NCBI GenBank assembly: GCA_943788725.1
Contig: CALSRJ010000004.1
Location: 1-64,000, forward strand
Direction: 5' to 3'
Length of the DNA: 64,000 nt
Source of the DNA: an uncultured Flavobacteriales bacterium
GTDB taxonomy: Bacteria; Bacteroidota; Bacteroidia; Flavobacteriales_G; Salibacteraceae
This document shows positions 1 through 64,000 of the stretch, piece after piece. The notes beneath the pieces are model-generated. The model was not told the DNA's origin and made no database searches. It saw nothing but the letters and a program-made list of their open reading frames with translations. Numbering within the stretch: the stretch's first letter is position 1; each line of letters starts with the position of its first letter. The position numbers and the translations under genes are program-made.

Positions 1-132
1 AGGATGATATGCCTATGGTTTAAAGGATAAACCCCAAAAACGCTTTAAGAACCAATTAAAACCTGAAACCTAAAACCTAGGTAGACCACCCCAAATCCAA
101 CTTTACTCTCAAATTTTAAGGATTCATAATTT

Positions 133-1278
133 TCATTTTATGGCAATTTTATAGCTAATCAATCGGGCGTCTTCACTGTTCCTTCTGCGTTCTATAGCGC
201 CAGGAGAATGTGCATTAATAGCTCTGATTATGCCATTCATCTTTACTCTCATAGTATCTGGATTATCATAATTCAGATTAAGAATGGATTGAAGTTTTTG
301 AGCATTGATTAACTGATTATTGTGCTTTTTGAGCTCAACTAGCGTTGCTGTTAAGTCTGCTTCGGGCATTGATTCATCAGAAGTTGGAGTAGCTTTTGTT
401 CGTTTGATGACATAAGCTAAAATCGCTGCTAGAGCTAAGAGGGTTAGCATAATCCAAAGCCACGTGTATTTGCTAGTAGGTTCTATGGTGTATTCGGGGA
501 ATTTCGTTTTGTAATCAGCGTAAGGAAATTTCTTGACTGCAAGATTATTGGACGCATCGTATGAAATCCCAAAAATTTCATGGTCATTTATTCCTGAGGT
601 GCCATATTCAATAGACGGAAGCACAAAACCGAAATTAGTGGTGTAAAATTTCAGTTCTTTTTTATCAAAGATTAAACTCTTGGATGATGACGTTTCGAGA
701 TAGTCGATTTGTGAACCATGCAGCGTGAAACTCTCAGTAAAAAATCCTCTAGCATTAATTTCCCGTATTTTTTGGTATTTGAAGGTGTTGAGGTCAACCA
801 CACCAAGGTCAATGATTTTGGCATCAAAATCAGGCTTGGTAAAAACAATCAATGAGTCACCAAATTTAGTAGCATAAGAGTTTACACGGTTATTAGGCAA
901 CCCTTCAATTTTATGATCAAGCCATTCACGGTTGTTTTTGTCAAAATAGATCAGCGCAGTTTGAAAGATGAACATGCCACGCCCGCCAAACATGAATATC
1001 TTATCATCATGGCAAAACAAAAAGCGGCCATAGGTAGTACCATGATGAATGGATTGGTCCACTCTGATTGCGGCACTATCGCCCACTACCTCAAAGAAAC
1101 ACAGTGTGCCTTCTGGATTAAACCAAGTTTTGCCTTCACATTCTACGAATGAGGTATGTAGTTGACATTTCGCTTGAAGCAATTGTGGCGATTCTACTTG
1201 CGCTTTAGCACTGACTTCGAAGCTGGGGTCTAAACGAACCACGCTCGTAAGCGCAGCTATCATTATGAAAAGGTGCAT
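133..1278 (-). CDS. Putative membrane-anchored protein: beta-rich periplasmic domain, one TM helix, C-terminal winged-helix-like domain
   Basis: I do not recognise a named family. The 381-residue product starts with a short hydrophobic stretch that may act as a signal sequence, followed by about 240 residues of beta-rich sequence with propeller/Kelch-like phrasing (KIFMFGGRG, SLIVFTKPD, DLNTFKYQKI). A strong transmembrane helix lies at about residues 272-292 (WLWIMLTLLALAAILAY), followed by a basic stop-transfer KRTK. The last 70 or so residues are helical and end in a basic strand (SPGAIERRRNSEDARLISYKI) that resembles the wing of a winged helix-turn-helix. That order would put a sensor domain outside and a DNA-binding domain in the cytoplasm. 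It is divergent from the LamG surface protein gene across 185 bp. A surface-anchored protein without DNA binding is the main alternative. Confidence 0.55.
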   Translation of the reverse strand: MHLFIMIAALTSVVRLDPSFEVSAKAQVESPQLLQAKCQLHTSFVECEGKTWFNPEGTLCFFEVVGDSAAIRVDQSIHHGTTYGRFLFCHDDKIFMFGGRGMFIFQTALIYFDKNNREWLDHKIEGLPNNRVNSYATKFGDSLIVFTKPDFDAKIIDLGVVDLNTFKYQKIREINARGFFTESFTLHGSQIDYLETSSSKSLIFDKKELKFYTTNFGFVLPSIEYGTSGINDHEIFGISYDASNNLAVKKFPYADYKTKFPEYTIEPTSKYTWLWIMLTLLALAAILAYVIKRTKATPTSDESMPEADLTATLVELKKHNNQLINAQKLQSILNLNYDNPDTMRVKMNGIIRAINAHSPGAIERRRNSEDARLISYKIAIK

Positions 1279-1463
1279 GGGCTAAAAATTATAATATGCG
1301 AAAGAGGCCATTCTTACGCAAATACAAAATATGTAGTATGTAGCGGTACGCGAATTACACGTTTTTTGAGGCGGGGGTCATTACCTAATGCCACTTTTAC
1401 AATTTAAATTCAATAGTTATAAAGGGGCACAGAAATTACCTCATAAATTGAAAACGTAATAAT

Positions 1464-3266
1464 ATGAAAACGAGTATTCTTTTCTTATCTATATTAACAC
1501 TCGTGGGCACTTGCAATGCCCAAAATATTCCAAGCTATGTTCCAAATGTTGATTTGGTAGCATGGTATGCTCTTGATGGAAATGCCGATGACGCGACTAA
1601 TAGTCACGATGGGGTCATGTTCAATTCTCCAAACCCAACAACAAATAGATTTGCTGTGCAGGGCATGGCGCTTAGTTTTAATGGAAGCAATCAATACATT
1701 AGAATTTCTACATTAGATACATTGAGCTATAAACCAATTTCATACTCAGCTTGGATAATAGTTAATTCGTATTTTCCTAGTTCGTTTGGGCATAAATTCA
1801 GAACCATAATTGGCCGGCAGACCACTTATCAAACCAATTGTGCTGCGCTGGGGTTCTATGCAGATAATAACGCTAACGCTTACGGAGGTCAATATGATAA
1901 TAGATTTCTATATTGGCGGGGTGGAGGAACCACAGGCAGTGTCCCTGCGTCAACCTCAATACCGCAATTAAACTTATGGACACACCTAGTTTATACCCAA
2001 GCTGCCAATGGGGATTTTAAAATTTATATCAATGGTGAGTTAGATAACTCGGGTAGCTTCAATGATGTTTTGAACTATTTTAATGAGTTCAGAATAGGGA
2101 ACTGTAACAATGGAAATGGGTTTCCTTGGAATGATAAAATTGATGATGTTGGTGTTTGGAGAAAGGTGTTAACTGAATGCGAAGTCAAGAGCCTCTTCCA
2201 TAGCGGAAATCCTCAAGACTCAATTCAAGTTCAAACGTGTCAGTCATTCACAACCTCTAATGGAAGTAGTTACACTGTGTCAGGTATATATTTTGATACA
2301 CTTTTGTCGGTTTCAGGTTGCGATAGTTTAATCCAAATAGACCTCACTATTCTGGAGCCCTCTTTTGATACTTTAAGTATTTCAGGATGCGATTATGTTA
2401 TAAACCCATCAACTGCGGATACTATTTTTAGCTCAGGTCAATATTTAGATACACTTATAAATGCTTCGGGCTGTGATTCAATAGTGACTTTGAATGCAAC
2501 TGTTTTTAGTTCAACCACATATACTGAAATTATAACAAGCTGTGATAGTTTAACTTGGATTGATGGATTGACTTATTACAGCAATAATAATAGCGCTGTT
2601 TTTACGAATGTAAATTCGGTGGGCTGCGATTCTATAATTACCTTAGACCTTACTATTAACCAAAGCGCCTCATATACGGATATTCAAGAAGCATGCAAAG
2701 AGTTCACATGGATCGATGGTAATACTTACACGTCAAGTAATAACTCCGCCCAGGTAACCCTTTTAACAGTCAACGGCTGTGACTCTGTTGTTACTTTAGA
2801 TTTGACTATTCTAAATGCGGACACCTCAGTGACATCCTTGCCCCCCAGCCTAGAAGCGAATGCTGACTCTGCAACTTATCAATGGATTGATTGCGGAACA
2901 AGTCTGCCAATTGACAGCGCAACCTCTAAATTATTTGTTGCGCAGAGTAACGGGAGCTATGCTGTGGTAGTCACACAAAATGGCTGCACAGATACTTCTT
3001 CATGTTATCAGATTTACAACGTTGGGATGGAAAGTCTTAATGGAATTGAAGCATCAGTCTTCCCTAATCCTTCAAGTAACGAGATAACTATTCAGTGTTC
3101 AGGGGACTTTGATTTTGAACTTTTGAGCATTGATGGAAGAACTGTACTATCTGGGTCAGGTTTGGATGCTGTGAATTGTGAGTTAGCAGAATTTCCTCGA
3201 GGGCAATACACCATTGTTGTGTCTCAAGCAGGAAAAGCTGACCACTACAAGGTTATTCTGAATTAA
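1464..3266 (+). CDS. LamG-domain T9SS type A surface protein
   Basis: Secreted protein of 600 residues. A signal peptide (about 1-19, ending in NAQ) precedes a LamG/concanavalin-like jelly roll (about residues 28-245; LVAWYALDGNADD at the start and KIDDVGVWRKVLTECEVKSL at the end). Next come four or so cysteine-bearing modules of about 60-70 residues, each ending in a phrase like GCDSIITLDLTI and sharing a WIDG(N/L)TY core. An Ig-like stretch and a type A T9SS sorting tail follow (about 525-600; VFPNPSSNEITIQ, then FPRGQYTIVV). It is probably exported by T9SS and attached to the cell surface or released; the LamG domain suggests glycan or protein binding. The ligand is unknown. A strong terminator follows the stop codon. 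Confidence 0.85.
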   Translation: MKTSILFLSILTLVGTCNAQNIPSYVPNVDLVAWYALDGNADDATNSHDGVMFNSPNPTTNRFAVQGMALSFNGSNQYIRISTLDTLSYKPISYSAWIIVNSYFPSSFGHKFRTIIGRQTTYQTNCAALGFYADNNANAYGGQYDNRFLYWRGGGTTGSVPASTSIPQLNLWTHLVYTQAANGDFKIYINGELDNSGSFNDVLNYFNEFRIGNCNNGNGFPWNDKIDDVGVWRKVLTECEVKSLFHSGNPQDSIQVQTCQSFTTSNGSSYTVSGIYFDTLLSVSGCDSLIQIDLTILEPSFDTLSISGCDYVINPSTADTIFSSGQYLDTLINASGCDSIVTLNATVFSSTTYTEIITSCDSLTWIDGLTYYSNNNSAVFTNVNSVGCDSIITLDLTINQSASYTDIQEACKEFTWIDGNTYTSSNNSAQVTLLTVNGCDSVVTLDLTILNADTSVTSLPPSLEANADSATYQWIDCGTSLPIDSATSKLFVAQSNGSYAVVVTQNGCTDTSSCYQIYNVGMESLNGIEASVFPNPSSNEITIQCSGDFDFELLSIDGRTVLSGSGLDAVNCELAEFPRGQYTIVVSQAGKADHYKVILN

Positions 3267-3286
3267 CCACCGCTTGCAACTATGAG

Positions 3287-3316
3287 AGCCTCTACCTTAT
3301 GGTAGGGGCTTTTTTG
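3287..3316 (+). terminator. Rho-independent terminator of the LamG gene
   Basis: Ten-base arms AGCCTCTACC and GGTAGGGGCT (one G-T pair) enclose a TTAT loop and run into six T residues, 20 bases after the stop codon. Confidence 0.9.
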
Positions 3317-3520
3317 TTTCAAGGGGGGGGTGTTGCGGCGAGTTCATTTTATATTTATCTGTAACCTCATTTTTCTAGTTTTGATTGCAAGGGCTGCTAA
3401 TGTTACTTCTTCTCCCTAGCCTTGGCTTTTCTCAAGGTATTAGGTGAGTAAATGTTAGGGGTTACTCTAGAGTGTAAGGGGTGGCTATAGAAAACCTCAG
3501 TAATTGATTGAAAATCAATA

Positions 3521-3535
3521 AAAACCTGAAACCTA
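3521..3535 (+). repeat. 15-base direct repeat shared with 58-72
   Basis: The 15-mer AAAACCTGAAACCTA occurs at 58-72 and again, same orientation, at 3521-3535. The two copies flank the regulator-like gene and the LamG gene. The first copy continues into a further AAAACCTAG. No transposase lies between them, so the meaning is unknown. Confidence 0.6.
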
Positions 3536-3538
3536 TTT

Positions 3539-3623
3539 GACGATACTATGCATTGGTATAGGGAGTAACTGGTTTATAAACAGTTTTACTTTCTGAAAGA
3601 AAATATTAAATCATAGTATCATC
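3539..3623. repeat. Inverted repeat, 12-base arms with one mismatch
   Basis: GACGATACTATG at 3539-3550 is mirrored by CATAGTATCATC at 3612-3623 (11 of 12 positions pair). The 61-base interior contains a second small palindrome, AACTG...CAGTT, near 3567-3585. It lies about 160 bases before the start of the small DNA-binding-like gene, so it could be an operator or a structured element. Confidence 0.5.
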
Positions 3624-3782
3624 TTAAGCATGTCGATGCATGATAATTCAGTTTTCTATTTCAAGGAATATGGGAGTATATATACCTTACATGTAAATTA
3701 TTTTTATTTAATTGATAATCAATATGTTAGTTAGTATTTCGTTTACACTTCATTAATTTTCTTGTAAACTAGGTAATTAATA

Positions 3783-4298
3783 ATGGAAACGTATTCCATT
3801 ATGATAAAACAAGAAAAGGCACGAAAAAAGAAGAAGAAAAACACATGTCAAATAAGGACTAGTTGGACCGATCAGGAGTTATATACTCTATCTCGTATGG
3901 TAAACCATCGTGTCAGGCTAGTTGGTGATCAATTTGTTTGGGACCATTGCGTGCATGGTAAGAAATGGGAACCACAGGTAGTAGAAGGATTTGATAGATA
4001 TAACAGACTTCTACACTGCTGGAACTATACTGTAGGGCAGTACAAAAAAGAACTCCGACAGCGGCAGGATAATTTAGATATAAAGCACTACAATGATGTA
4101 GTTAGTCTTCTTAATAAGCTTGAATCTGTAATGAAAATCAGGAATAACCCTAAGCTGAAAACGAAGGATAAAATCAAACGAACTATTCAAAAACTACCTG
4201 ATCATTCTAATTCTCAAATTGCTGAATTACTTCAATTATCTCGACAGATAGTACATAAGCATCGGGTCGAAATATCTAGGGGTAATTCATCAAATTGA
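3783..4298 (+). CDS. Small basic protein with C-terminal helix-turn-helix-like region
   Basis: Not a family I recognise. The 171-residue product is very basic at the N-terminus (KARKKKKKN). A segment at about 26-75 begins SWTDQELYTLSRMV, which has the spacing of a Myb/SANT-like first helix. The rest is mostly helical and charged. Residues about 138-166 (HSNSQIAELLQLSRQIVHKHR) read as a helix-turn-helix: a short helix, a turn, then a recognition-like helix. No signal peptide or membrane segment. DNA binding is therefore inferred. Its stop codon is followed within 25 bases by three helically phased heptamer repeats (4320-4352). It could be a regulator, a replication- or integration-accessory protein, or a remnant of a mobile element. 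Confidence 0.55.
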   Translation: METYSIMIKQEKARKKKKKNTCQIRTSWTDQELYTLSRMVNHRVRLVGDQFVWDHCVHGKKWEPQVVEGFDRYNRLLHCWNYTVGQYKKELRQRQDNLDIKHYNDVVSLLNKLESVMKIRNNPKLKTKDKIKRTIQKLPDHSNSQIAELLQLSRQIVHKHRVEISRGNSSN

Positions 4299-4319
4299 CA
4301 TCGTCATTGAGGGTAAATT

Positions 4320-4352
4320 AACTGTCTCATAACTGTCTGAAAACTGTCCAAA
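4320..4352. repeat. Three AACTGTC repeats with exact 11-base period
   Basis: AACTGTC occurs at 4320-4326, 4331-4337 and 4342-4348, each followed by four variable bases, giving three units of exactly 11 bases. This places the heptamers on the same DNA face, as in iterons or arrays of protein-binding sites. It sits directly after the gene with the HTH-like C-terminus. Confidence 0.6.
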
Positions 4353-4450
4353 ACGATGTTTTTTGTACTTTTCGACCAGTTTAATGCTTTGAGCATACAG
4401 AACGATTTTGGGTTCTTTTTTAGCGAAAGTTGGTTGAGCATTAAGGTGAT

Positions 4451-4471
4451 TGATTGTTTAAAAAACAATCA
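4451..4471. repeat. Perfect 9-base palindrome with 3-base loop
   Basis: TGATTGTTT and AAACAATCA pair perfectly around an AAA loop. There is no GC-rich stem and no adjacent T run on either strand, so it does not look like a terminator; it could be a binding site. The rest of 4353-4528 shows nothing recognisable. Confidence 0.5.
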
Positions 4472-4528
4472 TGAAACCGAGTCGTGCCAAGACTTCCAAC
4501 AAAATAAAGACGACCTCTGACTGTTAAC

Positions 4529-4555
4529 AAAAAAGCCCTGCATCTCTGCAAGGCT
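4529..4555 (-). terminator. Terminator downstream of tRNA-Asn
   Basis: Read on the minus strand, AGCCTTGCA and TGCAGGGCT pair around GAGA and are followed by six T residues. It starts a few bases after the tRNA 3' end. Confidence 0.85.
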
Positions 4556-4560
4556 TAACG

Positions 4561-4634
4561 CTCCTCCTCTTGGGCTCGAACCAAGGACCCTCTGATTAAC
4601 AGTCAGATGCTCTAACCAACTGAGCTAAGGAGGA
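4561..4634 (-). tRNA. tRNA-Asn (anticodon GTT)
   Basis: A complete 74-nt cloverleaf is read on the minus strand: acceptor arms TCCTCCT/AGGAGGA, D arm GCTC...GAGC, anticodon arm TCTGA-CTGTTAA-TCAGA with GTT, variable loop GGGTC, T arm CTTGG-TTCGAGC-CCAAG and discriminator G. CCA is not encoded. A possible promoter -7 element (TAATATTG on the minus strand) lies at 4665-4672. Twelve bases of the anticodon arm recur in inverted orientation at 4516-4527. Confidence 0.95.
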
Positions 4635-4760
4635 AGAATATGAACATTCCTTCGAAAAGGGGTGCAATATTACTGTAGAACTCTGAATCCTGCAAGCGCA
4701 TTTTTTCGTCTGTAAATCCCCACTTTTGCGCCTGTTTTAAAACATACCAAAGCACTAAGC

Positions 4761-5690
4761 ATGAGCGATTCAAAGACGGTTGTTGTAGGTACCATGGCGT
4801 TTGATTCATTGGAAACGCCTTTCGGTAAAGCAGAAAGCATTGTTGGGGGAGCGGCAACCTACATAGGCCTGTCTGCGAGTTATTTCACCAAGGGGGTGCA
4901 AATGGTAAGCGTAATCGGCGATGATTTTCCTGCCGACTACCTCGGAGAGTTGAAAGAGAGAGACATCCGATTGGATGGGGTAGAACTTAGAAAAGGAGAA
5001 AAATCCTTCTTCTGGGCAGGCCGATACCATAACGATATGAATACCCGAGATACCCTTGATACGCAGCTGAACGTATTGGCGGACTTCTCACCTGTAGTTC
5101 CGATGTCGGATCGAAACGCTGATTTTGTGATGTTGGGGAACCTTACCCCAGCAGTACAAATGCAAGTCATTGAACAGATGGAAAAACGTCCAAAATTGAT
5201 TGTGCTTGACACGATGAATTTTTGGATGGAAGTTGCCTTGGATGAACTGAAAGAGGTGCTGAAGAAAGTGGATGTTGTCACCATCAACGACGAAGAAGCA
5301 CGATTGCTGTCAGGAGAATATTCCTTGGTTAAGGCAGCCCGAAAGATACTTGAAATGGGGCCGGCAGTATTGATCATCAAGAAAGGAGAGCACGGTGCCC
5401 TCTTGTTCAACAAGGAACAGGTGTTCTTCGCTCCTGCGCTGCCACTCGAAGATGTGTTTGATCCAACCGGTGCGGGCGATACGTTTGCGGGGGGATTCAT
5501 AGGCCATCTCGCTGCCACGCAAGACATCAGATTCGAAAACATGAAGCGCGCCATCATATACGGATCGGCCATGGCGTCTTTCTGCGTTGAGAAGTTCGGC
5601 ACCGAACGCCTTCGCAACTTGACAAAAAAAGAGATCGACGCCCGCGTTCAGCAGTTCATCGATCTCACCCAGATTGAGATTGCATTTTAA
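4761..5690 (+). CDS. PfkB/ribokinase-family sugar kinase
   Basis: ATP-dependent carbohydrate (or nucleoside) kinase of 309 residues, normal for the family. The N-terminal substrate-binding motif region (SIVGGAATYIGLSASYF, about 29-45) carries the double glycine typical of PfkB proteins. The C-terminal signature DPTGAGDTFAGGF starts at residue 234; Asp240 is the expected catalytic base and the preceding GAG forms the anion hole. Cytoplasmic, no signal peptide. The substrate cannot be told from sequence. It stands alone between the tRNA and the convergent YceI-like gene. A partial -7-like element CACTTTTG is at 4721-4728. Confidence 0.88.
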   Translation: MSDSKTVVVGTMAFDSLETPFGKAESIVGGAATYIGLSASYFTKGVQMVSVIGDDFPADYLGELKERDIRLDGVELRKGEKSFFWAGRYHNDMNTRDTLDTQLNVLADFSPVVPMSDRNADFVMLGNLTPAVQMQVIEQMEKRPKLIVLDTMNFWMEVALDELKEVLKKVDVVTINDEEARLLSGEYSLVKAARKILEMGPAVLIIKKGEHGALLFNKEQVFFAPALPLEDVFDPTGAGDTFAGGFIGHLAATQDIRFENMKRAIIYGSAMASFCVEKFGTERLRNLTKKEIDARVQQFIDLTQIEIAF

Positions 5691-5704
5691 GATCGGCGAT
5701 CCGA

Positions 5705-6364
5705 TTAATTACACTCCTTGTTCAAGGTGGTGGTGACGAATACAGTCACATCGGGCCATAGGACACTTGCGCCATCAGGGCCTTTGTGCAAATCTTCGCA
5801 CACCTTGTTCAAAGAAGCCAAGGCGTCGCCCGCTGACCATGTTTCTACGTTCAACTCCAGTTTCAATTCCACCTGAGCATCTTTGACTTCGTAGGTGCCA
5901 GGAACGGGCATGGTCATACCGTTCATTGTAATATCCACAATCACTGTTCCGGCCAGATCATCCCCTTCCGCAGCGGTGATCACGCCGCTGATTTCTGCGC
6001 CATTCTCAAGCTCACCAAAAAAGGAAGCATCAATTTTCGGATCTCGCGCAATATCACCAGAGTTGGATGAAGCCGTGTTGATGTTGATAGAAGCTCCTTG
6101 TAACGCTTCTGCAGGAGAACCTTTCCCCCCTGGCATTACGGTCACCTCTTCAAAAACACCCGTCACGCCAGTCTTTTGAGTGTATTTGTACGCAACCCAA
6201 AGCACCTCAACAGGCGCTTCCGAATAGGAATACGAACAGACCTCTTCTTGAGCTTCAATAGGCGCAGGCTCCTGCGCAGTGGAATCCGATTTTTCCGCAA
6301 CTCCTCCGCAAGAAGCCAGCATGCTGGCTGTAAGAAGAAGTACGGTAATGTGTTTGATGTTCAT
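5705..6364 (-). CDS. YceI-like domain lipoprotein
   Basis: Lipoprotein of about 219 residues. I chose the ATG at 6364 rather than an in-frame TTG 15 bases upstream because it directly begins the signal peptide MNIKHITVLLLTASMLASC, whose lipobox places the acylated Cys within LASCGG. The mature part matches the YceI lipocalin-like fold: VLWVAYKYTQKTGVTGVFEEV early, and the diagnostic NSGDIARDPKIDASFFG in the middle. YceI proteins bind amphipathic or polyisoprenoid molecules in the periplasm; ligand and role here are unknown. It follows the biotin carrier gene by 7 bases on the same strand, so the two are probably cotranscribed. Confidence 0.85.
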   Translation of the reverse strand: MNIKHITVLLLTASMLASCGGVAEKSDSTAQEPAPIEAQEEVCSYSYSEAPVEVLWVAYKYTQKTGVTGVFEEVTVMPGGKGSPAEALQGASININTASSNSGDIARDPKIDASFFGELENGAEISGVITAAEGDDLAGTVIVDITMNGMTMPVPGTYEVKDAQVELKLELNVETWSAGDALASLNKVCEDLHKGPDGASVLWPDVTVFVTTTLNKECN

Positions 6365-6371
6365 GGTATGT

Positions 6372-6869
6372 TTATTCAAATGAAATGAGCAATGTGTTCT
6401 TATCTATGGCATCTCCCTTGCTTACGGCTATCCCTTTCACCACGGCATCGCCTGGTGACTTAAGGACGTTCTCCATCTTCATGGCTTCAAGCACAATCAC
6501 GGGGTCTCCTTCTTTAATGGATTGACCAATCTCGACTCGAATCTCTAGCACCAAGCCGGGCATAGGCGCCTTTAGTTCTTTAACCTCTTTTTTGGTTTTA
6601 ATGTTTAACCCAAGTCGCTCTAAAAGTATATCGGTTTCATCCTTTACCGATGGGCGGTAAGATCGGCCATTTATCTTGATATGTGGAGACTTTTCGTCCC
6701 CGTCTACCAGCTCTACCTTGAAAGACCTTCCTCCAACAATCATGTGGTGATGTCCGGCGCCGAGATGTATAATGTCCACATCATGCGATGCCCCATTGAT
6801 GCTCACCGACTTACGATCCTTTGATGGCTCAACCTTGTACGATCGGCCTTCGATTACGATTTCTTGCAT
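6372..6869 (-). CDS. Biotin/lipoyl-domain carrier protein (acyl-CoA carboxylase BCCP-like)
   Basis: Protein of 165 residues. The C-terminal 75 residues form a biotinyl domain with the signature EAMKMEN; the biotinylated lysine is K131. The preceding PMPGLVLEI is the usual opening strand. The N-terminal 85 residues are short beta repeats (EGRSYKVE, GGRSFKVE, NGRSYRP) as found ahead of biotin domains in Bacteroidota propionyl/acyl-CoA carboxylase carrier subunits. It would shuttle carboxybiotin between a biotin carboxylase and a carboxyltransferase, neither of which is in this window. A TACTTTTG promoter element sits only 4 bases upstream of the ATG. Confidence 0.87.
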   Translation of the reverse strand: MQEIVIEGRSYKVEPSKDRKSVSINGASHDVDIIHLGAGHHHMIVGGRSFKVELVDGDEKSPHIKINGRSYRPSVKDETDILLERLGLNIKTKKEVKELKAPMPGLVLEIRVEIGQSIKEGDPVIVLEAMKMENVLKSPGDAVVKGIAVSKGDAIDKNTLLISFE

Positions 6870-6873
6870 TGCG

Positions 6874-6881
6874 CAAAAGTA
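6874..6881 (-). promoter_or_regulatory. TAnnTTTG promoter element for the biotin carrier gene
   Basis: On the minus strand TACTTTTG matches the Bacteroidota -7 consensus exactly. It ends 4 bases before the ATG at 6869, so transcription would begin at or within a few bases of the start codon. No clear -33 TTTG was seen. Confidence 0.6.
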
Positions 6882-6911
6882 TCAATCACACATTTATAGC
6901 ATCTTTGGCGC

Positions 6912-9557
6912 ATGCTAAAACTGCGGATAATGCGGGCTGCCATGGCAATGACGTTGGCATCCCAGATTACGGCTTGTTCGATTTTACAGAAGAACCAGGC
7001 GGGATCTACCCCAGACAACCCCATCCTGCTCGACACGATGGACCTCACCTTTTCAGCCCCTACATCAAACGCAATCCCGCGAGGCGCGGCCCCCTTGAAG
7101 GTAGACATCCTGCACACCGAACTCCACCTTGAATTTGATGTGCCTGAAAAAGCGGTGTTTGGAAGGGCGTTCATAACCGCAACTCCTTACTTCGACGCAC
7201 TGGATACCATTACGCTGGATGCACGGGGTTTTGCTTTTGAAACGGTTGCAGTTCAAAAGGGCGACTCTCTCATGGCCTTGGAGTACCAATACGACGGCAA
7301 TCAAATCGATATTGTACTTGACAAGCCACTTTTGAAGGGAGGGCAAGTAGTGCTGGTGATGGACTATGTGGCCAAACCCGCAGATTTGCCTGCAGGTGAT
7401 GGGCACGCGATCAGCTCCAGTCAAGGGCTCTATTTCATCAATCCGAAATCGGACCCAGACCGAGTTCACCCCCAAGTATGGTCGCAAGGCGAAACGGAAT
7501 ACAACTCCGGCTGGTTTCCGTGCGTGGATCAGCCGAATGAAAAGCATACCCAAGAGATCATGCTGACGGTAGACACATCTTTTGTCACGCTTTCAAACGG
7601 CCGGTTTGTCTACGCTCTAGACAATGGGAACGGCACCCGAACAGATGTGTGGAAGCAGGAGAAACCTCACAGCACCTATTTGACCATGATCGCCCTTGGA
7701 GACTTTGCAGTGGTGAAGGATACATGGCGCGACAAAGAGGTATGGTATTACGTGGATCCTGCGTTTGAACCCTATGCCCAACAGATCTTTGGAAACACCC
7801 CTGAGATGCTCGAATTCTATTCCACCAAACTCGGATATGACTACCCCTGGGAGAAATTTCACCAAGTAATCGTGCACGACTTTGTCTCTGGCGCCATGGA
7901 AAATACGTCGGCCGTGGTGCATGGCGAATTTGTGCAACAGACCCCGCGGGAAATGATCGACGGGACGCATGAAGATGTGATTGCCCATGAACTATTTCAC
8001 CACTGGTTTGGAGACTTGATTACCAGCGAGAGTTGGACGCATATCACTATGAATGAGGGGTTCGCGACTTATGGGGAATACCTCTGGTGGGAGCACAAGT
8101 ATGGGGATGAAGAAGCCCGCTTGCACCTGCAGTCTGACCTAGATGCCTACCTGAGCGAATCCATATCGGGAACCAACCACAAGCTTATCCGAAGGACATA
8201 CGACGATCCAGACGAAGTATTTGATCGACACAGTTATCAAAAAGGAGGGCGGGTCATACACATGCTCCGCAATGAGTTGGGAGACGATAAGTTTTTCGAA
8301 GGCTTGAAATTGTACCTCCACCAAAATGCTTTTGGTAGTGTGGAGGATGTGCACTTGCGTGTGGCGATGGAAGAAATTTCGGGGGTTGATCTGACTTGGT
8401 TTTTCGATCAATGGTACCACCGTGAAGGCCACCCGGTGGTGGATGTACAGTATGAGCAGGACTCTTCTTCCAATGAACTGAAGGTCAAGGTGAGCCAAGA
8501 AGAAGGAGTATATGGCACGTTTATGTTTCATGTGGATCTGATCGCTGGAGCGGGAGAACGATCTGTTACCAAACGTCTGTGGGTAGATGAGTCTTCCGAA
8601 GCTTTTTCAGTAGTATTTGATTTTGTTCCAGAGTGGTACGCCATTGATCCGGAAGGGGATATGCTATGGGAAGTCAATGAAGTAAAATCAGGGGCTGCTT
8701 GGATGGAGCAATTGGAACGTGCGCCACATTTCATGACCCGATCAGAAGCCCTCCGGACTTCCGACCAACTCCGAACCGAATTCTCTGTGCGGTACAGAAA
8801 GCAATTGTTCAACATGCTCGGATCACCAGAAGAGTTTTGGGCGATTAAGAAGGTGGCCGCTTCTGAGCTCCCAGGGTTAATTGGGTTAGATACCAACGCG
8901 GCGATGAATGCATTGATGCGGACGTTTCAGGAGGAAAAGAACACTGAATTGAGGGCGCAAGCATTATTCTCTATGGATTCCCTGAGCGGAGGGGACGAAG
9001 GCATGACGGACTTGTGCATCGGCGCCATGCAAGACTCTTCCATGCGCGTTGTCCGAGCAGCGTTGAGCACCCTCACTGAGCGTGACCCTTGCAGCGCAAT
9101 AGGCCTGTCTCAAAACTTGCAAGAAGAAGACAGCGAAGAAATGCTGCTTTGGATAGCACGGATGCACGCCTTGTGTGGTCAGGAGGCATCGTTGTCGTTT
9201 TTTCAGGAGCATGGGGATGCCATGAAGGGGATCGACCGCTTTATGTTCAACAATGACTTTACACGCTTTGCCATAGCCGTCGAAAGCGAAGAGGTCTATG
9301 ATGCACTGGTATCCTACCTCGGGAATTCAGCATTCGAAGAAATGTCATGGTGGGCACGCATGTCTACCGTGCAAGGACTGCAACGTGCCTTGTCTTATTA
9401 TGAAGAAACCCTGGGAGAAATAGAAGCGGTCGAAAATCCTTCTGAAGAGGAATTGACACAACTTGCGCTCTTGCGCAATAAAAAGGCAAGCCTTTCAGCG
9501 TTGATCAGCGAGGCAAAAGAAGTAGAAGACAAGGAGCAAGAAGACGCTAACGACTAA
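6912..9557 (+). CDS. M1-family metallo-aminopeptidase (lipoprotein)
   Basis: Zinc aminopeptidase of 881 residues. A short signal with lipobox-like SQITAC suggests a membrane-anchored periplasmic or surface enzyme. The GAMEN exopeptidase motif is at residues 327-331. The zinc site is HELFHHWFG (His359, Glu360, His363), with the third ligand Glu382 in MNEGFATYGEY, the standard spacing. About residues 50-250 are the N-terminal beta domain and 250-500 the catalytic domain. The C-terminal 280 residues are helical and repeat-like (HEAT/ARM type), longer than in minimal M1 enzymes. It removes N-terminal amino acids from peptides, consistent with a protein-degrading lifestyle. Its 3' end overlaps the convergent rnhA by 11 bases. 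Confidence 0.93.
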   Translation: MLKLRIMRAAMAMTLASQITACSILQKNQAGSTPDNPILLDTMDLTFSAPTSNAIPRGAAPLKVDILHTELHLEFDVPEKAVFGRAFITATPYFDALDTITLDARGFAFETVAVQKGDSLMALEYQYDGNQIDIVLDKPLLKGGQVVLVMDYVAKPADLPAGDGHAISSSQGLYFINPKSDPDRVHPQVWSQGETEYNSGWFPCVDQPNEKHTQEIMLTVDTSFVTLSNGRFVYALDNGNGTRTDVWKQEKPHSTYLTMIALGDFAVVKDTWRDKEVWYYVDPAFEPYAQQIFGNTPEMLEFYSTKLGYDYPWEKFHQVIVHDFVSGAMENTSAVVHGEFVQQTPREMIDGTHEDVIAHELFHHWFGDLITSESWTHITMNEGFATYGEYLWWEHKYGDEEARLHLQSDLDAYLSESISGTNHKLIRRTYDDPDEVFDRHSYQKGGRVIHMLRNELGDDKFFEGLKLYLHQNAFGSVEDVHLRVAMEEISGVDLTWFFDQWYHREGHPVVDVQYEQDSSSNELKVKVSQEEGVYGTFMFHVDLIAGAGERSVTKRLWVDESSEAFSVVFDFVPEWYAIDPEGDMLWEVNEVKSGAAWMEQLERAPHFMTRSEALRTSDQLRTEFSVRYRKQLFNMLGSPEEFWAIKKVAASELPGLIGLDTNAAMNALMRTFQEEKNTELRAQALFSMDSLSGGDEGMTDLCIGAMQDSSMRVVRAALSTLTERDPCSAIGLSQNLQEEDSEEMLLWIARMHALCGQEASLSFFQEHGDAMKGIDRFMFNNDFTRFAIAVESEEVYDALVSYLGNSAFEEMSWWARMSTVQGLQRALSYYEETLGEIEAVENPSEEELTQLALLRNKKASLSALISEAKEVEDKEQEDAND

Positions 9558-10017
9558 ACCCCGACTCTCGTTCAAAGAAAGTGTCCTGCTTCAGCTTGGT
9601 GCCAAGTGCGGCATCCACGGCCAAGGTATCGCAACGTTCGTTGTACACGTTGCCAGCGTGGCCTTTTACCCATTTGAATTTTACGTTGTGCTTGGGATAG
9701 ATGCGCAAGAATCGTTGCCAGAGGTCTTCATTTTTCTTTCCCTTGAACCCTTTTTTCTGCCAACCGAAGACCCATTTTTTCTCCACAGCATCCACAACGT
9801 ATTTGCTATCTGAGTAGATGAGTACTTCATGACCGCTTCCGTTCAAAGACTCCAACGCCACGATCACGCTGAGCAGCTCCATCCGGTTGTTGGTGGTGTG
9901 ACGAAAGCCTTCCGAGATTTCTTTTTTGCGCTCACCCGACATAAGGACCACCCCAAAGCCGCCAGGACCTGGATTCCCTCGTGCTGAGCCGTCTGTGTAC
10001 ACTGAGATCCGTGCCAT
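9547..10017 (-). CDS. rnhA: Ribonuclease HI
   Basis: Degrades the RNA strand of RNA-DNA hybrids. The 156-residue product has all catalytic carboxylates: Asp9 (YTDGSARGNPGPGG), Glu47 (NNRMELLSV), Asp70 (YSDSKYVV) and Asp130 (NERCDTLA), with the flexible-loop His120 (KGHAGN). The basic-protrusion region around FGWQKKGFKGKK is present, as in the E. coli type. Its ATG follows directly on the stop codon of the upstream M23 gene, so the two are translated from one transcript; the 3' end overlaps the convergent M1 peptidase gene. Confidence 0.95.
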   Translation of the reverse strand: MARISVYTDGSARGNPGPGGFGVVLMSGERKKEISEGFRHTTNNRMELLSVIVALESLNGSGHEVLIYSDSKYVVDAVEKKWVFGWQKKGFKGKKNEDLWQRFLRIYPKHNVKFKWVKGHAGNVYNERCDTLAVDAALGTKLKQDTFFERESGFSR

Positions 10018-10893
10018 TTATTCGAAAGAGAAGAAGGTTTCTGGATTCAAGGGAACGCCGTTGCGCCACATTTCAAAATGCAGATGGGGTCCAGTGCTGA
10101 ATTCTCCCGTCTCGCCAATTACCGCAACTGCCTCTCCTGCGCGCACTTTATCCCCTTCCTTTTTGAGCAAGGAGGAATTGTGCTTGTACACCGAAAGAAG
10201 GTCGTTGTCGTGTTGGATTTGAATGATGTATCCCGTTTCGGCCGTATACGCCGCGAGGATCACTGTGCCGTCATCGATCGCCTTGATGCTCTCATCTTTC
10301 GGCGCGGCAATGTCCACACCAAAGTGATTGCGCTGGGCATTGAATCGATCCATGATCGTTCCTTTGAGCGGTGGAAAGAGCAGGTATGCGGTCTTGTTAT
10401 CCCGATTAAAATTGGGATTGAGGTTCACCAAATCTTCGCGCTCAATTTCTTTGCGCAGTAAACTGTCTTCTCGGCTGTGTGAATAGTTCACTTCCAGAGG
10501 GTCGACCACTTGAAATGCGGTAGAATCAGCGACCGTGTCGATGCGGCCTTCTATCAACATACGAATGCTAGAGATGTACGCATCGCGCTGCGCCAGGGCA
10601 ATTTCCATCGAATCGGCTTTGATGGATGCTTCCATGACCATGTTGCGCACCCGGATCTCTTCTGCGTAATCGGGGAGGTAGTAGCGAAGAGGCGTCCACC
10701 CTAAAATGGCGAATGCGATGCTTGTAATGAACACTACCGTTGCCCCGACCAAGACGATCAAGTTGAGGGGAGTCAACAACAGGGAAAAACGCTCTTCAAA
10801 GGTGTCGATGTTGAGGACCACCAATTTATAATGGTTGCGAAGCCGTTGATACAGCTTGCCCTTGGTGTTTTTATCGTCCCCCTTTTTGGCCAT
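10018..10893 (-). CDS. M23 peptidoglycan endopeptidase, membrane-anchored, catalytically intact
   Basis: Putative LytM-type endopeptidase of about 291 residues. I chose ATG 10893 over an in-frame TTG 15 bases upstream. The N-terminal cytoplasmic stretch (about 45 residues, basic) is followed by a transmembrane helix (about 46-68, LNLIVLVGATVVFITSIAFA), a helical linker, then the M23 domain. The zinc and catalytic residues are present: HFGVD (His and Asp ligands), YKHNS, and GPHLHFEMW. It probably cleaves peptide cross-links in the periplasm. This contrasts with the EnvC-like M23 protein at 29529, which has lost these residues. It is upstream of rnhA with no gap. Confidence 0.9.
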   Translation of the reverse strand: MAKKGDDKNTKGKLYQRLRNHYKLVVLNIDTFEERFSLLLTPLNLIVLVGATVVFITSIAFAILGWTPLRYYLPDYAEEIRVRNMVMEASIKADSMEIALAQRDAYISSIRMLIEGRIDTVADSTAFQVVDPLEVNYSHSREDSLLRKEIEREDLVNLNPNFNRDNKTAYLLFPPLKGTIMDRFNAQRNHFGVDIAAPKDESIKAIDDGTVILAAYTAETGYIIQIQHDNDLLSVYKHNSSLLKKEGDKVRAGEAVAVIGETGEFSTGPHLHFEMWRNGVPLNPETFFSFE

Positions 10894-10963
10894 GAGAAAT
10901 TTGTTCAAATATCTTAATAATACCCAAGGCCAAGGCTGCGTTTATAACTCTTTAGATTTAAGG

Positions 10964-10971
10964 TAATTTTG
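10964..10971 (+). promoter_or_regulatory. TAnnTTTG promoter element for sprE
   Basis: TAATTTTG matches the Bacteroidota -7 element exactly, 34 bases upstream of the TTG start at 11006, within the divergent spacer to the M23 gene. No perfect -33 TTTG is visible. Confidence 0.55.
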
Positions 10972-11005
10972 CCCTCCTTTGAAGATTGCATAGGCTGAAG
11001 TCAAA

Positions 11006-13621
11006 TTGAAGCACATCCGCATCATACTGCCCGCGTTGATCACCCTGCTCTTGGTGGGGTGTTCGCAAGAAAAGAATACCATTTTAAACCGATCTTACCA
11101 CAACGTAACGGCGAGGTACAATGGGTTCTTCAATGGGAGATTGGCTCTACAGGATGCGCACAAGGCGATGACGGAAGCCTATCAAGAGGACTATGCAGCT
11201 CAGCTTCCCATCTTCATTTCTAAGAAGGATGAAATTGCGCAAGGGGCATACCCTCAACTCGATAGGGCGATCCAAAAGACCTCCATGGTGGTGGAACGAC
11301 ACAGCATGGACATCAGCGGAAAAGAGAATTGTAAGTGGATCGATGATACTTGGCTGGTCATGGGCGAAGCACAATTCCTCAAGCGAGAATACACCTTGGC
11401 CAAGCAGATATTCGACTTTACCAAAAGAAAGTATCCGGATCGTGAGATTCGGCAACAGTCGTACATGTGGTTGGGTCGGATCTACATGGAACAGGAACAG
11501 TACGAGCGAGCCGGGGATCAATTTCGCAAGGTGAGCTTGGAAGATGGGATGCCCGAAAAGCAGATGGGCTTGTTTCACGCGGTCAAAGCGGAGAACTATC
11601 TACGACAAGACAGGGTAGAGAAGGCGATAGAAGAACTCGAACGCTCTATTTTTTACACACGGAACCGCGACGAGAAGACCCGTAGGATGTTCATCCTCGC
11701 ACAATTGTATGATCGCATGGGCGATGGGTTGAAATCAAGCGACCTGTTCGCAGAAGTCATCCGCAGGAACCCAGAGTATGAAATGACGTTCTATGCCAAA
11801 ATCAACCGAGCGCTGGCGTACGATGTGAATTCGGGGAATACCGACGAGATCAAGGACATCTTATTCAAGATGATCAAGGATGAAAAGAACAAGGAGTTCT
11901 TGGACCAAGTCTACTACGCACTGGCTGAACTTGAGCTCAAAGAAGGAAATGAGGACCAGGGAATCGATTACCTGCATCTGGCGACTCGGAAATCCGTTCG
12001 AAACGGAAATGCCAAAGGGCTCGCCTATTATCGATTGGCGGAGATCTTCTTTTCGAAGCCTAAGTACGAAGTAGCTCAAACCTACTACGACAGTACGGTG
12101 GCCTTTTTGAGCACCGAACATCCTGACTACGAAATGATTTTAGCGCGCGCCAATAGCTTGACCCAGATGATGCGCGACATCGAGATTGTAAATACTGAGG
12201 ACAGTTTGCAAGCCTTTGCGCAACTGTCAGAAAAGGAGCAGGAAGCACTGATCGATCAGCGGATTGAGCAGGTCATCAAGCGAGAGGACGATGAGAAACG
12301 CAAGCTGCAGCTCGAAGAAATGCAGAGCCAGCAATCTAAGTTTGACCAAGGAAATCAGTTCAATCGCAACATGAAGAGCGGGGAGTGGTATTTCTATAAT
12401 CCCGGGGCCATTGGATTTGGCGTTTCCGAGTTCAAGAAGATCTGGGGAGGCAATCGAAAAAACGAAGACGATTGGCGGAGAACGGACAAAACTTCCTCAG
12501 CGCCTTTGTTGGTTGCCGAAGATGGTGGAGTCTTGGAAGAAGACACGATCGAAGGAGCGGATGATCCGAAGAACCCGAATTACTACCGAAAATCGGTTCC
12601 CGATACGGATGAGAAGATGGCGCGTTCGCACGCTTTAATCGTGGAAGCGCTCTACGACCTCGGTTTGGTGTACAAGGAACAGATGAACGACCTACCACCA
12701 GCGGCCGAAACTTTCGAGGAATTGCTTTCTCGCTATGATACGTCGAAGTACCACATCACGACGCATTATCAGCTTTACCTCATGTATCAGGACATGGGCA
12801 ACGCCTCAAAATCGGCGTTCCACAAAGAGCAAATCCTGAGCAAGTACCCGACGTCTGATTACGCGAAGGTGATCGTGAATCCGAACTACGCGGCGAAGGA
12901 GGAAGAGACGACAGAGGCTGTTTCAGAAGCTTACCAAAAGGCATACGTCTATTTTGAACAAGGCTTTTACCGACAAGCCTATGGGTTGGTGGTGGATGCG
13001 TTGACCAATTTTCCGAATTCCTCGCTCGAGCCACAATTAAGGTTTTTAGAAGCGATCTGCCTGGGGTACATTGACAGCGAAGAGCGTATGATCACAGAGC
13101 TCCGGTCGATCAAGCAGAAATATGGAGGCTCTGACGTAGGTAAAGAAGCCGCCGAGATCATCACGTACTTTGAAAACGGGAGAAAATTTGATAGTGCGGT
13201 GACCGCGGCAGAAGAAGAAGTGGATGAAGCGGAGATTGAGCGGGCGATGGAAAAGTACGTCTATGATATCGGAGCATCCCACAACTTTGTGATGGTAATT
13301 CCTGATACCATGGATGCCGCTTCGGTGCAGACGAAAGTGTCTGACTTCAACCGGCAGTATTTCAGCACCAAAGGCTTCAAGACGTCTTCCATACCGATGA
13401 AGGATGGTCGTAGCATGATCATCGTTTCGAACGTCGGTTATGCCTCCAAGGCAATGGACTACTACGGAACATTCACAGGGGCAGCTGAACTGAGTACGGT
13501 TGTGACCGAAGCGACGTCACCGTTTGTGATCTCTTACGACAATTACGCTGTCTTCTATAAAGACCAGAACACCCAAGCGTACCTCCAATTCTTCTCGGAG
13601 AAGTACCTGAAAAGCGAGTGA
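11006..13621 (+). CDS. sprE: T9SS/gliding lipoprotein SprE/PorW, TPR-rich
   Basis: Outer-membrane or periplasmic lipoprotein required for type IX secretion and gliding in characterised Bacteroidota (SprE in Flavobacterium, PorW in Porphyromonas). The 871-residue product begins with a lipoprotein signal (LITLLLVGC, Cys at about 19), then the family hallmark SYHNVTARYNGFFNG, followed by many TPR-like helical pairs (for example QSYMWLGRIYMEQEQYERAG and YYRLAEIFFSKPKYEVA). A charged linker lies near 440-520 and the C-terminal 100 residues form a mixed alpha/beta domain. Start: TTG is the only start giving the whole signal peptide. It fits with the four T9SS substrates and the PorP/SprF gene elsewhere in the window. 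Confidence 0.88.
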   Translation: MKHIRIILPALITLLLVGCSQEKNTILNRSYHNVTARYNGFFNGRLALQDAHKAMTEAYQEDYAAQLPIFISKKDEIAQGAYPQLDRAIQKTSMVVERHSMDISGKENCKWIDDTWLVMGEAQFLKREYTLAKQIFDFTKRKYPDREIRQQSYMWLGRIYMEQEQYERAGDQFRKVSLEDGMPEKQMGLFHAVKAENYLRQDRVEKAIEELERSIFYTRNRDEKTRRMFILAQLYDRMGDGLKSSDLFAEVIRRNPEYEMTFYAKINRALAYDVNSGNTDEIKDILFKMIKDEKNKEFLDQVYYALAELELKEGNEDQGIDYLHLATRKSVRNGNAKGLAYYRLAEIFFSKPKYEVAQTYYDSTVAFLSTEHPDYEMILARANSLTQMMRDIEIVNTEDSLQAFAQLSEKEQEALIDQRIEQVIKREDDEKRKLQLEEMQSQQSKFDQGNQFNRNMKSGEWYFYNPGAIGFGVSEFKKIWGGNRKNEDDWRRTDKTSSAPLLVAEDGGVLEEDTIEGADDPKNPNYYRKSVPDTDEKMARSHALIVEALYDLGLVYKEQMNDLPPAAETFEELLSRYDTSKYHITTHYQLYLMYQDMGNASKSAFHKEQILSKYPTSDYAKVIVNPNYAAKEEETTEAVSEAYQKAYVYFEQGFYRQAYGLVVDALTNFPNSSLEPQLRFLEAICLGYIDSEERMITELRSIKQKYGGSDVGKEAAEIITYFENGRKFDSAVTAAEEEVDEAEIERAMEKYVYDIGASHNFVMVIPDTMDAASVQTKVSDFNRQYFSTKGFKTSSIPMKDGRSMIIVSNVGYASKAMDYYGTFTGAAELSTVVTEATSPFVISYDNYAVFYKDQNTQAYLQFFSEKYLKSE

Positions 13622-13654
13622 TATCACCTGCTTCGATCGTGTTTAGGAATCCCA

Positions 13655-13662
13655 TACCTTTG
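13655..13662 (+). promoter_or_regulatory. TAnnTTTG promoter element for bactofilin-ATP synthase genes
   Basis: TACCTTTG matches the -7 consensus exactly, 16 bases before the ATG at 13679. Since bactofilin overlaps atpZ and the atp genes follow closely, this may be the main operon promoter. Confidence 0.5.
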
Positions 13663-13678
13663 CAAAAACCTTTTCAGA

Positions 13679-14098
13679 ATGATGGGAAGAAATTCGAAAC
13701 CTATGAGCAAGAACGGAGACGGAGAATTTGGGGCGCACAACCAGATCGCCAAGGGTACCCGTATTCAGGGTGACATCAAGACCGAGGGGGTCCTTCGCAT
13801 TGACGGAACATTGATAGGCTCGGTAGAATCAACGGGAAAACTGGTCGTAGGCCCCTCTGGAAAAATCGAAGGTTCGATTCGATGCAATTCTGCAAACATC
13901 AGCGGCGAGGTGAAGGCAAAGATCATTGTCAAGGAGCTGCTCACATTGCAAGCTTCCGCCAAACTTCAAGGAGAGATTACAACCGGAAAGCTCGCGATTG
14001 AGCCCGGCGCCACCTTCAGCGGAAGCTGCAGCATGGGCGGAGTGATCAAGGACATCGCGCATAAAGAAACCGAAGCCCTTGCCGAAAAAACCGCTTGA
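13679..14098 (+). CDS. Bactofilin-family polymer-forming cytoskeletal protein
   Basis: Bactofilins self-assemble into filaments that localise envelope enzymes or shape the cell. The 139-residue product has a short polar N-tail, then a right-handed beta-helix core (about 20-115) of repeated short strands rich in Gly and small residues (TRIQGDIKTEGVLRIDGTLIGSVESTGKLVV), ending in a flexible Glu/Ala-rich tail. Two adjacent ATG codons (13679 and 13682) could start it. The last 20 bases overlap atpZ, so it is translationally linked to the ATP synthase genes. Confidence 0.9.
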   Translation: MMGRNSKPMSKNGDGEFGAHNQIAKGTRIQGDIKTEGVLRIDGTLIGSVESTGKLVVGPSGKIEGSIRCNSANISGEVKAKIIVKELLTLQASAKLQGEITTGKLAIEPGATFSGSCSMGGVIKDIAHKETEALAEKTA

Positions 14099-14291
14099 AC
14101 GGGTCGCGGCATTATCGGGCATGGGCTTTCAGCTCGCAGCCACCATTTTTATTGGAGCCTATTTTGGAGATTACTTGGATGACAATTATCCGATCAGTGA
14201 ACGGCGTATTTATACACTGATTCTCACCCTACTTGCCACCGGCGGCGCCACCTACAATGCGATCCGTCAACTCAACCAATCCGAAGAATGA
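14079..14291 (+). CDS. atpZ: AtpZ/AtpI-family accessory protein of F1Fo ATP synthase
   Basis: Small membrane protein (70 residues) with two predicted transmembrane helices (about 9-30, GMGFQLAATIFIGAYFGDYLD, and 42-62) joined by a short polar turn. This is the AtpZ/AtpI layout; family members help c-ring assembly or Mg2+ handling. The start overlaps the bactofilin gene by 20 bases and the stop overlaps the next start by 4 bases. Confidence 0.85.
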   Translation: MPKKPLERVAALSGMGFQLAATIFIGAYFGDYLDDNYPISERRIYTLILTLLATGGATYNAIRQLNQSEE

Positions 14292-14677
14292 ACCTCTACC
14301 GAGCGATAGGGTTATTCACCTTGACCTTGACCGTTGTGTTGGGGGTATCCTATACGATCCATGATGCCGTATTAACATCGAGCGCCTCTGACAGCCTGGT
14401 GCTCCTTCCCGGTTATTACTTTATGAATGCTGTGTTTGGTCTGTGTATCGGAGCGTTGATCATCTACCTATCCCAACGCCGGCCGGATGTGACTGGATTC
14501 ACGTTCATGGGAGGAAGCTTGCTGAAACTGGTCGTTTTTTTTATTTTCTTCTTTCCGGAGTTGAGCGATCAAGAGACGGTGCAGAAAAGTCAGTTCTTGA
14601 CCTTTTTCATTCCCTACGCATTGACCATGATTGTGGAGGTTTGGTACCTCATCCGATTTCTGAACAAACAGTCTTGA
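14288..14677 (+). CDS. Four-TM protein in the ATP synthase operon (DUF6168-like)
   Basis: The 129-residue product has four hydrophobic helices (about 6-26, 37-62, 70-90 and 100-122) with little else. Its place between atpZ and atpB matches the small AtpI-like/DUF6168 membrane protein found there in many flavobacteria. Its biochemical role is unknown; a c-ring assembly or AtpI-equivalent role is inferred from position. The start overlaps atpZ by 4 bases; 107 bases separate it from atpB. Confidence 0.7.
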   Translation: MNLYRAIGLFTLTLTVVLGVSYTIHDAVLTSSASDSLVLLPGYYFMNAVFGLCIGALIIYLSQRRPDVTGFTFMGGSLLKLVVFFIFFFPELSDQETVQKSQFLTFFIPYALTMIVEVWYLIRFLNKQS

Positions 14678-14784
14678 GGCGAGCGAGCTTGAGCGCCCTA
14701 AATTCAATTCCTTTTTCTCTTTTCAAGTCTAACATTATTATGTACTATTGCACCCGATTTTAAAACCCTTATTCGCAGAGGAGT

Positions 14785-15873
14785 ATGCGTTCGAGAATTA
14801 TCTATTCACTTGTCCTTTTCGCGCTGATTTTCAATCCGTTCGTTGGAACCTCTCAGCACAGTGAACTTGCCGAGGACAGTCTGACTTTTCAGGAGGAGAT
14901 CAAGCTAGATATCCGTCATCACTTGGAGGATGGTCACGACTATCATCTTTTCACAGATGAGTCGACGGGAAGCCACTACGGATTTCCGTTGCCTGTGATT
15001 CTTGTGGATGAGGGGGTACATTTCTTCATGTCATCAGCGTTTCATCACGGCGAGGAAGTAGCCGAAAGCAAGGGTAAATTCTACCTTGTATATCACAATA
15101 AGGTTTACCGAACAGACGCGGAAGGAACGCTCAGTTTTGACGCAGATCATCACCCCACCAATGTGAAGCCGTTGGACTTGTCCATCACCAAGAATGTATT
15201 CCACATCATTGCCATTGGACTTTTGATGCTTGTACTTTTCGGACGTGCAGCCAGGAATTACAAGAACGACCTTGTTCCAAGGGGTGTGGCCAAGTTCGTC
15301 GAGCCCATTGTGCTTTTCGTGCGCGATGATATAGCTCGACCCAATATCGGAGAGAAGAGTTACCGGAAATACATGGGCTTTCTGCTCACCGTGTTCTTTT
15401 TTATCTGGATCGTCAACCTTCTTGGCCTTACGCCTTTGGGGGTGAACATCAACAACAGCGTTGCAGTAACCTTCGCCTTGGCTTTGATCACCTTTTTGAT
15501 CACGAATTTGTCTGGAACCAAAACCTATTGGTTGCACATTTTAGACCCACTTGGGAAGTCCATGCCTTGGTATGGCAAATTAGGAATCTATCCTTTGCTC
15601 GTTCCCATTGAAATCCTTGGAATATTCATCAAGCCTTTTGCCTTGATGATTCGACTCTATGCGAACATCACCGCGGGGCATATCGTAATGATGAGCCTGT
15701 TAGGCCTCATCTTTATTTTCAAAAGCTGGATTGGTAGTCCGCTCTCTTTTGGATTGGCGTTTTTCATCGGGATTCTTGAGCTGCTTGTAGCTGCGCTGCA
15801 GGCATATATTTTCACCATGTTGAGTGCACTCTACTTCGGCAGTGCCGCTGCAGAACCTCATCATGATCATTGA
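14785..15873 (+). CDS. atpB: ATP synthase F0 subunit a
   Basis: Proton channel subunit of the F1Fo ATP synthase. At 362 residues it is longer than the E. coli protein because of a signal-peptide-like N-terminus (about 1-24) and a roughly 110-residue His/Asp/Glu-rich extracytoplasmic domain, as usual in Bacteroidota. The membrane part begins near residue 137. The essential arginine is R290 in LMIRLYANITAGHIVM. A TACTATTG element at 14743-14750 (one mismatch) may be an internal promoter, and GAGGAG 5 bases before the ATG is an unusually clear Shine-Dalgarno for this genome. Confidence 0.96.
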   Translation: MRSRIIYSLVLFALIFNPFVGTSQHSELAEDSLTFQEEIKLDIRHHLEDGHDYHLFTDESTGSHYGFPLPVILVDEGVHFFMSSAFHHGEEVAESKGKFYLVYHNKVYRTDAEGTLSFDADHHPTNVKPLDLSITKNVFHIIAIGLLMLVLFGRAARNYKNDLVPRGVAKFVEPIVLFVRDDIARPNIGEKSYRKYMGFLLTVFFFIWIVNLLGLTPLGVNINNSVAVTFALALITFLITNLSGTKTYWLHILDPLGKSMPWYGKLGIYPLLVPIEILGIFIKPFALMIRLYANITAGHIVMMSLLGLIFIFKSWIGSPLSFGLAFFIGILELLVAALQAYIFTMLSALYFGSAAAEPHHDH

Positions 15874-15905
15874 TTTGAATTATTAACCTCTAAATACGAA
15901 TAGAC

Positions 15906-16100
15906 ATGGAAATTCCAGTAATGGTAGGAGCAGGTTTGGTAGTAATCGGAGTCGGTATCGGTATTGGAAATATCGGAGGCTCTGCACTGGAAGCGATTGC
16001 TCGTCAGCCAGAAGCTACTAACCGTATCCAAACGGTGATGTTGATCGCTGCGGCCCTCATAGAAGGTGTCGCTTTCGCGGCTCTCTTCGCTGTTTCATAA
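15906..16100 (+). CDS. atpE: ATP synthase F0 subunit c
   Basis: Ring-forming c subunit, 64 residues, two transmembrane helices around the polar loop [11 protein letters not shown]. The ion-carrying carboxylate is Glu53 in [10 protein letters not shown]. The first helix has a Gly-rich [11 protein letters not shown] packing motif. The residue after Glu53 is Gly and helix 1 has no Gln, so the Na+-type Q/E-S/T signature is absent and proton coupling is expected. Confidence 0.96.
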
Positions 16101-16174
16101 TTGTACATCAACAGCGGCCGCGGTTGGCTGTCGCTGTTGATTCTTTTTTGACATTCATTTAAATACTATACACC

Positions 16175-16675
16175 TTGGAAAAGTTAATCAGTGAATTCTC
16201 GGTAGGCCTATTCGTTTGGCAAACCGTGCTGTTTTTGGCGCTCCTCTTCTTATTGAGAAGGTACGCTTGGAAGCCGATGTTGATCGCTGTGAACCGTCGT
16301 GAGAAGTCGATCGAAGAGGCGCTTGAGCAGGCAGATATTGCACGCCGTGAAATGAAGAAGTTGAAGCAGAGCAATGATGCATTGCTTCAGCAGGCACGAG
16401 ATGAGCGGGATTCCTTGATGAAAGAAGCGCGTGAGACTAAGAATGAGATCATAGCCGAAGCGAAGAAAAAAGCGCAGGAAGAGGCGACCAAGATTCTCGC
16501 TTCTGCACGCGATGAGATCAAGCATGAAAAAGTAAAGGCGATTGAAGAGTTAAAAAATCAGGTAGCTGATTTCTCTTTTGAAATAGCCGAACGCATCCTT
16601 TCAGAGAAATTGACAGACGCAGACAAACAGAAAAACGCTGTAGTGACTGCCCTGAAAGAAATCAACTTCAACTGA
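16175..16675 (+). CDS. atpF: ATP synthase F0 subunit b
   Basis: Peripheral-stalk subunit of 166 residues. One N-terminal transmembrane helix (about 9-27, VGLFVWQTVLFLALLFLL) followed by a long Lys/Glu-rich amphipathic coiled coil. I accept the TTG start at 16175 because MEKLISEF gives the standard N-terminus and no ATG lies nearby. The stop overlaps the atpH start (TGATG). Confidence 0.94.
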   Translation: MEKLISEFSVGLFVWQTVLFLALLFLLRRYAWKPMLIAVNRREKSIEEALEQADIARREMKKLKQSNDALLQQARDERDSLMKEARETKNEIIAEAKKKAQEEATKILASARDEIKHEKVKAIEELKNQVADFSFEIAERILSEKLTDADKQKNAVVTALKEINFN

Positions 16676-17211
16676 TGAAAGGAACGAAGTCAGCCGGAAG
16701 GTATGCCTTAGCCCTGATAGAACTTGCCACGGAGCAAAACAAGCTCGAGCAGGTGAAGCAGGACATGGAGCTGATCTCAGCAACCATTGCCGAGAACCAC
16801 GGATTGGAATTGCTCTTGCAATCTCCGATTGTCAAAGTGGACAAAAAGCAGACGGTGCTCAAAGCTGTATTCGGCAAGTACGTGCAGGATCTTACGATGG
16901 GCTTTGTGACCTTGGTTTGCGCCAAGGGCCGTGAAGCATTGCTTCCAACGGTCGTCAACGCCTACATTGAGATTTACAAAGAGCGCATGGGAATCGTCAC
17001 CGCAGATGTGACTTCAGCGGTTGCTTTGAGCGATGCGCAGCGAAAAGAAGTTGCTGGAGTACTTGCTTCTCTAAGCGATAAGATTGAGCTCATCGAGCAT
17101 GTTGACGCAAACATCTTGGGTGGATTGAAGGTCCGCGTGGGTGATCAGCGGGTAGACGCGAGCTACCGCAAGAAATTGAATGATTTGAAATACGACATAC
17201 ACAACGCATAA
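16675..17211 (+). CDS. atpH: ATP synthase F1 subunit delta
   Basis: Links the F1 head to the b stalk (OSCP homologue). 178 residues; starts SAGRYALALIELATEQNKLEQV, the typical helical N-domain, and ends with GGLKVRVGDQRVDASYRKKL, close to the family signature. It shares one base with the atpF stop. Confidence 0.94.
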   Translation: MKGTKSAGRYALALIELATEQNKLEQVKQDMELISATIAENHGLELLLQSPIVKVDKKQTVLKAVFGKYVQDLTMGFVTLVCAKGREALLPTVVNAYIEIYKERMGIVTADVTSAVALSDAQRKEVAGVLASLSDKIELIEHVDANILGGLKVRVGDQRVDASYRKKLNDLKYDIHNA

Positions 17212-17239
17212 GCGTTTTAGCAAATAACCAGATAAAGTC

Positions 17240-18829
17240 ATGCCTGAAATCAAACCAGCAGAAGTATCAGCGATCCTCCGAGAGCAACTCTCAGGAGCGA
17301 AGACAGAAGCCGAACTCGAAGAAGTAGGCACGGTCCTCCAGATCGGTGATGGTATCGCACGTATCTATGGACTCAGCAATGTCCAAGCGGGTGAATTGAT
17401 CGAGTTCGAGAACGGACTCCAAGCCATCGCTCTAAACCTTGAAGAGGACAACATCGGAGCGGTATTACTCGGACACTCCACCGACATCAAAGAAGGTGAC
17501 ACGGTTAAGCGTACAGGCCGCATTGCTTCCATCCATGTGGGGGAAGGAATCGTTGGCCGCGTGGTCAACACCTTGGGTCATCCAATCGACGGTAAAGGTC
17601 CAATCGAAGGCGAGCTCTTCGAAATGCCAATTGAGCGAAAGGCGCCTGGCGTTATTTTCCGTCAACCCGTAAACGAGCCACTTCAAACAGGTATCAAGGC
17701 GATTGACGCGATGATTCCAGTAGGTCGAGGTCAGCGCGAGCTTATCATCGGTGACCGTCAAACAGGTAAGACAACGGTTGCGATCGATACGATCATCAAC
17801 CAGAAAGAATTCTACGATCGAGGTGAGCCTGTATACTGTATCTACGTCGCTTCTGCGCAGAAAGCTTCTACCGTAGCCGGTATTGTTAAGCGTCTTGAGG
17901 ATGCAGGTGCAATGGCCTATACAACGGTTGTTGCTGCGAATGCTTCTGACCCTTCTCCAATGCAGTTCTACTCGCCAATGGCAGGTGCTGCGATCGGTGA
18001 GTTCTTCCGCGATACAGGACGTCCAGCATTGATCGTATATGATGATCTCTCCAAGCAAGCTGTTGCTTACCGTGAAGTTTCCCTTTTGCTTCGTCGTCCT
18101 CCAGGCCGTGAAGCTTACCCTGGCGATGTTTTCTACCTACACTCCCGTCTACTCGAGCGTGCGGCCAAGATCATCAACGATGATACCATCGCATCTCAGA
18201 TGAACGACCTTCCCGAGGCGTTGAAAGGAAAAGTAAAAGGAGGAGGATCGCTTACAGCACTTCCCATCATTGAAACACAAGCAGGAGACGTTTCTGCCTA
18301 TATCCCAACCAACGTAATTTCCATTACGGATGGTCAGATCTTCCTCGAGGCGAACTTGTTCCTCTCGGGTGTGCGTCCAGCGATTAACGTAGGTATTTCG
18401 GTATCGCGTGTTGGAGGTAATGCACAGATCAAGTCCATGAAGAAGGTTGCTGGTACGTTGAAACTCGACCAAGCACAGTACCGCGAACTTGAAGCATTTG
18501 CTAAGTTCGGATCTGACTTAGATGCGGCCACCCAATCGGTCATTGACAAGGGTGTACGTAACGTTGAGATCTTGAAGCAAGCAGAAAACCAACCGATGGC
18601 CGTTGAGAAGCAGATTGCTATCATCTACTGTGGGTCTAAGAACTTGCTCCGTGCGGTTCCGGTAAACAAAGTCAAAGAATTCGAAGTTGAATTCCTTGAT
18701 TTCATGGATCGAAATCACCGAGATGTACTCGATACATTGAAGGCTGGAAAACTGACAGACGAGGTTACCGCTACCCTAGAGAAAGTGGCTGCTGAAATGT
18801 CTGCGAAGTATAAAGTTTCAAAAAAATAA
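17240..18829 (+). CDS. atpA: ATP synthase F1 subunit alpha
   Basis: Non-catalytic nucleotide-binding subunit, 529 residues, normal length. The Walker A motif GDRQTGKT is at 171-178. The family signature [14 protein letters not shown] is present near 380. The C-terminal helical domain is complete. It lies 28 bases after atpH and 10 bases before atpG. Confidence 0.97.
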
Positions 18830-18839
18830 TCGCTAACGC

Positions 18840-19720
18840 ATGCCTAACTTAAAAGAAGTAAGGGTCCGGATCACTTCGGTCAACAGCACCATGCAGATCA
18901 CATCTGCAATGAAAATGGTGTCTGCGGCCAAACTGAGAAAGGCGCAGGATGCGGTTACTCAGATGCGTCCCTTACTCTGAAAAACTGCAGGGGATCCTGG
19001 AGGGAGTGAGCGCAGGAGCTTGACACTAGCGAGAACGTCTATGGGCGCGCTGACAAAGAGGACAGCGTGCTGATCGTCGTCATTACTTCGAACAGAGGTC
19101 TTTGCGGTGCGTTCAACTCTCAGGTGATCAAGCACACCAAGCATCTGATTGCGAACGATTACAAGGACAAGAAGGTAACCGTGCTGACCTTTGGAAAGAA
19201 GGCAGAGGATGCGTTCAGGAAGACCGATCATTTCATCAAGGGCACCTTGTTGCCACGGCACACGAATGAGATCTTCGACGATTTGTCCTATGACAATGCT
19301 GCTTCGGCGGCTAAGAAGATCATGGGTGCGTTCAAGGCGAAGCAATTCGACAAGGTGCTGTTGGTGTACAATTCTTTCAAGAATGCCGCGGTACAGATCA
19401 TTCGCACAGAGCAATTTTTGCCCATCGTTCCTCCGGTATTGGAAGAAGGCGCAAATAGCGCGGATTACATCTTTGAACCCAACATGGAAGAGATCGTTGC
19501 CGACCTCATTCCGAAATCGTTGAAAACACAATTCTTCAAGGCGTTGTTGGATAGTGTAGCTTCAGAACACGGAGCGCGAATGACGGCCATGCACAAGGCG
19601 ACGGATAATGCGGGCGACCTGCTGAAGGAATTGAAGTTGACCTATAACAAGGCACGTCAGGCATCCATTACCAAAGAGATCCTTGAGATCGTTGGAGGTG
19701 CGGAGGCGCTGAACGGCTGA
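18840..19720 (+). pseudogene. atpG: ATP synthase F1 subunit gamma, interrupted by two 1-nt frameshifts
   Basis: The rotor shaft subunit. Translation from ATG 18840 gives the conserved N-terminus ([20 protein letters not shown]) but meets TGA at 18978-18980. Dropping one T at 18972/18973 restores [20 protein letters not shown] until a second TGA at 19021. Dropping one T at 19020/19021 restores the frame DTSENVYGRADKEDSV, which runs intact to 19720. Corrected length is about 292 residues, normal for gamma, and the C-terminal helix (ITKEILEIVGGAEAL) is intact. Both lesions are +1 T within 50 bases. Because the subunit is essential for coupling, consensus error is a likely explanation; a real defect cannot be excluded from sequence alone. 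atpD and atpC are not in the window, as is usual for Bacteroidota. Confidence 0.9.
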
Positions 19721-19741
19721 TAGATCTGCATAAAATCAAAG

Positions 19742-19772
19742 AAAGGGCGATTCGGAAGGGTCGCCCTTTTCT
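19742..19772 (+). terminator. Terminator of the ATP synthase operon
   Basis: AAAGGGCGA and TCGCCCTTT pair perfectly around a 10-base loop and run into TTTT, 21 bases after the atpG stop. It marks the operon end, confirming that atpD/atpC are encoded elsewhere. Confidence 0.9.
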
Positions 19773-19787
19773 ATTCAGGCAGGATTC

Positions 19788-21242
19788 TTGTCTACTTTTA
19801 ACCGCGTGAAACTCCGTACCCGCATATCACTGTCCATGCTTTCGCTCGTCATCGCATCCCTGCTGGTGATTGGGGCGGTGACCATTTGGTTCTTTACCAA
19901 GCAGAACAAAGAATACCACCAAGAACGATTGCAACGCAAAGAGCGCGCAATCAAGACGGAGATGGCCTACTTTTCAAAGGAGGTACAACTGCAGGAAGAT
20001 CAGGATGTGGTGGTACAAGAGTTTGAAGAAGAACTCCTTCGGTTGGCAAGCGTCCATCAATTGGAAATCAATGTCTTCAACACTTCAGGAGAATTGCTCG
20101 TCGCTGCTCGTTCAGACGCCATTCATTCGGAATACGTAGACAGGCGTGTTCCAAACTCAGCCCTCGAGGAACTCAAGTCTCTTGACAGGATCATCATTCC
20201 AGAAGAAGAAGAGGGCCGTAGGTACCTTTCAGATTATACCAACCTTTACAATGGCCGCGGCGAACGCATTGCCATTTTGAACATACCCTACTTGCAGGAT
20301 CCGACGATTAGCCAAGGAGACCTAGAAGCTTTTTTGGGTTCAATCGGGGTGGTCTACCTGTTTATATTTCTCGGCGGCATTGCCCTCACTTTCTTCTTGT
20401 CTAGATCGATCACGAAAAATGTGACCGCCTTGAGTGACCGTATGCAACGAGTGGATTTGAACATCAAAAACGAACCGTTTGATTGGCGGTCAGACGATGA
20501 GATTGGGACGCTTGTTGACGCTTACAATGCGATGCTCCAGAAATTGGAGGAGAGCCGGCAAAAACTATCCAAGAGCGAGCGAGAATCGGCTTGGCGGGAA
20601 ATGGCGCGGCAAGTTGCGCATGAGATCAAGAACCCGCTCACGCCGATCAAGCTGAGCGTTCAGCATCTTCAGGCCACGGCGGCCTATGACGATCCGGAGT
20701 GGAGGGAGAAATTCAAGCGGACGATGCAGACCATCATTCAACAAATCGATTCTTTGAGCAACATTGCCTCGGAATTCTCTGACTTCGCCAAAATGCCCAA
20801 GGCGAATGCAGAGGTCATTGACCTCAACCAAGCAGTACGCGATGCGGCACAGCTGTTTGCTGATGTGCCTTTTAATTTAGGGCTGGACTTGCGGGAGACG
20901 GAGGTCAGGGTAAACATAGACCCCGAGCAACTTGGCCGCGTATTGAACAACCTCCTGAAAAACGCAAAGCACGCCGTTGCTAATGAAGAAAATCCGAAGG
21001 TGGATATTGAGGTAAGCGTGATAGAAGGACGCGCAGTGATGACGGTGTTGGACAACGGAGTCGGTATTCCGCAAGAAGTTCAGGAGATGATCTTTCGACC
21101 CAACTTTACTACCAAATCTAGCGGCACCGGCTTGGGCTTGGCAATCTGCAAGCAAATCATTGAGTCGGCAGGAGGCCTGATTGCCTTTCAAAGCGAACTA
21201 GGGGCCTACACAAAATTTGAAATCTCCCTCCCAACGGCCTGA
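19788..21242 (+). CDS. Membrane sensor histidine kinase (NtrY-like), no partner regulator nearby
   Basis: About 484 residues from TTG 19788; GTG 19806 is an equally possible start and sits 5 bases after a TACTTTTA element. Layout: TM1 about 15-37, an extracytoplasmic sensor about 38-178, TM2 about 180-202, HAMP 203-257, HisKA with the phospho-acceptor His278 in MARQVAHEIKNPLTPIKL, then HATPase_c with N box (NNLLKNAKHAV), G1 (DNGVGIP) and G2 (GTGLGLAI). The NPLTPIKLSVQHL run is typical of NtrY/AtoS-type kinases. No response regulator is encoded in the window, so the target is unknown. Confidence 0.9.
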   Translation: MSTFNRVKLRTRISLSMLSLVIASLLVIGAVTIWFFTKQNKEYHQERLQRKERAIKTEMAYFSKEVQLQEDQDVVVQEFEEELLRLASVHQLEINVFNTSGELLVAARSDAIHSEYVDRRVPNSALEELKSLDRIIIPEEEEGRRYLSDYTNLYNGRGERIAILNIPYLQDPTISQGDLEAFLGSIGVVYLFIFLGGIALTFFLSRSITKNVTALSDRMQRVDLNIKNEPFDWRSDDEIGTLVDAYNAMLQKLEESRQKLSKSERESAWREMARQVAHEIKNPLTPIKLSVQHLQATAAYDDPEWREKFKRTMQTIIQQIDSLSNIASEFSDFAKMPKANAEVIDLNQAVRDAAQLFADVPFNLGLDLRETEVRVNIDPEQLGRVLNNLLKNAKHAVANEENPKVDIEVSVIEGRAVMTVLDNGVGIPQEVQEMIFRPNFTTKSSGTGLGLAICKQIIESAGGLIAFQSELGAYTKFEISLPTA

Positions 21243-21300
21243 TCGAATGTGCTTTTCCAGCTAGCCGTAGTCTACTACCTTCGTCACAAATAATTGGACC

Positions 21301-22083
21301 ATGGCATACCCAAACCTTCTTGTAGAACAGAGCGATCGGATTGCACTCGTTACCATCAATCGTCCTGATAAGTTGAATGCGCTTAACATCTCGGTGATCG
21401 ATGACCTGAGCAAGTGCATGCGAGAGTTGGACACGAGTCCAGAAGTGCGTTGTATCATCCTAACCGGGGCTGGAGAGAAAGCCTTTGTGGCTGGAGCTGA
21501 TATCAGTGAATTTGCAGGTTTTACGGTCGAAGAAGGACGCAATCTGAGTGCAGAAGGTCATCGAAAGCTTTTTGACCTGATCGAAGAGATGGGCACGCCA
21601 GTGATCGCTGCCATCAATGGCTTTGCCTTGGGCGGTGGGTTAGAATTGGCAATGAGCTGCCACATGCGCGTGGCTTCTGACAATGCCAGAATGGGATTGC
21701 CAGAAGTTTCCTTGGGAGTCATCCCTGGCTATGGTGGCACCCAGCGCTTACCTCGCTTGGTCGGAAAAGGCAGGGCGATGGAAATGATTACCACTGCACA
21801 GATGATCGACGCTAATACAGCCCTTTTAGGAGGCTTGGTGAACCACGTTGTCGACATACATGCACTGCTCGAAAAGTGCCGCGAGATCGCTTCTAAAATA
21901 ACCAGGAACTCACCTACGGCGATAGGGTATGCGATTGCCGCGGTTAATGCTGGAGATGAAGGAGGGTTAGACGGCTTTGAAGAGGAAATTCACCTCTTCG
22001 GCGAAGCGTTCGGCACGGCCGACTTCAAGGAAGGAACCGCAGCGTTTCTAGAAAAAAGGAAGCCAGATTTCAAAGGCAAGTAA
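21301..22083 (+). CDS. Enoyl-CoA hydratase/isomerase (crotonase) family
   Basis: 260 residues, standard crotonase length. The oxyanion-hole segments are GAGEKAFVAGADISEF and FALGGGLELAMSC; the two catalytic-type glutamates lie in GGGLELA and LPEVSLGVIPGYGGTQRLPR, so hydratase activity in beta-oxidation is likely. Cytoplasmic, single gene, with a TACCTTCG near-promoter element at 21276-21283. It is convergent with the next gene across 3 bases. The exact acyl-CoA substrate is not readable. Confidence 0.9.
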   Translation: MAYPNLLVEQSDRIALVTINRPDKLNALNISVIDDLSKCMRELDTSPEVRCIILTGAGEKAFVAGADISEFAGFTVEEGRNLSAEGHRKLFDLIEEMGTPVIAAINGFALGGGLELAMSCHMRVASDNARMGLPEVSLGVIPGYGGTQRLPRLVGKGRAMEMITTAQMIDANTALLGGLVNHVVDIHALLEKCREIASKITRNSPTAIGYAIAAVNAGDEGGLDGFEEEIHLFGEAFGTADFKEGTAAFLEKRKPDFKGK

Positions 22084-22086
22084 TGC

Positions 22087-23862
22087 TCACTCCAAGGCGC
22101 GTACCTCACATGAATTAATCTTCAGTGCAAAGGCGCCTTTGCCCTTGTTCCATAGGTACATCTTCAGTTGATCGTCTGTTTTGACGTCCTCCTCTATGGA
22201 ATAGGCATAGTGCATATTGTGCCACGAGTCTAGGCTCAGTCCGGGATGCTCGTTGACCCGAAAAGCATCGTATAGCTTGGTCTTTCCTTCGGTGTCTTTC
22301 AGTTCGATCACCAGGAAAGCGCTGGAGGCGGAGCCGGCAATGTACTCTTGACTTTCCACGTCCAATTCGATGAAAATGCGCTCACCGGAAAGGGAGCCGA
22401 AGACATAGGTATAACCTAGGCTGAATTCAATTTCCGGAGTGAACACCGCATCTGCCTTGCCTTTGGCATGCTTGGCGTTCCAATGTCCATCCCGATCCTT
22501 TGGAGTGCCCGCGTACAGGATCTTTGATCGCTTGTGGTAGGGCTTGGTATCGTCTCTTCCACCCAGTTGATGGGCGTACCTATCCGCATCGAACTTGCCG
22601 AAAGCCCAGAAGTATTTTCCAGCATTCATGTGCCATGCGGAGAGAATGCCGTGCTTCATTTGATGCACCTGAACCACGTTTAAAAGAGACAAAGCGGCTA
22701 TTGTGATGACGATGATGCGTTGTTTAACCTGGCTTCCGCTTTTGTGCAGCCAAATACCTATCGGAAGCAGTAAGATAGCATAGAGGTCGACCATTGGTCG
22801 TGCTCCGTAAGAACCACCGTAGTGCCATGACCACCAGGCGCTCATCACATAGACCGATAGCAAGAAGTAGCTTACCCATGAAAAGGCCATCCATCGGGAG
22901 TCCTTCATCATCTTCCAAAGTGCCGGAATGAGAAGCAAGAACAAAGGACTGTAGATCATCCACCCCCGTTTGAATCCAAAGAGAAATTCGAAAAAGGCAG
23001 GGCGATGGAAGTAAAATCCTTCACCGGCATAGCTCCAAACGATCCAGCTGCCAGATTGCAATTTGTAGAGCATCAACTGCACCAATCCTAGTCCGATGAT
23101 GATCATGCTAGCGGTGACTAGGGCGCCTGCATTTTGAAAGAGTGCACGAATAGTATGCAAGGATGCGGATGGTCCACCTGCTAAAAACGGGAGAGAGAAA
23201 ATGACCAAGGCATTTACCGGTCGGATCAGGAGCGTAAGACCAAACCAAAAGGCCAATAGGAGAAGGTCAGTAGCCTTTTGCGAAAGGAAATACTGCCGTG
23301 CATACCAGGCAAACGCGGCAATCGCGAAGAAGGAATAAACGTGCGAGGCCGTGAGGTCATAGGCCGTGTAGTACAGCAGGTTGGTAGCAAAGAGCGCTGC
23401 AAAGGACAACGCGTTTTTCACCCAAACCTCAACGTCAAAAGACGCGAGAAGTCGACGTAGGAAATACACTCCGCCCACCGCATAGATCAACGCCGCCATG
23501 CACATGGAAAGTTGAAACGGGAGGCTGAAACCGTCTATGGGAACTCCTGTAACCCAAGCGATGAACATTCCCAACAAGAAGAACGGGAGCATCAACAAAG
23601 CGGTTCCCGCGTAATACTTGTTGACCCCAACGCCATCCACATTAAGGATGTATCGGCCGTTGATCGGCTGGTGTGTGAGGTCGCCATCGATGAAGATCGA
23701 AGTGAGGTAGTCGTAGTAGCCCCGGCCATCTCCGGTGATCACCTCAAGCCCCTCTACTGACCAGTCTTGATCAGACAAGAAGAAGCACTGCATGAGGGCT
23801 AAACTCAAGGTCAGCGCCCATAGGAAAGAGGATTTTATGTTCAACGCGCTGTTCGGCATCAT
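22087..23862 (-). CDS. Polytopic membrane protein, GT-C glycosyltransferase-like
   Basis: About 591 residues from ATG 23862 (an upstream TTG at 23889 is less likely). About ten to eleven hydrophobic helices, with an acidic first extracytoplasmic loop (VITGDGRGYYDYLTSIF) as in dolichyl/undecaprenyl-phosphate-sugar-using GT-C enzymes. The last 170 residues are soluble, beta-rich and probably periplasmic. No exact family name can be given. Divergent from the flippase gene, which supports a role in glycan assembly at the membrane, but that is inference. Confidence 0.65.
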   Translation of the reverse strand: MMPNSALNIKSSFLWALTLSLALMQCFFLSDQDWSVEGLEVITGDGRGYYDYLTSIFIDGDLTHQPINGRYILNVDGVGVNKYYAGTALLMLPFFLLGMFIAWVTGVPIDGFSLPFQLSMCMAALIYAVGGVYFLRRLLASFDVEVWVKNALSFAALFATNLLYYTAYDLTASHVYSFFAIAAFAWYARQYFLSQKATDLLLLAFWFGLTLLIRPVNALVIFSLPFLAGGPSASLHTIRALFQNAGALVTASMIIIGLGLVQLMLYKLQSGSWIVWSYAGEGFYFHRPAFFEFLFGFKRGWMIYSPLFLLLIPALWKMMKDSRWMAFSWVSYFLLSVYVMSAWWSWHYGGSYGARPMVDLYAILLLPIGIWLHKSGSQVKQRIIVITIAALSLLNVVQVHQMKHGILSAWHMNAGKYFWAFGKFDADRYAHQLGGRDDTKPYHKRSKILYAGTPKDRDGHWNAKHAKGKADAVFTPEIEFSLGYTYVFGSLSGERIFIELDVESQEYIAGSASSAFLVIELKDTEGKTKLYDAFRVNEHPGLSLDSWHNMHYAYSIEEDVKTDDQLKMYLWNKGKGAFALKINSCEVRALE

Positions 23863-23973
23863 GCGATTGAATCCAAGATTTCTGTTCAACTTCTGAATCC
23901 ACGGTTGGCAGGTGGAAACTTTAACAAAAGACGTGAAATCAATTTTAGATTGGGCGTTTCTTTGTTCACCAAG

Positions 23974-25479
23974 ATGGCATCACCGCTCAAGAAGCTCGTC
24001 GGTCAAACGGCAATTTATGGACTCAGCAGTATATTGGGTCGCTTCCTGAATTACCTGCTTACCCCGCTCTACACCAGTGAGCAAGTGTTCTCGCCCGATC
24101 AATACGGCATCATCACAGAGATGTACGCCTACGTGGCGTTTCTTGTCGTCTTGCTCACCTACGGAATGGAGACTGCTTTCTTCCGATATTTTTCTGCTCA
24201 AAAGGAAACGGGCAGTGAGAAGGTGTTTTCAACGGCGCTCATCTCTTTGATCCTCACCTCCTTCGCTTTTATTGCTATCGTCTCTGTTTTTGCACAACCC
24301 ATCGCGGAATCTTTGGGCTACCCGAATGACAGCGAGTACATTTCTTGGTTTGGAATCATCGTCGGTTTAGATGCGCTTGTCGCCGTGCCTTTAGCAAAGC
24401 TGCGCGCCGAAAACAAGGCCTTTCGATTCGCAGTTATCAACTTCGTATTTATCGCGGTCAATATTGGATTGAACCTCTTCTTTCTCGCGTACTGCCTGCC
24501 TAAATATCAAGCTGGCGAGATCAATTGGTTGGTCGAAACCTTCTACGATCCGGATACCGGAGTAGGATATGTCTTCATCGCTAACCTCATGGCGAGTGGG
24601 GTTCGCTTTTTACTCATGCTGCCAGACATGCTCAAGGAACGGTTCGAATTTGACCGTGAAATATGGCGTAAAATGGTGCGCTATGGAATACCGTTGCTGG
24701 TGGCGGGCTTGGCCGGAATAGTTAATGAAACCTTGGATCGAGCCATGTTGAAATGGATGTTGATCGGTGACCAAGGGGAATTGCTGACCATGACTCAACT
24801 GGGCATCTATGGCGCGTGTTACAAGCTTTCCATCGTGATTACGCTGTGTATTCAGGCGTATCGTTATGCGGCAGAGCCATTCTTTTTTGACCAAGCAGAA
24901 AGCAGTCAAGCAAAGGCTATCTATGCCCGGATGCTTCACCTGTTCTTTGCCTTTGTTATGTTGATTTTCCTTGTGGTTACGCTCTACCTCGACATTTTCA
25001 AATACTTCATTCCCAACGAGGCGTATTGGGTGGGGCTTGACATCGTTCCCGTCCTTCTGCTCGCCAATGTGTTCCTAGGGGTTTACTACAACCTCAGCGT
25101 CTGGTACAAACTGACCGACAAAACGAAGTACGGGTCCTACATCGCCATAGGTGGCGCGCTTCTCACGATCGGATTGAACTTTGCGTTGATTCCCATCCTC
25201 GGGTTCCGAGGGTCAGCATGGGCTACGTTGATCTGCTATTTCAGCATGGCAGCGGCCAGTTACATCATCGGTCAGCGCTTTTATCCTGTGCCTTACCAGT
25301 TGAAGAAAGTGGGGGGTTACTTCGCCTTGGCCATGGCCCTTTATTTTGTGGCACGTTACCTTCCCGATGTAGGGTCAGTCATCATGTACACCATTCACAC
25401 CCTGATGATCGGATTATTCGCGATCATTGTGATCTATTTCGAATTCCTCAAAGAAAAGAAGCATGCCCCAAGCCATTGA
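23974..25479 (+). CDS. Oligosaccharide flippase (Wzx/MATE-type polysaccharide biosynthesis protein)
   Basis: About 501 residues, with 12-14 transmembrane helices along the whole length. I chose ATG 23974, which begins [20 protein letters not shown], the typical amphipathic start of this family; the frame is open upstream but has no membrane character there. Probably moves lipid-linked saccharides across the inner membrane. Its 3' end overlaps dut by 17 bases. Confidence 0.88.
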
Positions 25480-25906
25480 GATCGTAAACAAGGGCCATCA
25501 TCCATTGCCGAGCTATGCCACGCTCATGTCGGCGGGGATGGATCTACGCGCCTACTTACCCGAAGGAGCTTTTACCCTGAATCCAGGGGAGCGAAGATTG
25601 GTTCCAACAGGACTGCACATCGCATTGCCCCAAGGCTTCGAGGCGCAAGTGAGGCCGCGGTCTGGATTGGCTTATAAAAAGGGAGTCACCGTGCTCAACG
25701 CACCGGGTACGATCGATGCCGACTACCGAGGAGACGTCGGCGTTATCTTGATCAACCACGGCGATGCACCGTTTGAGGTGACAGATGGAGAGCGGGTAGC
25801 GCAACTGGTCATCGCGCGCTACGAAACCGTTTCCTGGAGAGAGGTAGAAGCGCTTTCCGAGACCGACCGAGGTCAAGGGGGGTTTGGCAGCACGGGCGTC
25901 AAATAG
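25463..25906 (+). CDS. dut: dUTP diphosphatase
   Basis: Hydrolyses dUTP to dUMP. 147 residues with all five trimeric-dUTPase motifs in order: [50 protein letters not shown] and [10 protein letters not shown]. The start lies inside the 3' end of the flippase gene. Confidence 0.97.
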
Positions 25907-25999
25907 ATTCAAATCACCGGTCATTAAGGCTTATTCTCAAACGCGTTCCTTTCACCAGTCTATGTTTTCGCATTTTTGCGCCACAAAGAGTTGATATAG

Positions 26000-27004
26000 A
26001 TGAATTTGATCATTCCAATGGCGGGTAAGGGAAAGCGGATGCGACCCCACACCCTTCACACTCCAAAACCCCTTATTCCAGTAGGCGGAAAGCCGATTGT
26101 ACAGCGTTTGGTAGAAGACATCGCCGCGATGTGCGACGAACCCATCCATGAAATAGGATTCATCATTGGTGATTTCGGTGATGAGGTTGAGCAGGAGCTT
26201 ATCGCAATCGCAGAACGCCTTGGGGCCAAAGGCAAAATTTACTATCAAGACGTTGCGCTTGGAACGGGCCACGCGATCTACTGCGCTGAACCGTCGTTAG
26301 ATGGACCAGTGATTGTGGCCTTTGCAGACACTTTGTTTCGGGCTGATTTCAAGATCAATGCTTCTCAGGGAGGCATGATCTGGGTAAAGCAGATTGAAGA
26401 CCCGAGTCAATTCGGCGTAGTCAAAGTGAACAGCACGGGGGTGATTACCGACTTTGTGGAGAAGCCAAAGGACTTTGTGAGCGACCTGGCCATCATTGGA
26501 ATTTACTTCTTTGGGGATGGCGCCCACCTCCGGAAGGAATTGAAGTATCTCATGGACAACAATGTGGTCAAGGGAGGAGAATACCAGCTCACCGACGCGC
26601 TTGAAAACATGAAGCAGCAAGGAGTTGAATTCCGACCAGGTACCGTTGACCATTGGATGGACTGCGGAAACAAGGATGCTACGGTGGAGACCAACCGAAT
26701 GATCCTCGAGTTTGAAAAGGACCTCGACCAAGTTTCACCAGAGGCTACAGTTACCAATAGCACCTTGATTCAGCCGGTTTTGATAGCAGAGGGAGCCGTG
26801 ATTGAGAACAGCGTAGTCGGCCCGCATGTCAGTGTAGGCAGCAACACGATTCTTAAAAATGCAAGGGTGTCGAACAGCATTGTTCGCGAATCCTCACGGA
26901 TTGAAAATGCTGTGGTAGACAATTCATTGATTGGTTCACATGCCGTTGTATCCAAGCATGCCATGGACCTCAGCCTCGGCGATTTCTCAACGCTTATCGA
27001 TTGA
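26000..27004 (+). CDS. Sugar-phosphate nucleotidyltransferase with left-handed beta-helix tail
   Basis: 334 residues. The N-terminal nucleotidyltransferase domain opens with MNLIIPMAGKGKRMRPHT and KPLIPVGGKPIVQRL, the nucleotide and metal site of GlmU/RmlA-type enzymes. About residues 255-330 are hexapeptide-repeat-like (IENSVVGPHVSVGSNTIL), predicting a beta-helix. It activates a sugar phosphate to an NDP-sugar; the sugar is not readable. The stop codon overlaps the start of the TPR gene. Confidence 0.88.
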   Translation: MNLIIPMAGKGKRMRPHTLHTPKPLIPVGGKPIVQRLVEDIAAMCDEPIHEIGFIIGDFGDEVEQELIAIAERLGAKGKIYYQDVALGTGHAIYCAEPSLDGPVIVAFADTLFRADFKINASQGGMIWVKQIEDPSQFGVVKVNSTGVITDFVEKPKDFVSDLAIIGIYFFGDGAHLRKELKYLMDNNVVKGGEYQLTDALENMKQQGVEFRPGTVDHWMDCGNKDATVETNRMILEFEKDLDQVSPEATVTNSTLIQPVLIAEGAVIENSVVGPHVSVGSNTILKNARVSNSIVRESSRIENAVVDNSLIGSHAVVSKHAMDLSLGDFSTLID

Positions 27005-28719
27005 TTATCCGAGGCAAATACATACGTTTTTTAGGACTCTTTCTACTGGTATTGTGCGCTGCGAGCGCTAAGACGCAGGAAGTCGTATACCCTTCGGAAG
27101 CGGAAATACAATTTGCACGGAGGTTTATCGATGCGGAGAAGGAGCGCCACTTGGGGAACTACCAAGCCTCGCTTGAGCTGTTTGACCGGTGCTTGATCCT
27201 CAATCCGCAAAGTGACGCGGTGCATTTTGGAAAAGGCAAGGTGTACCTAGAGCAAGAACAGTATGGATTGGCGGAAACAGCCTTTGAAAGTGCCTATACA
27301 CTTAATCCAGATAACAAATGGTACGCGTTGAGCTATGCTCAAGTGCTGCTGGATCAGCTGAAATTCAAAGAAGCGTCACAGGTGTATAAGAAAGTATCGG
27401 CATCCTATCCCCAGGATACGGAACTGAAGTTGGATTATGCCAATACACTTCTGTTCGCCGGCAAAGAGAAAGCAGCCCTTAAGGTGTACGACGAGATTGA
27501 GGCGATTACTGGGCCGAGCCACGAGATCAACCTTAGGAAGTCAGAATATTTCATCAGCCAGCACAAGTATGAAGCGGCGGTGGTGGAACTAAAGAAATTG
27601 ATAGCGCTATATCCTGAAGACACGCAACTGTATGGAATGCTGGCCGAGTTATATAGGGTCCAAGGAAAGGTCGACGAGGCCATTCAAATGTTCCAGGACG
27701 CCTACAAGGCCAATCCTACCAATCCAATTTTTCAGCTCTCCTTAGCTGAGTATTACGATCGCACGAATGAGCCGGACACCGCTTTCAGCTACTTGAAAAA
27801 GGCGTTCCTTAATCCGAACCTTGACATCGATCGGAAAGTTGGGGTGCTGCTCAGAATGTACGACAAGGCCGAACAGGACCAGGTTACGCGTCAACGTGTG
27901 CTTGGGCTTTGCGAAGCGGTTGTGGAAACCCATCCGGGAGAGGCGAAGGCGTATTCGATCTACGGCGATTTTTTAAACCTCGAAGGCGATAAGACGGGTG
28001 CTCTGCGGCAATTTCACAAGGCCACAGAATTGGATCCTTCGCGATTTGCGATTTGGTCGCAAATCTTGCTGATCGAATCTGAGCTGAACCTTACGGAGGC
28101 GCTTGCAGACGACAGCGAGCGGGCCTTGGAACTCTTCCCGGCGCAACCGACCGTATACTTTTTCAACGGAATTGCCAATACACAACTCGAGCGATGGGAG
28201 GCGGCGGTTAAGAGCCTGCGGATAGGAGCCCAAATGGTCATTGGGAACAATGCACTTTCGGCACAGATGCTTGCTAGTCTTGGCGATGCTTACCATGAAG
28301 TAGGGCGGGAAATGTCCTCTGACAGCGCCTACGAAGCAGCCTTGTTATTTGACCCCAACAATACATATGTGCTCAACAACTACAGCTATTTTCTTTCTCT
28401 GAGAGGGGTTAAATTGGAAAGGGCAAAAGAGATGTCTGCAAAGACCCTCACCTTGGAGCCAGACAATCCATCGTACCTAGACACCTACGGTTGGATCCTA
28501 TATAAAATGAATGCTTTTGAAGAAGCTGAAACCTATTTGGGCAAAGCGCTGTTCAATGGGGGAGAAAACTCTGCTGAGGTGCTCGAGCATTTTGGAGATG
28601 CCTTGTTCCAATTGGATAGAAAGGAAGAGGCGGTTGGATATTGGAAAAGAGCGTTAGAACTTGAAGGGGAAAATGCACCATTGCAGCGGAAGGTTGATAC
28701 AAGAACCTTGAATGAATAA
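27001..28719 (+). CDS. Secreted tetratricopeptide-repeat protein
   Basis: 572 residues. A TTG start overlapping the upstream stop gives a signal peptide (MIIRGKYIRFLGLFLLVLC, cut after about 24). The rest is a continuous array of roughly 14 TPR units of 34 residues (for example LGNYQASLELFDRCLILNP and FLNLEGDKTGALRQFHKATELDP). Likely a periplasmic scaffold. The neighbours (nucleotidyltransferase, DUF4292, EnvC-like) form a flavobacterial envelope cluster, but its direct partner is unknown. Confidence 0.85.
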   Translation: MIIRGKYIRFLGLFLLVLCAASAKTQEVVYPSEAEIQFARRFIDAEKERHLGNYQASLELFDRCLILNPQSDAVHFGKGKVYLEQEQYGLAETAFESAYTLNPDNKWYALSYAQVLLDQLKFKEASQVYKKVSASYPQDTELKLDYANTLLFAGKEKAALKVYDEIEAITGPSHEINLRKSEYFISQHKYEAAVVELKKLIALYPEDTQLYGMLAELYRVQGKVDEAIQMFQDAYKANPTNPIFQLSLAEYYDRTNEPDTAFSYLKKAFLNPNLDIDRKVGVLLRMYDKAEQDQVTRQRVLGLCEAVVETHPGEAKAYSIYGDFLNLEGDKTGALRQFHKATELDPSRFAIWSQILLIESELNLTEALADDSERALELFPAQPTVYFFNGIANTQLERWEAAVKSLRIGAQMVIGNNALSAQMLASLGDAYHEVGREMSSDSAYEAALLFDPNNTYVLNNYSYFLSLRGVKLERAKEMSAKTLTLEPDNPSYLDTYGWILYKMNAFEEAETYLGKALFNGGENSAEVLEHFGDALFQLDRKEEAVGYWKRALELEGENAPLQRKVDTRTLNE

Positions 28720-29548
28720 CGGGATGAAATATTTGATCGTGGTAGCAATAGCCGTGGTGCTGCTTGCTGGGTGCAAAAGCACGCGAGAGACCGCTGGGGA
28801 TAGGTCTGTTCCGCACCGCAAAACCGAGGAGATTCTAGGGTTGATGAATGAGAATGAACTCAACTGCGAGTGGCTGAGCATCAAATACGATGTAGAGATT
28901 GAATCCGAGAAATTCGAAGACAGTTTCAAGATGTACATCCGCATGAAGCAAGATAGCGTCATTTGGATTTCTGCAACGTATTATTCGGTAGAGGTCGCTC
29001 GATTTCTTTTCCTTCCTGACACGGTAAAATTCATGGACCGCAAGAACAACAAGTATTACGTCGGTGATTACGATTATATACAGGAACGCTTTAAGGTGGA
29101 GGTCAATTTTGAGATCCTAGAGTCATTGCTCCTCTCCAACAGCATTAAATTGCTCGTGATAGAAGCGGAGGAGGGGAAGATTCGCTCTACTAAGGATGGA
29201 GGGGAGTACTACCTGAGTTTTCTGAAGAAAGGACAGTTGAGAAGAGCCTTGAGAAAGGAGGGCGAAGACACCGATCTTGACCTTGATATTGGACTGTGGG
29301 TAGACCCAAATGGATTTCGGCTGACCAAAACGTCGATCATTGACCTTGAATCTGGCCGAAGCTTGTTGGCCGAATACGCTGATTACAAGGAGGTTTGTAA
29401 TTCAGCCTTCCCTAATACCACCCTTTACACGATGCAGACAGCGAATGAACAAGCAAAGGTGAAAACATCCGTTATGAAGATAACGACGGGTAAGGAAGTT
29501 AGCCTTTCCTTTACCATTCCTGAAAAGTATGAAACATTGGTGCCTTAG
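28712..29548 (+). CDS. DUF4292 lipoprotein
   Basis: 278 residues. Lipoprotein signal MKYLIVVAIAVVLLAGC (starting from Met1 or Met5) followed by a LolA/LolB-like beta-rich domain with SFKMYIRMKQDSVIWIS and FLPDTVKFMDRKNNKYYVGDY, which match DUF4292. The fold suggests handling of a lipid or lipoprotein in the periplasm; function is not established. It overlaps both neighbours (8 bases upstream, 20 bases downstream), so it is cotranscribed with the TPR and EnvC-like genes. Confidence 0.85.
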   Translation: MNNGMKYLIVVAIAVVLLAGCKSTRETAGDRSVPHRKTEEILGLMNENELNCEWLSIKYDVEIESEKFEDSFKMYIRMKQDSVIWISATYYSVEVARFLFLPDTVKFMDRKNNKYYVGDYDYIQERFKVEVNFEILESLLLSNSIKLLVIEAEEGKIRSTKDGGEYYLSFLKKGQLRRALRKEGEDTDLDLDIGLWVDPNGFRLTKTSIIDLESGRSLLAEYADYKEVCNSAFPNTTLYTMQTANEQAKVKTSVMKITTGKEVSLSFTIPEKYETLVP

Positions 29549-30728
29549 TCTGATCCTGATCCTCGGTTCGGTCCTTATTGGACACGGACAAACCAGTGAT
29601 GAGCTAAAGCGTAAGCAGCAGAAGTTGCGCGATGAGATTGAGTACAAGGAAAAATTGCTCAAGCAAATCGAAGCGGACAGCAAGAGTTCCAGCACCAAAG
29701 TAGTCCTTATCAATAAGAAGATAAACCAGCGCGAAGAGCTGATCTCCTCGATCCGTGAGGAGATTGATTACCTGGATGATAAGATTGCTGAGAACGAAGA
29801 GTTGATCAAAGCGTTTGAGGGGGATATTGCTCGATTGAAGGAAGAGTATGCACGCATGGTCGAACAGGCCTATAAGACACGGAACTCCAGTCAGAAGCTC
29901 ATGTTCATCTTCGCCAGCGATGATTTTGGACAAGCTTACAGAAGGTTAAAGTACCTCCAACAATTGAGTGAATACCGCCAGCGCCAGGCCGAGGCCATCC
30001 TCGCTGCACAGCGTAGCCTAGAGAGTAAACACTTGGCACTAGAAGGGCAGCGAAAGGAGAAGAACGAAGTACTCAATGCCCAGAACAAAGAAAAGCTCAC
30101 CCTGAACCGAGAGAAGCAAGAGAAGGAGAAGGAATTGAAGGTCCTTTCATCCAAAGAAGCACAGTACAAGAAGGATTTGGCGGCGGCGGAAAAATCCGCT
30201 TCAGAATTGCGTTTGGCCATCAAAAAAGCCATCGAGCGAGAGATTGCTGCGCGAAATGAAGCGGCGGGGACAACAGGTTCTACTTATCAATTGACACCAG
30301 AGGCGCGCGAATTGGGCAACAACTTTGTAGCCAACAAGGGCAAGCTTCCTTGGCCCGTGGACAAAGGAGAAATTGTCGCGAAGTTCGGAGAGCAAGCACA
30401 CCCCTTTCTCAAAGGCATCGTGGTGAAGAAGGACGGACTGACCATTTCTACTACAGGAAATAGTCGGGCGAGAGCAGTGTACGACGGAGAGGTTTCGCGC
30501 ATTATCATCCTTCCTGGAGCGGGCAAGGTGGTGATGATTAGGCACGGAGAGTACATTACCATTTACACCAACCTGAAAGAGACCTTTGTCAATACAGGTG
30601 ACAAGGTGAAAACGAAGGAAGAGATTGGCATCATCCTCACGGACAAGGGCAAGACCGAGATTGAATTCCAGCTATGGAAGAGCACGGACCTGCAGGATCC
30701 AAGCTATTGGTTGTACCAAGCCCGGTAA
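29529..30728 (+). CDS. envC: EnvC-like murein hydrolase activator (degenerate M23)
   Basis: 399 residues: signal peptide (about 1-20), a long coiled coil (about 22-240) and a C-terminal LytM/M23-like domain (about 275-395). The zinc-binding positions of active M23 enzymes are lost: GVVDI-type H/D is replaced by IVVKKDGLTIS, the YxHL position reads IYTNL, and HLHFE reads EIEFQLW. That combination of coiled coil and dead LytM domain is the EnvC arrangement: it activates cell-wall amidases at division rather than cutting wall itself. The amidase partner is not in the window. Contrast with the intact M23 protein at 10018. Confidence 0.87.
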   Translation: MKHWCLSLILILGSVLIGHGQTSDELKRKQQKLRDEIEYKEKLLKQIEADSKSSSTKVVLINKKINQREELISSIREEIDYLDDKIAENEELIKAFEGDIARLKEEYARMVEQAYKTRNSSQKLMFIFASDDFGQAYRRLKYLQQLSEYRQRQAEAILAAQRSLESKHLALEGQRKEKNEVLNAQNKEKLTLNREKQEKEKELKVLSSKEAQYKKDLAAAEKSASELRLAIKKAIEREIAARNEAAGTTGSTYQLTPEARELGNNFVANKGKLPWPVDKGEIVAKFGEQAHPFLKGIVVKKDGLTISTTGNSRARAVYDGEVSRIIILPGAGKVVMIRHGEYITIYTNLKETFVNTGDKVKTKEEIGIILTDKGKTEIEFQLWKSTDLQDPSYWLYQAR

Positions 30729-30729
30729 C

Positions 30730-30763
30730 AAAAAAGCCCTCCCACCATGTGGAAAGGCTTTTC
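30730..30763. terminator. Bidirectional terminator between envC-like and bacilliredoxin genes
   Basis: AAAAAAGCC and GGCTTTT arms enclose a 17-base interior containing a weak CCACC/GGTGG-like pairing; A and T runs on both sides suit both converging genes. The stem is short and imperfect. Confidence 0.7.
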
Positions 30764-30787
30764 TAAAACTATCGATGGAGAATGCTG

Positions 30788-31201
30788 TTAGCAGAACTCG
30801 TCGTACGCGGCCATTAAATTTTCCGCGATGAGTTCAGCTGGCCGACCCTCAATGTGATGACGCTCGATGAAGTGCACAAGCTTGCCATCTTTCATCAAGG
30901 CAATGCTCGGAGAGGATGGAGGATAAGGAAGGAAATATTTCCTCGCTTGGGCTACCGCCTCTTGGTCTACCCCAGCAAATACAGTGACTAATTTGGCGGG
31001 CTTCTTTGCGTGGTCAATGGACATGCGCACTGCTGGGCGAGCATTCGCTGCGGCACAGCCGCAGACACTGTTCACCATGATCAGCGTAGTGCCTTCCATG
31101 TTGTTCATCAGTTGATCCACCTCATTTGCCGATAGCAATTCATCAAACCCCACTTCAGTAAGCTCTGCCTTCATGGGAGCTACGATTTCTTCTGGATACA
31201 T
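30788..31201 (-). CDS. BrxA/BrxB-family bacilliredoxin
   Basis: 137 residues. The conserved CGC active site is C47-G48-C49 in VNSVCGCAAANARP, and LPYPPSSPSIAL is the following family stretch. Thioredoxin-like fold. In Firmicutes these remove bacillithiol from S-bacillithiolated proteins; Bacteroidota also carry them with bacillithiol genes, but the thiol used here is inferred. A full TTTG-N22-TACCTTTG promoter lies upstream. Confidence 0.92.
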   Translation of the reverse strand: MYPEEIVAPMKAELTEVGFDELLSANEVDQLMNNMEGTTLIMVNSVCGCAAANARPAVRMSIDHAKKPAKLVTVFAGVDQEAVAQARKYFLPYPPSSPSIALMKDGKLVHFIERHHIEGRPAELIAENLMAAYDEFC

Positions 31202-31218
31202 AACATTCTAATTTGTGA

Positions 31219-31252
31219 CAAAGGTAACATCTTGGCTGGCAAAGAGTTCAAA
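31219..31252 (-). promoter_or_regulatory. TTTG/TAnnTTTG promoter of the bacilliredoxin gene
   Basis: On the minus strand, TTTG (31249-31252), a 22-base spacer, then TACCTTTG (31219-31226). Both elements match the Bacteroidota consensus, with a spacer in the allowed range. The ATG is 17 bases downstream. Confidence 0.7.
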
Positions 31253-31264
31253 CATACGCGTTGA

Positions 31265-31720
31265 TCAGCCCTGCTTGCGGCGTTCCTGAAAGAACTGCTT
31301 GATGATTGCCCCGCACTCATCCTCCATTACCCCACCAACGCATTCAGTCTTTGGGTGCAGCATGTCAGCGGAGATAGACCGGAAACCGCGTTTCGCGTCG
31401 TGTGCCCCAAAGACTACTTTTCCAATCTGCGACCAAAACAGTGCCCCAGCACACATGGCGCATGGTTCAAGCGTCACATACAGGGTGCACTTATTAAGGT
31501 ATTTCCCGCCCAAATGATTTTCTGCTGCAGTAATCGCCTGCATCTCGGCATGTGCCGTAACGTCATTCAATTGTTCCGTTAAGTTGTGCGCACGGGCAAT
31601 GATGCGACCCTTAGATACCACAACAGCGCCAACGGGCACTTCTCCTTTCTCGTAGGCTACCATCGCCTCTTGAAAAGCGAGCTTCATGAAGTGTTCGTCG
31701 GATAATACGTGGAGTTCCAT
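31265..31720 (-). CDS. tadA: tRNA adenosine(34) deaminase
   Basis: 151 residues. Zinc-deaminase motif HAEMQAI (His57, Glu59) and PCAMCAGAL (Cys87, Cys90), with the TadA-type DAKRGFRSIS and LLHPK-like region following. Converts A34 to inosine in tRNA-Arg. The 3' end is 63 bases from the bacilliredoxin start on the same strand. Confidence 0.93.
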   Translation of the reverse strand: MELHVLSDEHFMKLAFQEAMVAYEKGEVPVGAVVVSKGRIIARAHNLTEQLNDVTAHAEMQAITAAENHLGGKYLNKCTLYVTLEPCAMCAGALFWSQIGKVVFGAHDAKRGFRSISADMLHPKTECVGGVMEDECGAIIKQFFQERRKQG

Positions 31721-31761
31721 GACTGAATTGTCGGATTAGTTGGGCTTAGTGTGTATTTGGT

Positions 31762-31792
31762 TTTGTGGGTATCGTATTTACGGGTAGATTTG
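31762..31792 (+). promoter_or_regulatory. TTTG/TAnnTTTG promoter of the T9SS protein gene
   Basis: TTTG (31762-31765), a 19-base spacer and TAGATTTG (31785-31792) match the Bacteroidota -33/-7 consensus closely; the ATG follows 24 bases later. This also supports the ATG at 31817 over an upstream in-frame start, which would lie before the promoter. Confidence 0.75.
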
Positions 31793-31816
31793 CGAGTTTA
31801 CGTTAAAAATCTAATT

Positions 31817-33340
31817 ATGGCGAGATTATCTACCCTCATCGTTTTGCTGGCATTCAGCCTTTCTTCGTTCGCTCAATTGTCGGTTACCTTAGAAGACAGC
31901 TCGATCTGTCCGGGCGAGTCGGTTTGGATCAAGGCATCAGGCATGAGTCTTTATGCTTGGAGTGACACGATCAATCTTGATACGAATTTTGTAGACTCTG
32001 TGAATTTCAGCGCTACTGCGCCTGGAACGTATGCTATAACTGTGCTTGGATATACGTTCGTGCCGGTGGATACCGATACCGTATCCATCACCATCGTTGT
32101 GAACCCTAACCCTACCGTAAGCATTACTTCTAGCGCTGGCACTTCGTTTTGTGAAGGATCCAGTTCTGAATTGGTTGCCACAGGAGGATACGATACGTAC
32201 ATGTGGACGCCTTCAGGATCGCTGAGTAATGACTCTGCGGATACAGTAATTGCTACGCCATCAGCGGCTACTACCTATCACGTTATGGTCATAGACAGCA
32301 ATGGCTGCATGGGAATGGACAGTATCTCTCTTGACGTTACGGACGGCCCAACCGTTACCATTACAAGTTCAACCGACGCGACAAACGGGTATCTATGCGC
32401 AGGCAATACAGCCACCCTTACCGCGAATGCTGCTGGTATCGCTACCTACGAATGGTCTCCTTCGGCTTCTTTGAACGACAGCACAACCATGACGGTTCAA
32501 GCCACGCCTTCCGCAACGACAACCTACACGGTAGTGGTTACCGACACCAACGGATGTACGGGTTCTGAGTCATTGGAAATTACAGTAAACAGTGCATTGC
32601 CTTCGTTGACGATTAACATTGAAGATGACACCATCTGCTTTGGAACGAGTACGACGATCAGCTGTCAGTCAAACGGAACCTCTTTTTCATGGACACCCGG
32701 TGCTACATTGGATGACCCAACGGCTAAAGATGTCGTTGCCTCACCTACAGCCACTACCACGTACACGGTGGTAGCTACTCGTTTGGGTTGCACAAAGAGC
32801 GGAACGGCAACCATCAATGTGATTGATGCCCCTGTGATTTCTGCTACGCAGAGCTCTGGTGGTGCTGCGATTTGTCTGGATGAAACAGATGAGATCACCG
32901 TAACGTGCCCAGATTGCTTGAGCTATATCTGGAAATTCCCGAACTCAACATTGAACACAACGTCTAACGTTCAGGTGGTATCACCCAACTCTCCAGGGGC
33001 AATCGACATCATCATTTCTGGTATTGATGCCACGGGCTGTAAAGGTGTTGAGACCGTAACGGTGAATGTGGATGATTGCTTTGTTGGGACGCCTTTCGGA
33101 ATTGATGAGTCGGCTACAGCAAACGTCCAGCTCCTGAATGGTGGTTCTCAGATTGAGTTTGTTTCTGCTTCTGTTATTTCGGAAGTAGCGCTGTACAACC
33201 TTCTAGGAGAGAAAGTGATGGACATCCAAAACATGGACAACTCAGTTATCATCTCTTCCACTGAACTGTCAAGTGGTGTGTACATCGCACGGCTTACGGT
33301 AAATGGAAAAGTGCTTACCGAGAAGATCTACATGCAGTAG
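31817..33340 (+). CDS. Ig/PKD-repeat T9SS type A surface protein
   Basis: About 507 residues from ATG 31817. Signal peptide ending SSFAQ, then five to six Ig/PKD-like repeats of about 85-95 residues, each with paired Cys and a phrase of the type TYTVVVTDTNGC. The C-terminal type A sorting tail is seen in VALYNLLGEKVMDI and SSGVYIARLTVNGKVLTEKI. No catalytic domain. Likely a cell-surface adhesin or structural fibre exported by T9SS. A strong terminator follows. Confidence 0.88.
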   Translation: MARLSTLIVLLAFSLSSFAQLSVTLEDSSICPGESVWIKASGMSLYAWSDTINLDTNFVDSVNFSATAPGTYAITVLGYTFVPVDTDTVSITIVVNPNPTVSITSSAGTSFCEGSSSELVATGGYDTYMWTPSGSLSNDSADTVIATPSAATTYHVMVIDSNGCMGMDSISLDVTDGPTVTITSSTDATNGYLCAGNTATLTANAAGIATYEWSPSASLNDSTTMTVQATPSATTTYTVVVTDTNGCTGSESLEITVNSALPSLTINIEDDTICFGTSTTISCQSNGTSFSWTPGATLDDPTAKDVVASPTATTTYTVVATRLGCTKSGTATINVIDAPVISATQSSGGAAICLDETDEITVTCPDCLSYIWKFPNSTLNTTSNVQVVSPNSPGAIDIIISGIDATGCKGVETVTVNVDDCFVGTPFGIDESATANVQLLNGGSQIEFVSASVISEVALYNLLGEKVMDIQNMDNSVIISSTELSSGVYIARLTVNGKVLTEKIYMQ

Positions 33341-33362
33341 TCCTTGAAGAACCTTAATTGTG

Positions 33363-33396
33363 AAAGCCCTGCGTTGTTTGAACGCGGGGCTTTTTT
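33363..33396 (+). terminator. Terminator after the Ig-repeat T9SS gene
   Basis: AAAGCCCTGCGTT and AACGCGGGGCTTT pair with one G-T wobble around GTTTG, followed by six T residues. Confidence 0.93.
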
Positions 33397-33517
33397 GTAT
33401 GGGTTCGTAGAGAGGCGAGACTGGTTGGGTATTTTGCCCGCGTGCATTGTATAGGCACGTTTCAGGATGGTCTTCAACCACCGTCAGCGCTTTGTCTATA
33501 CAAGGATTAGGCACAAT

Positions 33518-33554
33518 GAAAAGGCCCCGACCCCAAGAGGAGACCGAGGCCTTC
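33518..33554 (-). terminator. Terminator of the SprB-repeat gene
   Basis: On the minus strand AAGGCCTCGG...CCGGGGCCTT-type arms (imperfect inner stem) run into TTTT. It lies 30 bases after the stop of the minus-strand gene. Between this and the plus-strand terminator, 33397-33517, is an 8-base inverted repeat TTGTATAG/CTATACAA at 33447 and 33496 and nothing else. Confidence 0.75.
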
Positions 33555-33583
33555 AGTTTCATTTATGCTTGACGCATCCTCTC

Positions 33584-36500
33584 CTATTGAATGATGATGG
33601 TCTGGTGCAGCACTGCTTCCTGTACCTCCAGACGCATAATATAGCTTCCTGCAGGAAGATCGGACACGTTGATGGACGATGTGCCTACAAAGCTTGTTTG
33701 GTGCTTTAGAATGCTTCCCTTTAGGTCAATCAATTGGATCAAAGCCGACTCCATTCCATTGGGCAATCGCACCTGAATCATTTCGCTGGCAGGATTTGGG
33801 AAAATGGCAATCGCATTTTCATGCGTTTCGTCCACGCCGACGAACAGTATAATTACGGCCAAAGAATCACTGGCCATGCAACCGTTGACGTCGGTTTCCG
33901 ATACCATGAGCGTTCCCGAGGGTCCTGCATTCCATTGGATGCTCGCAGCATTACTCGCTGCGGAGGTTACGGACCCGCCCATTGCACTCCAATTATATAC
34001 AGATCCATTCGACACGGGGACGCTGTAGTTGTAGCTCGTCCATGCCTGAACAGAAGCAGCGCCTGAAATAGGGCCAACCGTAGGATCAGGATGGATTGGG
34101 TTAGAACCGATGGAATCGGTGAGTATGGCAGATTGCGCAACGCTATCCGTAACGGTGACCGTATACGCTCCGGCCGCAAGACCTGAGATGTCTTCTGTAG
34201 TTGCGCCATTGCTCCAAGCATATGTGAAAGGAGGCACGCCGCCAATCACGGTCAAGTCAATCGACCCGTTGAGGGTGTTGATGCAAGTTACATCTCCTGA
34301 AACGCTAACCAGACTCAAGCTGGCGACAGTGTCAACCAAGAAATTCTTTACCGCTGAGCAGCCCGATGTATCTGTAACGGTTAGGGTGTAACTGCCAATT
34401 GAAATTCCAGAAAGGTCTTCTGTAGTAGCTGCGTTACTCCAAAGGAATCCATAAGGGACAACGCCACCCGTTACGGTTACATCAATCGCTCCATCGTTAG
34501 ATGACCCGCTCGTAGGAGATGTTATGACACCTGTGATGACGATTTCGTCGGGCTGGTTCACCACAAAGCTGTCGATATACGATGCGGTGTCATTGTCGGT
34601 TACGGTGACGGTATACGTTCCACCATTTAAGCCGAAAAGGTCCTCGGTAGAAGCGCCAGTGCTCCAAGCGAAGGAGTAGGGAGGAAGCCCTCCCGTAACG
34701 GTGAGGTCAATACTTCCTGAGCTGTCTCCAAAACAGGACAGGTCATTGACGGAAGAAGTAACAAGCATTGGTCCGACCACCAACGAAGAATCAACAAAGA
34801 AACAAGCCGTATCACTGCAGCCGATAGAGTCGGTTACCGTTACACAGTAAGTACCTGACATCAAGCTGTCAATGTCTTCAGTAGTGGCGCCATTGGACCA
34901 GCTGAAAGTATAACCAGGTGTTCCGCCGCTAACCGTGAGGTCAATGGATCCGTCAGTAGCAGAGGAAGATGATGCATCCACAATGACGGCACTGATGTTG
35001 AATGAATCGGGTGCGCCGATCATGACGGTGTCTATCCATGTATTTCCTGCCGAATCGGTCATCGTATATGTGTACATGCCACTAGTAAGACCCGTTACGG
35101 AGAAGCTTGTATCGATGTTTCCAAAAAGTTTGTCATTGGTGACGACCACATCGTCACCACCAGCTGAAACGAGGCCAGATTGATAAGCAGAACAATCAAC
35201 ACGGAAGCTTCCGGTTGAGTGAACGCGTTGTCCAGGGCCTACATATATCGAATTGTAGGTATCATTTCCAGACCCACCGAAATTCTTCGCCCAAATCTCC
35301 AATTGATTTGGCCCGATTTTTCCGACAAGGGCATCGTAGTTACCGTTCGAAGTAAGTGTGGTATCTCCAAAGGTGACGTCACCACCAAAGCGACCAGAAA
35401 AGACCAAATAGTCGTCGTCTACGCTTTTCAGGTCGTAGATGAAGTCCGGACCCGACCCGCTCATGACATAGAGGGTATCTAAAGTACCCGCTGAATCCAT
35501 ATAACCGATGAAGGCATCATCCACCACATTAGCAGTGTACAACTGTCCTCCGAAATTTAAAGCCCCCACCCATGAGCCTGCAACATAGAGTCGGTCGCCA
35601 GTGCTGTTGATGTCAATAGAAGTACAAAAATCAGCTCCTGTTGAGCCGCCTTGCGTCAGCCATCCGAACGTTCCGTTGGTGTCAATCGTGGCTACGAAAA
35701 AATCGGCGTTACCTGAAGAGGAAATCGAATTGGAACCGAAGGTTGCACTATTTTGAAAGCGTCCGGTGACGTACACCTTTTCTACCGTTCCGTTGTTTTC
35801 ATAGGCTACGACATCTGTCAAGACATCAAAACCTGATCCTCCGCCAGCGGCTGACCAAAACTCGGTGGTAAGGTTCGTATCCATAACCACGATGAAGGCA
35901 TCAGAATTTCCGGCAGAAGAAAAGCTGTTTCCTGCGAGGGTAATCGATCCGGTATAGTCCCCAAGAAGATATATACGACCCGCAGCGTACTGAATGTTAT
36001 ATCCTTCATCGGCTCCTGAACCACCAACTTGAACAATCGTATCCACGACGCCGGTTGGCAGGTCAACTCTTTCGATGAATCCTTGGTAACCTCCTGTAGA
36101 GGTGATTGAGGCATTTCCGATGGTTGTTGTGCCTGTGAAGTAGCCCGTTACGTAGGCCTTGTCTCCAGCGCCCGTGACTGCATACCCTGCGGTATAGGAA
36201 CCGGCTCCACCTGACCCTGCGTGTGCCCACATTACCTCACTCGTTGTGGCGTTGAAACAGGCCACCCACATTTCTTGCGGAGCACTAGCGACGAGCGTGA
36301 TGGAATCAAAGCTGATGGAATCTTCAAACGTTCCTGTAGCTATATAGATGGGCCCCGTGGAGGTTTCGCCTGCCCATACAGAGTACGAGTAGTTGTTGCC
36401 CGTTCCAGCTCCATGGTTCAAATACGTGTAGTTTGGACTCGTCAGGTTTTCGAACGTGAATGTGTTGGAGTCGATTTGAATCGAGATCGGCGCAAAGCAT

Positions 36501-36640
36501 CCGGCTATGCTGTCGATGGTGTAACTACCGTCGTTGGCATCCCAGCAGGAGGCGTCCTGTGTGGTGACGTTGGTAGAGAATTGTGCGTAGTTGCTCAATG
36601 TAGCAAGTACAAGAAATAGGGCGAGTAGAATTCGCTTCAT
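33584..36640 (-). CDS. SprB-repeat and beta-propeller T9SS type A surface protein
   Basis: 1018 residues. Signal peptide (about 1-19), then half of a SprB-type repeat (NDGSYTIDSIAGCFAPISIQ), then a long propeller-like part (about 60-520) with repeated phrases such as AYVTGYFTGTTTIGN and VYVTGRFQNSATFGS (SBBP type). The SprB repeat seems to resume near 530 (FSVTGLTSGMYTYTMTDSAGN). Four complete SprB repeats follow (about 565-880; GSIDLTVSGGTPGYTFSWSNG and three like it), a PKD-like domain, and a type A tail (IAIFPNPASEMIQVRLP). Surface adhesin exported by T9SS; ligand unknown. It may share a transcript with hemCD upstream (73-base gap). Confidence 0.87.
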   Translation of the reverse strand: MKRILLALFLVLATLSNYAQFSTNVTTQDASCWDANDGSYTIDSIAGCFAPISIQIDSNTFTFENLTSPNYTYLNHGAGTGNNYSYSVWAGETSTGPIYIATGTFEDSISFDSITLVASAPQEMWVACFNATTSEVMWAHAGSGGAGSYTAGYAVTGAGDKAYVTGYFTGTTTIGNASITSTGGYQGFIERVDLPTGVVDTIVQVGGSGADEGYNIQYAAGRIYLLGDYTGSITLAGNSFSSAGNSDAFIVVMDTNLTTEFWSAAGGGSGFDVLTDVVAYENNGTVEKVYVTGRFQNSATFGSNSISSSGNADFFVATIDTNGTFGWLTQGGSTGADFCTSIDINSTGDRLYVAGSWVGALNFGGQLYTANVVDDAFIGYMDSAGTLDTLYVMSGSGPDFIYDLKSVDDDYLVFSGRFGGDVTFGDTTLTSNGNYDALVGKIGPNQLEIWAKNFGGSGNDTYNSIYVGPGQRVHSTGSFRVDCSAYQSGLVSAGGDDVVVTNDKLFGNIDTSFSVTGLTSGMYTYTMTDSAGNTWIDTVMIGAPDSFNISAVIVDASSSSATDGSIDLTVSGGTPGYTFSWSNGATTEDIDSLMSGTYCVTVTDSIGCSDTACFFVDSSLVVGPMLVTSSVNDLSCFGDSSGSIDLTVTGGLPPYSFAWSTGASTEDLFGLNGGTYTVTVTDNDTASYIDSFVVNQPDEIVITGVITSPTSGSSNDGAIDVTVTGGVVPYGFLWSNAATTEDLSGISIGSYTLTVTDTSGCSAVKNFLVDTVASLSLVSVSGDVTCINTLNGSIDLTVIGGVPPFTYAWSNGATTEDISGLAAGAYTVTVTDSVAQSAILTDSIGSNPIHPDPTVGPISGAASVQAWTSYNYSVPVSNGSVYNWSAMGGSVTSAASNAASIQWNAGPSGTLMVSETDVNGCMASDSLAVIILFVGVDETHENAIAIFPNPASEMIQVRLPNGMESALIQLIDLKGSILKHQTSFVGTSSINVSDLPAGSYIMRLEVQEAVLHQTIIIQ

Positions 36641-36713
36641 GCGAAATGGGTTTTAGGTATTAGACGATGAAAGTAAGTACGTTGAAAATAGCCAGAGGGT
36701 TTGGTGTAGAAAG

Positions 36714-38279
36714 TTATCCATTTTGGACTGCCAACAATGCAAACAGCTCGGGTTCAGAGGGAATGCTCGCGCAGACGTATGCTACGCCTAGTTTTTGAAG
36801 CGCCGAACCAGTGGAAGGCCCGATGGCCACTACCTTGTTTCCTTCAGCAATGCGATTGCCTGCAGCGTGAAACGATTCCACATTGCTCGGGCTGGTAAAC
36901 ACATAGGCATCACATGTTTCAAGCACGCGGTGCACAGGGCTCGTTGTATAGCATGTGACGGTTGTGCACTGCGCAGGGTCAAGTGATTGTTGAAGAGAGG
37001 CCAGTGAACGGTGCGCGCTTGGAAAGAGCGCACTCTCCTTTCCGATGCTTTGAGCGAGAGCTGCCGATACCTCATCCATGGCACTTCCTCGACCGATAAA
37101 TGCTGCTTCAATTCCTTCTTGCGCGAGGGCGCTTGCTGTAGAATCGCCGGCTACCGCAAATTTCTTGTCCAACCATTTTTCCTTCGGCTGTGTCGCGAAG
37201 AAGGACCGAACTCCCGTGGACGAAGAGAAAACTACCCAATCGTATGCATCGGGATTTGCTTCAAATGAGAGGTTAGAAGTCTCAATGAGCGATTGAGCGG
37301 TGAGTTTGACATCTAGGGCTGCGCACGCTCGGCTGAAGTAATCCTCGGGCCCTATGTCACGCGAAATGAAGACATGAGAAGGCAAGGCACCATTCTTAAG
37401 CGCATCAAACGTTGCAAGGGCATCCTCCCTTCCCTTGGCTTCAAAGCGCACGCGTGCCGGAAATTTCTCCCACTCTTTACCGTACGTGGCCCAAACAGAA
37501 AATCCATCTGTATGTGGGGACGCATATACGCCAATGGGAATGTGGCAACCACCCCCAAAACCACTCAGAATGCCCCGTTCAATGGCAATGGCGTTTGCCA
37601 CGTCAGTGTGTGCAAGCTGCTTCACGACACTTATGGTTTTATGGTCGTCTTTTCTGCATTGAAAGGCCAACACTCCTTGGGCGGGAGCGGGGATGAAAAG
37701 ACGGGGGTCGAGTTTTTCGACTTGAAGGTCGCTCAGGTCGAGCTCCAATCGGTGCACGCCGGCATGCGCAAGCAGGATGGCATCGAAGTCTCCTGATCGA
37801 AGTTTGTTGATGCGGGTTGGGACGTTCCCGCGGATGTCCTTGATGATTATGTCAGGGCGCATCGCGGTGATCTGTGCTTTTCGCCTTGCAGACGAAGTGC
37901 CAATTACGGCGCCCTGCTTGAAGTTGAGAAATTGGCTTTTGTCGACCATTTCCTTTCGGATCAACAACAACTCAGAAGGGTCTTCGCGATAAGAAACTCC
38001 TGCTACCGTCAATCCCGGCGGATTGGATGTTTCTAAGTCCTTGTGCGAGTGAATGGCAATATCGATTTCGTCTCGCAGAAGGGAGTCTTCGATCTCCTTG
38101 GTAAAGAATCCTTTTCCCTCAATCTTATCAAAGCTCATGTGCTGGATTTTGTCGCCAGTGGTTTTGATAATGATGATCTCGGATTCAACGTCGATGAGTT
38201 GAAGTTGGTCTTGGAAAAAGTGGGCTTGCCACAATGCGAGGTCACTGCCTCGGCTGCCGATTCGGATCTTATTGCTCAA
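36714..38279 (-). CDS. hemCD: Fused porphobilinogen deaminase and uroporphyrinogen-III synthase
   Basis: About 521 residues. Residues 1-300 are hydroxymethylbilane synthase: KIRIGSRGSDLALWQAHFF at the start and the dipyrromethane-cofactor Cys245 in GFGGGCHIPIGVY. From about 302 (SHVFISRDIGPEDYF) to the end is a HemD domain (WVVFSSSTGVRSFF, YVFTSPSNVESF, VAIGPSTGSAL). It makes uroporphyrinogen III from porphobilinogen in one chain. I chose TTG 38279, giving MSNKIRIGSRGS, the family's usual start; TTG 38306 is possible. It overlaps hemA by 11 bases. Confidence 0.92.
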   Translation of the reverse strand: MSNKIRIGSRGSDLALWQAHFFQDQLQLIDVESEIIIIKTTGDKIQHMSFDKIEGKGFFTKEIEDSLLRDEIDIAIHSHKDLETSNPPGLTVAGVSYREDPSELLLIRKEMVDKSQFLNFKQGAVIGTSSARRKAQITAMRPDIIIKDIRGNVPTRINKLRSGDFDAILLAHAGVHRLELDLSDLQVEKLDPRLFIPAPAQGVLAFQCRKDDHKTISVVKQLAHTDVANAIAIERGILSGFGGGCHIPIGVYASPHTDGFSVWATYGKEWEKFPARVRFEAKGREDALATFDALKNGALPSHVFISRDIGPEDYFSRACAALDVKLTAQSLIETSNLSFEANPDAYDWVVFSSSTGVRSFFATQPKEKWLDKKFAVAGDSTASALAQEGIEAAFIGRGSAMDEVSAALAQSIGKESALFPSAHRSLASLQQSLDPAQCTTVTCYTTSPVHRVLETCDAYVFTSPSNVESFHAAGNRIAEGNKVVAIGPSTGSALQKLGVAYVCASIPSEPELFALLAVQNG

Positions 38280-39522
38280 TGATGGGGTCTTTGAGGTCTT
38301 GCTCAAGCATGACTTGTTTGGCCATCTTCATGGGGATGGAAATGTACTTTTTCTCGAGGTAGTCTAAGATCTTCTGTAGGGTTTCTCGACTCTTTGGATC
38401 CATGTGCTCTACCTCTTTCGCGAACGTCTTATCCAAGGCCCTCATCTTGATCTCTTTCATCAGTGCTGGAACCTCTTGCATGGCGAGTTCCAACTGACGT
38501 GTTTTGAAGGATTCCTCGAATTCTTCGAGGCGCTGCTCCACTAGCTGCTCACAGAGAAAGACTTCCTTCTCGCGTTCACGAAGGTTCTTTTTTGCCTCTT
38601 CCTTGAGGTCTTCTATGCTGATGTAGTCAATGTCAAAATGGGTGAGAACGGAGGCGTCTAGGTCATTCGGAACGGCAAGGTCTACCACCGTCTTTCTGCC
38701 TTGAACGCCCATGGCTTTGAATATTTCTGCGTCAATGATCGATCGATCTGACCCCGTGCAGGTGACGATTACATCGAAATGTCCAGCCTTCGAGACGAGG
38801 TCATTCAATCCATAGCCTTCGCCGCCCAATACTTCAGCCAGCTTCACCGCTCTTTCGGTAGTGCGATTGAATACTTTGACGGATTTGAAATCGTGTTTCT
38901 TCAAGTTGCCAGCGATGGCTTCAATGGTTTGACCAGCCCCGATGTAAAGGATGGAATGGTCGCTATTGAGGTCTCGCTCTAGCAACTTTCGATAAGCGAT
39001 GTTGACAACAGAGATCGGTTTGGTAGCAATCTCTGTTTCGGTGTATATCTGTTTCGCAGTTTCTATGGCCTTTTGAATCGCAATGCGAATGAAGTCGCCC
39101 GTAAATCGATTGTCACGCGCCCGTTCAAACGCCGTGCGCACTTGTGTAATGATTTCTCTTTCTCCAATGATCAGTGAGTCTAAGGAACTGGCAACGTGAA
39201 ATACGTGACGAATCGCTTCCAATCCTGTGTGCAACCGCGCCTCCTTCACACCTGCTTCGATGTCTTCACTACCTAGATGCGAGTAGGAAAGGGAAAGAAG
39301 GTCTCGCACCAACTCCTCGTTGAGCGATCGCGCGCAGCGAAAGAAGAACTCTACGCGGTTACAGGTCGACAAGAACATGAATTCTGTAATCGCCAGACGG
39401 TCAATGGCCTGCTCAAACCGCACCTTTTGTTGTTCGGGTTCCACATGGAACTTTCCAACCAAGTCTAGTCCGAGGTGACGGTGTGTTAACGCTATGACTT
39501 TAAAGTGCTTCAAATGCGGCAC
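38269..39522 (-). CDS. hemA: Glutamyl-tRNA reductase
   Basis: First committed step of C5-pathway tetrapyrrole synthesis. 417 residues from a GTG start. Catalytic Cys54 in FLSTCNRVEF, conserved SLIIGEREIITQV (about 115-127), the NADPH-binding GAGQTIEAIA, and a C-terminal dimerisation helix. It lies 40 bases after the OmpA gene and overlaps hemCD, so heme genes form one unit. Confidence 0.95.
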   Translation of the reverse strand: MPHLKHFKVIALTHRHLGLDLVGKFHVEPEQQKVRFEQAIDRLAITEFMFLSTCNRVEFFFRCARSLNEELVRDLLSLSYSHLGSEDIEAGVKEARLHTGLEAIRHVFHVASSLDSLIIGEREIITQVRTAFERARDNRFTGDFIRIAIQKAIETAKQIYTETEIATKPISVVNIAYRKLLERDLNSDHSILYIGAGQTIEAIAGNLKKHDFKSVKVFNRTTERAVKLAEVLGGEGYGLNDLVSKAGHFDVIVTCTGSDRSIIDAEIFKAMGVQGRKTVVDLAVPNDLDASVLTHFDIDYISIEDLKEEAKKNLREREKEVFLCEQLVEQRLEEFEESFKTRQLELAMQEVPALMKEIKMRALDKTFAKEVEHMDPKSRETLQKILDYLEKKYISIPMKMAKQVMLEQDLKDPIIEQ

Positions 39523-39562
39523 GAAAGTCTAGCCATGCACTAAAAATTGTGTCATGAAATTG

Positions 39563-42500
39563 TCAGGGAGTGAGGTGGAATATATCCACGCGCCGCATTT
39601 CCAATCGCTGTGCGAATGTGAGCTTCTCTCCAGGAGCTCCGATTCCTTCGATGATGATCCGTTCTGGGTCTATACCGAGGTTCACGAGGTAGTCCCTGAC
39701 AATTTCCGCGCGCATCTTAGAAACTTCAGCAGCAATTTTTGGGTCGCCAAGGTCACACGAATGTCCGACGATGAGCACCGGTTGTCCCGAATTCCGGATG
39801 ATAGGATAGACGCGGTTCAAGCGATAGCGATCATTGTTGCTCAACCTAACACTGTTGAAATTGAAGTAAATGGTCTTCAGCTTCAGGTCGTTATGCTCAA
39901 GGTCTTCTCCTTCTGGGGCAGGCTTACCTGTCATAGGTGAACTCGAGTTGATGTTCTGGGGTTCCTTCGGGAGGAATTTAGTGATGTCTAATTCAGGGTT
40001 TTCCGTCAAGCGCATCCCTGCGTACGACCCATCTTCTCTAGCCAAGGTGACAAACTTGAAACCAGCTGCCGTTGGCCCTTCTTGCACGAGTTCTTCATTT
40101 TCCTCGTTTTCAAAAATGAATTGAGCTTCGTCTAACAAGCCTTTATCTTGTTCTGCCAATCGAACGAAATATTCAGACTCCTTGGCGAGTTTATTAAAAA
40201 TGAAGTTACCGTTCGAGTCGGTGTACACGGTTTCAATCACCTTTTGGTTCTCATCAAGAAGTTCAAGTCGAACACCTTCTTTTCCTAGGCTTTGGTAGTC
40301 GAAACGACCCTTGACATCCTTAAAGCTTTCAGTGACCAATTCTTTTGCTTCATCAGAGTTGATCTGGGAGATGTTAAAGAAGTAGTCTTGGTCCAATCGT
40401 TCAAAGGCATACATGTTCTCTGGATCAATTGCGGCTGTATTGACCGTTCCATCGCTGTCTACGAAATAGAGCTGCGTTTCAAGCATTTCTGTATCCGTAA
40501 CCCCAACAACCTGAACGCGGTAGTTTTGGTTCGGCTTCAACATGGAGAATACAAAGTGACCGCTTGCATCGGTAGTAACCGTTTCAATGATGTTGTCATT
40601 GTCATCCAACAAGTGCAGCGAAATTCCGTCCGTAGGAAGGTTTTTGTACTTATACAAACCGATGGTAAAGACAAAGTTTTGCGAAAGGCGGTTGTCGTCG
40701 TAATCCTCTTCTAAGAGGCGAAGACCCGCTATTAATTCTGGGTCTAGCGCCTGATACCGGAAGCCGTACTCACTGTCCTCTAAGCTGCTCACAGCATTTC
40801 CTTCTCTATCCATGAAGGCAAGGCTTCCTCCCACCAGCGCTTCATCTGCTGGTCGGATGCTGAAGTTTTGATCTGCGCGTAGCTTCGTGAACATGAACTC
40901 ACCGTCCTCATTGGTCACGACTTCTTCAATCAGGTTATTGTTTTCATCGTACAGGCGAAGTGTAACGCCATCTTGTGGAAGGTTCTCGTAAGAAAAAACA
41001 CCTGCACTGGGCGATGCAGCGGTGTTGATCTTCGTATCGACCGTCGATAGCGACTTCAACTGCGCCATCTCTCTTGCCTGGATCTTTTGGTATTTGAACT
41101 CTCCGTTTTCGTTTACGACACTTTTGAAGAGCTTGGCGCCTTGATCGTCTGTGTAGTAAATCGTACCGTTCTTTTTGATGTATTCTAAGTCGCTGACGAT
41201 CTGAATTTTTAAGTCCAGGCTGTCTGGTGTGTTTGCAAACGTGAAGGCACCTTTTTTCTGAGTCTGAGCGTACTGATAAACCTTGCCGTCTGCGTCCACC
41301 AAGGCGAGCATGATGCCTGAAATAGGAGTACGGTCGACTTCAAATACCCCTTGCATGCCTTTTTGGAAAGCGGGCTTGTCGAGCACTGGCATGGCGGCGA
41401 CATCCTCCGGCAATCTCGGTGTGAGAAGCAATGTGCCATCATCATTGTATTCTAGCTGCTCTATGTACGCGCCATCTTTGTTGAGAAGCTGTGGGTTGAA
41501 CAACTTAAGGTCAAGCATAGGATGGCTGGGGGTAAGCGTGTACTCGCTTTTTTCACGCAATCCAGAAATTTCGAACACGTCATCACTTCCAGGAAAGAAA
41601 CTCCCGACCAACTCTCCCTTTGCATCCTTCACGTCAATTTTTATATCCGCTGCCCTTGAGTCAAATGACTCAAATACCAATCGAAGGATGTCAGCTTCCT
41701 TGTAATAGAGCGTGTTCTTTGCGGAGTAAATGTTGCTCAAGCTGTCGTTGCGGTTCGAGCTGAAATAAAACGTCTCACCGCTTGAAAATGGAAATGCGTC
41801 AAATCCAGGGGAATTGATTTTCTTTCCGGCATTGACTGGTTTTGACCAATGGGTCCAACTAGAATCGAGACGGTAGCTGTAGAAGATGTCACAATCTCCT
41901 TGACCCCCGTGTCCCGTTGACGCGAACATCAGCGTTTTTCCATCTTCAAAGAGGAAGGGGGATATCTCATAACCAGCACTGTTGATGCTATCTCCCATCC
42001 AGATTGGCTTACCCCATCCATTGGCGGTCTTGAGCGAAACATATAGATCTTCCTGACCCATCGAGTTAAAGCTTTCCATTGAGATGATCAAAATGTCCTC
42101 AGAAGGACTAATGTATCCGCCATAGAATGGGCTCTTGATGTTGAGGTTATCTACCTCAACCGTTTCGGGTCTTGGCCAATCCCCGTCTTCTTTTTTCTCG
42201 GTCATTGAGAAGCCGCTTTGCAACGAGACTTTCTTGATGTAGGTACCGATCATATACATACGCTGTCCATCCTTTGAAAGGCCGATCGTGACGTTGTTGA
42301 GATAGTTGTTCAGCTTGTTTAGGTCGTTTGAAGGCTGGCTCCAAGCATTGCCGTCGAAATCACTGTACCAAAGGTCTTGACCGACAGTTTTACCGCCTTT
42401 GTTGTCAGGGTGAAGGGTACGCGAAAAATACAAGCGCTTGTCTATCGGGTCATACACCGGACTGTTTTCTTCGTACTCGCCATTGATTACGGGAGACAAA

Positions 42501-42589
42501 GCTTCAACGGATTCAAACCGAAAGCCTACCTGCGCCTGTGAGAGAGCGAAGGTGAGGAGCAGGAAAGTGGTTAGGAGTAGGCGGTTCAT
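39563..42589 (-). CDS. OmpA-family protein with PD40 propeller and four CRD-like repeats (PorE-like layout)
   Basis: 1008 residues. Signal peptide (about 1-20), a PD40/WD40-like propeller (about 30-310; ENSPVYDPIDKRLYFSR, FEDGKTLMFASTGHGGQGDCDIF), a carboxypeptidase-regulatory-like linker, then four related units of about 115-130 residues (FSYENLPQDGVTLRLYDENN, YKYKNLPTDGISLHLLDDND and two like them). The C-terminal OmpA domain (about 885-1008) has LIVGHSCDLGDPKIAAEVS and RRVDIF for peptidoglycan binding. This resembles PorE (propeller, CRD, OmpA) without its TPR part. Third gene of the adhesin cassette; likely anchors or tethers the secretion machinery or adhesin to the wall. Role inferred. 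Confidence 0.87.
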   Translation of the reverse strand: MNRLLLTTFLLLTFALSQAQVGFRFESVEALSPVINGEYEENSPVYDPIDKRLYFSRTLHPDNKGGKTVGQDLWYSDFDGNAWSQPSNDLNKLNNYLNNVTIGLSKDGQRMYMIGTYIKKVSLQSGFSMTEKKEDGDWPRPETVEVDNLNIKSPFYGGYISPSEDILIISMESFNSMGQEDLYVSLKTANGWGKPIWMGDSINSAGYEISPFLFEDGKTLMFASTGHGGQGDCDIFYSYRLDSSWTHWSKPVNAGKKINSPGFDAFPFSSGETFYFSSNRNDSLSNIYSAKNTLYYKEADILRLVFESFDSRAADIKIDVKDAKGELVGSFFPGSDDVFEISGLREKSEYTLTPSHPMLDLKLFNPQLLNKDGAYIEQLEYNDDGTLLLTPRLPEDVAAMPVLDKPAFQKGMQGVFEVDRTPISGIMLALVDADGKVYQYAQTQKKGAFTFANTPDSLDLKIQIVSDLEYIKKNGTIYYTDDQGAKLFKSVVNENGEFKYQKIQAREMAQLKSLSTVDTKINTAASPSAGVFSYENLPQDGVTLRLYDENNNLIEEVVTNEDGEFMFTKLRADQNFSIRPADEALVGGSLAFMDREGNAVSSLEDSEYGFRYQALDPELIAGLRLLEEDYDDNRLSQNFVFTIGLYKYKNLPTDGISLHLLDDNDNIIETVTTDASGHFVFSMLKPNQNYRVQVVGVTDTEMLETQLYFVDSDGTVNTAAIDPENMYAFERLDQDYFFNISQINSDEAKELVTESFKDVKGRFDYQSLGKEGVRLELLDENQKVIETVYTDSNGNFIFNKLAKESEYFVRLAEQDKGLLDEAQFIFENEENEELVQEGPTAAGFKFVTLAREDGSYAGMRLTENPELDITKFLPKEPQNINSSSPMTGKPAPEGEDLEHNDLKLKTIYFNFNSVRLSNNDRYRLNRVYPIIRNSGQPVLIVGHSCDLGDPKIAAEVSKMRAEIVRDYLVNLGIDPERIIIEGIGAPGEKLTFAQRLEMRRVDIFHLTP

Positions 42590-42598
42590 TAAGGGGCG

Positions 42599-43594
42599 TT
42601 AAAAGATTGCTTTCTCTTTATTGAACAAATTCAATCCCAGCATGACTTCATGGCTACCAATATTGTTCGTTTGAATGGAAGAAAGTGTGAAGTCAAAGGC
42701 ATAGCCAAAGCGAAGCGTATTCGATAGGTGTAATCCAACCATGCCGACCAAGGAATTCGAGTTTCTGTAGGAAACACCTCCCCAGAAGCGGTCTTGATAA
42801 TCAAGCCGAACGTTCAAGTCTGCAGAGATGGGGGCTTGGCTTACGTACTTCACTAATATACTCGGTGTTAAGGTCATGTTTCGGTTGATGCGGTAATGAT
42901 ATCCTGCCATCAAATTGTGGTGAGCCTTGATTTCTTCGAGTGTAATCTGATTCGATAGCTTGAGGCGGTCTTGCACCAATTGGTCGCTGGAATAACCGAC
43001 AAAAAATTTTGGATGGTACATCCAAAACGCCAAATTGATGTCCATCAGTGAACTCGCTCCTCTAGAAGACACGTAGTTCATGTACGTAGGGTCGCCACTG
43101 AATTCGACCACGGCCTTGGATTGATCGAAGGTGACAGAGGTATATCCAACGCTCGGTGAAAACGCTACGCTCAATTGCTTCGCGATGGGTAGGTGGAAGG
43201 TATAGGACAAGCCTGCCATGGTCAGCCCATAAGGGCCGTATGAGTCTTGAGCAGCATAACCCCCGACTGCGTGGTAAGACTTGCGTTGGATAGATGTGTA
43301 CGCTGCTGGTGAACTGATGCGAACCGATGAATTCTGAGGGTTGATCTCAATGCGTTTGCCGAGCGGTTGGGTCACGCTTACGTAGTAGGTTGTTGGGCTA
43401 TTCGTTATGCCCACCCACTGATTGCGATAACTCAGGTTCACTTCGGTGTAATCGTGCAATCCAGCCGTCGCAGAATTCAGGATATAGAGGTTCTGCAGGT
43501 ACTGGCTGAACTGATAGACTTGTTGCCCTTTGGCGCCGACCGTGATGAAACAGGCCACGAGGATCAGGGCGCTATGTGCTAGTGCTCGCTTCAT
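42599..43594 (-). CDS. PorP/SprF-family outer-membrane protein
   Basis: 331 residues, beta-barrel type. Signal peptide (about 1-23), then the family opening [37 protein letters not shown], alternating hydrophobic strands throughout, and an aromatic-containing end. PorP/SprF proteins are needed for export or anchoring of the T9SS type B protein encoded beside them. Its ATG overlaps the adhesin's stop (ATGA), which couples the two; 9 bases separate it from the OmpA gene. Confidence 0.93.
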
Positions 43595-46500
43595 TTGATG
43601 ATCGTTACGGAACCAGTTTGTGGCGGAACCTCCTCCACATTCAGTTCGATGACATAGAAATAACTTCCACTTGGCAGGGCTTCTCCATTATCGGTTCCGT
43701 CCCATGAATCTTTGTACCCTTTAGAGGTAAATATCTCATATCCCCAACGGTTGTACACTTTGACTACGCACCCTGGGTAGCTTTCCAGCTCTTTCAAGTT
43801 CCAAACGTCATTGTAGTTGTCCCCGTCAGGTGTAAATGCCGTAGGTAATACCGGGCCAATGTTTATTCCAACCATCACAGTGTCTCTAGTCTTGCAACCA
43901 AACTCAGTTTCGGCAGTGACAATGAAGTCCATAGTCTCTCGAGGAGCTGCCATGACAGAATCACCGTCTGTAGTCAATAAAGAAGAAGCAGGAGACCAAG
44001 TGTAGGTCACAGGTTGTACTGTGCTCGTGGCCGTCAAGGCAATGTTGGACGGGTTGAAGATGTATCGATCCTTTCCAGCGTCAACTGCGGTGTAAGGCTT
44101 CACATCTAACTGAACTGAGTCATAGGTAATCGAACAGACGCCATTGGCCACCTTCCATACATAGTTGTAGGTGCCAAGACTCAAGCCGGTTACGATTGAG
44201 TTGAATGCCGCGGTGTCTGAAATCGTCGTTCCATTGCTAGCAGGCAACCATGTTCCCGTTCCAATCGTGTCTAGGATCGCTCCGAGTATTGCTTCGGTGG
44301 TATCGCAAAGAATAATGTCGAGTCCAGCGTTCGCAGCGGTTGGATTCAAGTATTCAATGATCTCCATCGTGTCGCGTTCAATCGGGCAAACGCCGTTTTC
44401 AATTCGCCACTCAAACACGGTCGTGCCCACAGTGATACCAGAAATCGTTGATGCAGGATTGGTGCTGTCGGCGATCGACGCTTCACCCACAAGCATACTC
44501 CAGAAACCAAACCCAACTCCAGGCGTGTTGCCAGCTAGCGTTCCTGTGTATTCTTCACACTTTTCTTGGTCTGGGCCAGCGTCGGCTAGACTTGGGAAAT
44601 CATAGCGGAATACTTCGTACTCGCACGTATCGGTGTTGCCATAGCTGTCGGTTACCGCAAATCGGTTAATGGTTGATCCAACCGGATAGAAATCCCCGCT
44701 CGCAATTCCAGCGACTTGCACTACATCAATTCCAGAACAATTGTCTATGTAGGCAGGATAGACGAAAGTGAAGGTGGAATCGCAAATGAGCGTGTCAGAC
44801 TGACAAAGCAATTGTGGCGTTTGCCAATCGATAACCTCGATGATGAACGAACAAGTGTCTGTATTGCCAGATTGATCGTACGCGACATACGTCAATTGCG
44901 TAATTCCCACAGGGAAGAAGCTGTTTGAATCTAATCCCGTCGTGTCGATCTGGACAATGGAATCCACGGTACAGTTATCCGTCGCGGTAGGCCAATTAAA
45001 TTCCACCACGGCCCCACACACATCGATGTCATTATCTACTACAATAGAGTCGAGACAGGTAATGACCGGACGAATGGTATCGAGTGCGGTAATATTCAAG
45101 ATCTGCGAATCGACGTTTCCGTAGATATCCACCGCATAGAAATAAATGTCAATGGTTGAGTCTACAGATGCACAGGTTACAAGGGTATCGGATAGATAGA
45201 ATGTATCAACGCCGCAAGCGTCCTGGGTGCTATCGTTTAAGCCAATAGCATCAAAGGTGAAGACGCCATTGCTGTCGAGGTAGAACGTATCAGAATGAGC
45301 GAAGATGGCCGGGGCGATCGTATCGTTGATGATAAAAATGCTCGTATCAACACTGACATTTCCATTGACGTCTGTCGCGGTAAAGGTCACCGTTAACGTA
45401 TCTCCATGATTGCCGCAGTTGAAAGACGCGGTGTCAATGATGATGGACGCTAAGCCGCAGTTATCCCAAGAGCCGATGTCAATGCTGTCGGCGGTCATCG
45501 ATGCAAAACCGAAGGAGTCCAAGGAGACATAGAACGTATCGATGATGTCGATAATTGGAGCGATGGCGTCAATCACCGTAATGTCTATGGAGACGGAATC
45601 AAGGTTGCCATGGATGTCCAAGCCGTAATACCAGAGCGTATTTACTCCGATGTCAGCGCAGCTGAACATCTCTTGTTCGACCCATAATTCCTGAATGCCG
45701 CAGGCATCCCAGGACCCGAGATCCACATTGCTTGAATCAATCAGGCGCGCACCAAAGCTGTCCAGCGCGATGGTAATGTTTTGAGTAACCACATTTGGTG
45801 GAAGGGTATCAAGAACCGTTACAAGCGTAGAGTCTGAGCTGGTATTTCCGCTTGGATCTGTACCCGTGAGTGTCACCATCACTGGCGCTGCGTGGTTGTT
45901 GCAGTCGAAGTTGAAAGTATCCAGTGTATAGGCAATTCCGCAGGCGTCAAATGATGCGGAGTCCATCTCTGCGCTGGTCAGGGTATACTGTCCATTCACA
46001 TCGAGATAAACGGTCAGTGCGTTGTAAGCATGTAATGCAGGAATCGCTTGATCGAGTACGGTTACATAAGCATGGGCTGTATCAAAGTTTGTATTTACGT
46101 CAGCGACGTTCAGTACTACTTGAACTGGGGAGCCTACATCCGAACAGTCGAATACGGTATCGTTTGCGTTAATCAATAAAATACCACAAGCGTCGGAAGA
46201 TCCATTGTCCATTGAATCAGCTGGGATAGTAACGGAGCCTAAGCTGTCAAGAATGACGGTGACGTTCTTCGCGATTACATTTGGAAGGACGGTGTCTAGT
46301 ACGGTCACAACCGCCGTTGCACTATCAGCATTACCGTTTGAATCGGTCACTGTGAGTGTAACGGTCACGGGAGTTCCGACATCTACACAAGAAAAGTTGG
46401 TAATGTTAACAGCGAGCGATGCAATGCCACAAGCGTCGGAAGATCCATTGTCAACGTCCACTCCAGTGATGAGTGCACTTCCCGAGGCGTCTAACCAAAG

Positions 46501-49500
46501 ATTGATGTCTTGGGTAATCACATCTGGAGCGACGGTATCCACTACTTCGATGGCCACCTGAACACTGTCTACATTTCCAGATGGATCAATGGCGTAGAAC
46601 CAAACCAAGTTAGTTCCTACATCAGCACAAGAGAAGGCCGAGTCACTCAGGGCGAAACTGAGCCCACAGTTATCGTAGCTCGCACTGTCCATGGAAGCAG
46701 AAGGCACAACAACAGACCCAAAGGCGTCAAGAAAGACGGTGGTGTCTTTACCCAAAGCAAGCGGAATGATTGTATCCAATACATTTACGTCAACGGTGCT
46801 AGAGCTGCTGTTCCCACTGATGTCTAAAGCATTGATGGTGATGGTATTGGAGCCTATGTTTGCACAGTAAAAGGTATCTGCGCTGACAGTATAGGAGGCG
46901 ACTCCACAATTGTCGCTAACAAATACGCCAGCGGGATACATTGCTCTCGTTGTCAAACCACGAATACTACCGTAGTTACTGCTGAGTACTAGTTCAGGGG
47001 TGCCAGACCCATCGGCTGGAGCTCGGTAGATTTGATCAGAGCCTCCAAATCTCGTCCAGTATAGCATGTCCGAGGGGGCGAAGTAATCAATGCCATAGAT
47101 TCCTGTCTGACCTGTATACAGCGTTGTAGCAACCGAGGAGCCATCAACGGATCCTGCCATGATCGATCCCGTGCCACGGTTCGCCCAATAAACAGTTCCA
47201 GACTTTCCGTCAATGACTACTTGCCTAGCATTGCTAACACCGTCTCCAGCATCGTACAAAATCTGGTACTCAGAACCATCGCCGCGCATGCTCTCAATAC
47301 GGTTATTGGTGATGTCAGAAAAGATAAGTAGGTCGGTGGATGGGTCGTAATCCATGCCCGCTGATCCAGACGTAGTTGGATTAATCAAATTAGTTGCCGT
47401 TCCAGTTCCATCGAGGTTGCCCACGAAAATTCCATCGTCACCCGCGGTGAAGAATATTCTGTTATTGGCATCGTCGATGTATACTTCATGACGTTCATAA
47501 ACAGACGCGACAGCGGCGTTGGGCAGCGAATACTTTGACCCTGATCCATCAGCGGCGATTCGGTACACTTCGGAATAATTTCCGCCAGCAAAATAAACCG
47601 AGTCAAGAGCTATCGAGTAGTCAATTCCAACCGGGCCCTGTGTTCCAGCCGCAGCTGAATTGAGTAAGATCTGAGCCGCCCCGGTAGTCATATCGGCTTC
47701 CCAAATACGGTTTGAGTTTGTGCCCGTGAAATACAACGTTCCAGAAGGCGTGGTTCCATCAAGAAGAGAATCGGGGATGTACGCCTCACCAAAGGAATCT
47801 AAATACAAGGTGAAATTGCTGGCTGAAATAACGGGTCCTGTATTATCAGAAACATCCACCTGCGTGATGTCGTAACCGACATTGCCGCGGTCGTCTGTGG
47901 CTTGAAGATAAACTACTTGAGTACCGGTATCAGCGCACGAGAAGAATACGCGATCTGCGAAGGCCATTGTGTCATTGACCTCAATCACGGCAGGGTAAGA
48001 ACCAGCACAAGAAACATCGTTCCAAGTGCCCGTTAGGTAGAGCTGAACACAATCCTCATTTCCAGAATTGTTGGGTTCGCCCACAGTCCAATTGGTATAA
48101 GAAACGGGCTCGCCGTTGTCCCAAACAAAGGTTCCTTCAGAAACAGCGTCTGAAAGCCCGATCCAAGGGGGTAAAGCGGGATTAGAGGCCAGGGAGGTGA
48201 TAAAATCGTTTTCTGCGGCACTGGTAATGCTAGCCAAATAACCGCCCATGTTCGAAGCCAAGGTTTGTGCCGCTGTCTTCGAGAGGCTGGCGTTGGTCAA
48301 GAAATACGAGTGACCGTTCAGCGCCCCTAAGTATTGGACTTGCGTTTCGTATCCGGCGATGTTGGAACGCGCTACAGACCGGGTAAAATTACAAGCATCA
48401 GTAGTCGCAGAATCGATGTCATTGGTGTCAACAAAAGCAGATCCGTTGGCGTCAAGCGGCAAGGTCAATGAAGCATATGTATTGACATTCGGAGCAGTAG
48501 CATCCGGGTTCAGTTGTAAGGTGTATTCTTCAGCTTCACCATACGTTGCGGATAAACAAGGGTTTGTCGGCACGGCATTATAGGTTGCCACTACGCGCAT
48601 GATCGTCGCACCTGTATCTGACCCACAAGGGATGATAAACGAGCCATTGAACGCTGCGGTACTCCAAGTGCCACTGTTCCAAAGTTGTTCCGCGCCTTCA
48701 AAGATTCCGTTCTGATTTACGTCTACCCAAATTCCGAATCCCTGTGCGTAAACAGGTCCCGCTTGAACCGTAAAATTAACAGTGTCACCTTCTGCTCCTG
48801 TATGGACAAGGCTAGTGAAGTCAGCAACGGTACCATTACAACCTGAGCCGTTGTTGGTGATGTTTGTCGTTCCTCCAGTGGTAGAAAAGTTTTCAATTTG
48901 ATCTCCAACGGCACAGCCGGTAGTGAATAATGGGGAACAATAGGGTGAAGTAACAACGAGTTCATATTCTTCCACTTCACCAAAGCCATAGTTTGCGCAA
49001 GGATCCGTTGGTATCGTATTGTACGCACAGCGAACACGCATTCTATAGGAAGTTTTTGGGATGGCGAACGGAATATCGAAGGACCCGTTAACCACTGCAG
49101 TTGTCCATGTAGAACTACTCCACATAAGTTCATTCGCTTCGAACACATTGTCTTGATCCCAGTCAACCCATATTGAATATCCTTGAGAATAGGTTGCTCC
49201 AGATTGCAGAGAAAAACTTACCGTTGATCCAAAGGCGGAAGTATGTGTCTGTGACGTAAAATCGCCATACGCTCCGGCGCTACATCCAGTAGCTAAGTTG
49301 GAAATGTTAGACGTTCCTCCGGAAGTGCTAAAGTTGTTGATGTAGTCTCCAAGAGCACATCCATTCGTATACGAAGGAGAGCAAGGGGATAAATAGCTGA
49401 TAATGACTTGTCCATTTCCGCTTTGAACTCCTGCGCTGTTTACCTGATTACTTCCTGAGTTGTAGGATCCACCTCCAGCTCCAGAACCCCAAGTAGAGCC

Positions 49501-50241
49501 ATTCCAGCCGTTTCCGCCGCCGCCGCCATTGTAGCCACCGCCGCCGCCGCCAGCTCCAGAACAACCGCCGCCGCCGCCGCCGCCGCCATAACCGCCAAAT
49601 GGAATTGCTCCACATCCAGAGTTTACTGAGGAGCCACCATTTCCGCCGAGAAGTGGTCTAATTCCGCCACCGCCTACATAGGTAGTAGCAGCCCCATTCG
49701 TTCCATTGCTAAACCAACCAGCACCACCACCGCTGGACCCGCCAGCTCCAGCGCTTCCTCCGCTTCCTCCATTTCCAGAGGCCCCACTTGTTGCATTTCC
49801 TGAGCCATTGATAGAGTTGGTCGGTGTGTTCGTCGCTGAACCAACACCCCCCTGAGAGCTGTTGGAGTTGCCCGCACGACCACCGCCGCCACCTGCTGCC
49901 ACGTACAAAGTATTGCCAGTCGTAGTATTCCAGATGAAAGTTCCGCCACCACCACCGCCGACGTTATTCGCTTGGGTTGCTCCTTGTCCGCCGACCATAA
50001 TGGTCACTACATCACCAGCAGTCACTGCAAAATCTCCAATTATTCGAGCGCCATTCGCGCCGGTGTTTCCACCTTGGGCGCCAGATCCATTAACATTAAT
50101 TGAGGTAACCCCAACCGGTACTATAAACGTTTGGGTAGCTCCCGTGTAATTGTACGTAGCCGTCTGGGTCACCTGAGCAATGATTGCGGAGGGGCCAAAG
50201 ATGAATACACAGTAGGTGAGGAATCGTAAAAATGTCGTCAC
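43591..50241 (-). CDS. Giant T9SS type B adhesin with glycine-rich, GEVED, C-type lectin, propeller and Ig-like repeats
   Basis: 2216 residues from GTG. Signal peptide (about 1-22). Glycine-rich head about 38-284, similar to the ALK/LTK glycine-rich domain. GEVED domains at about 287-430 and 434-584 ([28 protein letters not shown]). C-type lectin about 637-760, with EPN at 722-724 and WND at 740-742. YWTD-like propeller about 828-1103. Then eight or so Ig-like repeats of about 68 residues (LDSFG...DACG...GNVDS...VLDT), two HYR domains, two PKD-like domains, and a type B tail ([26 protein letters not shown]). The lectin and propeller each look inserted within a repeat. Surface attachment via carbohydrate binding is likely. 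Predicted partner: PorP/SprF next door. Confidence 0.9.
49565..49587 (-). repeat. (GGC)n glycine-codon microsatellite in the adhesin
   Basis: Seven full CCG units plus CC on the plus strand, i.e. a run of GGC glycine codons in the coding strand, in phase with the frame. A smaller CCGCCGCCG cluster lies at 49515-49553. Length changes here would keep the frame. Confidence 0.8.
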
Positions 50242-50354
50242 AGGCGAAAGGTCAGTTTGTCTAGTGTAGTCAAATTACGCAGTTTTTAACCAATTTGGTT
50301 GGGAATCAGATACAATTAATCTGATTTTTATTGCCGTTCGTCTATGGGCGACAT

Positions 50355-50385
50355 GAAAAAAGCCCGACCATTTGGCCGGGCTTTT
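50355..50385 (-). terminator. Terminator of nrdA
   Basis: AAAAGCCCGg/CCGGGCTTTT arms (with CATTTGG-type loop) run into T residues on the minus strand, 22 bases after the nrdA stop. A-run on the other side would also allow termination in the opposite direction. Confidence 0.88.
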
Positions 50386-50407
50386 CTCCTTGTTTTGAAA
50401 CGGATGC

Positions 50408-52792
50408 TCAACTTCCGCACATCTCACAGTCGTCTGGATTTTCCAGCGAACATGCGATTTCTGCTTGGCGTTGTTCCTCCGTGATTTCCGCGTTCTCTGC
50501 AGGAGCTGCTTTTGAGGTAGGCTCCTCGAGTTGCGATTTATCTAGGGTGAACTTGATGGCATCTCGCGCGGCCTTAGTGCGGAGGTAGTACATACCCGTC
50601 TTCAGTCCGGCTTTCCAACCGTAGAAGTGCATCGAGGTGAGCTTCGCAAAGTTTGCGTTCTCCATGAAAATGTTCAAGGACTGGCTTTGATCCACATAGG
50701 CTCCACGGTCGGCGGCTAAATCGATGATTACACGCTGGCTGATTTCCCATGCGGTTTTGTACAGCTCCTTGATGTTTTCTGGAATCTCGTCAATAGCTTG
50801 AACCGATCCGTTGGCTGCGATCAGCTTGTTCTTCAAGTTCTCATTCCAAATGCCCAACTTGACCAAGTCTCGCATCAAGTGCTTATTCACCACTACAAAT
50901 TCACCGGAAAGGGTTCGTCGGGTGTAGATGTTGGAGGTGTAAGGCTCAATGCACTCATTGTTTCCGAGGATCTGGCTGGTAGAAGCAGTAGGCATGGGCG
51001 CCAGCAACAAAGAGTTACGTACGCCGTGCTTCTTGATTTCTTCTCTCAACACATCCCACTCCCAAAGGTCAGTGGCTTCAACACCCCAAAGGTCTTGTTG
51101 GAATTTGCCTTCTGAAATCGGAGATCCTTTGTAGGTTTCATATGGGCCGAGTTCTTTGGCAAGGTCCTTAGAAGCAGTCAATGCAGCGTAGTAAATGGTC
51201 TCGAAAACCTGCTTGTTGAGCAGTTTAGCCTCTGGGCTGTCGAATGCTTGCCGCATCAAGATGAACGCATCGGCTAATCCTTGTACACCCAATCCGATCG
51301 GACGATGGCGCATGTTGGAATTCTTGGCTTCAGGAACAGGGTAGAAGTTCCTGTCGATGATCTTGTTCAAGTTCTTGGTCGCCACATATGTGATGTCGAA
51401 GAGCTTGTTAAAATCGAACTTACCATCTTTCACAAACATCGGCAATGCGATGGACGCTAGGTTGCACACCGCTACTTCGTCTGGAGCAGTATACTCGATG
51501 ATCTCCGTGCAGAGGTTAGAAGACTTGATCGTCCCCAAGTTCTGCTGGTTTGACTTCGAGTTTGCCGCATCCTTGTACAGCATGTAAGGTGTGCCGGTTT
51601 CTATCTGAGACTCAAGGACTTTGAACCAGAGCTCCTGTGCTTTGATGGTCTTTTTTCCCTTGCCTTCTTTCTCGTATTTCGTGTAAAGTTTCTCGAACTT
51701 CTCGCCCCAAACGTCGGATAGCCCAGGACATTCATCTGGACACATCAAAGTCCAGTCCCCACCTTCTTCAACGCGCTTCATGAACAGGTCTGGTACCCAA
51801 AGTGCGTAGAAAAGATCGCGTGCACGGTTCTCTTCTTTACCGTGGTTCTTCTTCATGTCGAGGAAGTCAAAGATGTCGGCATGCCATGGCTCAACGTAGA
51901 TGGCAAAAGACCCCTTACGCTTTCCACCCCCTTGGTCAACGTAACGTGCAGTGTCATTGAATACGCGAAGCATTGGCACGATACCATTGCTGGTTCCATT
52001 TGTGCCGCGGATGTAAGATCCGGTAGCACGAATGTTGTGGATGGACAAACCAATTCCACCAGCGCTTTGAGAGATCTTGGCACACTGTGTCAGCGTCTCG
52101 TAGATACCGGCGATGCTGTCGTCTTTCGTTGTAAGCAAAAAGCAAGAAGACATTTGTGGCTTCGGTGTTCCTGCGTTAAACAATGTCGGTGTAGCGTGTG
52201 TAAACCACCGCTGACTCATCAAGTCGTACGTTTCAATCGCGGCATCGATGTCTTCTTTGTGGATTCCAATCGCAACGCGCATCAGCATGTGCTGTGGTCG
52301 TTCAACCACTTTGTTGTTCATCTTGAGTAGGTATGAACGCTCAAGCGTCTTAAAGCCAAAGAAATCGTATCCAAAATCCCGGTCGTAAATGATGTGGCTA
52401 TCCAATTGCTCGGCATTGTCCATGATGATCTGATACACATCATCTGCAATCAGCGGGGCAGGTTTTTTGGTGTTCGGATCAATGTAATTGAACATCGCCT
52501 CCATGGTAGCGGAGAAAGATTTTTCAGTGTTCTTGTGCAGGTTAGATACTGCAATGCGTGATGCGAGCAACGCATAATCTGGATGCGTCGTTGTCATAGA
52601 AGCTGCTGTTTCAGCTGCGAGGTCGTCGAGCTGAGTGGTGGCGACACCTTCGTACAGACCTTCGATCACCTTCAATGAGATTTTGACAGGGTCTACGCTG
52701 GTGTGGAAACCATAGCAGAGTTTCTTGATCCGCGCTGTGATCTTGTCGAACTTGACCGCTTCGGTCCGACCGTCTCTTTTTACTACGTACAT
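50408..52792 (-). CDS. nrdA: Ribonucleoside-diphosphate reductase, large subunit
   Basis: Class I ribonucleotide reductase R1, 794 residues. N-terminal ATP-cone (about 1-90, [21 protein letters not shown]). Conserved catalytic sites: SSCFLL (substrate cysteine), NLCTEI, and the C-terminal shuttle pair CEMCGS. A Lys/Ala-rich linker precedes the CEMC tail. Cytoplasmic. Encoded 37 bases downstream of nrdB, a reversed order relative to E. coli but common in Bacteroidota. Confidence 0.97.
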
Positions 52793-52829
52793 GGGGATAG
52801 GTTTAATGAGGGTTTATAAATAGGAGGGG

Positions 52830-53885
52830 TTAAAAATCTTCGTCAAGTTTGAATACCTGGCTTTCTGATCCATTGGCAACGCCAGACTTTTGGTATTCGG
52901 CAACACGCTTTTCAAAGAAGTTGGTCTTTCCTTGCAGAGAGATCATTTCCATGAAATCGAAAGGATTTTCGCTTTTGAATACCTTCTCGCAACCCAATTC
53001 TGCGAGGAGACGATCAGCAACGAATTCGATGTACTGCTGCATCAATTTGGCATTCATGCCAATGAGAGATACCGGAAGGGCGTCCGTGACGAACTCCTTT
53101 TCGATCTCAACGGCATCCAGGATGATGTCGGTTACTTGTTTTTGTGAGAGCTTGTTGTTCAAGTGATCATTGTAAAGCAAGCAGGCGAAATCGCAGTGCA
53201 TGCCTTCATCACGGGAGATGAGCTCGTTCGAAAAGCTCAATCCTGGCATCAAGCCGCGCTTCTTCAACCAGAAGATGGAACAGAATGAACCTGAGAAAAA
53301 GATGCCCTCAACGGCTGCGAATGCCACAAGCCGCTCGGCAAAGGATCCGTTTTCGATCCATCGAAGCGCCCAATCCGCCTTTTTCTTCACGCAAGGAATG
53401 GTGTCGATGGCGTTGAAAAGCTTTTCCTTTTCTTTCTTGTCTTTGATGTAGGTGTCGATAAGGAGAGAGTAGGTCTCGGAGTGAATGTTCTCCATGGCGA
53501 TCTGAAAGCCGTAAAAGAACTTGGCCTCCGTGTACTGCACCTCTGCCACAAAATTCTCGGCAAGGTTTTCATTCACAATGCCGTCGCTTGCAGCGAAAAA
53601 AGCCAGGATGTGCTTGATGAAGTAACGCTCGTCGTCGTTTAACTTATTGTCCCAATCGTGTAGGTCCGGTCCTAAGTCAATTTCCTCGGCGGTCCAAAAA
53701 CTGGCTTCCGACTTTTTATAGAACGCCCAAATGTCATCGTGTTTGATCGGAAAGAGAACAAAGCGATTCGGATCTTGTCTCAGGATTGGCTCTTCTTGCA
53801 TGTTGTTTTCTTTTTCCAAGGTTGTGTTCTTTGGAAGGACACCGTTGATGTCTCCTTCCGTTTTGGTCTTTTCTTTTTCCGCCAT
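52830..53885 (-). CDS. nrdB: Ribonucleoside-diphosphate reductase, small subunit
   Basis: 351 residues, R2 fold. Metal ligands and the radical tyrosine are present: DLGPDLHDW (Asp), then [11 protein letters not shown], in which E, H and Y match E. coli Glu115, His118 and Tyr122, and the later EGIFFSGSF and [11 protein letters not shown] segments. It therefore looks like a standard tyrosyl-radical class Ia R2. An NrdR box was looked for upstream and not seen. Confidence 0.96.
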
Positions 53886-54235
53886 GGTTAGGACACTAAG
53901 TCATTCAATTCTGGTACAATTAGGGCCAAAAAGTCTATGTATCGCTCCCAGGCGATTTAAGCTAACCCTATGAAATTCAGAAGTTTAAAGGAATAATGTC
54001 CTTTAGGCGTCGAAGGGGGCCTGCACCCCCTTCTGATTTTCTGCTCAACAAAACTTGAGAAAAATGGCTCCCGAGTCAAACCATTTTTATTGACAATTGG
54101 ACGACTTTTTTAACAGTGGAGAGAATGTCGATTTGTTCAAAAAATAATTTCGTCGACCCCACCTCAGTGGTAACGTACGTTTGCCAAATGTGGAGGTGTT
54201 AATTAGGGGGCGATTTAGGAAATGGATTTGGTGGT
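53886..54235. other. Intergenic region with two adjacent perfect hairpins, no gene
   Basis: No convincing coding frame. TAAAGGA/TCCTTTA (53986-54005, 6-base loop) and GAAGGGGG/CCCCCTTC (54012-54033, 6-base loop) are perfect stems separated by 6 bases. The T run after the second is weak. They lie between the nrdB promoter side and the 3' end of the DUF3109 gene, so they could be an imperfect terminator for that gene or operators. A third weak dyad, CACCTC/GAGGTG, spans 54160-54198. Confidence 0.5.
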
Positions 54236-54820
54236 TCACTTGTTGTGTCGCATTTTCAAGAGCTCCTCAGCGGCCTCTTCCAAAGCGTCAAACCATTCCA
54301 CTCCATACTTTCTGATCAAGGCATCTTTGGCGAATCGGTAGACGGGAACTTTGAGCTCTTTGCCCAGCGTGCACGCGGCGCCACAAATGTTCCAACGTTC
54401 GTAGTTGACTGCTTCAAATTCCTTGTATCGCTTGGTACGGATCGGATAGAGGTGGCATGAAACGGGTTTGCGAAAAGAAGTCTCATTGGCCTGCCAGGCC
54501 TTTTCAATTCCGCACATTGCGGTGCCGCGCTCATCGAAAAGGGTATAGGCACATTCTTTCCCTTCAATTAACGGAGTCACCCAGTCGCCATCTTCATCCT
54601 TCATGAACGTTCCTTGTTCTTCGATTGCCTTTATTCCTTCAGGCCGGAGAAAGGGCTTTACCTTTTGGTATTCCTTCTCGATGATTGTGGTTTCCTCATC
54701 CGTGAGCGGAGCGCCAGCATCCCCTTCTACACAGCAGGCGCCCTTGCATGCATTGAGGTCGCAAACGAACTGCTCTTCGAACACTTCCAAGGAAATGAGT
54801 TTGTCATCGATTTGTACCAT
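54236..54820 (-). CDS. DUF3109 family protein, cysteine-rich
   Basis: 194 residues, standard for DUF3109. Signature cysteines: CDLNACKGACCVEGDAGAPL near the start, CAYTLFDERGTAMCGIEKAW, then SCHLYPIR and WNICGAAC near the end. The spacing suggests metal or iron-sulfur cluster binding (a YkgJ-like zinc/iron arrangement), which is inference. Cytoplasmic. Its function is not established. Confidence 0.88.
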   Translation of the reverse strand: MVQIDDKLISLEVFEEQFVCDLNACKGACCVEGDAGAPLTDEETTIIEKEYQKVKPFLRPEGIKAIEEQGTFMKDEDGDWVTPLIEGKECAYTLFDERGTAMCGIEKAWQANETSFRKPVSCHLYPIRTKRYKEFEAVNYERWNICGAACTLGKELKVPVYRFAKDALIRKYGVEWFDALEEAAEELLKMRHNK

Positions 54821-54975
54821 AAGGGAGGGGTCGGTTTAATGCTACGGGGCGGTGAATTTCCACATTTAATGCTACCCAAACAATTTGTTCGTCGGAGAAT
54901 AAATGCAGTTTATCGATGATAGGTGAAGAAAATAATTATTTATTTGTTACGATAACCAAACTAAATTATTAACCC

Positions 54976-57900
54976 ATGATTAAGCATTTATTGTCAATTG
55001 CTGCCGTATTCCTGCTGTCTAGCGGGATACTATTTGCGCAGCAAACGGTATCGGGTGTTGTCAAGTCTGATGATGGCGAAACCCTACCTGGGGTCTCGAT
55101 CGTCATTAAGGGGACAACCAACGGTACTTCTTCGGATATGGACGGGAAATATTCCCTTGAAGTCCCAAATGGCGACGCCGTTCTCGTGTTCTCCTTCATC
55201 GGAATGGAGACCATTGAACGTAAAGTCGGCGCGAATTCTACCTTAGACGTGGCCATGGCTTCGGGTATGTTACTCGATGAAGTGGTAGTAACGGCCCTCG
55301 GCATTTCTCGAGAGAAAAAGGCCCTCGGCTATTCTCAACAATCGGTGAGCGGAGAGGACATTTCTCGTGTGAAAGATGTCAACTTCATGAGCGCTCTCTC
55401 TGGGCAAGTAGCCGGTGCTCAGATCAAGAACAGTGGCACCATGGGTGGTTCCGCTAACGTGATCATCCGGGGATACACGTCAATCGGTGGAAACAACCAA
55501 CCGCTTTACGTAGTGGATGGGGTGCCGATCAGCAATGAGATTACCAATTCGCAAAACCAGCGTACTGGCCGTGGAGGATACGACTATGGCAACGCTGCCA
55601 TGGACATCAACTCTGAAGACATTGCTTCGGTATCTGTATTGAAAGGGGCTGCAGCGACAGCACTTTACGGTTCTCGCGCTGCTAACGGCGTTATTCTTAT
55701 CACGACTAAGAAAGGAACAAAAGGCAAAGGCAAGGGCATCGGTGTAACCGTCTCTTCTGGTGTAACGATGGGTCAAGTGAATACGAATACTATGCCTGCT
55801 TATCAGAAGGAATACGGTGCTGGATATGGACAGTATTACGGACCAGACACCTTGTTCAATGGCATCATTGCAAATGGTTATCTGGAAGAAGTGGATGTCG
55901 ACGGAGATGGCACGCTTGATAATTATGCAACCCCCATGGGAGAAGACGCTTCTTACGGCCTTGCGTTTGACGAGTTAGATGAGGCCTTAACATGGGAATC
56001 TATCTACCCTGAGTTGGAAGATACCTATTTGCAGCGCCAGCCATATCAAGCATCAGATAATGATGCATCAACATTCTACGAAACTTCCGTGATGCTGAAC
56101 AATAGCGTTGCGCTGGAAGGGGCAAGTGAGAATGGGTCCTATCGGGTAGGCCTTACCGACATGCGTCAGAAGGGCATTCTACCAAACTCTCAGTTGAACC
56201 GAAGCAATGCTTCGTTGAACTTGAACTACAAGCTTTCGGATAAATTGACCTTGAGCGCTGCGAGTCAGATCGCACTGACCAAGGGCAATGGTCGATTCGG
56301 CACAGGATACGATAGCCGCAACCCAAACCAGTCTTTCCGACAGTGGTACAATGTATCAACAGACATGAACAAGCAATGGGAGGCATATGACAAGACAGGT
56401 AAAAACCTAACTTGGAACCCACTGGGATTCACCTTTGCTGAGTCAGACCGTACGACCCCACACTACTTTGATAACCCTTATTTCATGCGTTATGAGAGTT
56501 ATCAGAACGACGAGCGAAACCGCTTCATCGGAAACATTGCGGCCACCTATCAACTCACCGATTGGTTGAGCGTTATGGGACGCGTTACCAATGATAGCTA
56601 TGACGAGACGCGCGAGGAGCGCATCGCAGTTGGATCGGTTGATGTGCCGATGTATTATAAGTATACAAGAGCATACTTTGAGCGTAACTACGACCTGCTT
56701 CTTACCTTCCAGAAGGCTTTGAACGAAGACTTCAAATTGGATGGGAACCTTGGAACGAACATTAGAAGACAAGGCAGCCGCGAGACGGAAGGCCAGACCA
56801 ATGGTGGTTTGATCGTTCCAGGACTATACGCCCTCTCGAATGGAGTGGACGGGGTGATTGCTCCAACCTTCCTTCCTTCTACCAACGACTACAAAATCCT
56901 CGATCGCCCATATGAGCGTGAGTGGGATCGGGCAGTGGATGGATACTTTGGACGGGCAACGATGGGCTATAAGAACTTCTTGTACGTTGATCTTTCTTAC
57001 CGTGTAGACATCAGTTCTACGCTTCCAGAAGACAACAACATGTATGACTACCCAGCCATCTCAGCTAGTTTGGTGTATTCTGAGTTGTTGGATGTAGACT
57101 TTATGGACTTTGGTAAGTTTCGTGTAAACTATGCAGAAGTTGGTAACGATGCGCCTGTTCAGTCGCTGCGTACGAACTACAACATTCAGTCAACCTTCGG
57201 TGGAGTGACGCTTGCGACGGCTCCTAATACCAACCCTAATGGACTTCTTCGCCCAGAGCAGAGCAAGACCTTCGAAGTTGGATTTGAGAACAAGTTTGCG
57301 AAGGACCGCATTGGGTTGGATCTTACACTGTACAATACCAACACGATCGATCAGATCCTTTTGGCGCGTGTGTCTAGTTCAACCGGTACCATCTTCCAGG
57401 CGATCAACGCAGGAAATGTGCAGAACCGAGGAATCGAGATTTCAGCATACGCCGACGTGATCAAGACCGACGATTTCCGCTGGGAGACACGTGTTAACTG
57501 GGCGTTGAACCGCAACAAGGTCATCGAACTGACCGAAGGACTCGACGCGTATCAGTTGACTTCCATGCAAGGAGGTATTACCGTTGAAGCTGAGGTCGGA
57601 CAGCCATTCGGCGTGATCAAGGGTACCAACTTCGTATACCAAGACCCAGAGAATCCATCTGAGGATACGCGTATCGTATACGACCACCCATTCGGAGGAA
57701 AGCGCTATGCTCGATCGGCTTCAACAGAGGTAATCGGCAACATGCTTCCAGATTGGACGGGCGGTTGGACCAACACGTTCAACTACAAGACCATTTCTGT
57801 TATGGCTTTGATCGATGTGCAGAAAGGCGGAAATTTCTTCTCACTTGATACTTGGTATGGTTACGGAACTGGAATCTATGACTTCACTGCTGGAACCAAC

Positions 57901-58359
57901 GACAAAGGAAATCCAGTGCGGGATGATGTAGAAGACGGCGGTGGACTTCCAATTGGTGGTTTGAACGCTGCTACTGACGAGAATGGAGATTACATCCTCG
58001 ATGACGACGGAAACTTCACCACTGATGGTACAGCGAACGAGGATTATGGTTACTACGGTAACTATGCAAACTCATCTGGTTGGGCAACTGCTCCTAATGC
58101 ATTGCATGTTTATGATGCTACGTATGTGAAGCTGCGTCAGTTGGCTGTAACGTATACAGTGCCTTCATCAGTAGTGGAGAGCTGGCCAATCGGCGGCCTT
58201 TCTGTAAGTCTGGTGGCGAGAAACCTTGCCATTCTTTACAAGAACTCCCCTTACACTGATCCTGAAGCGGGACTCAGCGCAGGTAACATCCAAGGCTATC
58301 AGTCTGGAGCTTACCCAGCTGTTCGTGAATATGGATTCAACGTAACGCTCAAATTCTAA
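54976..58359 (+). CDS. SusC/RagA-family TonB-linked outer-membrane transporter
   Basis: 1127 residues. Signal peptide (about 1-21), a carboxypeptidase-regulatory-like domain (about 22-95; QTVSGVVKSDDGETLPGVSI), a TonB box region (LLDEVVVTAL), the plug (about 115-230; LYVVDGVPISN, LKGAAATALYGSRAANGVILI) and a 22-strand barrel ending in an aromatic (FNVTLKF). It transports large solutes (glycans or peptides) with the SusD-like partner next door. The cargo is unknown. Confidence 0.95.
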   Translation: MIKHLLSIAAVFLLSSGILFAQQTVSGVVKSDDGETLPGVSIVIKGTTNGTSSDMDGKYSLEVPNGDAVLVFSFIGMETIERKVGANSTLDVAMASGMLLDEVVVTALGISREKKALGYSQQSVSGEDISRVKDVNFMSALSGQVAGAQIKNSGTMGGSANVIIRGYTSIGGNNQPLYVVDGVPISNEITNSQNQRTGRGGYDYGNAAMDINSEDIASVSVLKGAAATALYGSRAANGVILITTKKGTKGKGKGIGVTVSSGVTMGQVNTNTMPAYQKEYGAGYGQYYGPDTLFNGIIANGYLEEVDVDGDGTLDNYATPMGEDASYGLAFDELDEALTWESIYPELEDTYLQRQPYQASDNDASTFYETSVMLNNSVALEGASENGSYRVGLTDMRQKGILPNSQLNRSNASLNLNYKLSDKLTLSAASQIALTKGNGRFGTGYDSRNPNQSFRQWYNVSTDMNKQWEAYDKTGKNLTWNPLGFTFAESDRTTPHYFDNPYFMRYESYQNDERNRFIGNIAATYQLTDWLSVMGRVTNDSYDETREERIAVGSVDVPMYYKYTRAYFERNYDLLLTFQKALNEDFKLDGNLGTNIRRQGSRETEGQTNGGLIVPGLYALSNGVDGVIAPTFLPSTNDYKILDRPYEREWDRAVDGYFGRATMGYKNFLYVDLSYRVDISSTLPEDNNMYDYPAISASLVYSELLDVDFMDFGKFRVNYAEVGNDAPVQSLRTNYNIQSTFGGVTLATAPNTNPNGLLRPEQSKTFEVGFENKFAKDRIGLDLTLYNTNTIDQILLARVSSSTGTIFQAINAGNVQNRGIEISAYADVIKTDDFRWETRVNWALNRNKVIELTEGLDAYQLTSMQGGITVEAEVGQPFGVIKGTNFVYQDPENPSEDTRIVYDHPFGGKRYARSASTEVIGNMLPDWTGGWTNTFNYKTISVMALIDVQKGGNFFSLDTWYGYGTGIYDFTAGTNDKGNPVRDDVEDGGGLPIGGLNAATDENGDYILDDDGNFTTDGTANEDYGYYGNYANSSGWATAPNALHVYDATYVKLRQLAVTYTVPSSVVESWPIGGLSVSLVARNLAILYKNSPYTDPEAGLSAGNIQGYQSGAYPAVREYGFNVTLKF

Positions 58360-58370
58360 AAGAACTCATC

Positions 58371-59792
58371 ATGAAAAAGTTATTTATCTATTCAACGGTT
58401 GTCCTTTTAGGATTTTCATCTTGTACCAAGGACATCAACAGTTTGAACGAGAACACCAAGGCACCTGAAGAGGTTCCCGCTGGTATGCTATTTGCCAACG
58501 CTCAAAAGGAATTGTTTCGTTTTGACGCGTCACCCAATGTTAATGATAACAACCTACGGCTTTGGGCCCAGCATTGGACTCAAACCACGTATACCGATGA
58601 GTCCAACTATGAGCTCATCGAACGTAACGTGAATGGTAGAACCTTTAACACGTTGTATGCTAACGTCCTGCGCGACTTGAACGAAGCCAGAGTCTTCGTT
58701 GATAATGATGCATTGCTTTCCGACGCGGACAAAGCAACCCAGGGAGCGATGATCACCTTAATGGAAGTGTACACCTACCATGTCTTGGTTGATTTGTTCA
58801 ACGACGTACCTTATAGCGAGGCTAATGGACTCTTGGACAAACTAAATCCTTCGTATGATGATGCTGAGACCATTTACCGTGACCTTCTGTCAAGGATTGA
58901 CGGCGCATTATCGGCCTTAGCTGGAAGCGGTTCATCGGGAGAGCTCGGATCGTCTGATTTGATCTACAGTGGATCGGAAATGATGTGGGCAGAATTTGGT
59001 AATTCCCTCAAGTTGAAGCTTGCGCTTCGCATGGCGGATGTTGCGCCAGGAGATGCCCAAGGCTGGGCTGAAGCTGCTGCTGGTGGCGCTTTGTCCTCTA
59101 GTTCGTCAAATGCAGTCGTCAGCTTTGAAGGTGGTGTTCCTAACACGAATCCACTGTGGGAAGATTTGGTGCAGAGTGGCCGAACAGACTTCATCGCATC
59201 GCAGACCTTATCCGATGCTTTGAATGCTCAAAATGATCCACGCAGTGCGGTATTCTTCCGCGCCTTAGACTCATTGGGAAGCGTGACTGGAAATCCACAT
59301 GGTTCTGGAGGAGCGTACAACAATTTCTCTCAACCGGGAGATATGTTGGAAAATCCAACTATGCCACATTGGATCATGTCCTATGATGAAGTACTCTTCC
59401 TCAAGGCTGAAGCCGCTGCACGCGGATGGGCTGTTGGAGGTACCGCGGAGGATTTCTACAATGATGCACTCCAGGCGTCCGTTGAGCTCTGGACAGGAGC
59501 GGGCACGAGCGATTCTACTTTCTTGGCTGTTACGGCCTATGACGCGAATAACTGGAAGACAGTAATCGGTACGCAGAAGTGGATTGCGATGTACAACCGC
59601 GGTTTTGAGGCTTGGTCAACGTGGAGGCTTTATGATGCTCCGACCATGGCCGCCGCCGCGGAGGCTGGAACGACTCCACCCATGCGTTACAACTATAGCG
59701 TAGACGAGTACTCTGTTAATGGTGAAAGTGTATCAGCTGCCAATGGCGGGTCTGATAACGTCATGGACAAAGTATTCTGGGACGTGAACTAG
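58371..59792 (+). CDS. SusD/RagB-family nutrient-binding lipoprotein (SusD-like_2 type)
   Basis: 473 residues. Lipoprotein signal with Cys18 (VLLGFSSC). The opening KDINSLNENTKAPEEVPAGMLF and the later helical TPR-like parts (LYANVLRDLNEARVFVDN, FLKAEAAARGW) fit the SusD-like_2 family. Sits on the SusC barrel as a lid. It follows the SusC gene by 11 bases; no glycosidase, protease, sensor or anti-sigma gene is adjacent. Confidence 0.92.
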   Translation: MKKLFIYSTVVLLGFSSCTKDINSLNENTKAPEEVPAGMLFANAQKELFRFDASPNVNDNNLRLWAQHWTQTTYTDESNYELIERNVNGRTFNTLYANVLRDLNEARVFVDNDALLSDADKATQGAMITLMEVYTYHVLVDLFNDVPYSEANGLLDKLNPSYDDAETIYRDLLSRIDGALSALAGSGSSGELGSSDLIYSGSEMMWAEFGNSLKLKLALRMADVAPGDAQGWAEAAAGGALSSSSSNAVVSFEGGVPNTNPLWEDLVQSGRTDFIASQTLSDALNAQNDPRSAVFFRALDSLGSVTGNPHGSGGAYNNFSQPGDMLENPTMPHWIMSYDEVLFLKAEAAARGWAVGGTAEDFYNDALQASVELWTGAGTSDSTFLAVTAYDANNWKTVIGTQKWIAMYNRGFEAWSTWRLYDAPTMAAAAEAGTTPPMRYNYSVDEYSVNGESVSAANGGSDNVMDKVFWDVN

Positions 59793-59814
59793 CATCAGCA
59801 TAAGTATAGTTGAT

Positions 59815-59850
59815 GTAAGCCCTGGCCCTTTCGGTCGGGGCTTACTTTTT
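59815..59850 (+). terminator. Terminator of the SusC/D operon
   Basis: GTAAGCCCTGGCC and GGTCGGGGCTTAC pair with two wobbles around CTTTC, followed by five T residues, 22 bases after the SusD stop. Confidence 0.92.
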
Positions 59851-59875
59851 CCCGCGATTCGTTCACTCAGCTGCA

Positions 59876-59883
59876 TACTTTTG
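59876..59883 (+). promoter_or_regulatory. TAnnTTTG promoter element of glyS
   Basis: TACTTTTG matches the consensus exactly and ends 4 bases before the glyS ATG, implying a leaderless or near-leaderless transcript. The same arrangement is seen at 6874-6881. Confidence 0.6.
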
Positions 59884-59887
59884 CAGC

Positions 59888-61405
59888 ATGAATCAAGAGG
59901 ATAAGTTCAAGAACGTAATCTCACACGCCAAGGAATACGGCTTCGTATTTCCTTCCAGTGAGATCTATGACGGATTGAGTGCAGTATACGACTACGGACA
60001 ACTAGGCGCTGAGCTGAAGAAAAACATTCGCGACCATTGGTGGAAAAGCATGGTGCAAATGCACGAGAACATCGTGGGCATTGATGCAGCCATCTTTATG
60101 CACCCGACTACCTGGAAGGCTTCAGGGCATGTCGACGCATTCAACGACCCTCTCATCGACAATAAAGACTCTAAGAAGCGTTACCGAGCAGACGTACTAA
60201 TAGAGGACCACATAGCCAAGATCGAAGCGAAGGTTGAGAAGGAAATAACCAAGGCAGAAAAACGCTTTGGCGAAAGCTTTGACCCTGTCATGTACAAGGA
60301 AACGAATCCGAGGGTCAAAGGCTACGTAGATCGCATCAACGCCATCGAAGGGCGTATGAAGCAATGCTTAGAGACCGAAAACCTCGAGGACTTGAAGCAA
60401 TTGATCCTCGATGAGGAGATTGTCGATCCAATCAGCGGTTCTCGGAATTGGACGGACGTACGGCAATTCAATCTCATGTTCAGCACAGAGATGGGGTCGA
60501 CCGCGGAAGGGGCGAGCAAGATTTACCTTCGGCCAGAAACCGCCCAGGGCATTTTTGTCAACTACCTCAATGTTCAGAAAACGGGGCGTATGAAGATTCC
60601 TTTCGGAATTGCTCAAATGGGTAAGGCCTTCCGTAATGAGATCGTGGCGCGTCAGTTCATCTTCCGAATGCGGGAATTTGAACAAATGGAAATGCAGTTC
60701 TTCGTCAAGCCGGGCACCGAAATGGAATGGTATGCCTACTGGAAAAAGGAGCGCATGCAGTGGCACCTTGACCTAGGGATGCCTGAAGAGTCCTATCGAT
60801 TCCATGACCATATCAAATTGGCGCACTACGCCAATGCAGCAGCAGATATTGAATTCAAATTTCCTTTCGGGTTCAAGGAATTGGAAGGAATCCATTCGAG
60901 AACAGATTTTGACCTGAAGCAACACGAAGAGCACAGTGGTAAAAAGCTTCAGTACTTCGATCCGGAAGAGAATAAGAACTACGTGCCCTATGTGGTAGAA
61001 ACGAGCATAGGTCTGGACCGGATGTTTTTGGCGATTTTGTCTCAGGCCTATGAGGAGGAACAACTCGAGGATGGTTCTGAGCGTGCGGTCCTGCGCATTC
61101 CTTCGAAACTCGCGCCTTATAAGGTGGCCATCCTCCCTCTACTCAAAAAAGACGGACTGCCTGAGAAGGCGCGTGAGGTCATCCATGGGCTCAAAGGCGC
61201 CTTCATGTGTCAGTACGACGAAAAAGACGCCATCGGGCGCAGGTATCGCCGACAAGATGCCATTGGAACACCTTACGCTGTAACCATCGACCATCAGACC
61301 TTGGAAGACGATACCGTTACCCTTCGTGAGCGGGATACGATGGAGCAGAAAAGGGTGCACATCAAGGAACTCAGCGGGATTTTGCACGAGAACATCGGAG
61401 CGTAA
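59888..61405 (+). CDS. glyS: Glycine--tRNA ligase (dimeric type)
   Basis: 505 residues, class II alpha2 glycyl-tRNA synthetase of the archaeal/eukaryotic-type subgroup used by Bacteroidota. N-terminal YGFVFPSSEIYDGLSAVYDYG, motif 2 in GKAFRNEIVARQFIFRMREF with EFEQMEMQFF after it, motif 3 in ETSIGLDRMFLAIL, and a C-terminal anticodon-binding domain (VAILPLLKKDGLPEKA). Cytoplasmic; own promoter. Confidence 0.96.
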   Translation: MNQEDKFKNVISHAKEYGFVFPSSEIYDGLSAVYDYGQLGAELKKNIRDHWWKSMVQMHENIVGIDAAIFMHPTTWKASGHVDAFNDPLIDNKDSKKRYRADVLIEDHIAKIEAKVEKEITKAEKRFGESFDPVMYKETNPRVKGYVDRINAIEGRMKQCLETENLEDLKQLILDEEIVDPISGSRNWTDVRQFNLMFSTEMGSTAEGASKIYLRPETAQGIFVNYLNVQKTGRMKIPFGIAQMGKAFRNEIVARQFIFRMREFEQMEMQFFVKPGTEMEWYAYWKKERMQWHLDLGMPEESYRFHDHIKLAHYANAAADIEFKFPFGFKELEGIHSRTDFDLKQHEEHSGKKLQYFDPEENKNYVPYVVETSIGLDRMFLAILSQAYEEEQLEDGSERAVLRIPSKLAPYKVAILPLLKKDGLPEKAREVIHGLKGAFMCQYDEKDAIGRRYRRQDAIGTPYAVTIDHQTLEDDTVTLRERDTMEQKRVHIKELSGILHENIGA

Positions 61406-61425
61406 AGCGCTATCTTGTTCTTTAG

Positions 61426-62944
61426 ATGCTGAACCACCTCCGGAACTTTTTCGCTTTATTGGTACTGGCCTTATTGATCAGGCTTCCTCATGTGCTAAGT
61501 GAGCATTTTGTGCTGGATTCAGATGAATCCGTGTTGGGAATATGCCTGCGCTTTATGATGGAAGGAGCGCAAGTCTATTGGCTATTCCCAGGACAGAAAT
61601 ACGGATTGATCATGCCAGAACTGCTCGCCGCTCTCCCTTTGGCTTGGCTGTGGGATATCAATGCGATGACAATCAAATTGCCGCAGTTGTTTTGGTTTGT
61701 TCTTGGCGCCTACTTCATTTTTCTAATGGCCAAACAAAAATCTAACTCCCGCTTTGCGTGGGTCGTCGCCATCCTTTTGGTCACGTGTAGCACTTGGTTT
61801 TTGTGGGGAATGCGCATCCGCGGAGGCTATGTCACGGCGTTTGCTCTGAGCAATGCGCTGATCTATCTCTCTATTTGCCATCCTTCTCGTTCCCCCTTGC
61901 GCATGGCGCTATTGGGTTTTGGACTTGGCCTTTTGTTCCATCTGCAGGCGTTATGGTCCATCGGAACGGCATTTTTTGTATTGGTGGGCATGGTGGGCAA
62001 TCGGAAGATGCTCAATCCACTCGGCGCGGTGCTTTTGGGAATTGCCGTCGGCTGGTTGGTTCCAAACCTGGCGCGACCCGACTACCTCTTTTACGACCCG
62101 CAGTTTTTCACGTTCGATCCGCAACGTATAGCTGGGAATGTCACGATTTATGTCTCCTACTTCGAACGCAACTTGAATGGGCTCTATTTGCACGGAAGGG
62201 CCTACACCGAATCCTGGGCAACCCAACCCTACGTGCTCACTATGCGCAATGCTTGCGGTAGGGGTATGGGGACATTCAACCGTGCAAATTTTCCGAGACC
62301 CTGAACGAAGGTGGCAGCATATGGCGAGTGTGGGGGCCATGGCAACCGTATTTGTTGTACCTCTCTTTTTAGTCTCAGCCGCTCCCCGTTATGCATTGCC
62401 TTTGTTCAGCTTTCTCTTCCCTGCCTTGGCGATCCTGATGGAGGATCGCGTCTTCGCTCATCGGTTCAAGAAATGGGTGGCAGGCATACTCATCCTGCTT
62501 ACAGGTCTATCGATGACCATCGCGCTGCAAGGGGCTCAGATTACGTTTGAGGACTATACCACCCAAGACATGGGAGAATTGATGGAATACCTGTCAGAGG
62601 AAGAAGTAGGCGCTGTGCTTGCCAACAATGCGGGGCTTCAGTGGCAGGTGATGTTCTACGCTAACGGGGACATCCCTGCGCGCAACCGCCCCATCCACGA
62701 CCGTATTCCAGCCTTAACGCAGCACGCTACAAGGGTCTACAATGCAGACCCACAGAAGGCAGCATTGGTGGAATTGTCATGGGAGTATGATGAAGAAGCA
62801 TTTGGTCCGCCTTCATGGTCGAATGGCATCTTCTCCATACGGCTAGCGCCCTCATACGAAGCCCTGACTAAACTTGGGTTTCAAGGACTGCATCCAAATG
62901 AGAGACGACCCGAGGAACGTATCTTTGAACCTGCTGGGATTTAA
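61426..62944 (+). pseudogene. GT-C-like polytopic membrane protein, broken by one +1 frameshift
   Basis: The first frame (61426-62304) has seven or so membrane helices and an acidic motif in the first loop (HFVLDSDESVLG), as in GT-C glycosyltransferases (PMT/ArnT-like). It terminates at 62302-62304 in an unnatural tail. Membrane protein character continues without a gap in the +1 frame (VGVWGHSTVQIFRDPERRW, then VVPLFLVSAAPRYALPLFSF) to 62944. The shift lies somewhere in about 62225-62262. One surplus base corrected gives about 505 residues. A real lesion or a consensus error are both possible. It precedes a TonB receptor by 6 bases. Confidence 0.8.
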
Positions 62945-62950
62945 CATTTC

Positions 62951-64000
62951 ATGGCGCAATCCTTGTTTATTCGTGTGCAGCAAAAAGACAAGAAAACAGT
63001 GAAGAAGATCTATGTGGGAACCATCGTTTTAATGATGGGCTGGACGTTTGATGGGATTGCGCAAACCGTGCAAGTGAAGGATCAATTGTCGCACCAGCCG
63101 GTTGAGATGGTGAATGTTGCAAGTTACGGATCTAAAAAGGTGGTTACCACCGATGCGAAAGGACAAGCAAACCTGGGTGCGTTTGACGGGAATGAAGAAG
63201 ACAGCATTGTATTTAGCCAAGTGGGCTACCGCACCAAAAGCTTTCATTTTGATGCCTTGGGAGAGGGGGATCGATATACGGTTTACTTGGAGCGTTCCCC
63301 ATTCGCCCTTGACGAAGTGGTGATCAGCGCTGCGCGCTGGAAGCAGGAGAAACGTGACCTCCCCGTCAAGATCGTCTCCATTACGCCGGAGGATGTGCAA
63401 TTGCAAGCCCCACAAACAGCCGCCGACTTACTCGCCCGTTCGGGAGAAGTGTATGTGCAGAAATCTCAACTCGGTGGCGGAAGTCCAATGATCCGGGGAT
63501 TTTCTACCAATCGTGTGATGCTTACCGTGGATGGGGTGCGGATGAACAACGCCATCTTTAGAGGGGGAAACCTTCAAAACGTTATTTCTATTGACGCACT
63601 GTCCATTGAAAGCAGTGAAGTGATTTACGGCCCGGGATCGGTGATCTACGGGAGCGATGCGCTCGGCGGTGTCATGAGCTTTTACACCTTGGATCCTAGG
63701 TTTTCCAGCAACGATGAACTACTGGTAAAGGGAAGCGCGTTGGTGCGCACCTCCTCTGCTAATTTTGAAAAGACCGGGCACTTTGATGTCACCTTTGGAG
63801 GGAAGCGGTGGGCTTCGACCACCAGCGTAACCTACTCGGATTATGATGATCTACGCATGGGGTCATCTGGGCCAGAGGATTACCTGCGACCTGAATACGT
63901 TGAGCGCATCGATGGGAGGGATTCCGTCTTGGTCAACCCGGATCCTGAGGTGCAGCGGCCCTCGGGCTATGACCAGTTCAATCTGCTTCAGAAATTCAAG
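62951..64000 (+). CDS. TonB-dependent outer-membrane receptor, N-terminal part (runs off window)
   Basis: 350 codons without a stop; continues past the window end. N-terminal signal/anchor stretch (about 21-38, VGTIVLMMGWTFDGIAQ), a carboxypeptidase-regulatory-like domain (VKDQLSHQPVEMVNVASYG), TonB-box-like LDEVVISAARW, and the plug domain (SPMIRGFSTNRVMLTVDGVRMN, GPGSVIYGSDALGGVMSFYT). No SusD partner seen so far, so a siderophore/vitamin/oligopeptide-type receptor is more likely than SusC. Six bases after the GT-C-like gene. Confidence 0.92.
   Translation, partial: MAQSLFIRVQQKDKKTVKKIYVGTIVLMMGWTFDGIAQTVQVKDQLSHQPVEMVNVASYGSKKVVTTDAKGQANLGAFDGNEEDSIVFSQVGYRTKSFHFDALGEGDRYTVYLERSPFALDEVVISAARWKQEKRDLPVKIVSITPEDVQLQAPQTAADLLARSGEVYVQKSQLGGGSPMIRGFSTNRVMLTVDGVRMNNAIFRGGNLQNVISIDALSIESSEVIYGPGSVIYGSDALGGVMSFYTLDPRFSSNDELLVKGSALVRTSSANFEKTGHFDVTFGGKRWASTTSVTYSDYDDLRMGSSGPEDYLRPEYVERIDGRDSVLVNPDPEVQRPSGYDQFNLLQKFK

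Follow-up and report, generated by a model that had tools for sequence, protein, structure and literature searches.

Split domains have been described in RTX adhesins, among them AhLap of Aeromonas hydrophila, FrhA of Vibrio cholerae and MpIBP: in these giant modular proteins a ligand-binding module interrupts an Ig-like domain, buds out and projects off the rod axis, with its binding site opposite the junction (PMC12077191, PMC10865825). The window analysed here, 64,000 nucleotides of contig CALSRJ010000004.1 from an uncultured Flavobacteriales bacterium, encodes a 2216-aa protein of comparable design: by sequence and structure prediction, Ig-like domains are discontinuous and a module emerges from each break. 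The RTX adhesins, however, are type I-secreted and carry a C-terminal RTX region, whereas here the protein is of T9SS type B and it is a HYR-like repeat that is interrupted. Furthermore, the first section of the FrhA split domain is a single strand, whereas here it consists of several elements, and different loops of one repeat family are in use in the present protein. No RTX family is among the Pfam matches of the 2216-aa protein, and its C-terminus is of T9SS type B; it would therefore work in a split-domain-like manner, yet it is not an RTX adhesin. What is already known, then, is the split Ig-like domain in RTX adhesins; the present case departs from it in host domain and secretion route, in its modules, and in using several loops. 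Since an RTX-like design is seen here together with different modules, several insertion loops and a secretion route unrelated to type I, more than one origin is suggested, that is, the split-domain design seems to have evolved repeatedly to put recognition modules on repetitive rods.

SprB and other proteins with a type B C-terminal domain (CTD) are similar: they are giant and repetitive, they carry a type B sorting domain, and porP/sprF-like and porE-like genes come after theirs. Nesting of a lectin or propeller was not found in the papers searched on such proteins. Neither lectin nesting nor split domains in T9SS adhesins are described in the literature searched, which covered few subscription journals. 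Animal C-type lectins (mannose-binding protein, DC-SIGN and the mannose receptor) share the full CTLD fold and the EPN and WND motifs with our lectin, which is, however, bacterial and inserted in an Ig-like repeat. The six-bladed YWTD propellers of LRP4, LRP6 and nidogen are followed by an EGF-like module, whereas ours, matching them with Z about 32 over some 253 residues, is nested in an Ig-like repeat. In integrins the beta-I domain is inserted in an Ig-like hybrid domain, so that there too a binding module occupies a loop of an Ig-like domain, but the modules are unrelated and the integrin insertion uses one position, with no tandem repeat array.

The protein and its neighbouring genes

The gene belongs to a 2.9-Mb assembly, and its reading frame is uninterrupted over all 2216 aa. 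A giant T9SS type B protein had been proposed from the letters of the window, and the domain searches bear this out: TIGR04131 matches the sorting domain with 65.4 bits against a cut-off of 35, and CHU_C with 83 bits. From the N-terminus the protein comprises a signal-like start, a glycine-rich part, two GEVED domains and the lectin/propeller region; the propeller repeat is followed by repeats R3-R9, two HYR domains, a weak CHU_C-associated Ig match and the sorting domain. The features are as follows (REP is the repeat HMM described in the next section).

39563..42589 (-), PorE/OmpA-like protein with PD40, carboxypeptidase-regulatory-like and OmpA domains (Pfam/NCBIfam)
42599..43594 (-), PorP/SprF-family outer membrane protein, which probably partners and anchors the adhesin (TIGR03519, 1e-65, 222 bits)
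43591..50241 (-), T9SS type B surface protein (adhesin-like), 2216 aa (ORF with Pfam/NCBIfam domains)
48961..49179 (-), GEVED domain 1, aa 355-427 (Pfam PF20009, 1.6e-29, two stretches)
48514..48744 (-), GEVED domain 2, about aa 500-576, boundaries read from the sequence (PF20009, two stretches)
48367..48510 (-), R1a, first half of the lectin repeat, aa 578-625, ending past the strand after DAC (REP positions 2-40 at aa 580-619, E 4e-8)
47962..48366 (-), nested C-type lectin, aa 626-760, with EPN and WND (Lectin_C at aa 656-752, 2e-19; CTLD fold)
47851..47961 (-), R1b, second half of the lectin repeat, aa 761-797 (REP positions 45-81 at aa 762-797, E 1e-5)
47758..47847 (-), R2a, first half of the propeller repeat, aa 799-828, in register after R1b (REP positions 2-31 at aa 799-828, E 2e-3)
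46924..47757 (-), nested six-bladed YWTD-type beta-propeller, aa 829-1106 (phmmer against LRP4, E 2.8e-36; fold Z 32)
46780..46923 (-), R2b, second half of the propeller repeat, aa 1107-1154 (REP positions 35-81 at aa 1109-1154, E 1e-11)
45088..46779 (-), seven intact repeats, R3-R9, aa 1155-1718 (alignment and HMM)
44602..45081 (-), two HYR domains, aa 1721-1880 (Pfam HYR, 1.5e-20, two stretches)
43600..43845 (-), CHU_C / T9SS type B sorting domain, aa 2133-2214 (PF13585, 1.3e-23; TIGR04131, 3.9e-18)

The PorP/SprF-family gene and the PorE/OmpA-like gene lie directly downstream of the adhesin gene; the PorE model itself scores 84 bits on the latter product, under its 600-bit cut-off. PorP-like proteins are bound by type B CTD proteins, and porP-porE neighbours have been proposed as a mark of non-mobile anchoring, unlike SprB (PMC9143113). 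The gene order adhesin, porP, porE fits this proposal, and the two neighbour proteins probably hold the adhesin on the cell surface. A promoter scan upstream of the 2216-aa gene found nothing. Two other giant genes of the same genome, L051 (G000:C1, about 1012748-1015867) and L053 (G000:C7, about 1028-2062), have tandem repeats of about 240 bp of the same family, in which no lectin or propeller was found.

Two interrupted repeats

The sequence-only reading held that the adhesin repeat has a fixed motif order (LDxxG, DxCG, FSCADxG, GNxDS, VLDT), that a lectin sits in the first repeat between the DAC strand and FSCADTG, and that a propeller sits in the next repeat ahead of VSDNCG, the two flanks of each insert completing one repeat. 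An 81-column HMM (REP) was trained on the intact repeats R3-R9 only, in which this motif order is seen, with the two proposed interrupted repeats kept out. This model, blind to the flanks, nevertheless aligned them to one repeat unit: the half-repeats are complementary, with no overlap, at the lectin site and at the propeller site. When the inserts were removed, the joined halves scored 46.3 bits (lectin repeat) and 63.3 bits (propeller repeat) over model positions 2-81, whereas 200 joined random pairs of segments from the non-repeat parts of the same protein reached a maximum of 9.3 bits. Both proposed break points are therefore right, and the nesting of lectin and propeller, each inside one repeat of the adhesin array, is confirmed at the level of sequence. 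The insert boundaries first proposed (about 637-760 and about 828-1103) come close to those based on structure (about 626-760 and about 829-1106). The chain exits for the lectin at the turn after the strand following DxC, and for the propeller in the preceding loop, which joins the short helix to DxC and lies before DNCG; the claim of loop insertions at two different scaffold positions is thus supported by the HMM halves, and also by the relatives and the predicted element order described below. Pfam HYR is matched only by aa 1721-1880, and R1-R9 are connected to HYR-type domains in other genera by way of the iterated HMM. Both the DAC and FSC motifs are present in 583 of 717 intact repeats. 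In R1 these two conserved cysteines flank the lectin, and they may form a disulphide at its base.

The first insert has a complete CTLD fold (VIA-align Z about 16), and its Lectin_C score is 70.7 bits against a cut-off of 22.6. The Ca2+/sugar motifs, GEPNN and TWND, are invariant in four sequences, and its EPN/WND family makes the lectin a probable Ca2+-dependent binder of mannose-type glycans. The propeller falls under the Pfam Ldl_recept_b cut-off in the window, whereas a nested propeller of another genus (G023, below) is over it; judged by its family, it probably binds a protein partner.

AlphaFold2, run on aa 575-1240 with an alignment of seven sequences, gave a mean pLDDT of 81.7 and a pTM of 0.49. 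The composite R1 is predicted to run strand, strand, helix, strand, then, after the lectin, strand, helix, long strand, long strand, and the element order of both composites, R1 and R2, equals that of the intact R3, with lectin and propeller placed in different loops. The pLDDT is about 87-93 in the R1 halves and weaker, about 56-87, in the first half of R2. The expectation of one Ig-like fold per interrupted repeat agrees with the element order, with moderate confidence for that half. Folded alone (226 aa), the lectin repeat gave a best mean pLDDT of 78 and a pTM of 0.75, from an alignment of six sequences with no intact repeat among them; the five models spread widely, from a mean pLDDT of 78 to 34. 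The fold-search lists for both models were filled by lectin and propeller chains and are hence uninformative on the composite Ig fold. From element order, model confidence and homology, we infer that the host repeats close around their inserts.

Relatives, selection and competing explanations

Relatives provide natural controls. The closest, G008 (JABMOM010000019.1), is 88% identical and has an identical architecture, and the layout is therefore not an assembly artefact. In G006 (a UBA1993 bin) the lectin is nested at the same point, an intact repeat follows, and the propeller is in the third repeat; G005 has no propeller, and its nested lectin is succeeded by an intact repeat. The lectin break point is common to these three genomes and is kept in relatives at 41-43% identity. 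When the window is compared with G006, good alignments are obtained for the propeller repeat's flanks and for the repeat after it, and thus a whole repeat has been gained or lost between the two occupied repeats, as one would predict if every occupied repeat forms a single unit. This supports, from alignment, the view that occupied repeats act as evolutionary units. Values of omega between the window and G008 are 0.14 in R1a, 0.06 in the lectin, 0.035 in R1b plus R2a, 0.12 in the propeller and 0.04 in R2b; at 0.035-0.14 in every segment, all parts are maintained by purifying selection. In a comparison of window positions 46522-48519 with the locus L056, dS climbs steadily from 0.29 (first half-repeat) to 1.28 (R3), a pattern that a more recent exchange of the 5' part might produce.

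We consider it highly probable that the protein is a T9SS type B adhesin whose rod consists of tandem HYR-like (Ig-like) repeats, and that two N-terminal repeats are split domains presenting ligand-binding modules off this rod. The chain would exit a repeat via a loop, fold a full module and re-enter to complete the repeat it had left. In C-type lectins, as in propellers, the two chain ends lie close to each other, so that a loop can accommodate such a module while the host fold stays closed. The host repeat would then close and hold its position along the rod, and its module would point sideways, binding face outward.

A different arrangement, in which the modules are beads on a string between truncated or degenerate repeats that fail to close into single folds, would agree with the facts that each half can be aligned alone and that the composite fold is read from prediction, not coordinates. 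However, the halves are complementary and non-overlapping at both sites, the break point is conserved at 41-43% identity and both halves are under purifying selection. Moreover, in the wider set of loci described below, the matching second half follows 21 of the 25 first-half fragments that have a later match (complementarity was not required in this count). Degenerate remnants would not be expected to retain such features, and we regard the beads arrangement as very improbable. The nested modules might also be rod or spacer elements, or self-association sites, rather than ligand-presenting arms, given that the presenting role is deduced here from family membership and that YWTD propellers are also structural parts in the nidogen and LRP ectodomains. 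Such a role seems unlikely, since the lectin has kept its invariant EPN and WND motifs and most other inserts of the scaffold belong to known binding folds (lectin, LamG, fibrinogen-like, YWTD propeller). As the relatives found are mostly metagenome-assembled genomes (the nearest named ones being Flavobacteriales bins), a chimeric or mis-assembled gene was also considered. It was rejected, with next to no probability left to it, because separate assemblies have the same layout: the lectin is nested at the same point in three other assemblies, the propeller occupies the same loop in two, and the frame is open throughout.

The split-domain reading yields a practical rule, namely that wherever an adhesin repeat is broken, a binding module is probably present. 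Domain annotation tools miss such modules because the split host repeat falls below threshold.

Candidate nested modules elsewhere in the Bacteroidia

A Lectin_C match is present in 49 of 396 Bacteroidia genomes. For the wider search the repeat HMM was iterated to 249 intact repeats; the loci examined, which were chosen for matching and therefore give examples, not frequencies or a census, contained 733 intact repeats in 60 proteins and about 22 candidate splits, one of which, with a 40-aa insert, is probably a spurious linker. Beyond the genus of the window, lectins with complementary HYR-like halves at the same loop were found in G023, G025, G156, G237, G281 (twice) and G334, and also in a Chitinophagaceae bin (L060), so that this loop holds lectins in several Bacteroidia families, the first half being weak in G023, G025, L060 and one of the two G281 cases. 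G413 gives the same impression on visual inspection, its second half having diverged. A free-standing lectin is found in many other Bacteroidia cases. Nesting as a general trait of bacterial lectins was rejected, since the lectins found in Myxococcota, Planctomycetota and other phyla lack HYR-like halves around them.

Other modules are inserted as well. In G023, which represents another genus of the family, a protein of about 3257 aa (L139, C1:1944500-1954500) is interrupted three times at a third loop, the one after CADxG. The inserts are a fibrinogen/COLFI-like domain above the Pfam cut-off, a DUF4082-like stretch below it, and a YWTD propeller (Ldl_recept_b, 8e-20). A Laminin_G_3 domain (3.9e-27) lies beside a HYR-like half in L060. 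The loops in use are thus the helix-DxC loop, the turn after the following strand, and the loop after CADxG. It is fairly probable, in our judgement, that Bacteroidia HYR-like repeats form a general plug-in scaffold, in which at least three loops of one Ig-like unit take unrelated ligand-binding modules, lectins preferring one loop across several families and the other modules being exchangeable. If this is true, split-repeat scans would uncover hidden binding modules across the phylum. That related bacteria place other binding modules in this kind of unit hints at a general rule for the building of sticky surface arms.

Several further inserts were seen in passing. L161 (G042:C3) has three near-identical inserts of about 205 aa, which break HYR-like repeats at about 49|47 of the model; no Pfam match was obtained for the insert that was scanned. 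In L150 (G010:C2), after aa 765 of the frame, a 201-aa insert with no Pfam match lies at the lectin loop and looks discoidin-like by eye. In one family (f12; L103, L110, L114, L121 and L125), lectins look nested in an SprB/PKD-type Ig domain (VTLDANP before the lectin, YLWSTGDTT after it), of which the second half matches clearly and the first is short, recognised by eye and scoring near noise; lectin nesting in a different Ig-like domain is here a lead. Finally, a contig labelled as a Klebsiella pneumoniae metagenome-assembled genome (L072, CAMBIK010000021.1) has two lectin domains in a 936-aa frame, and its label is possibly a binning or naming error.
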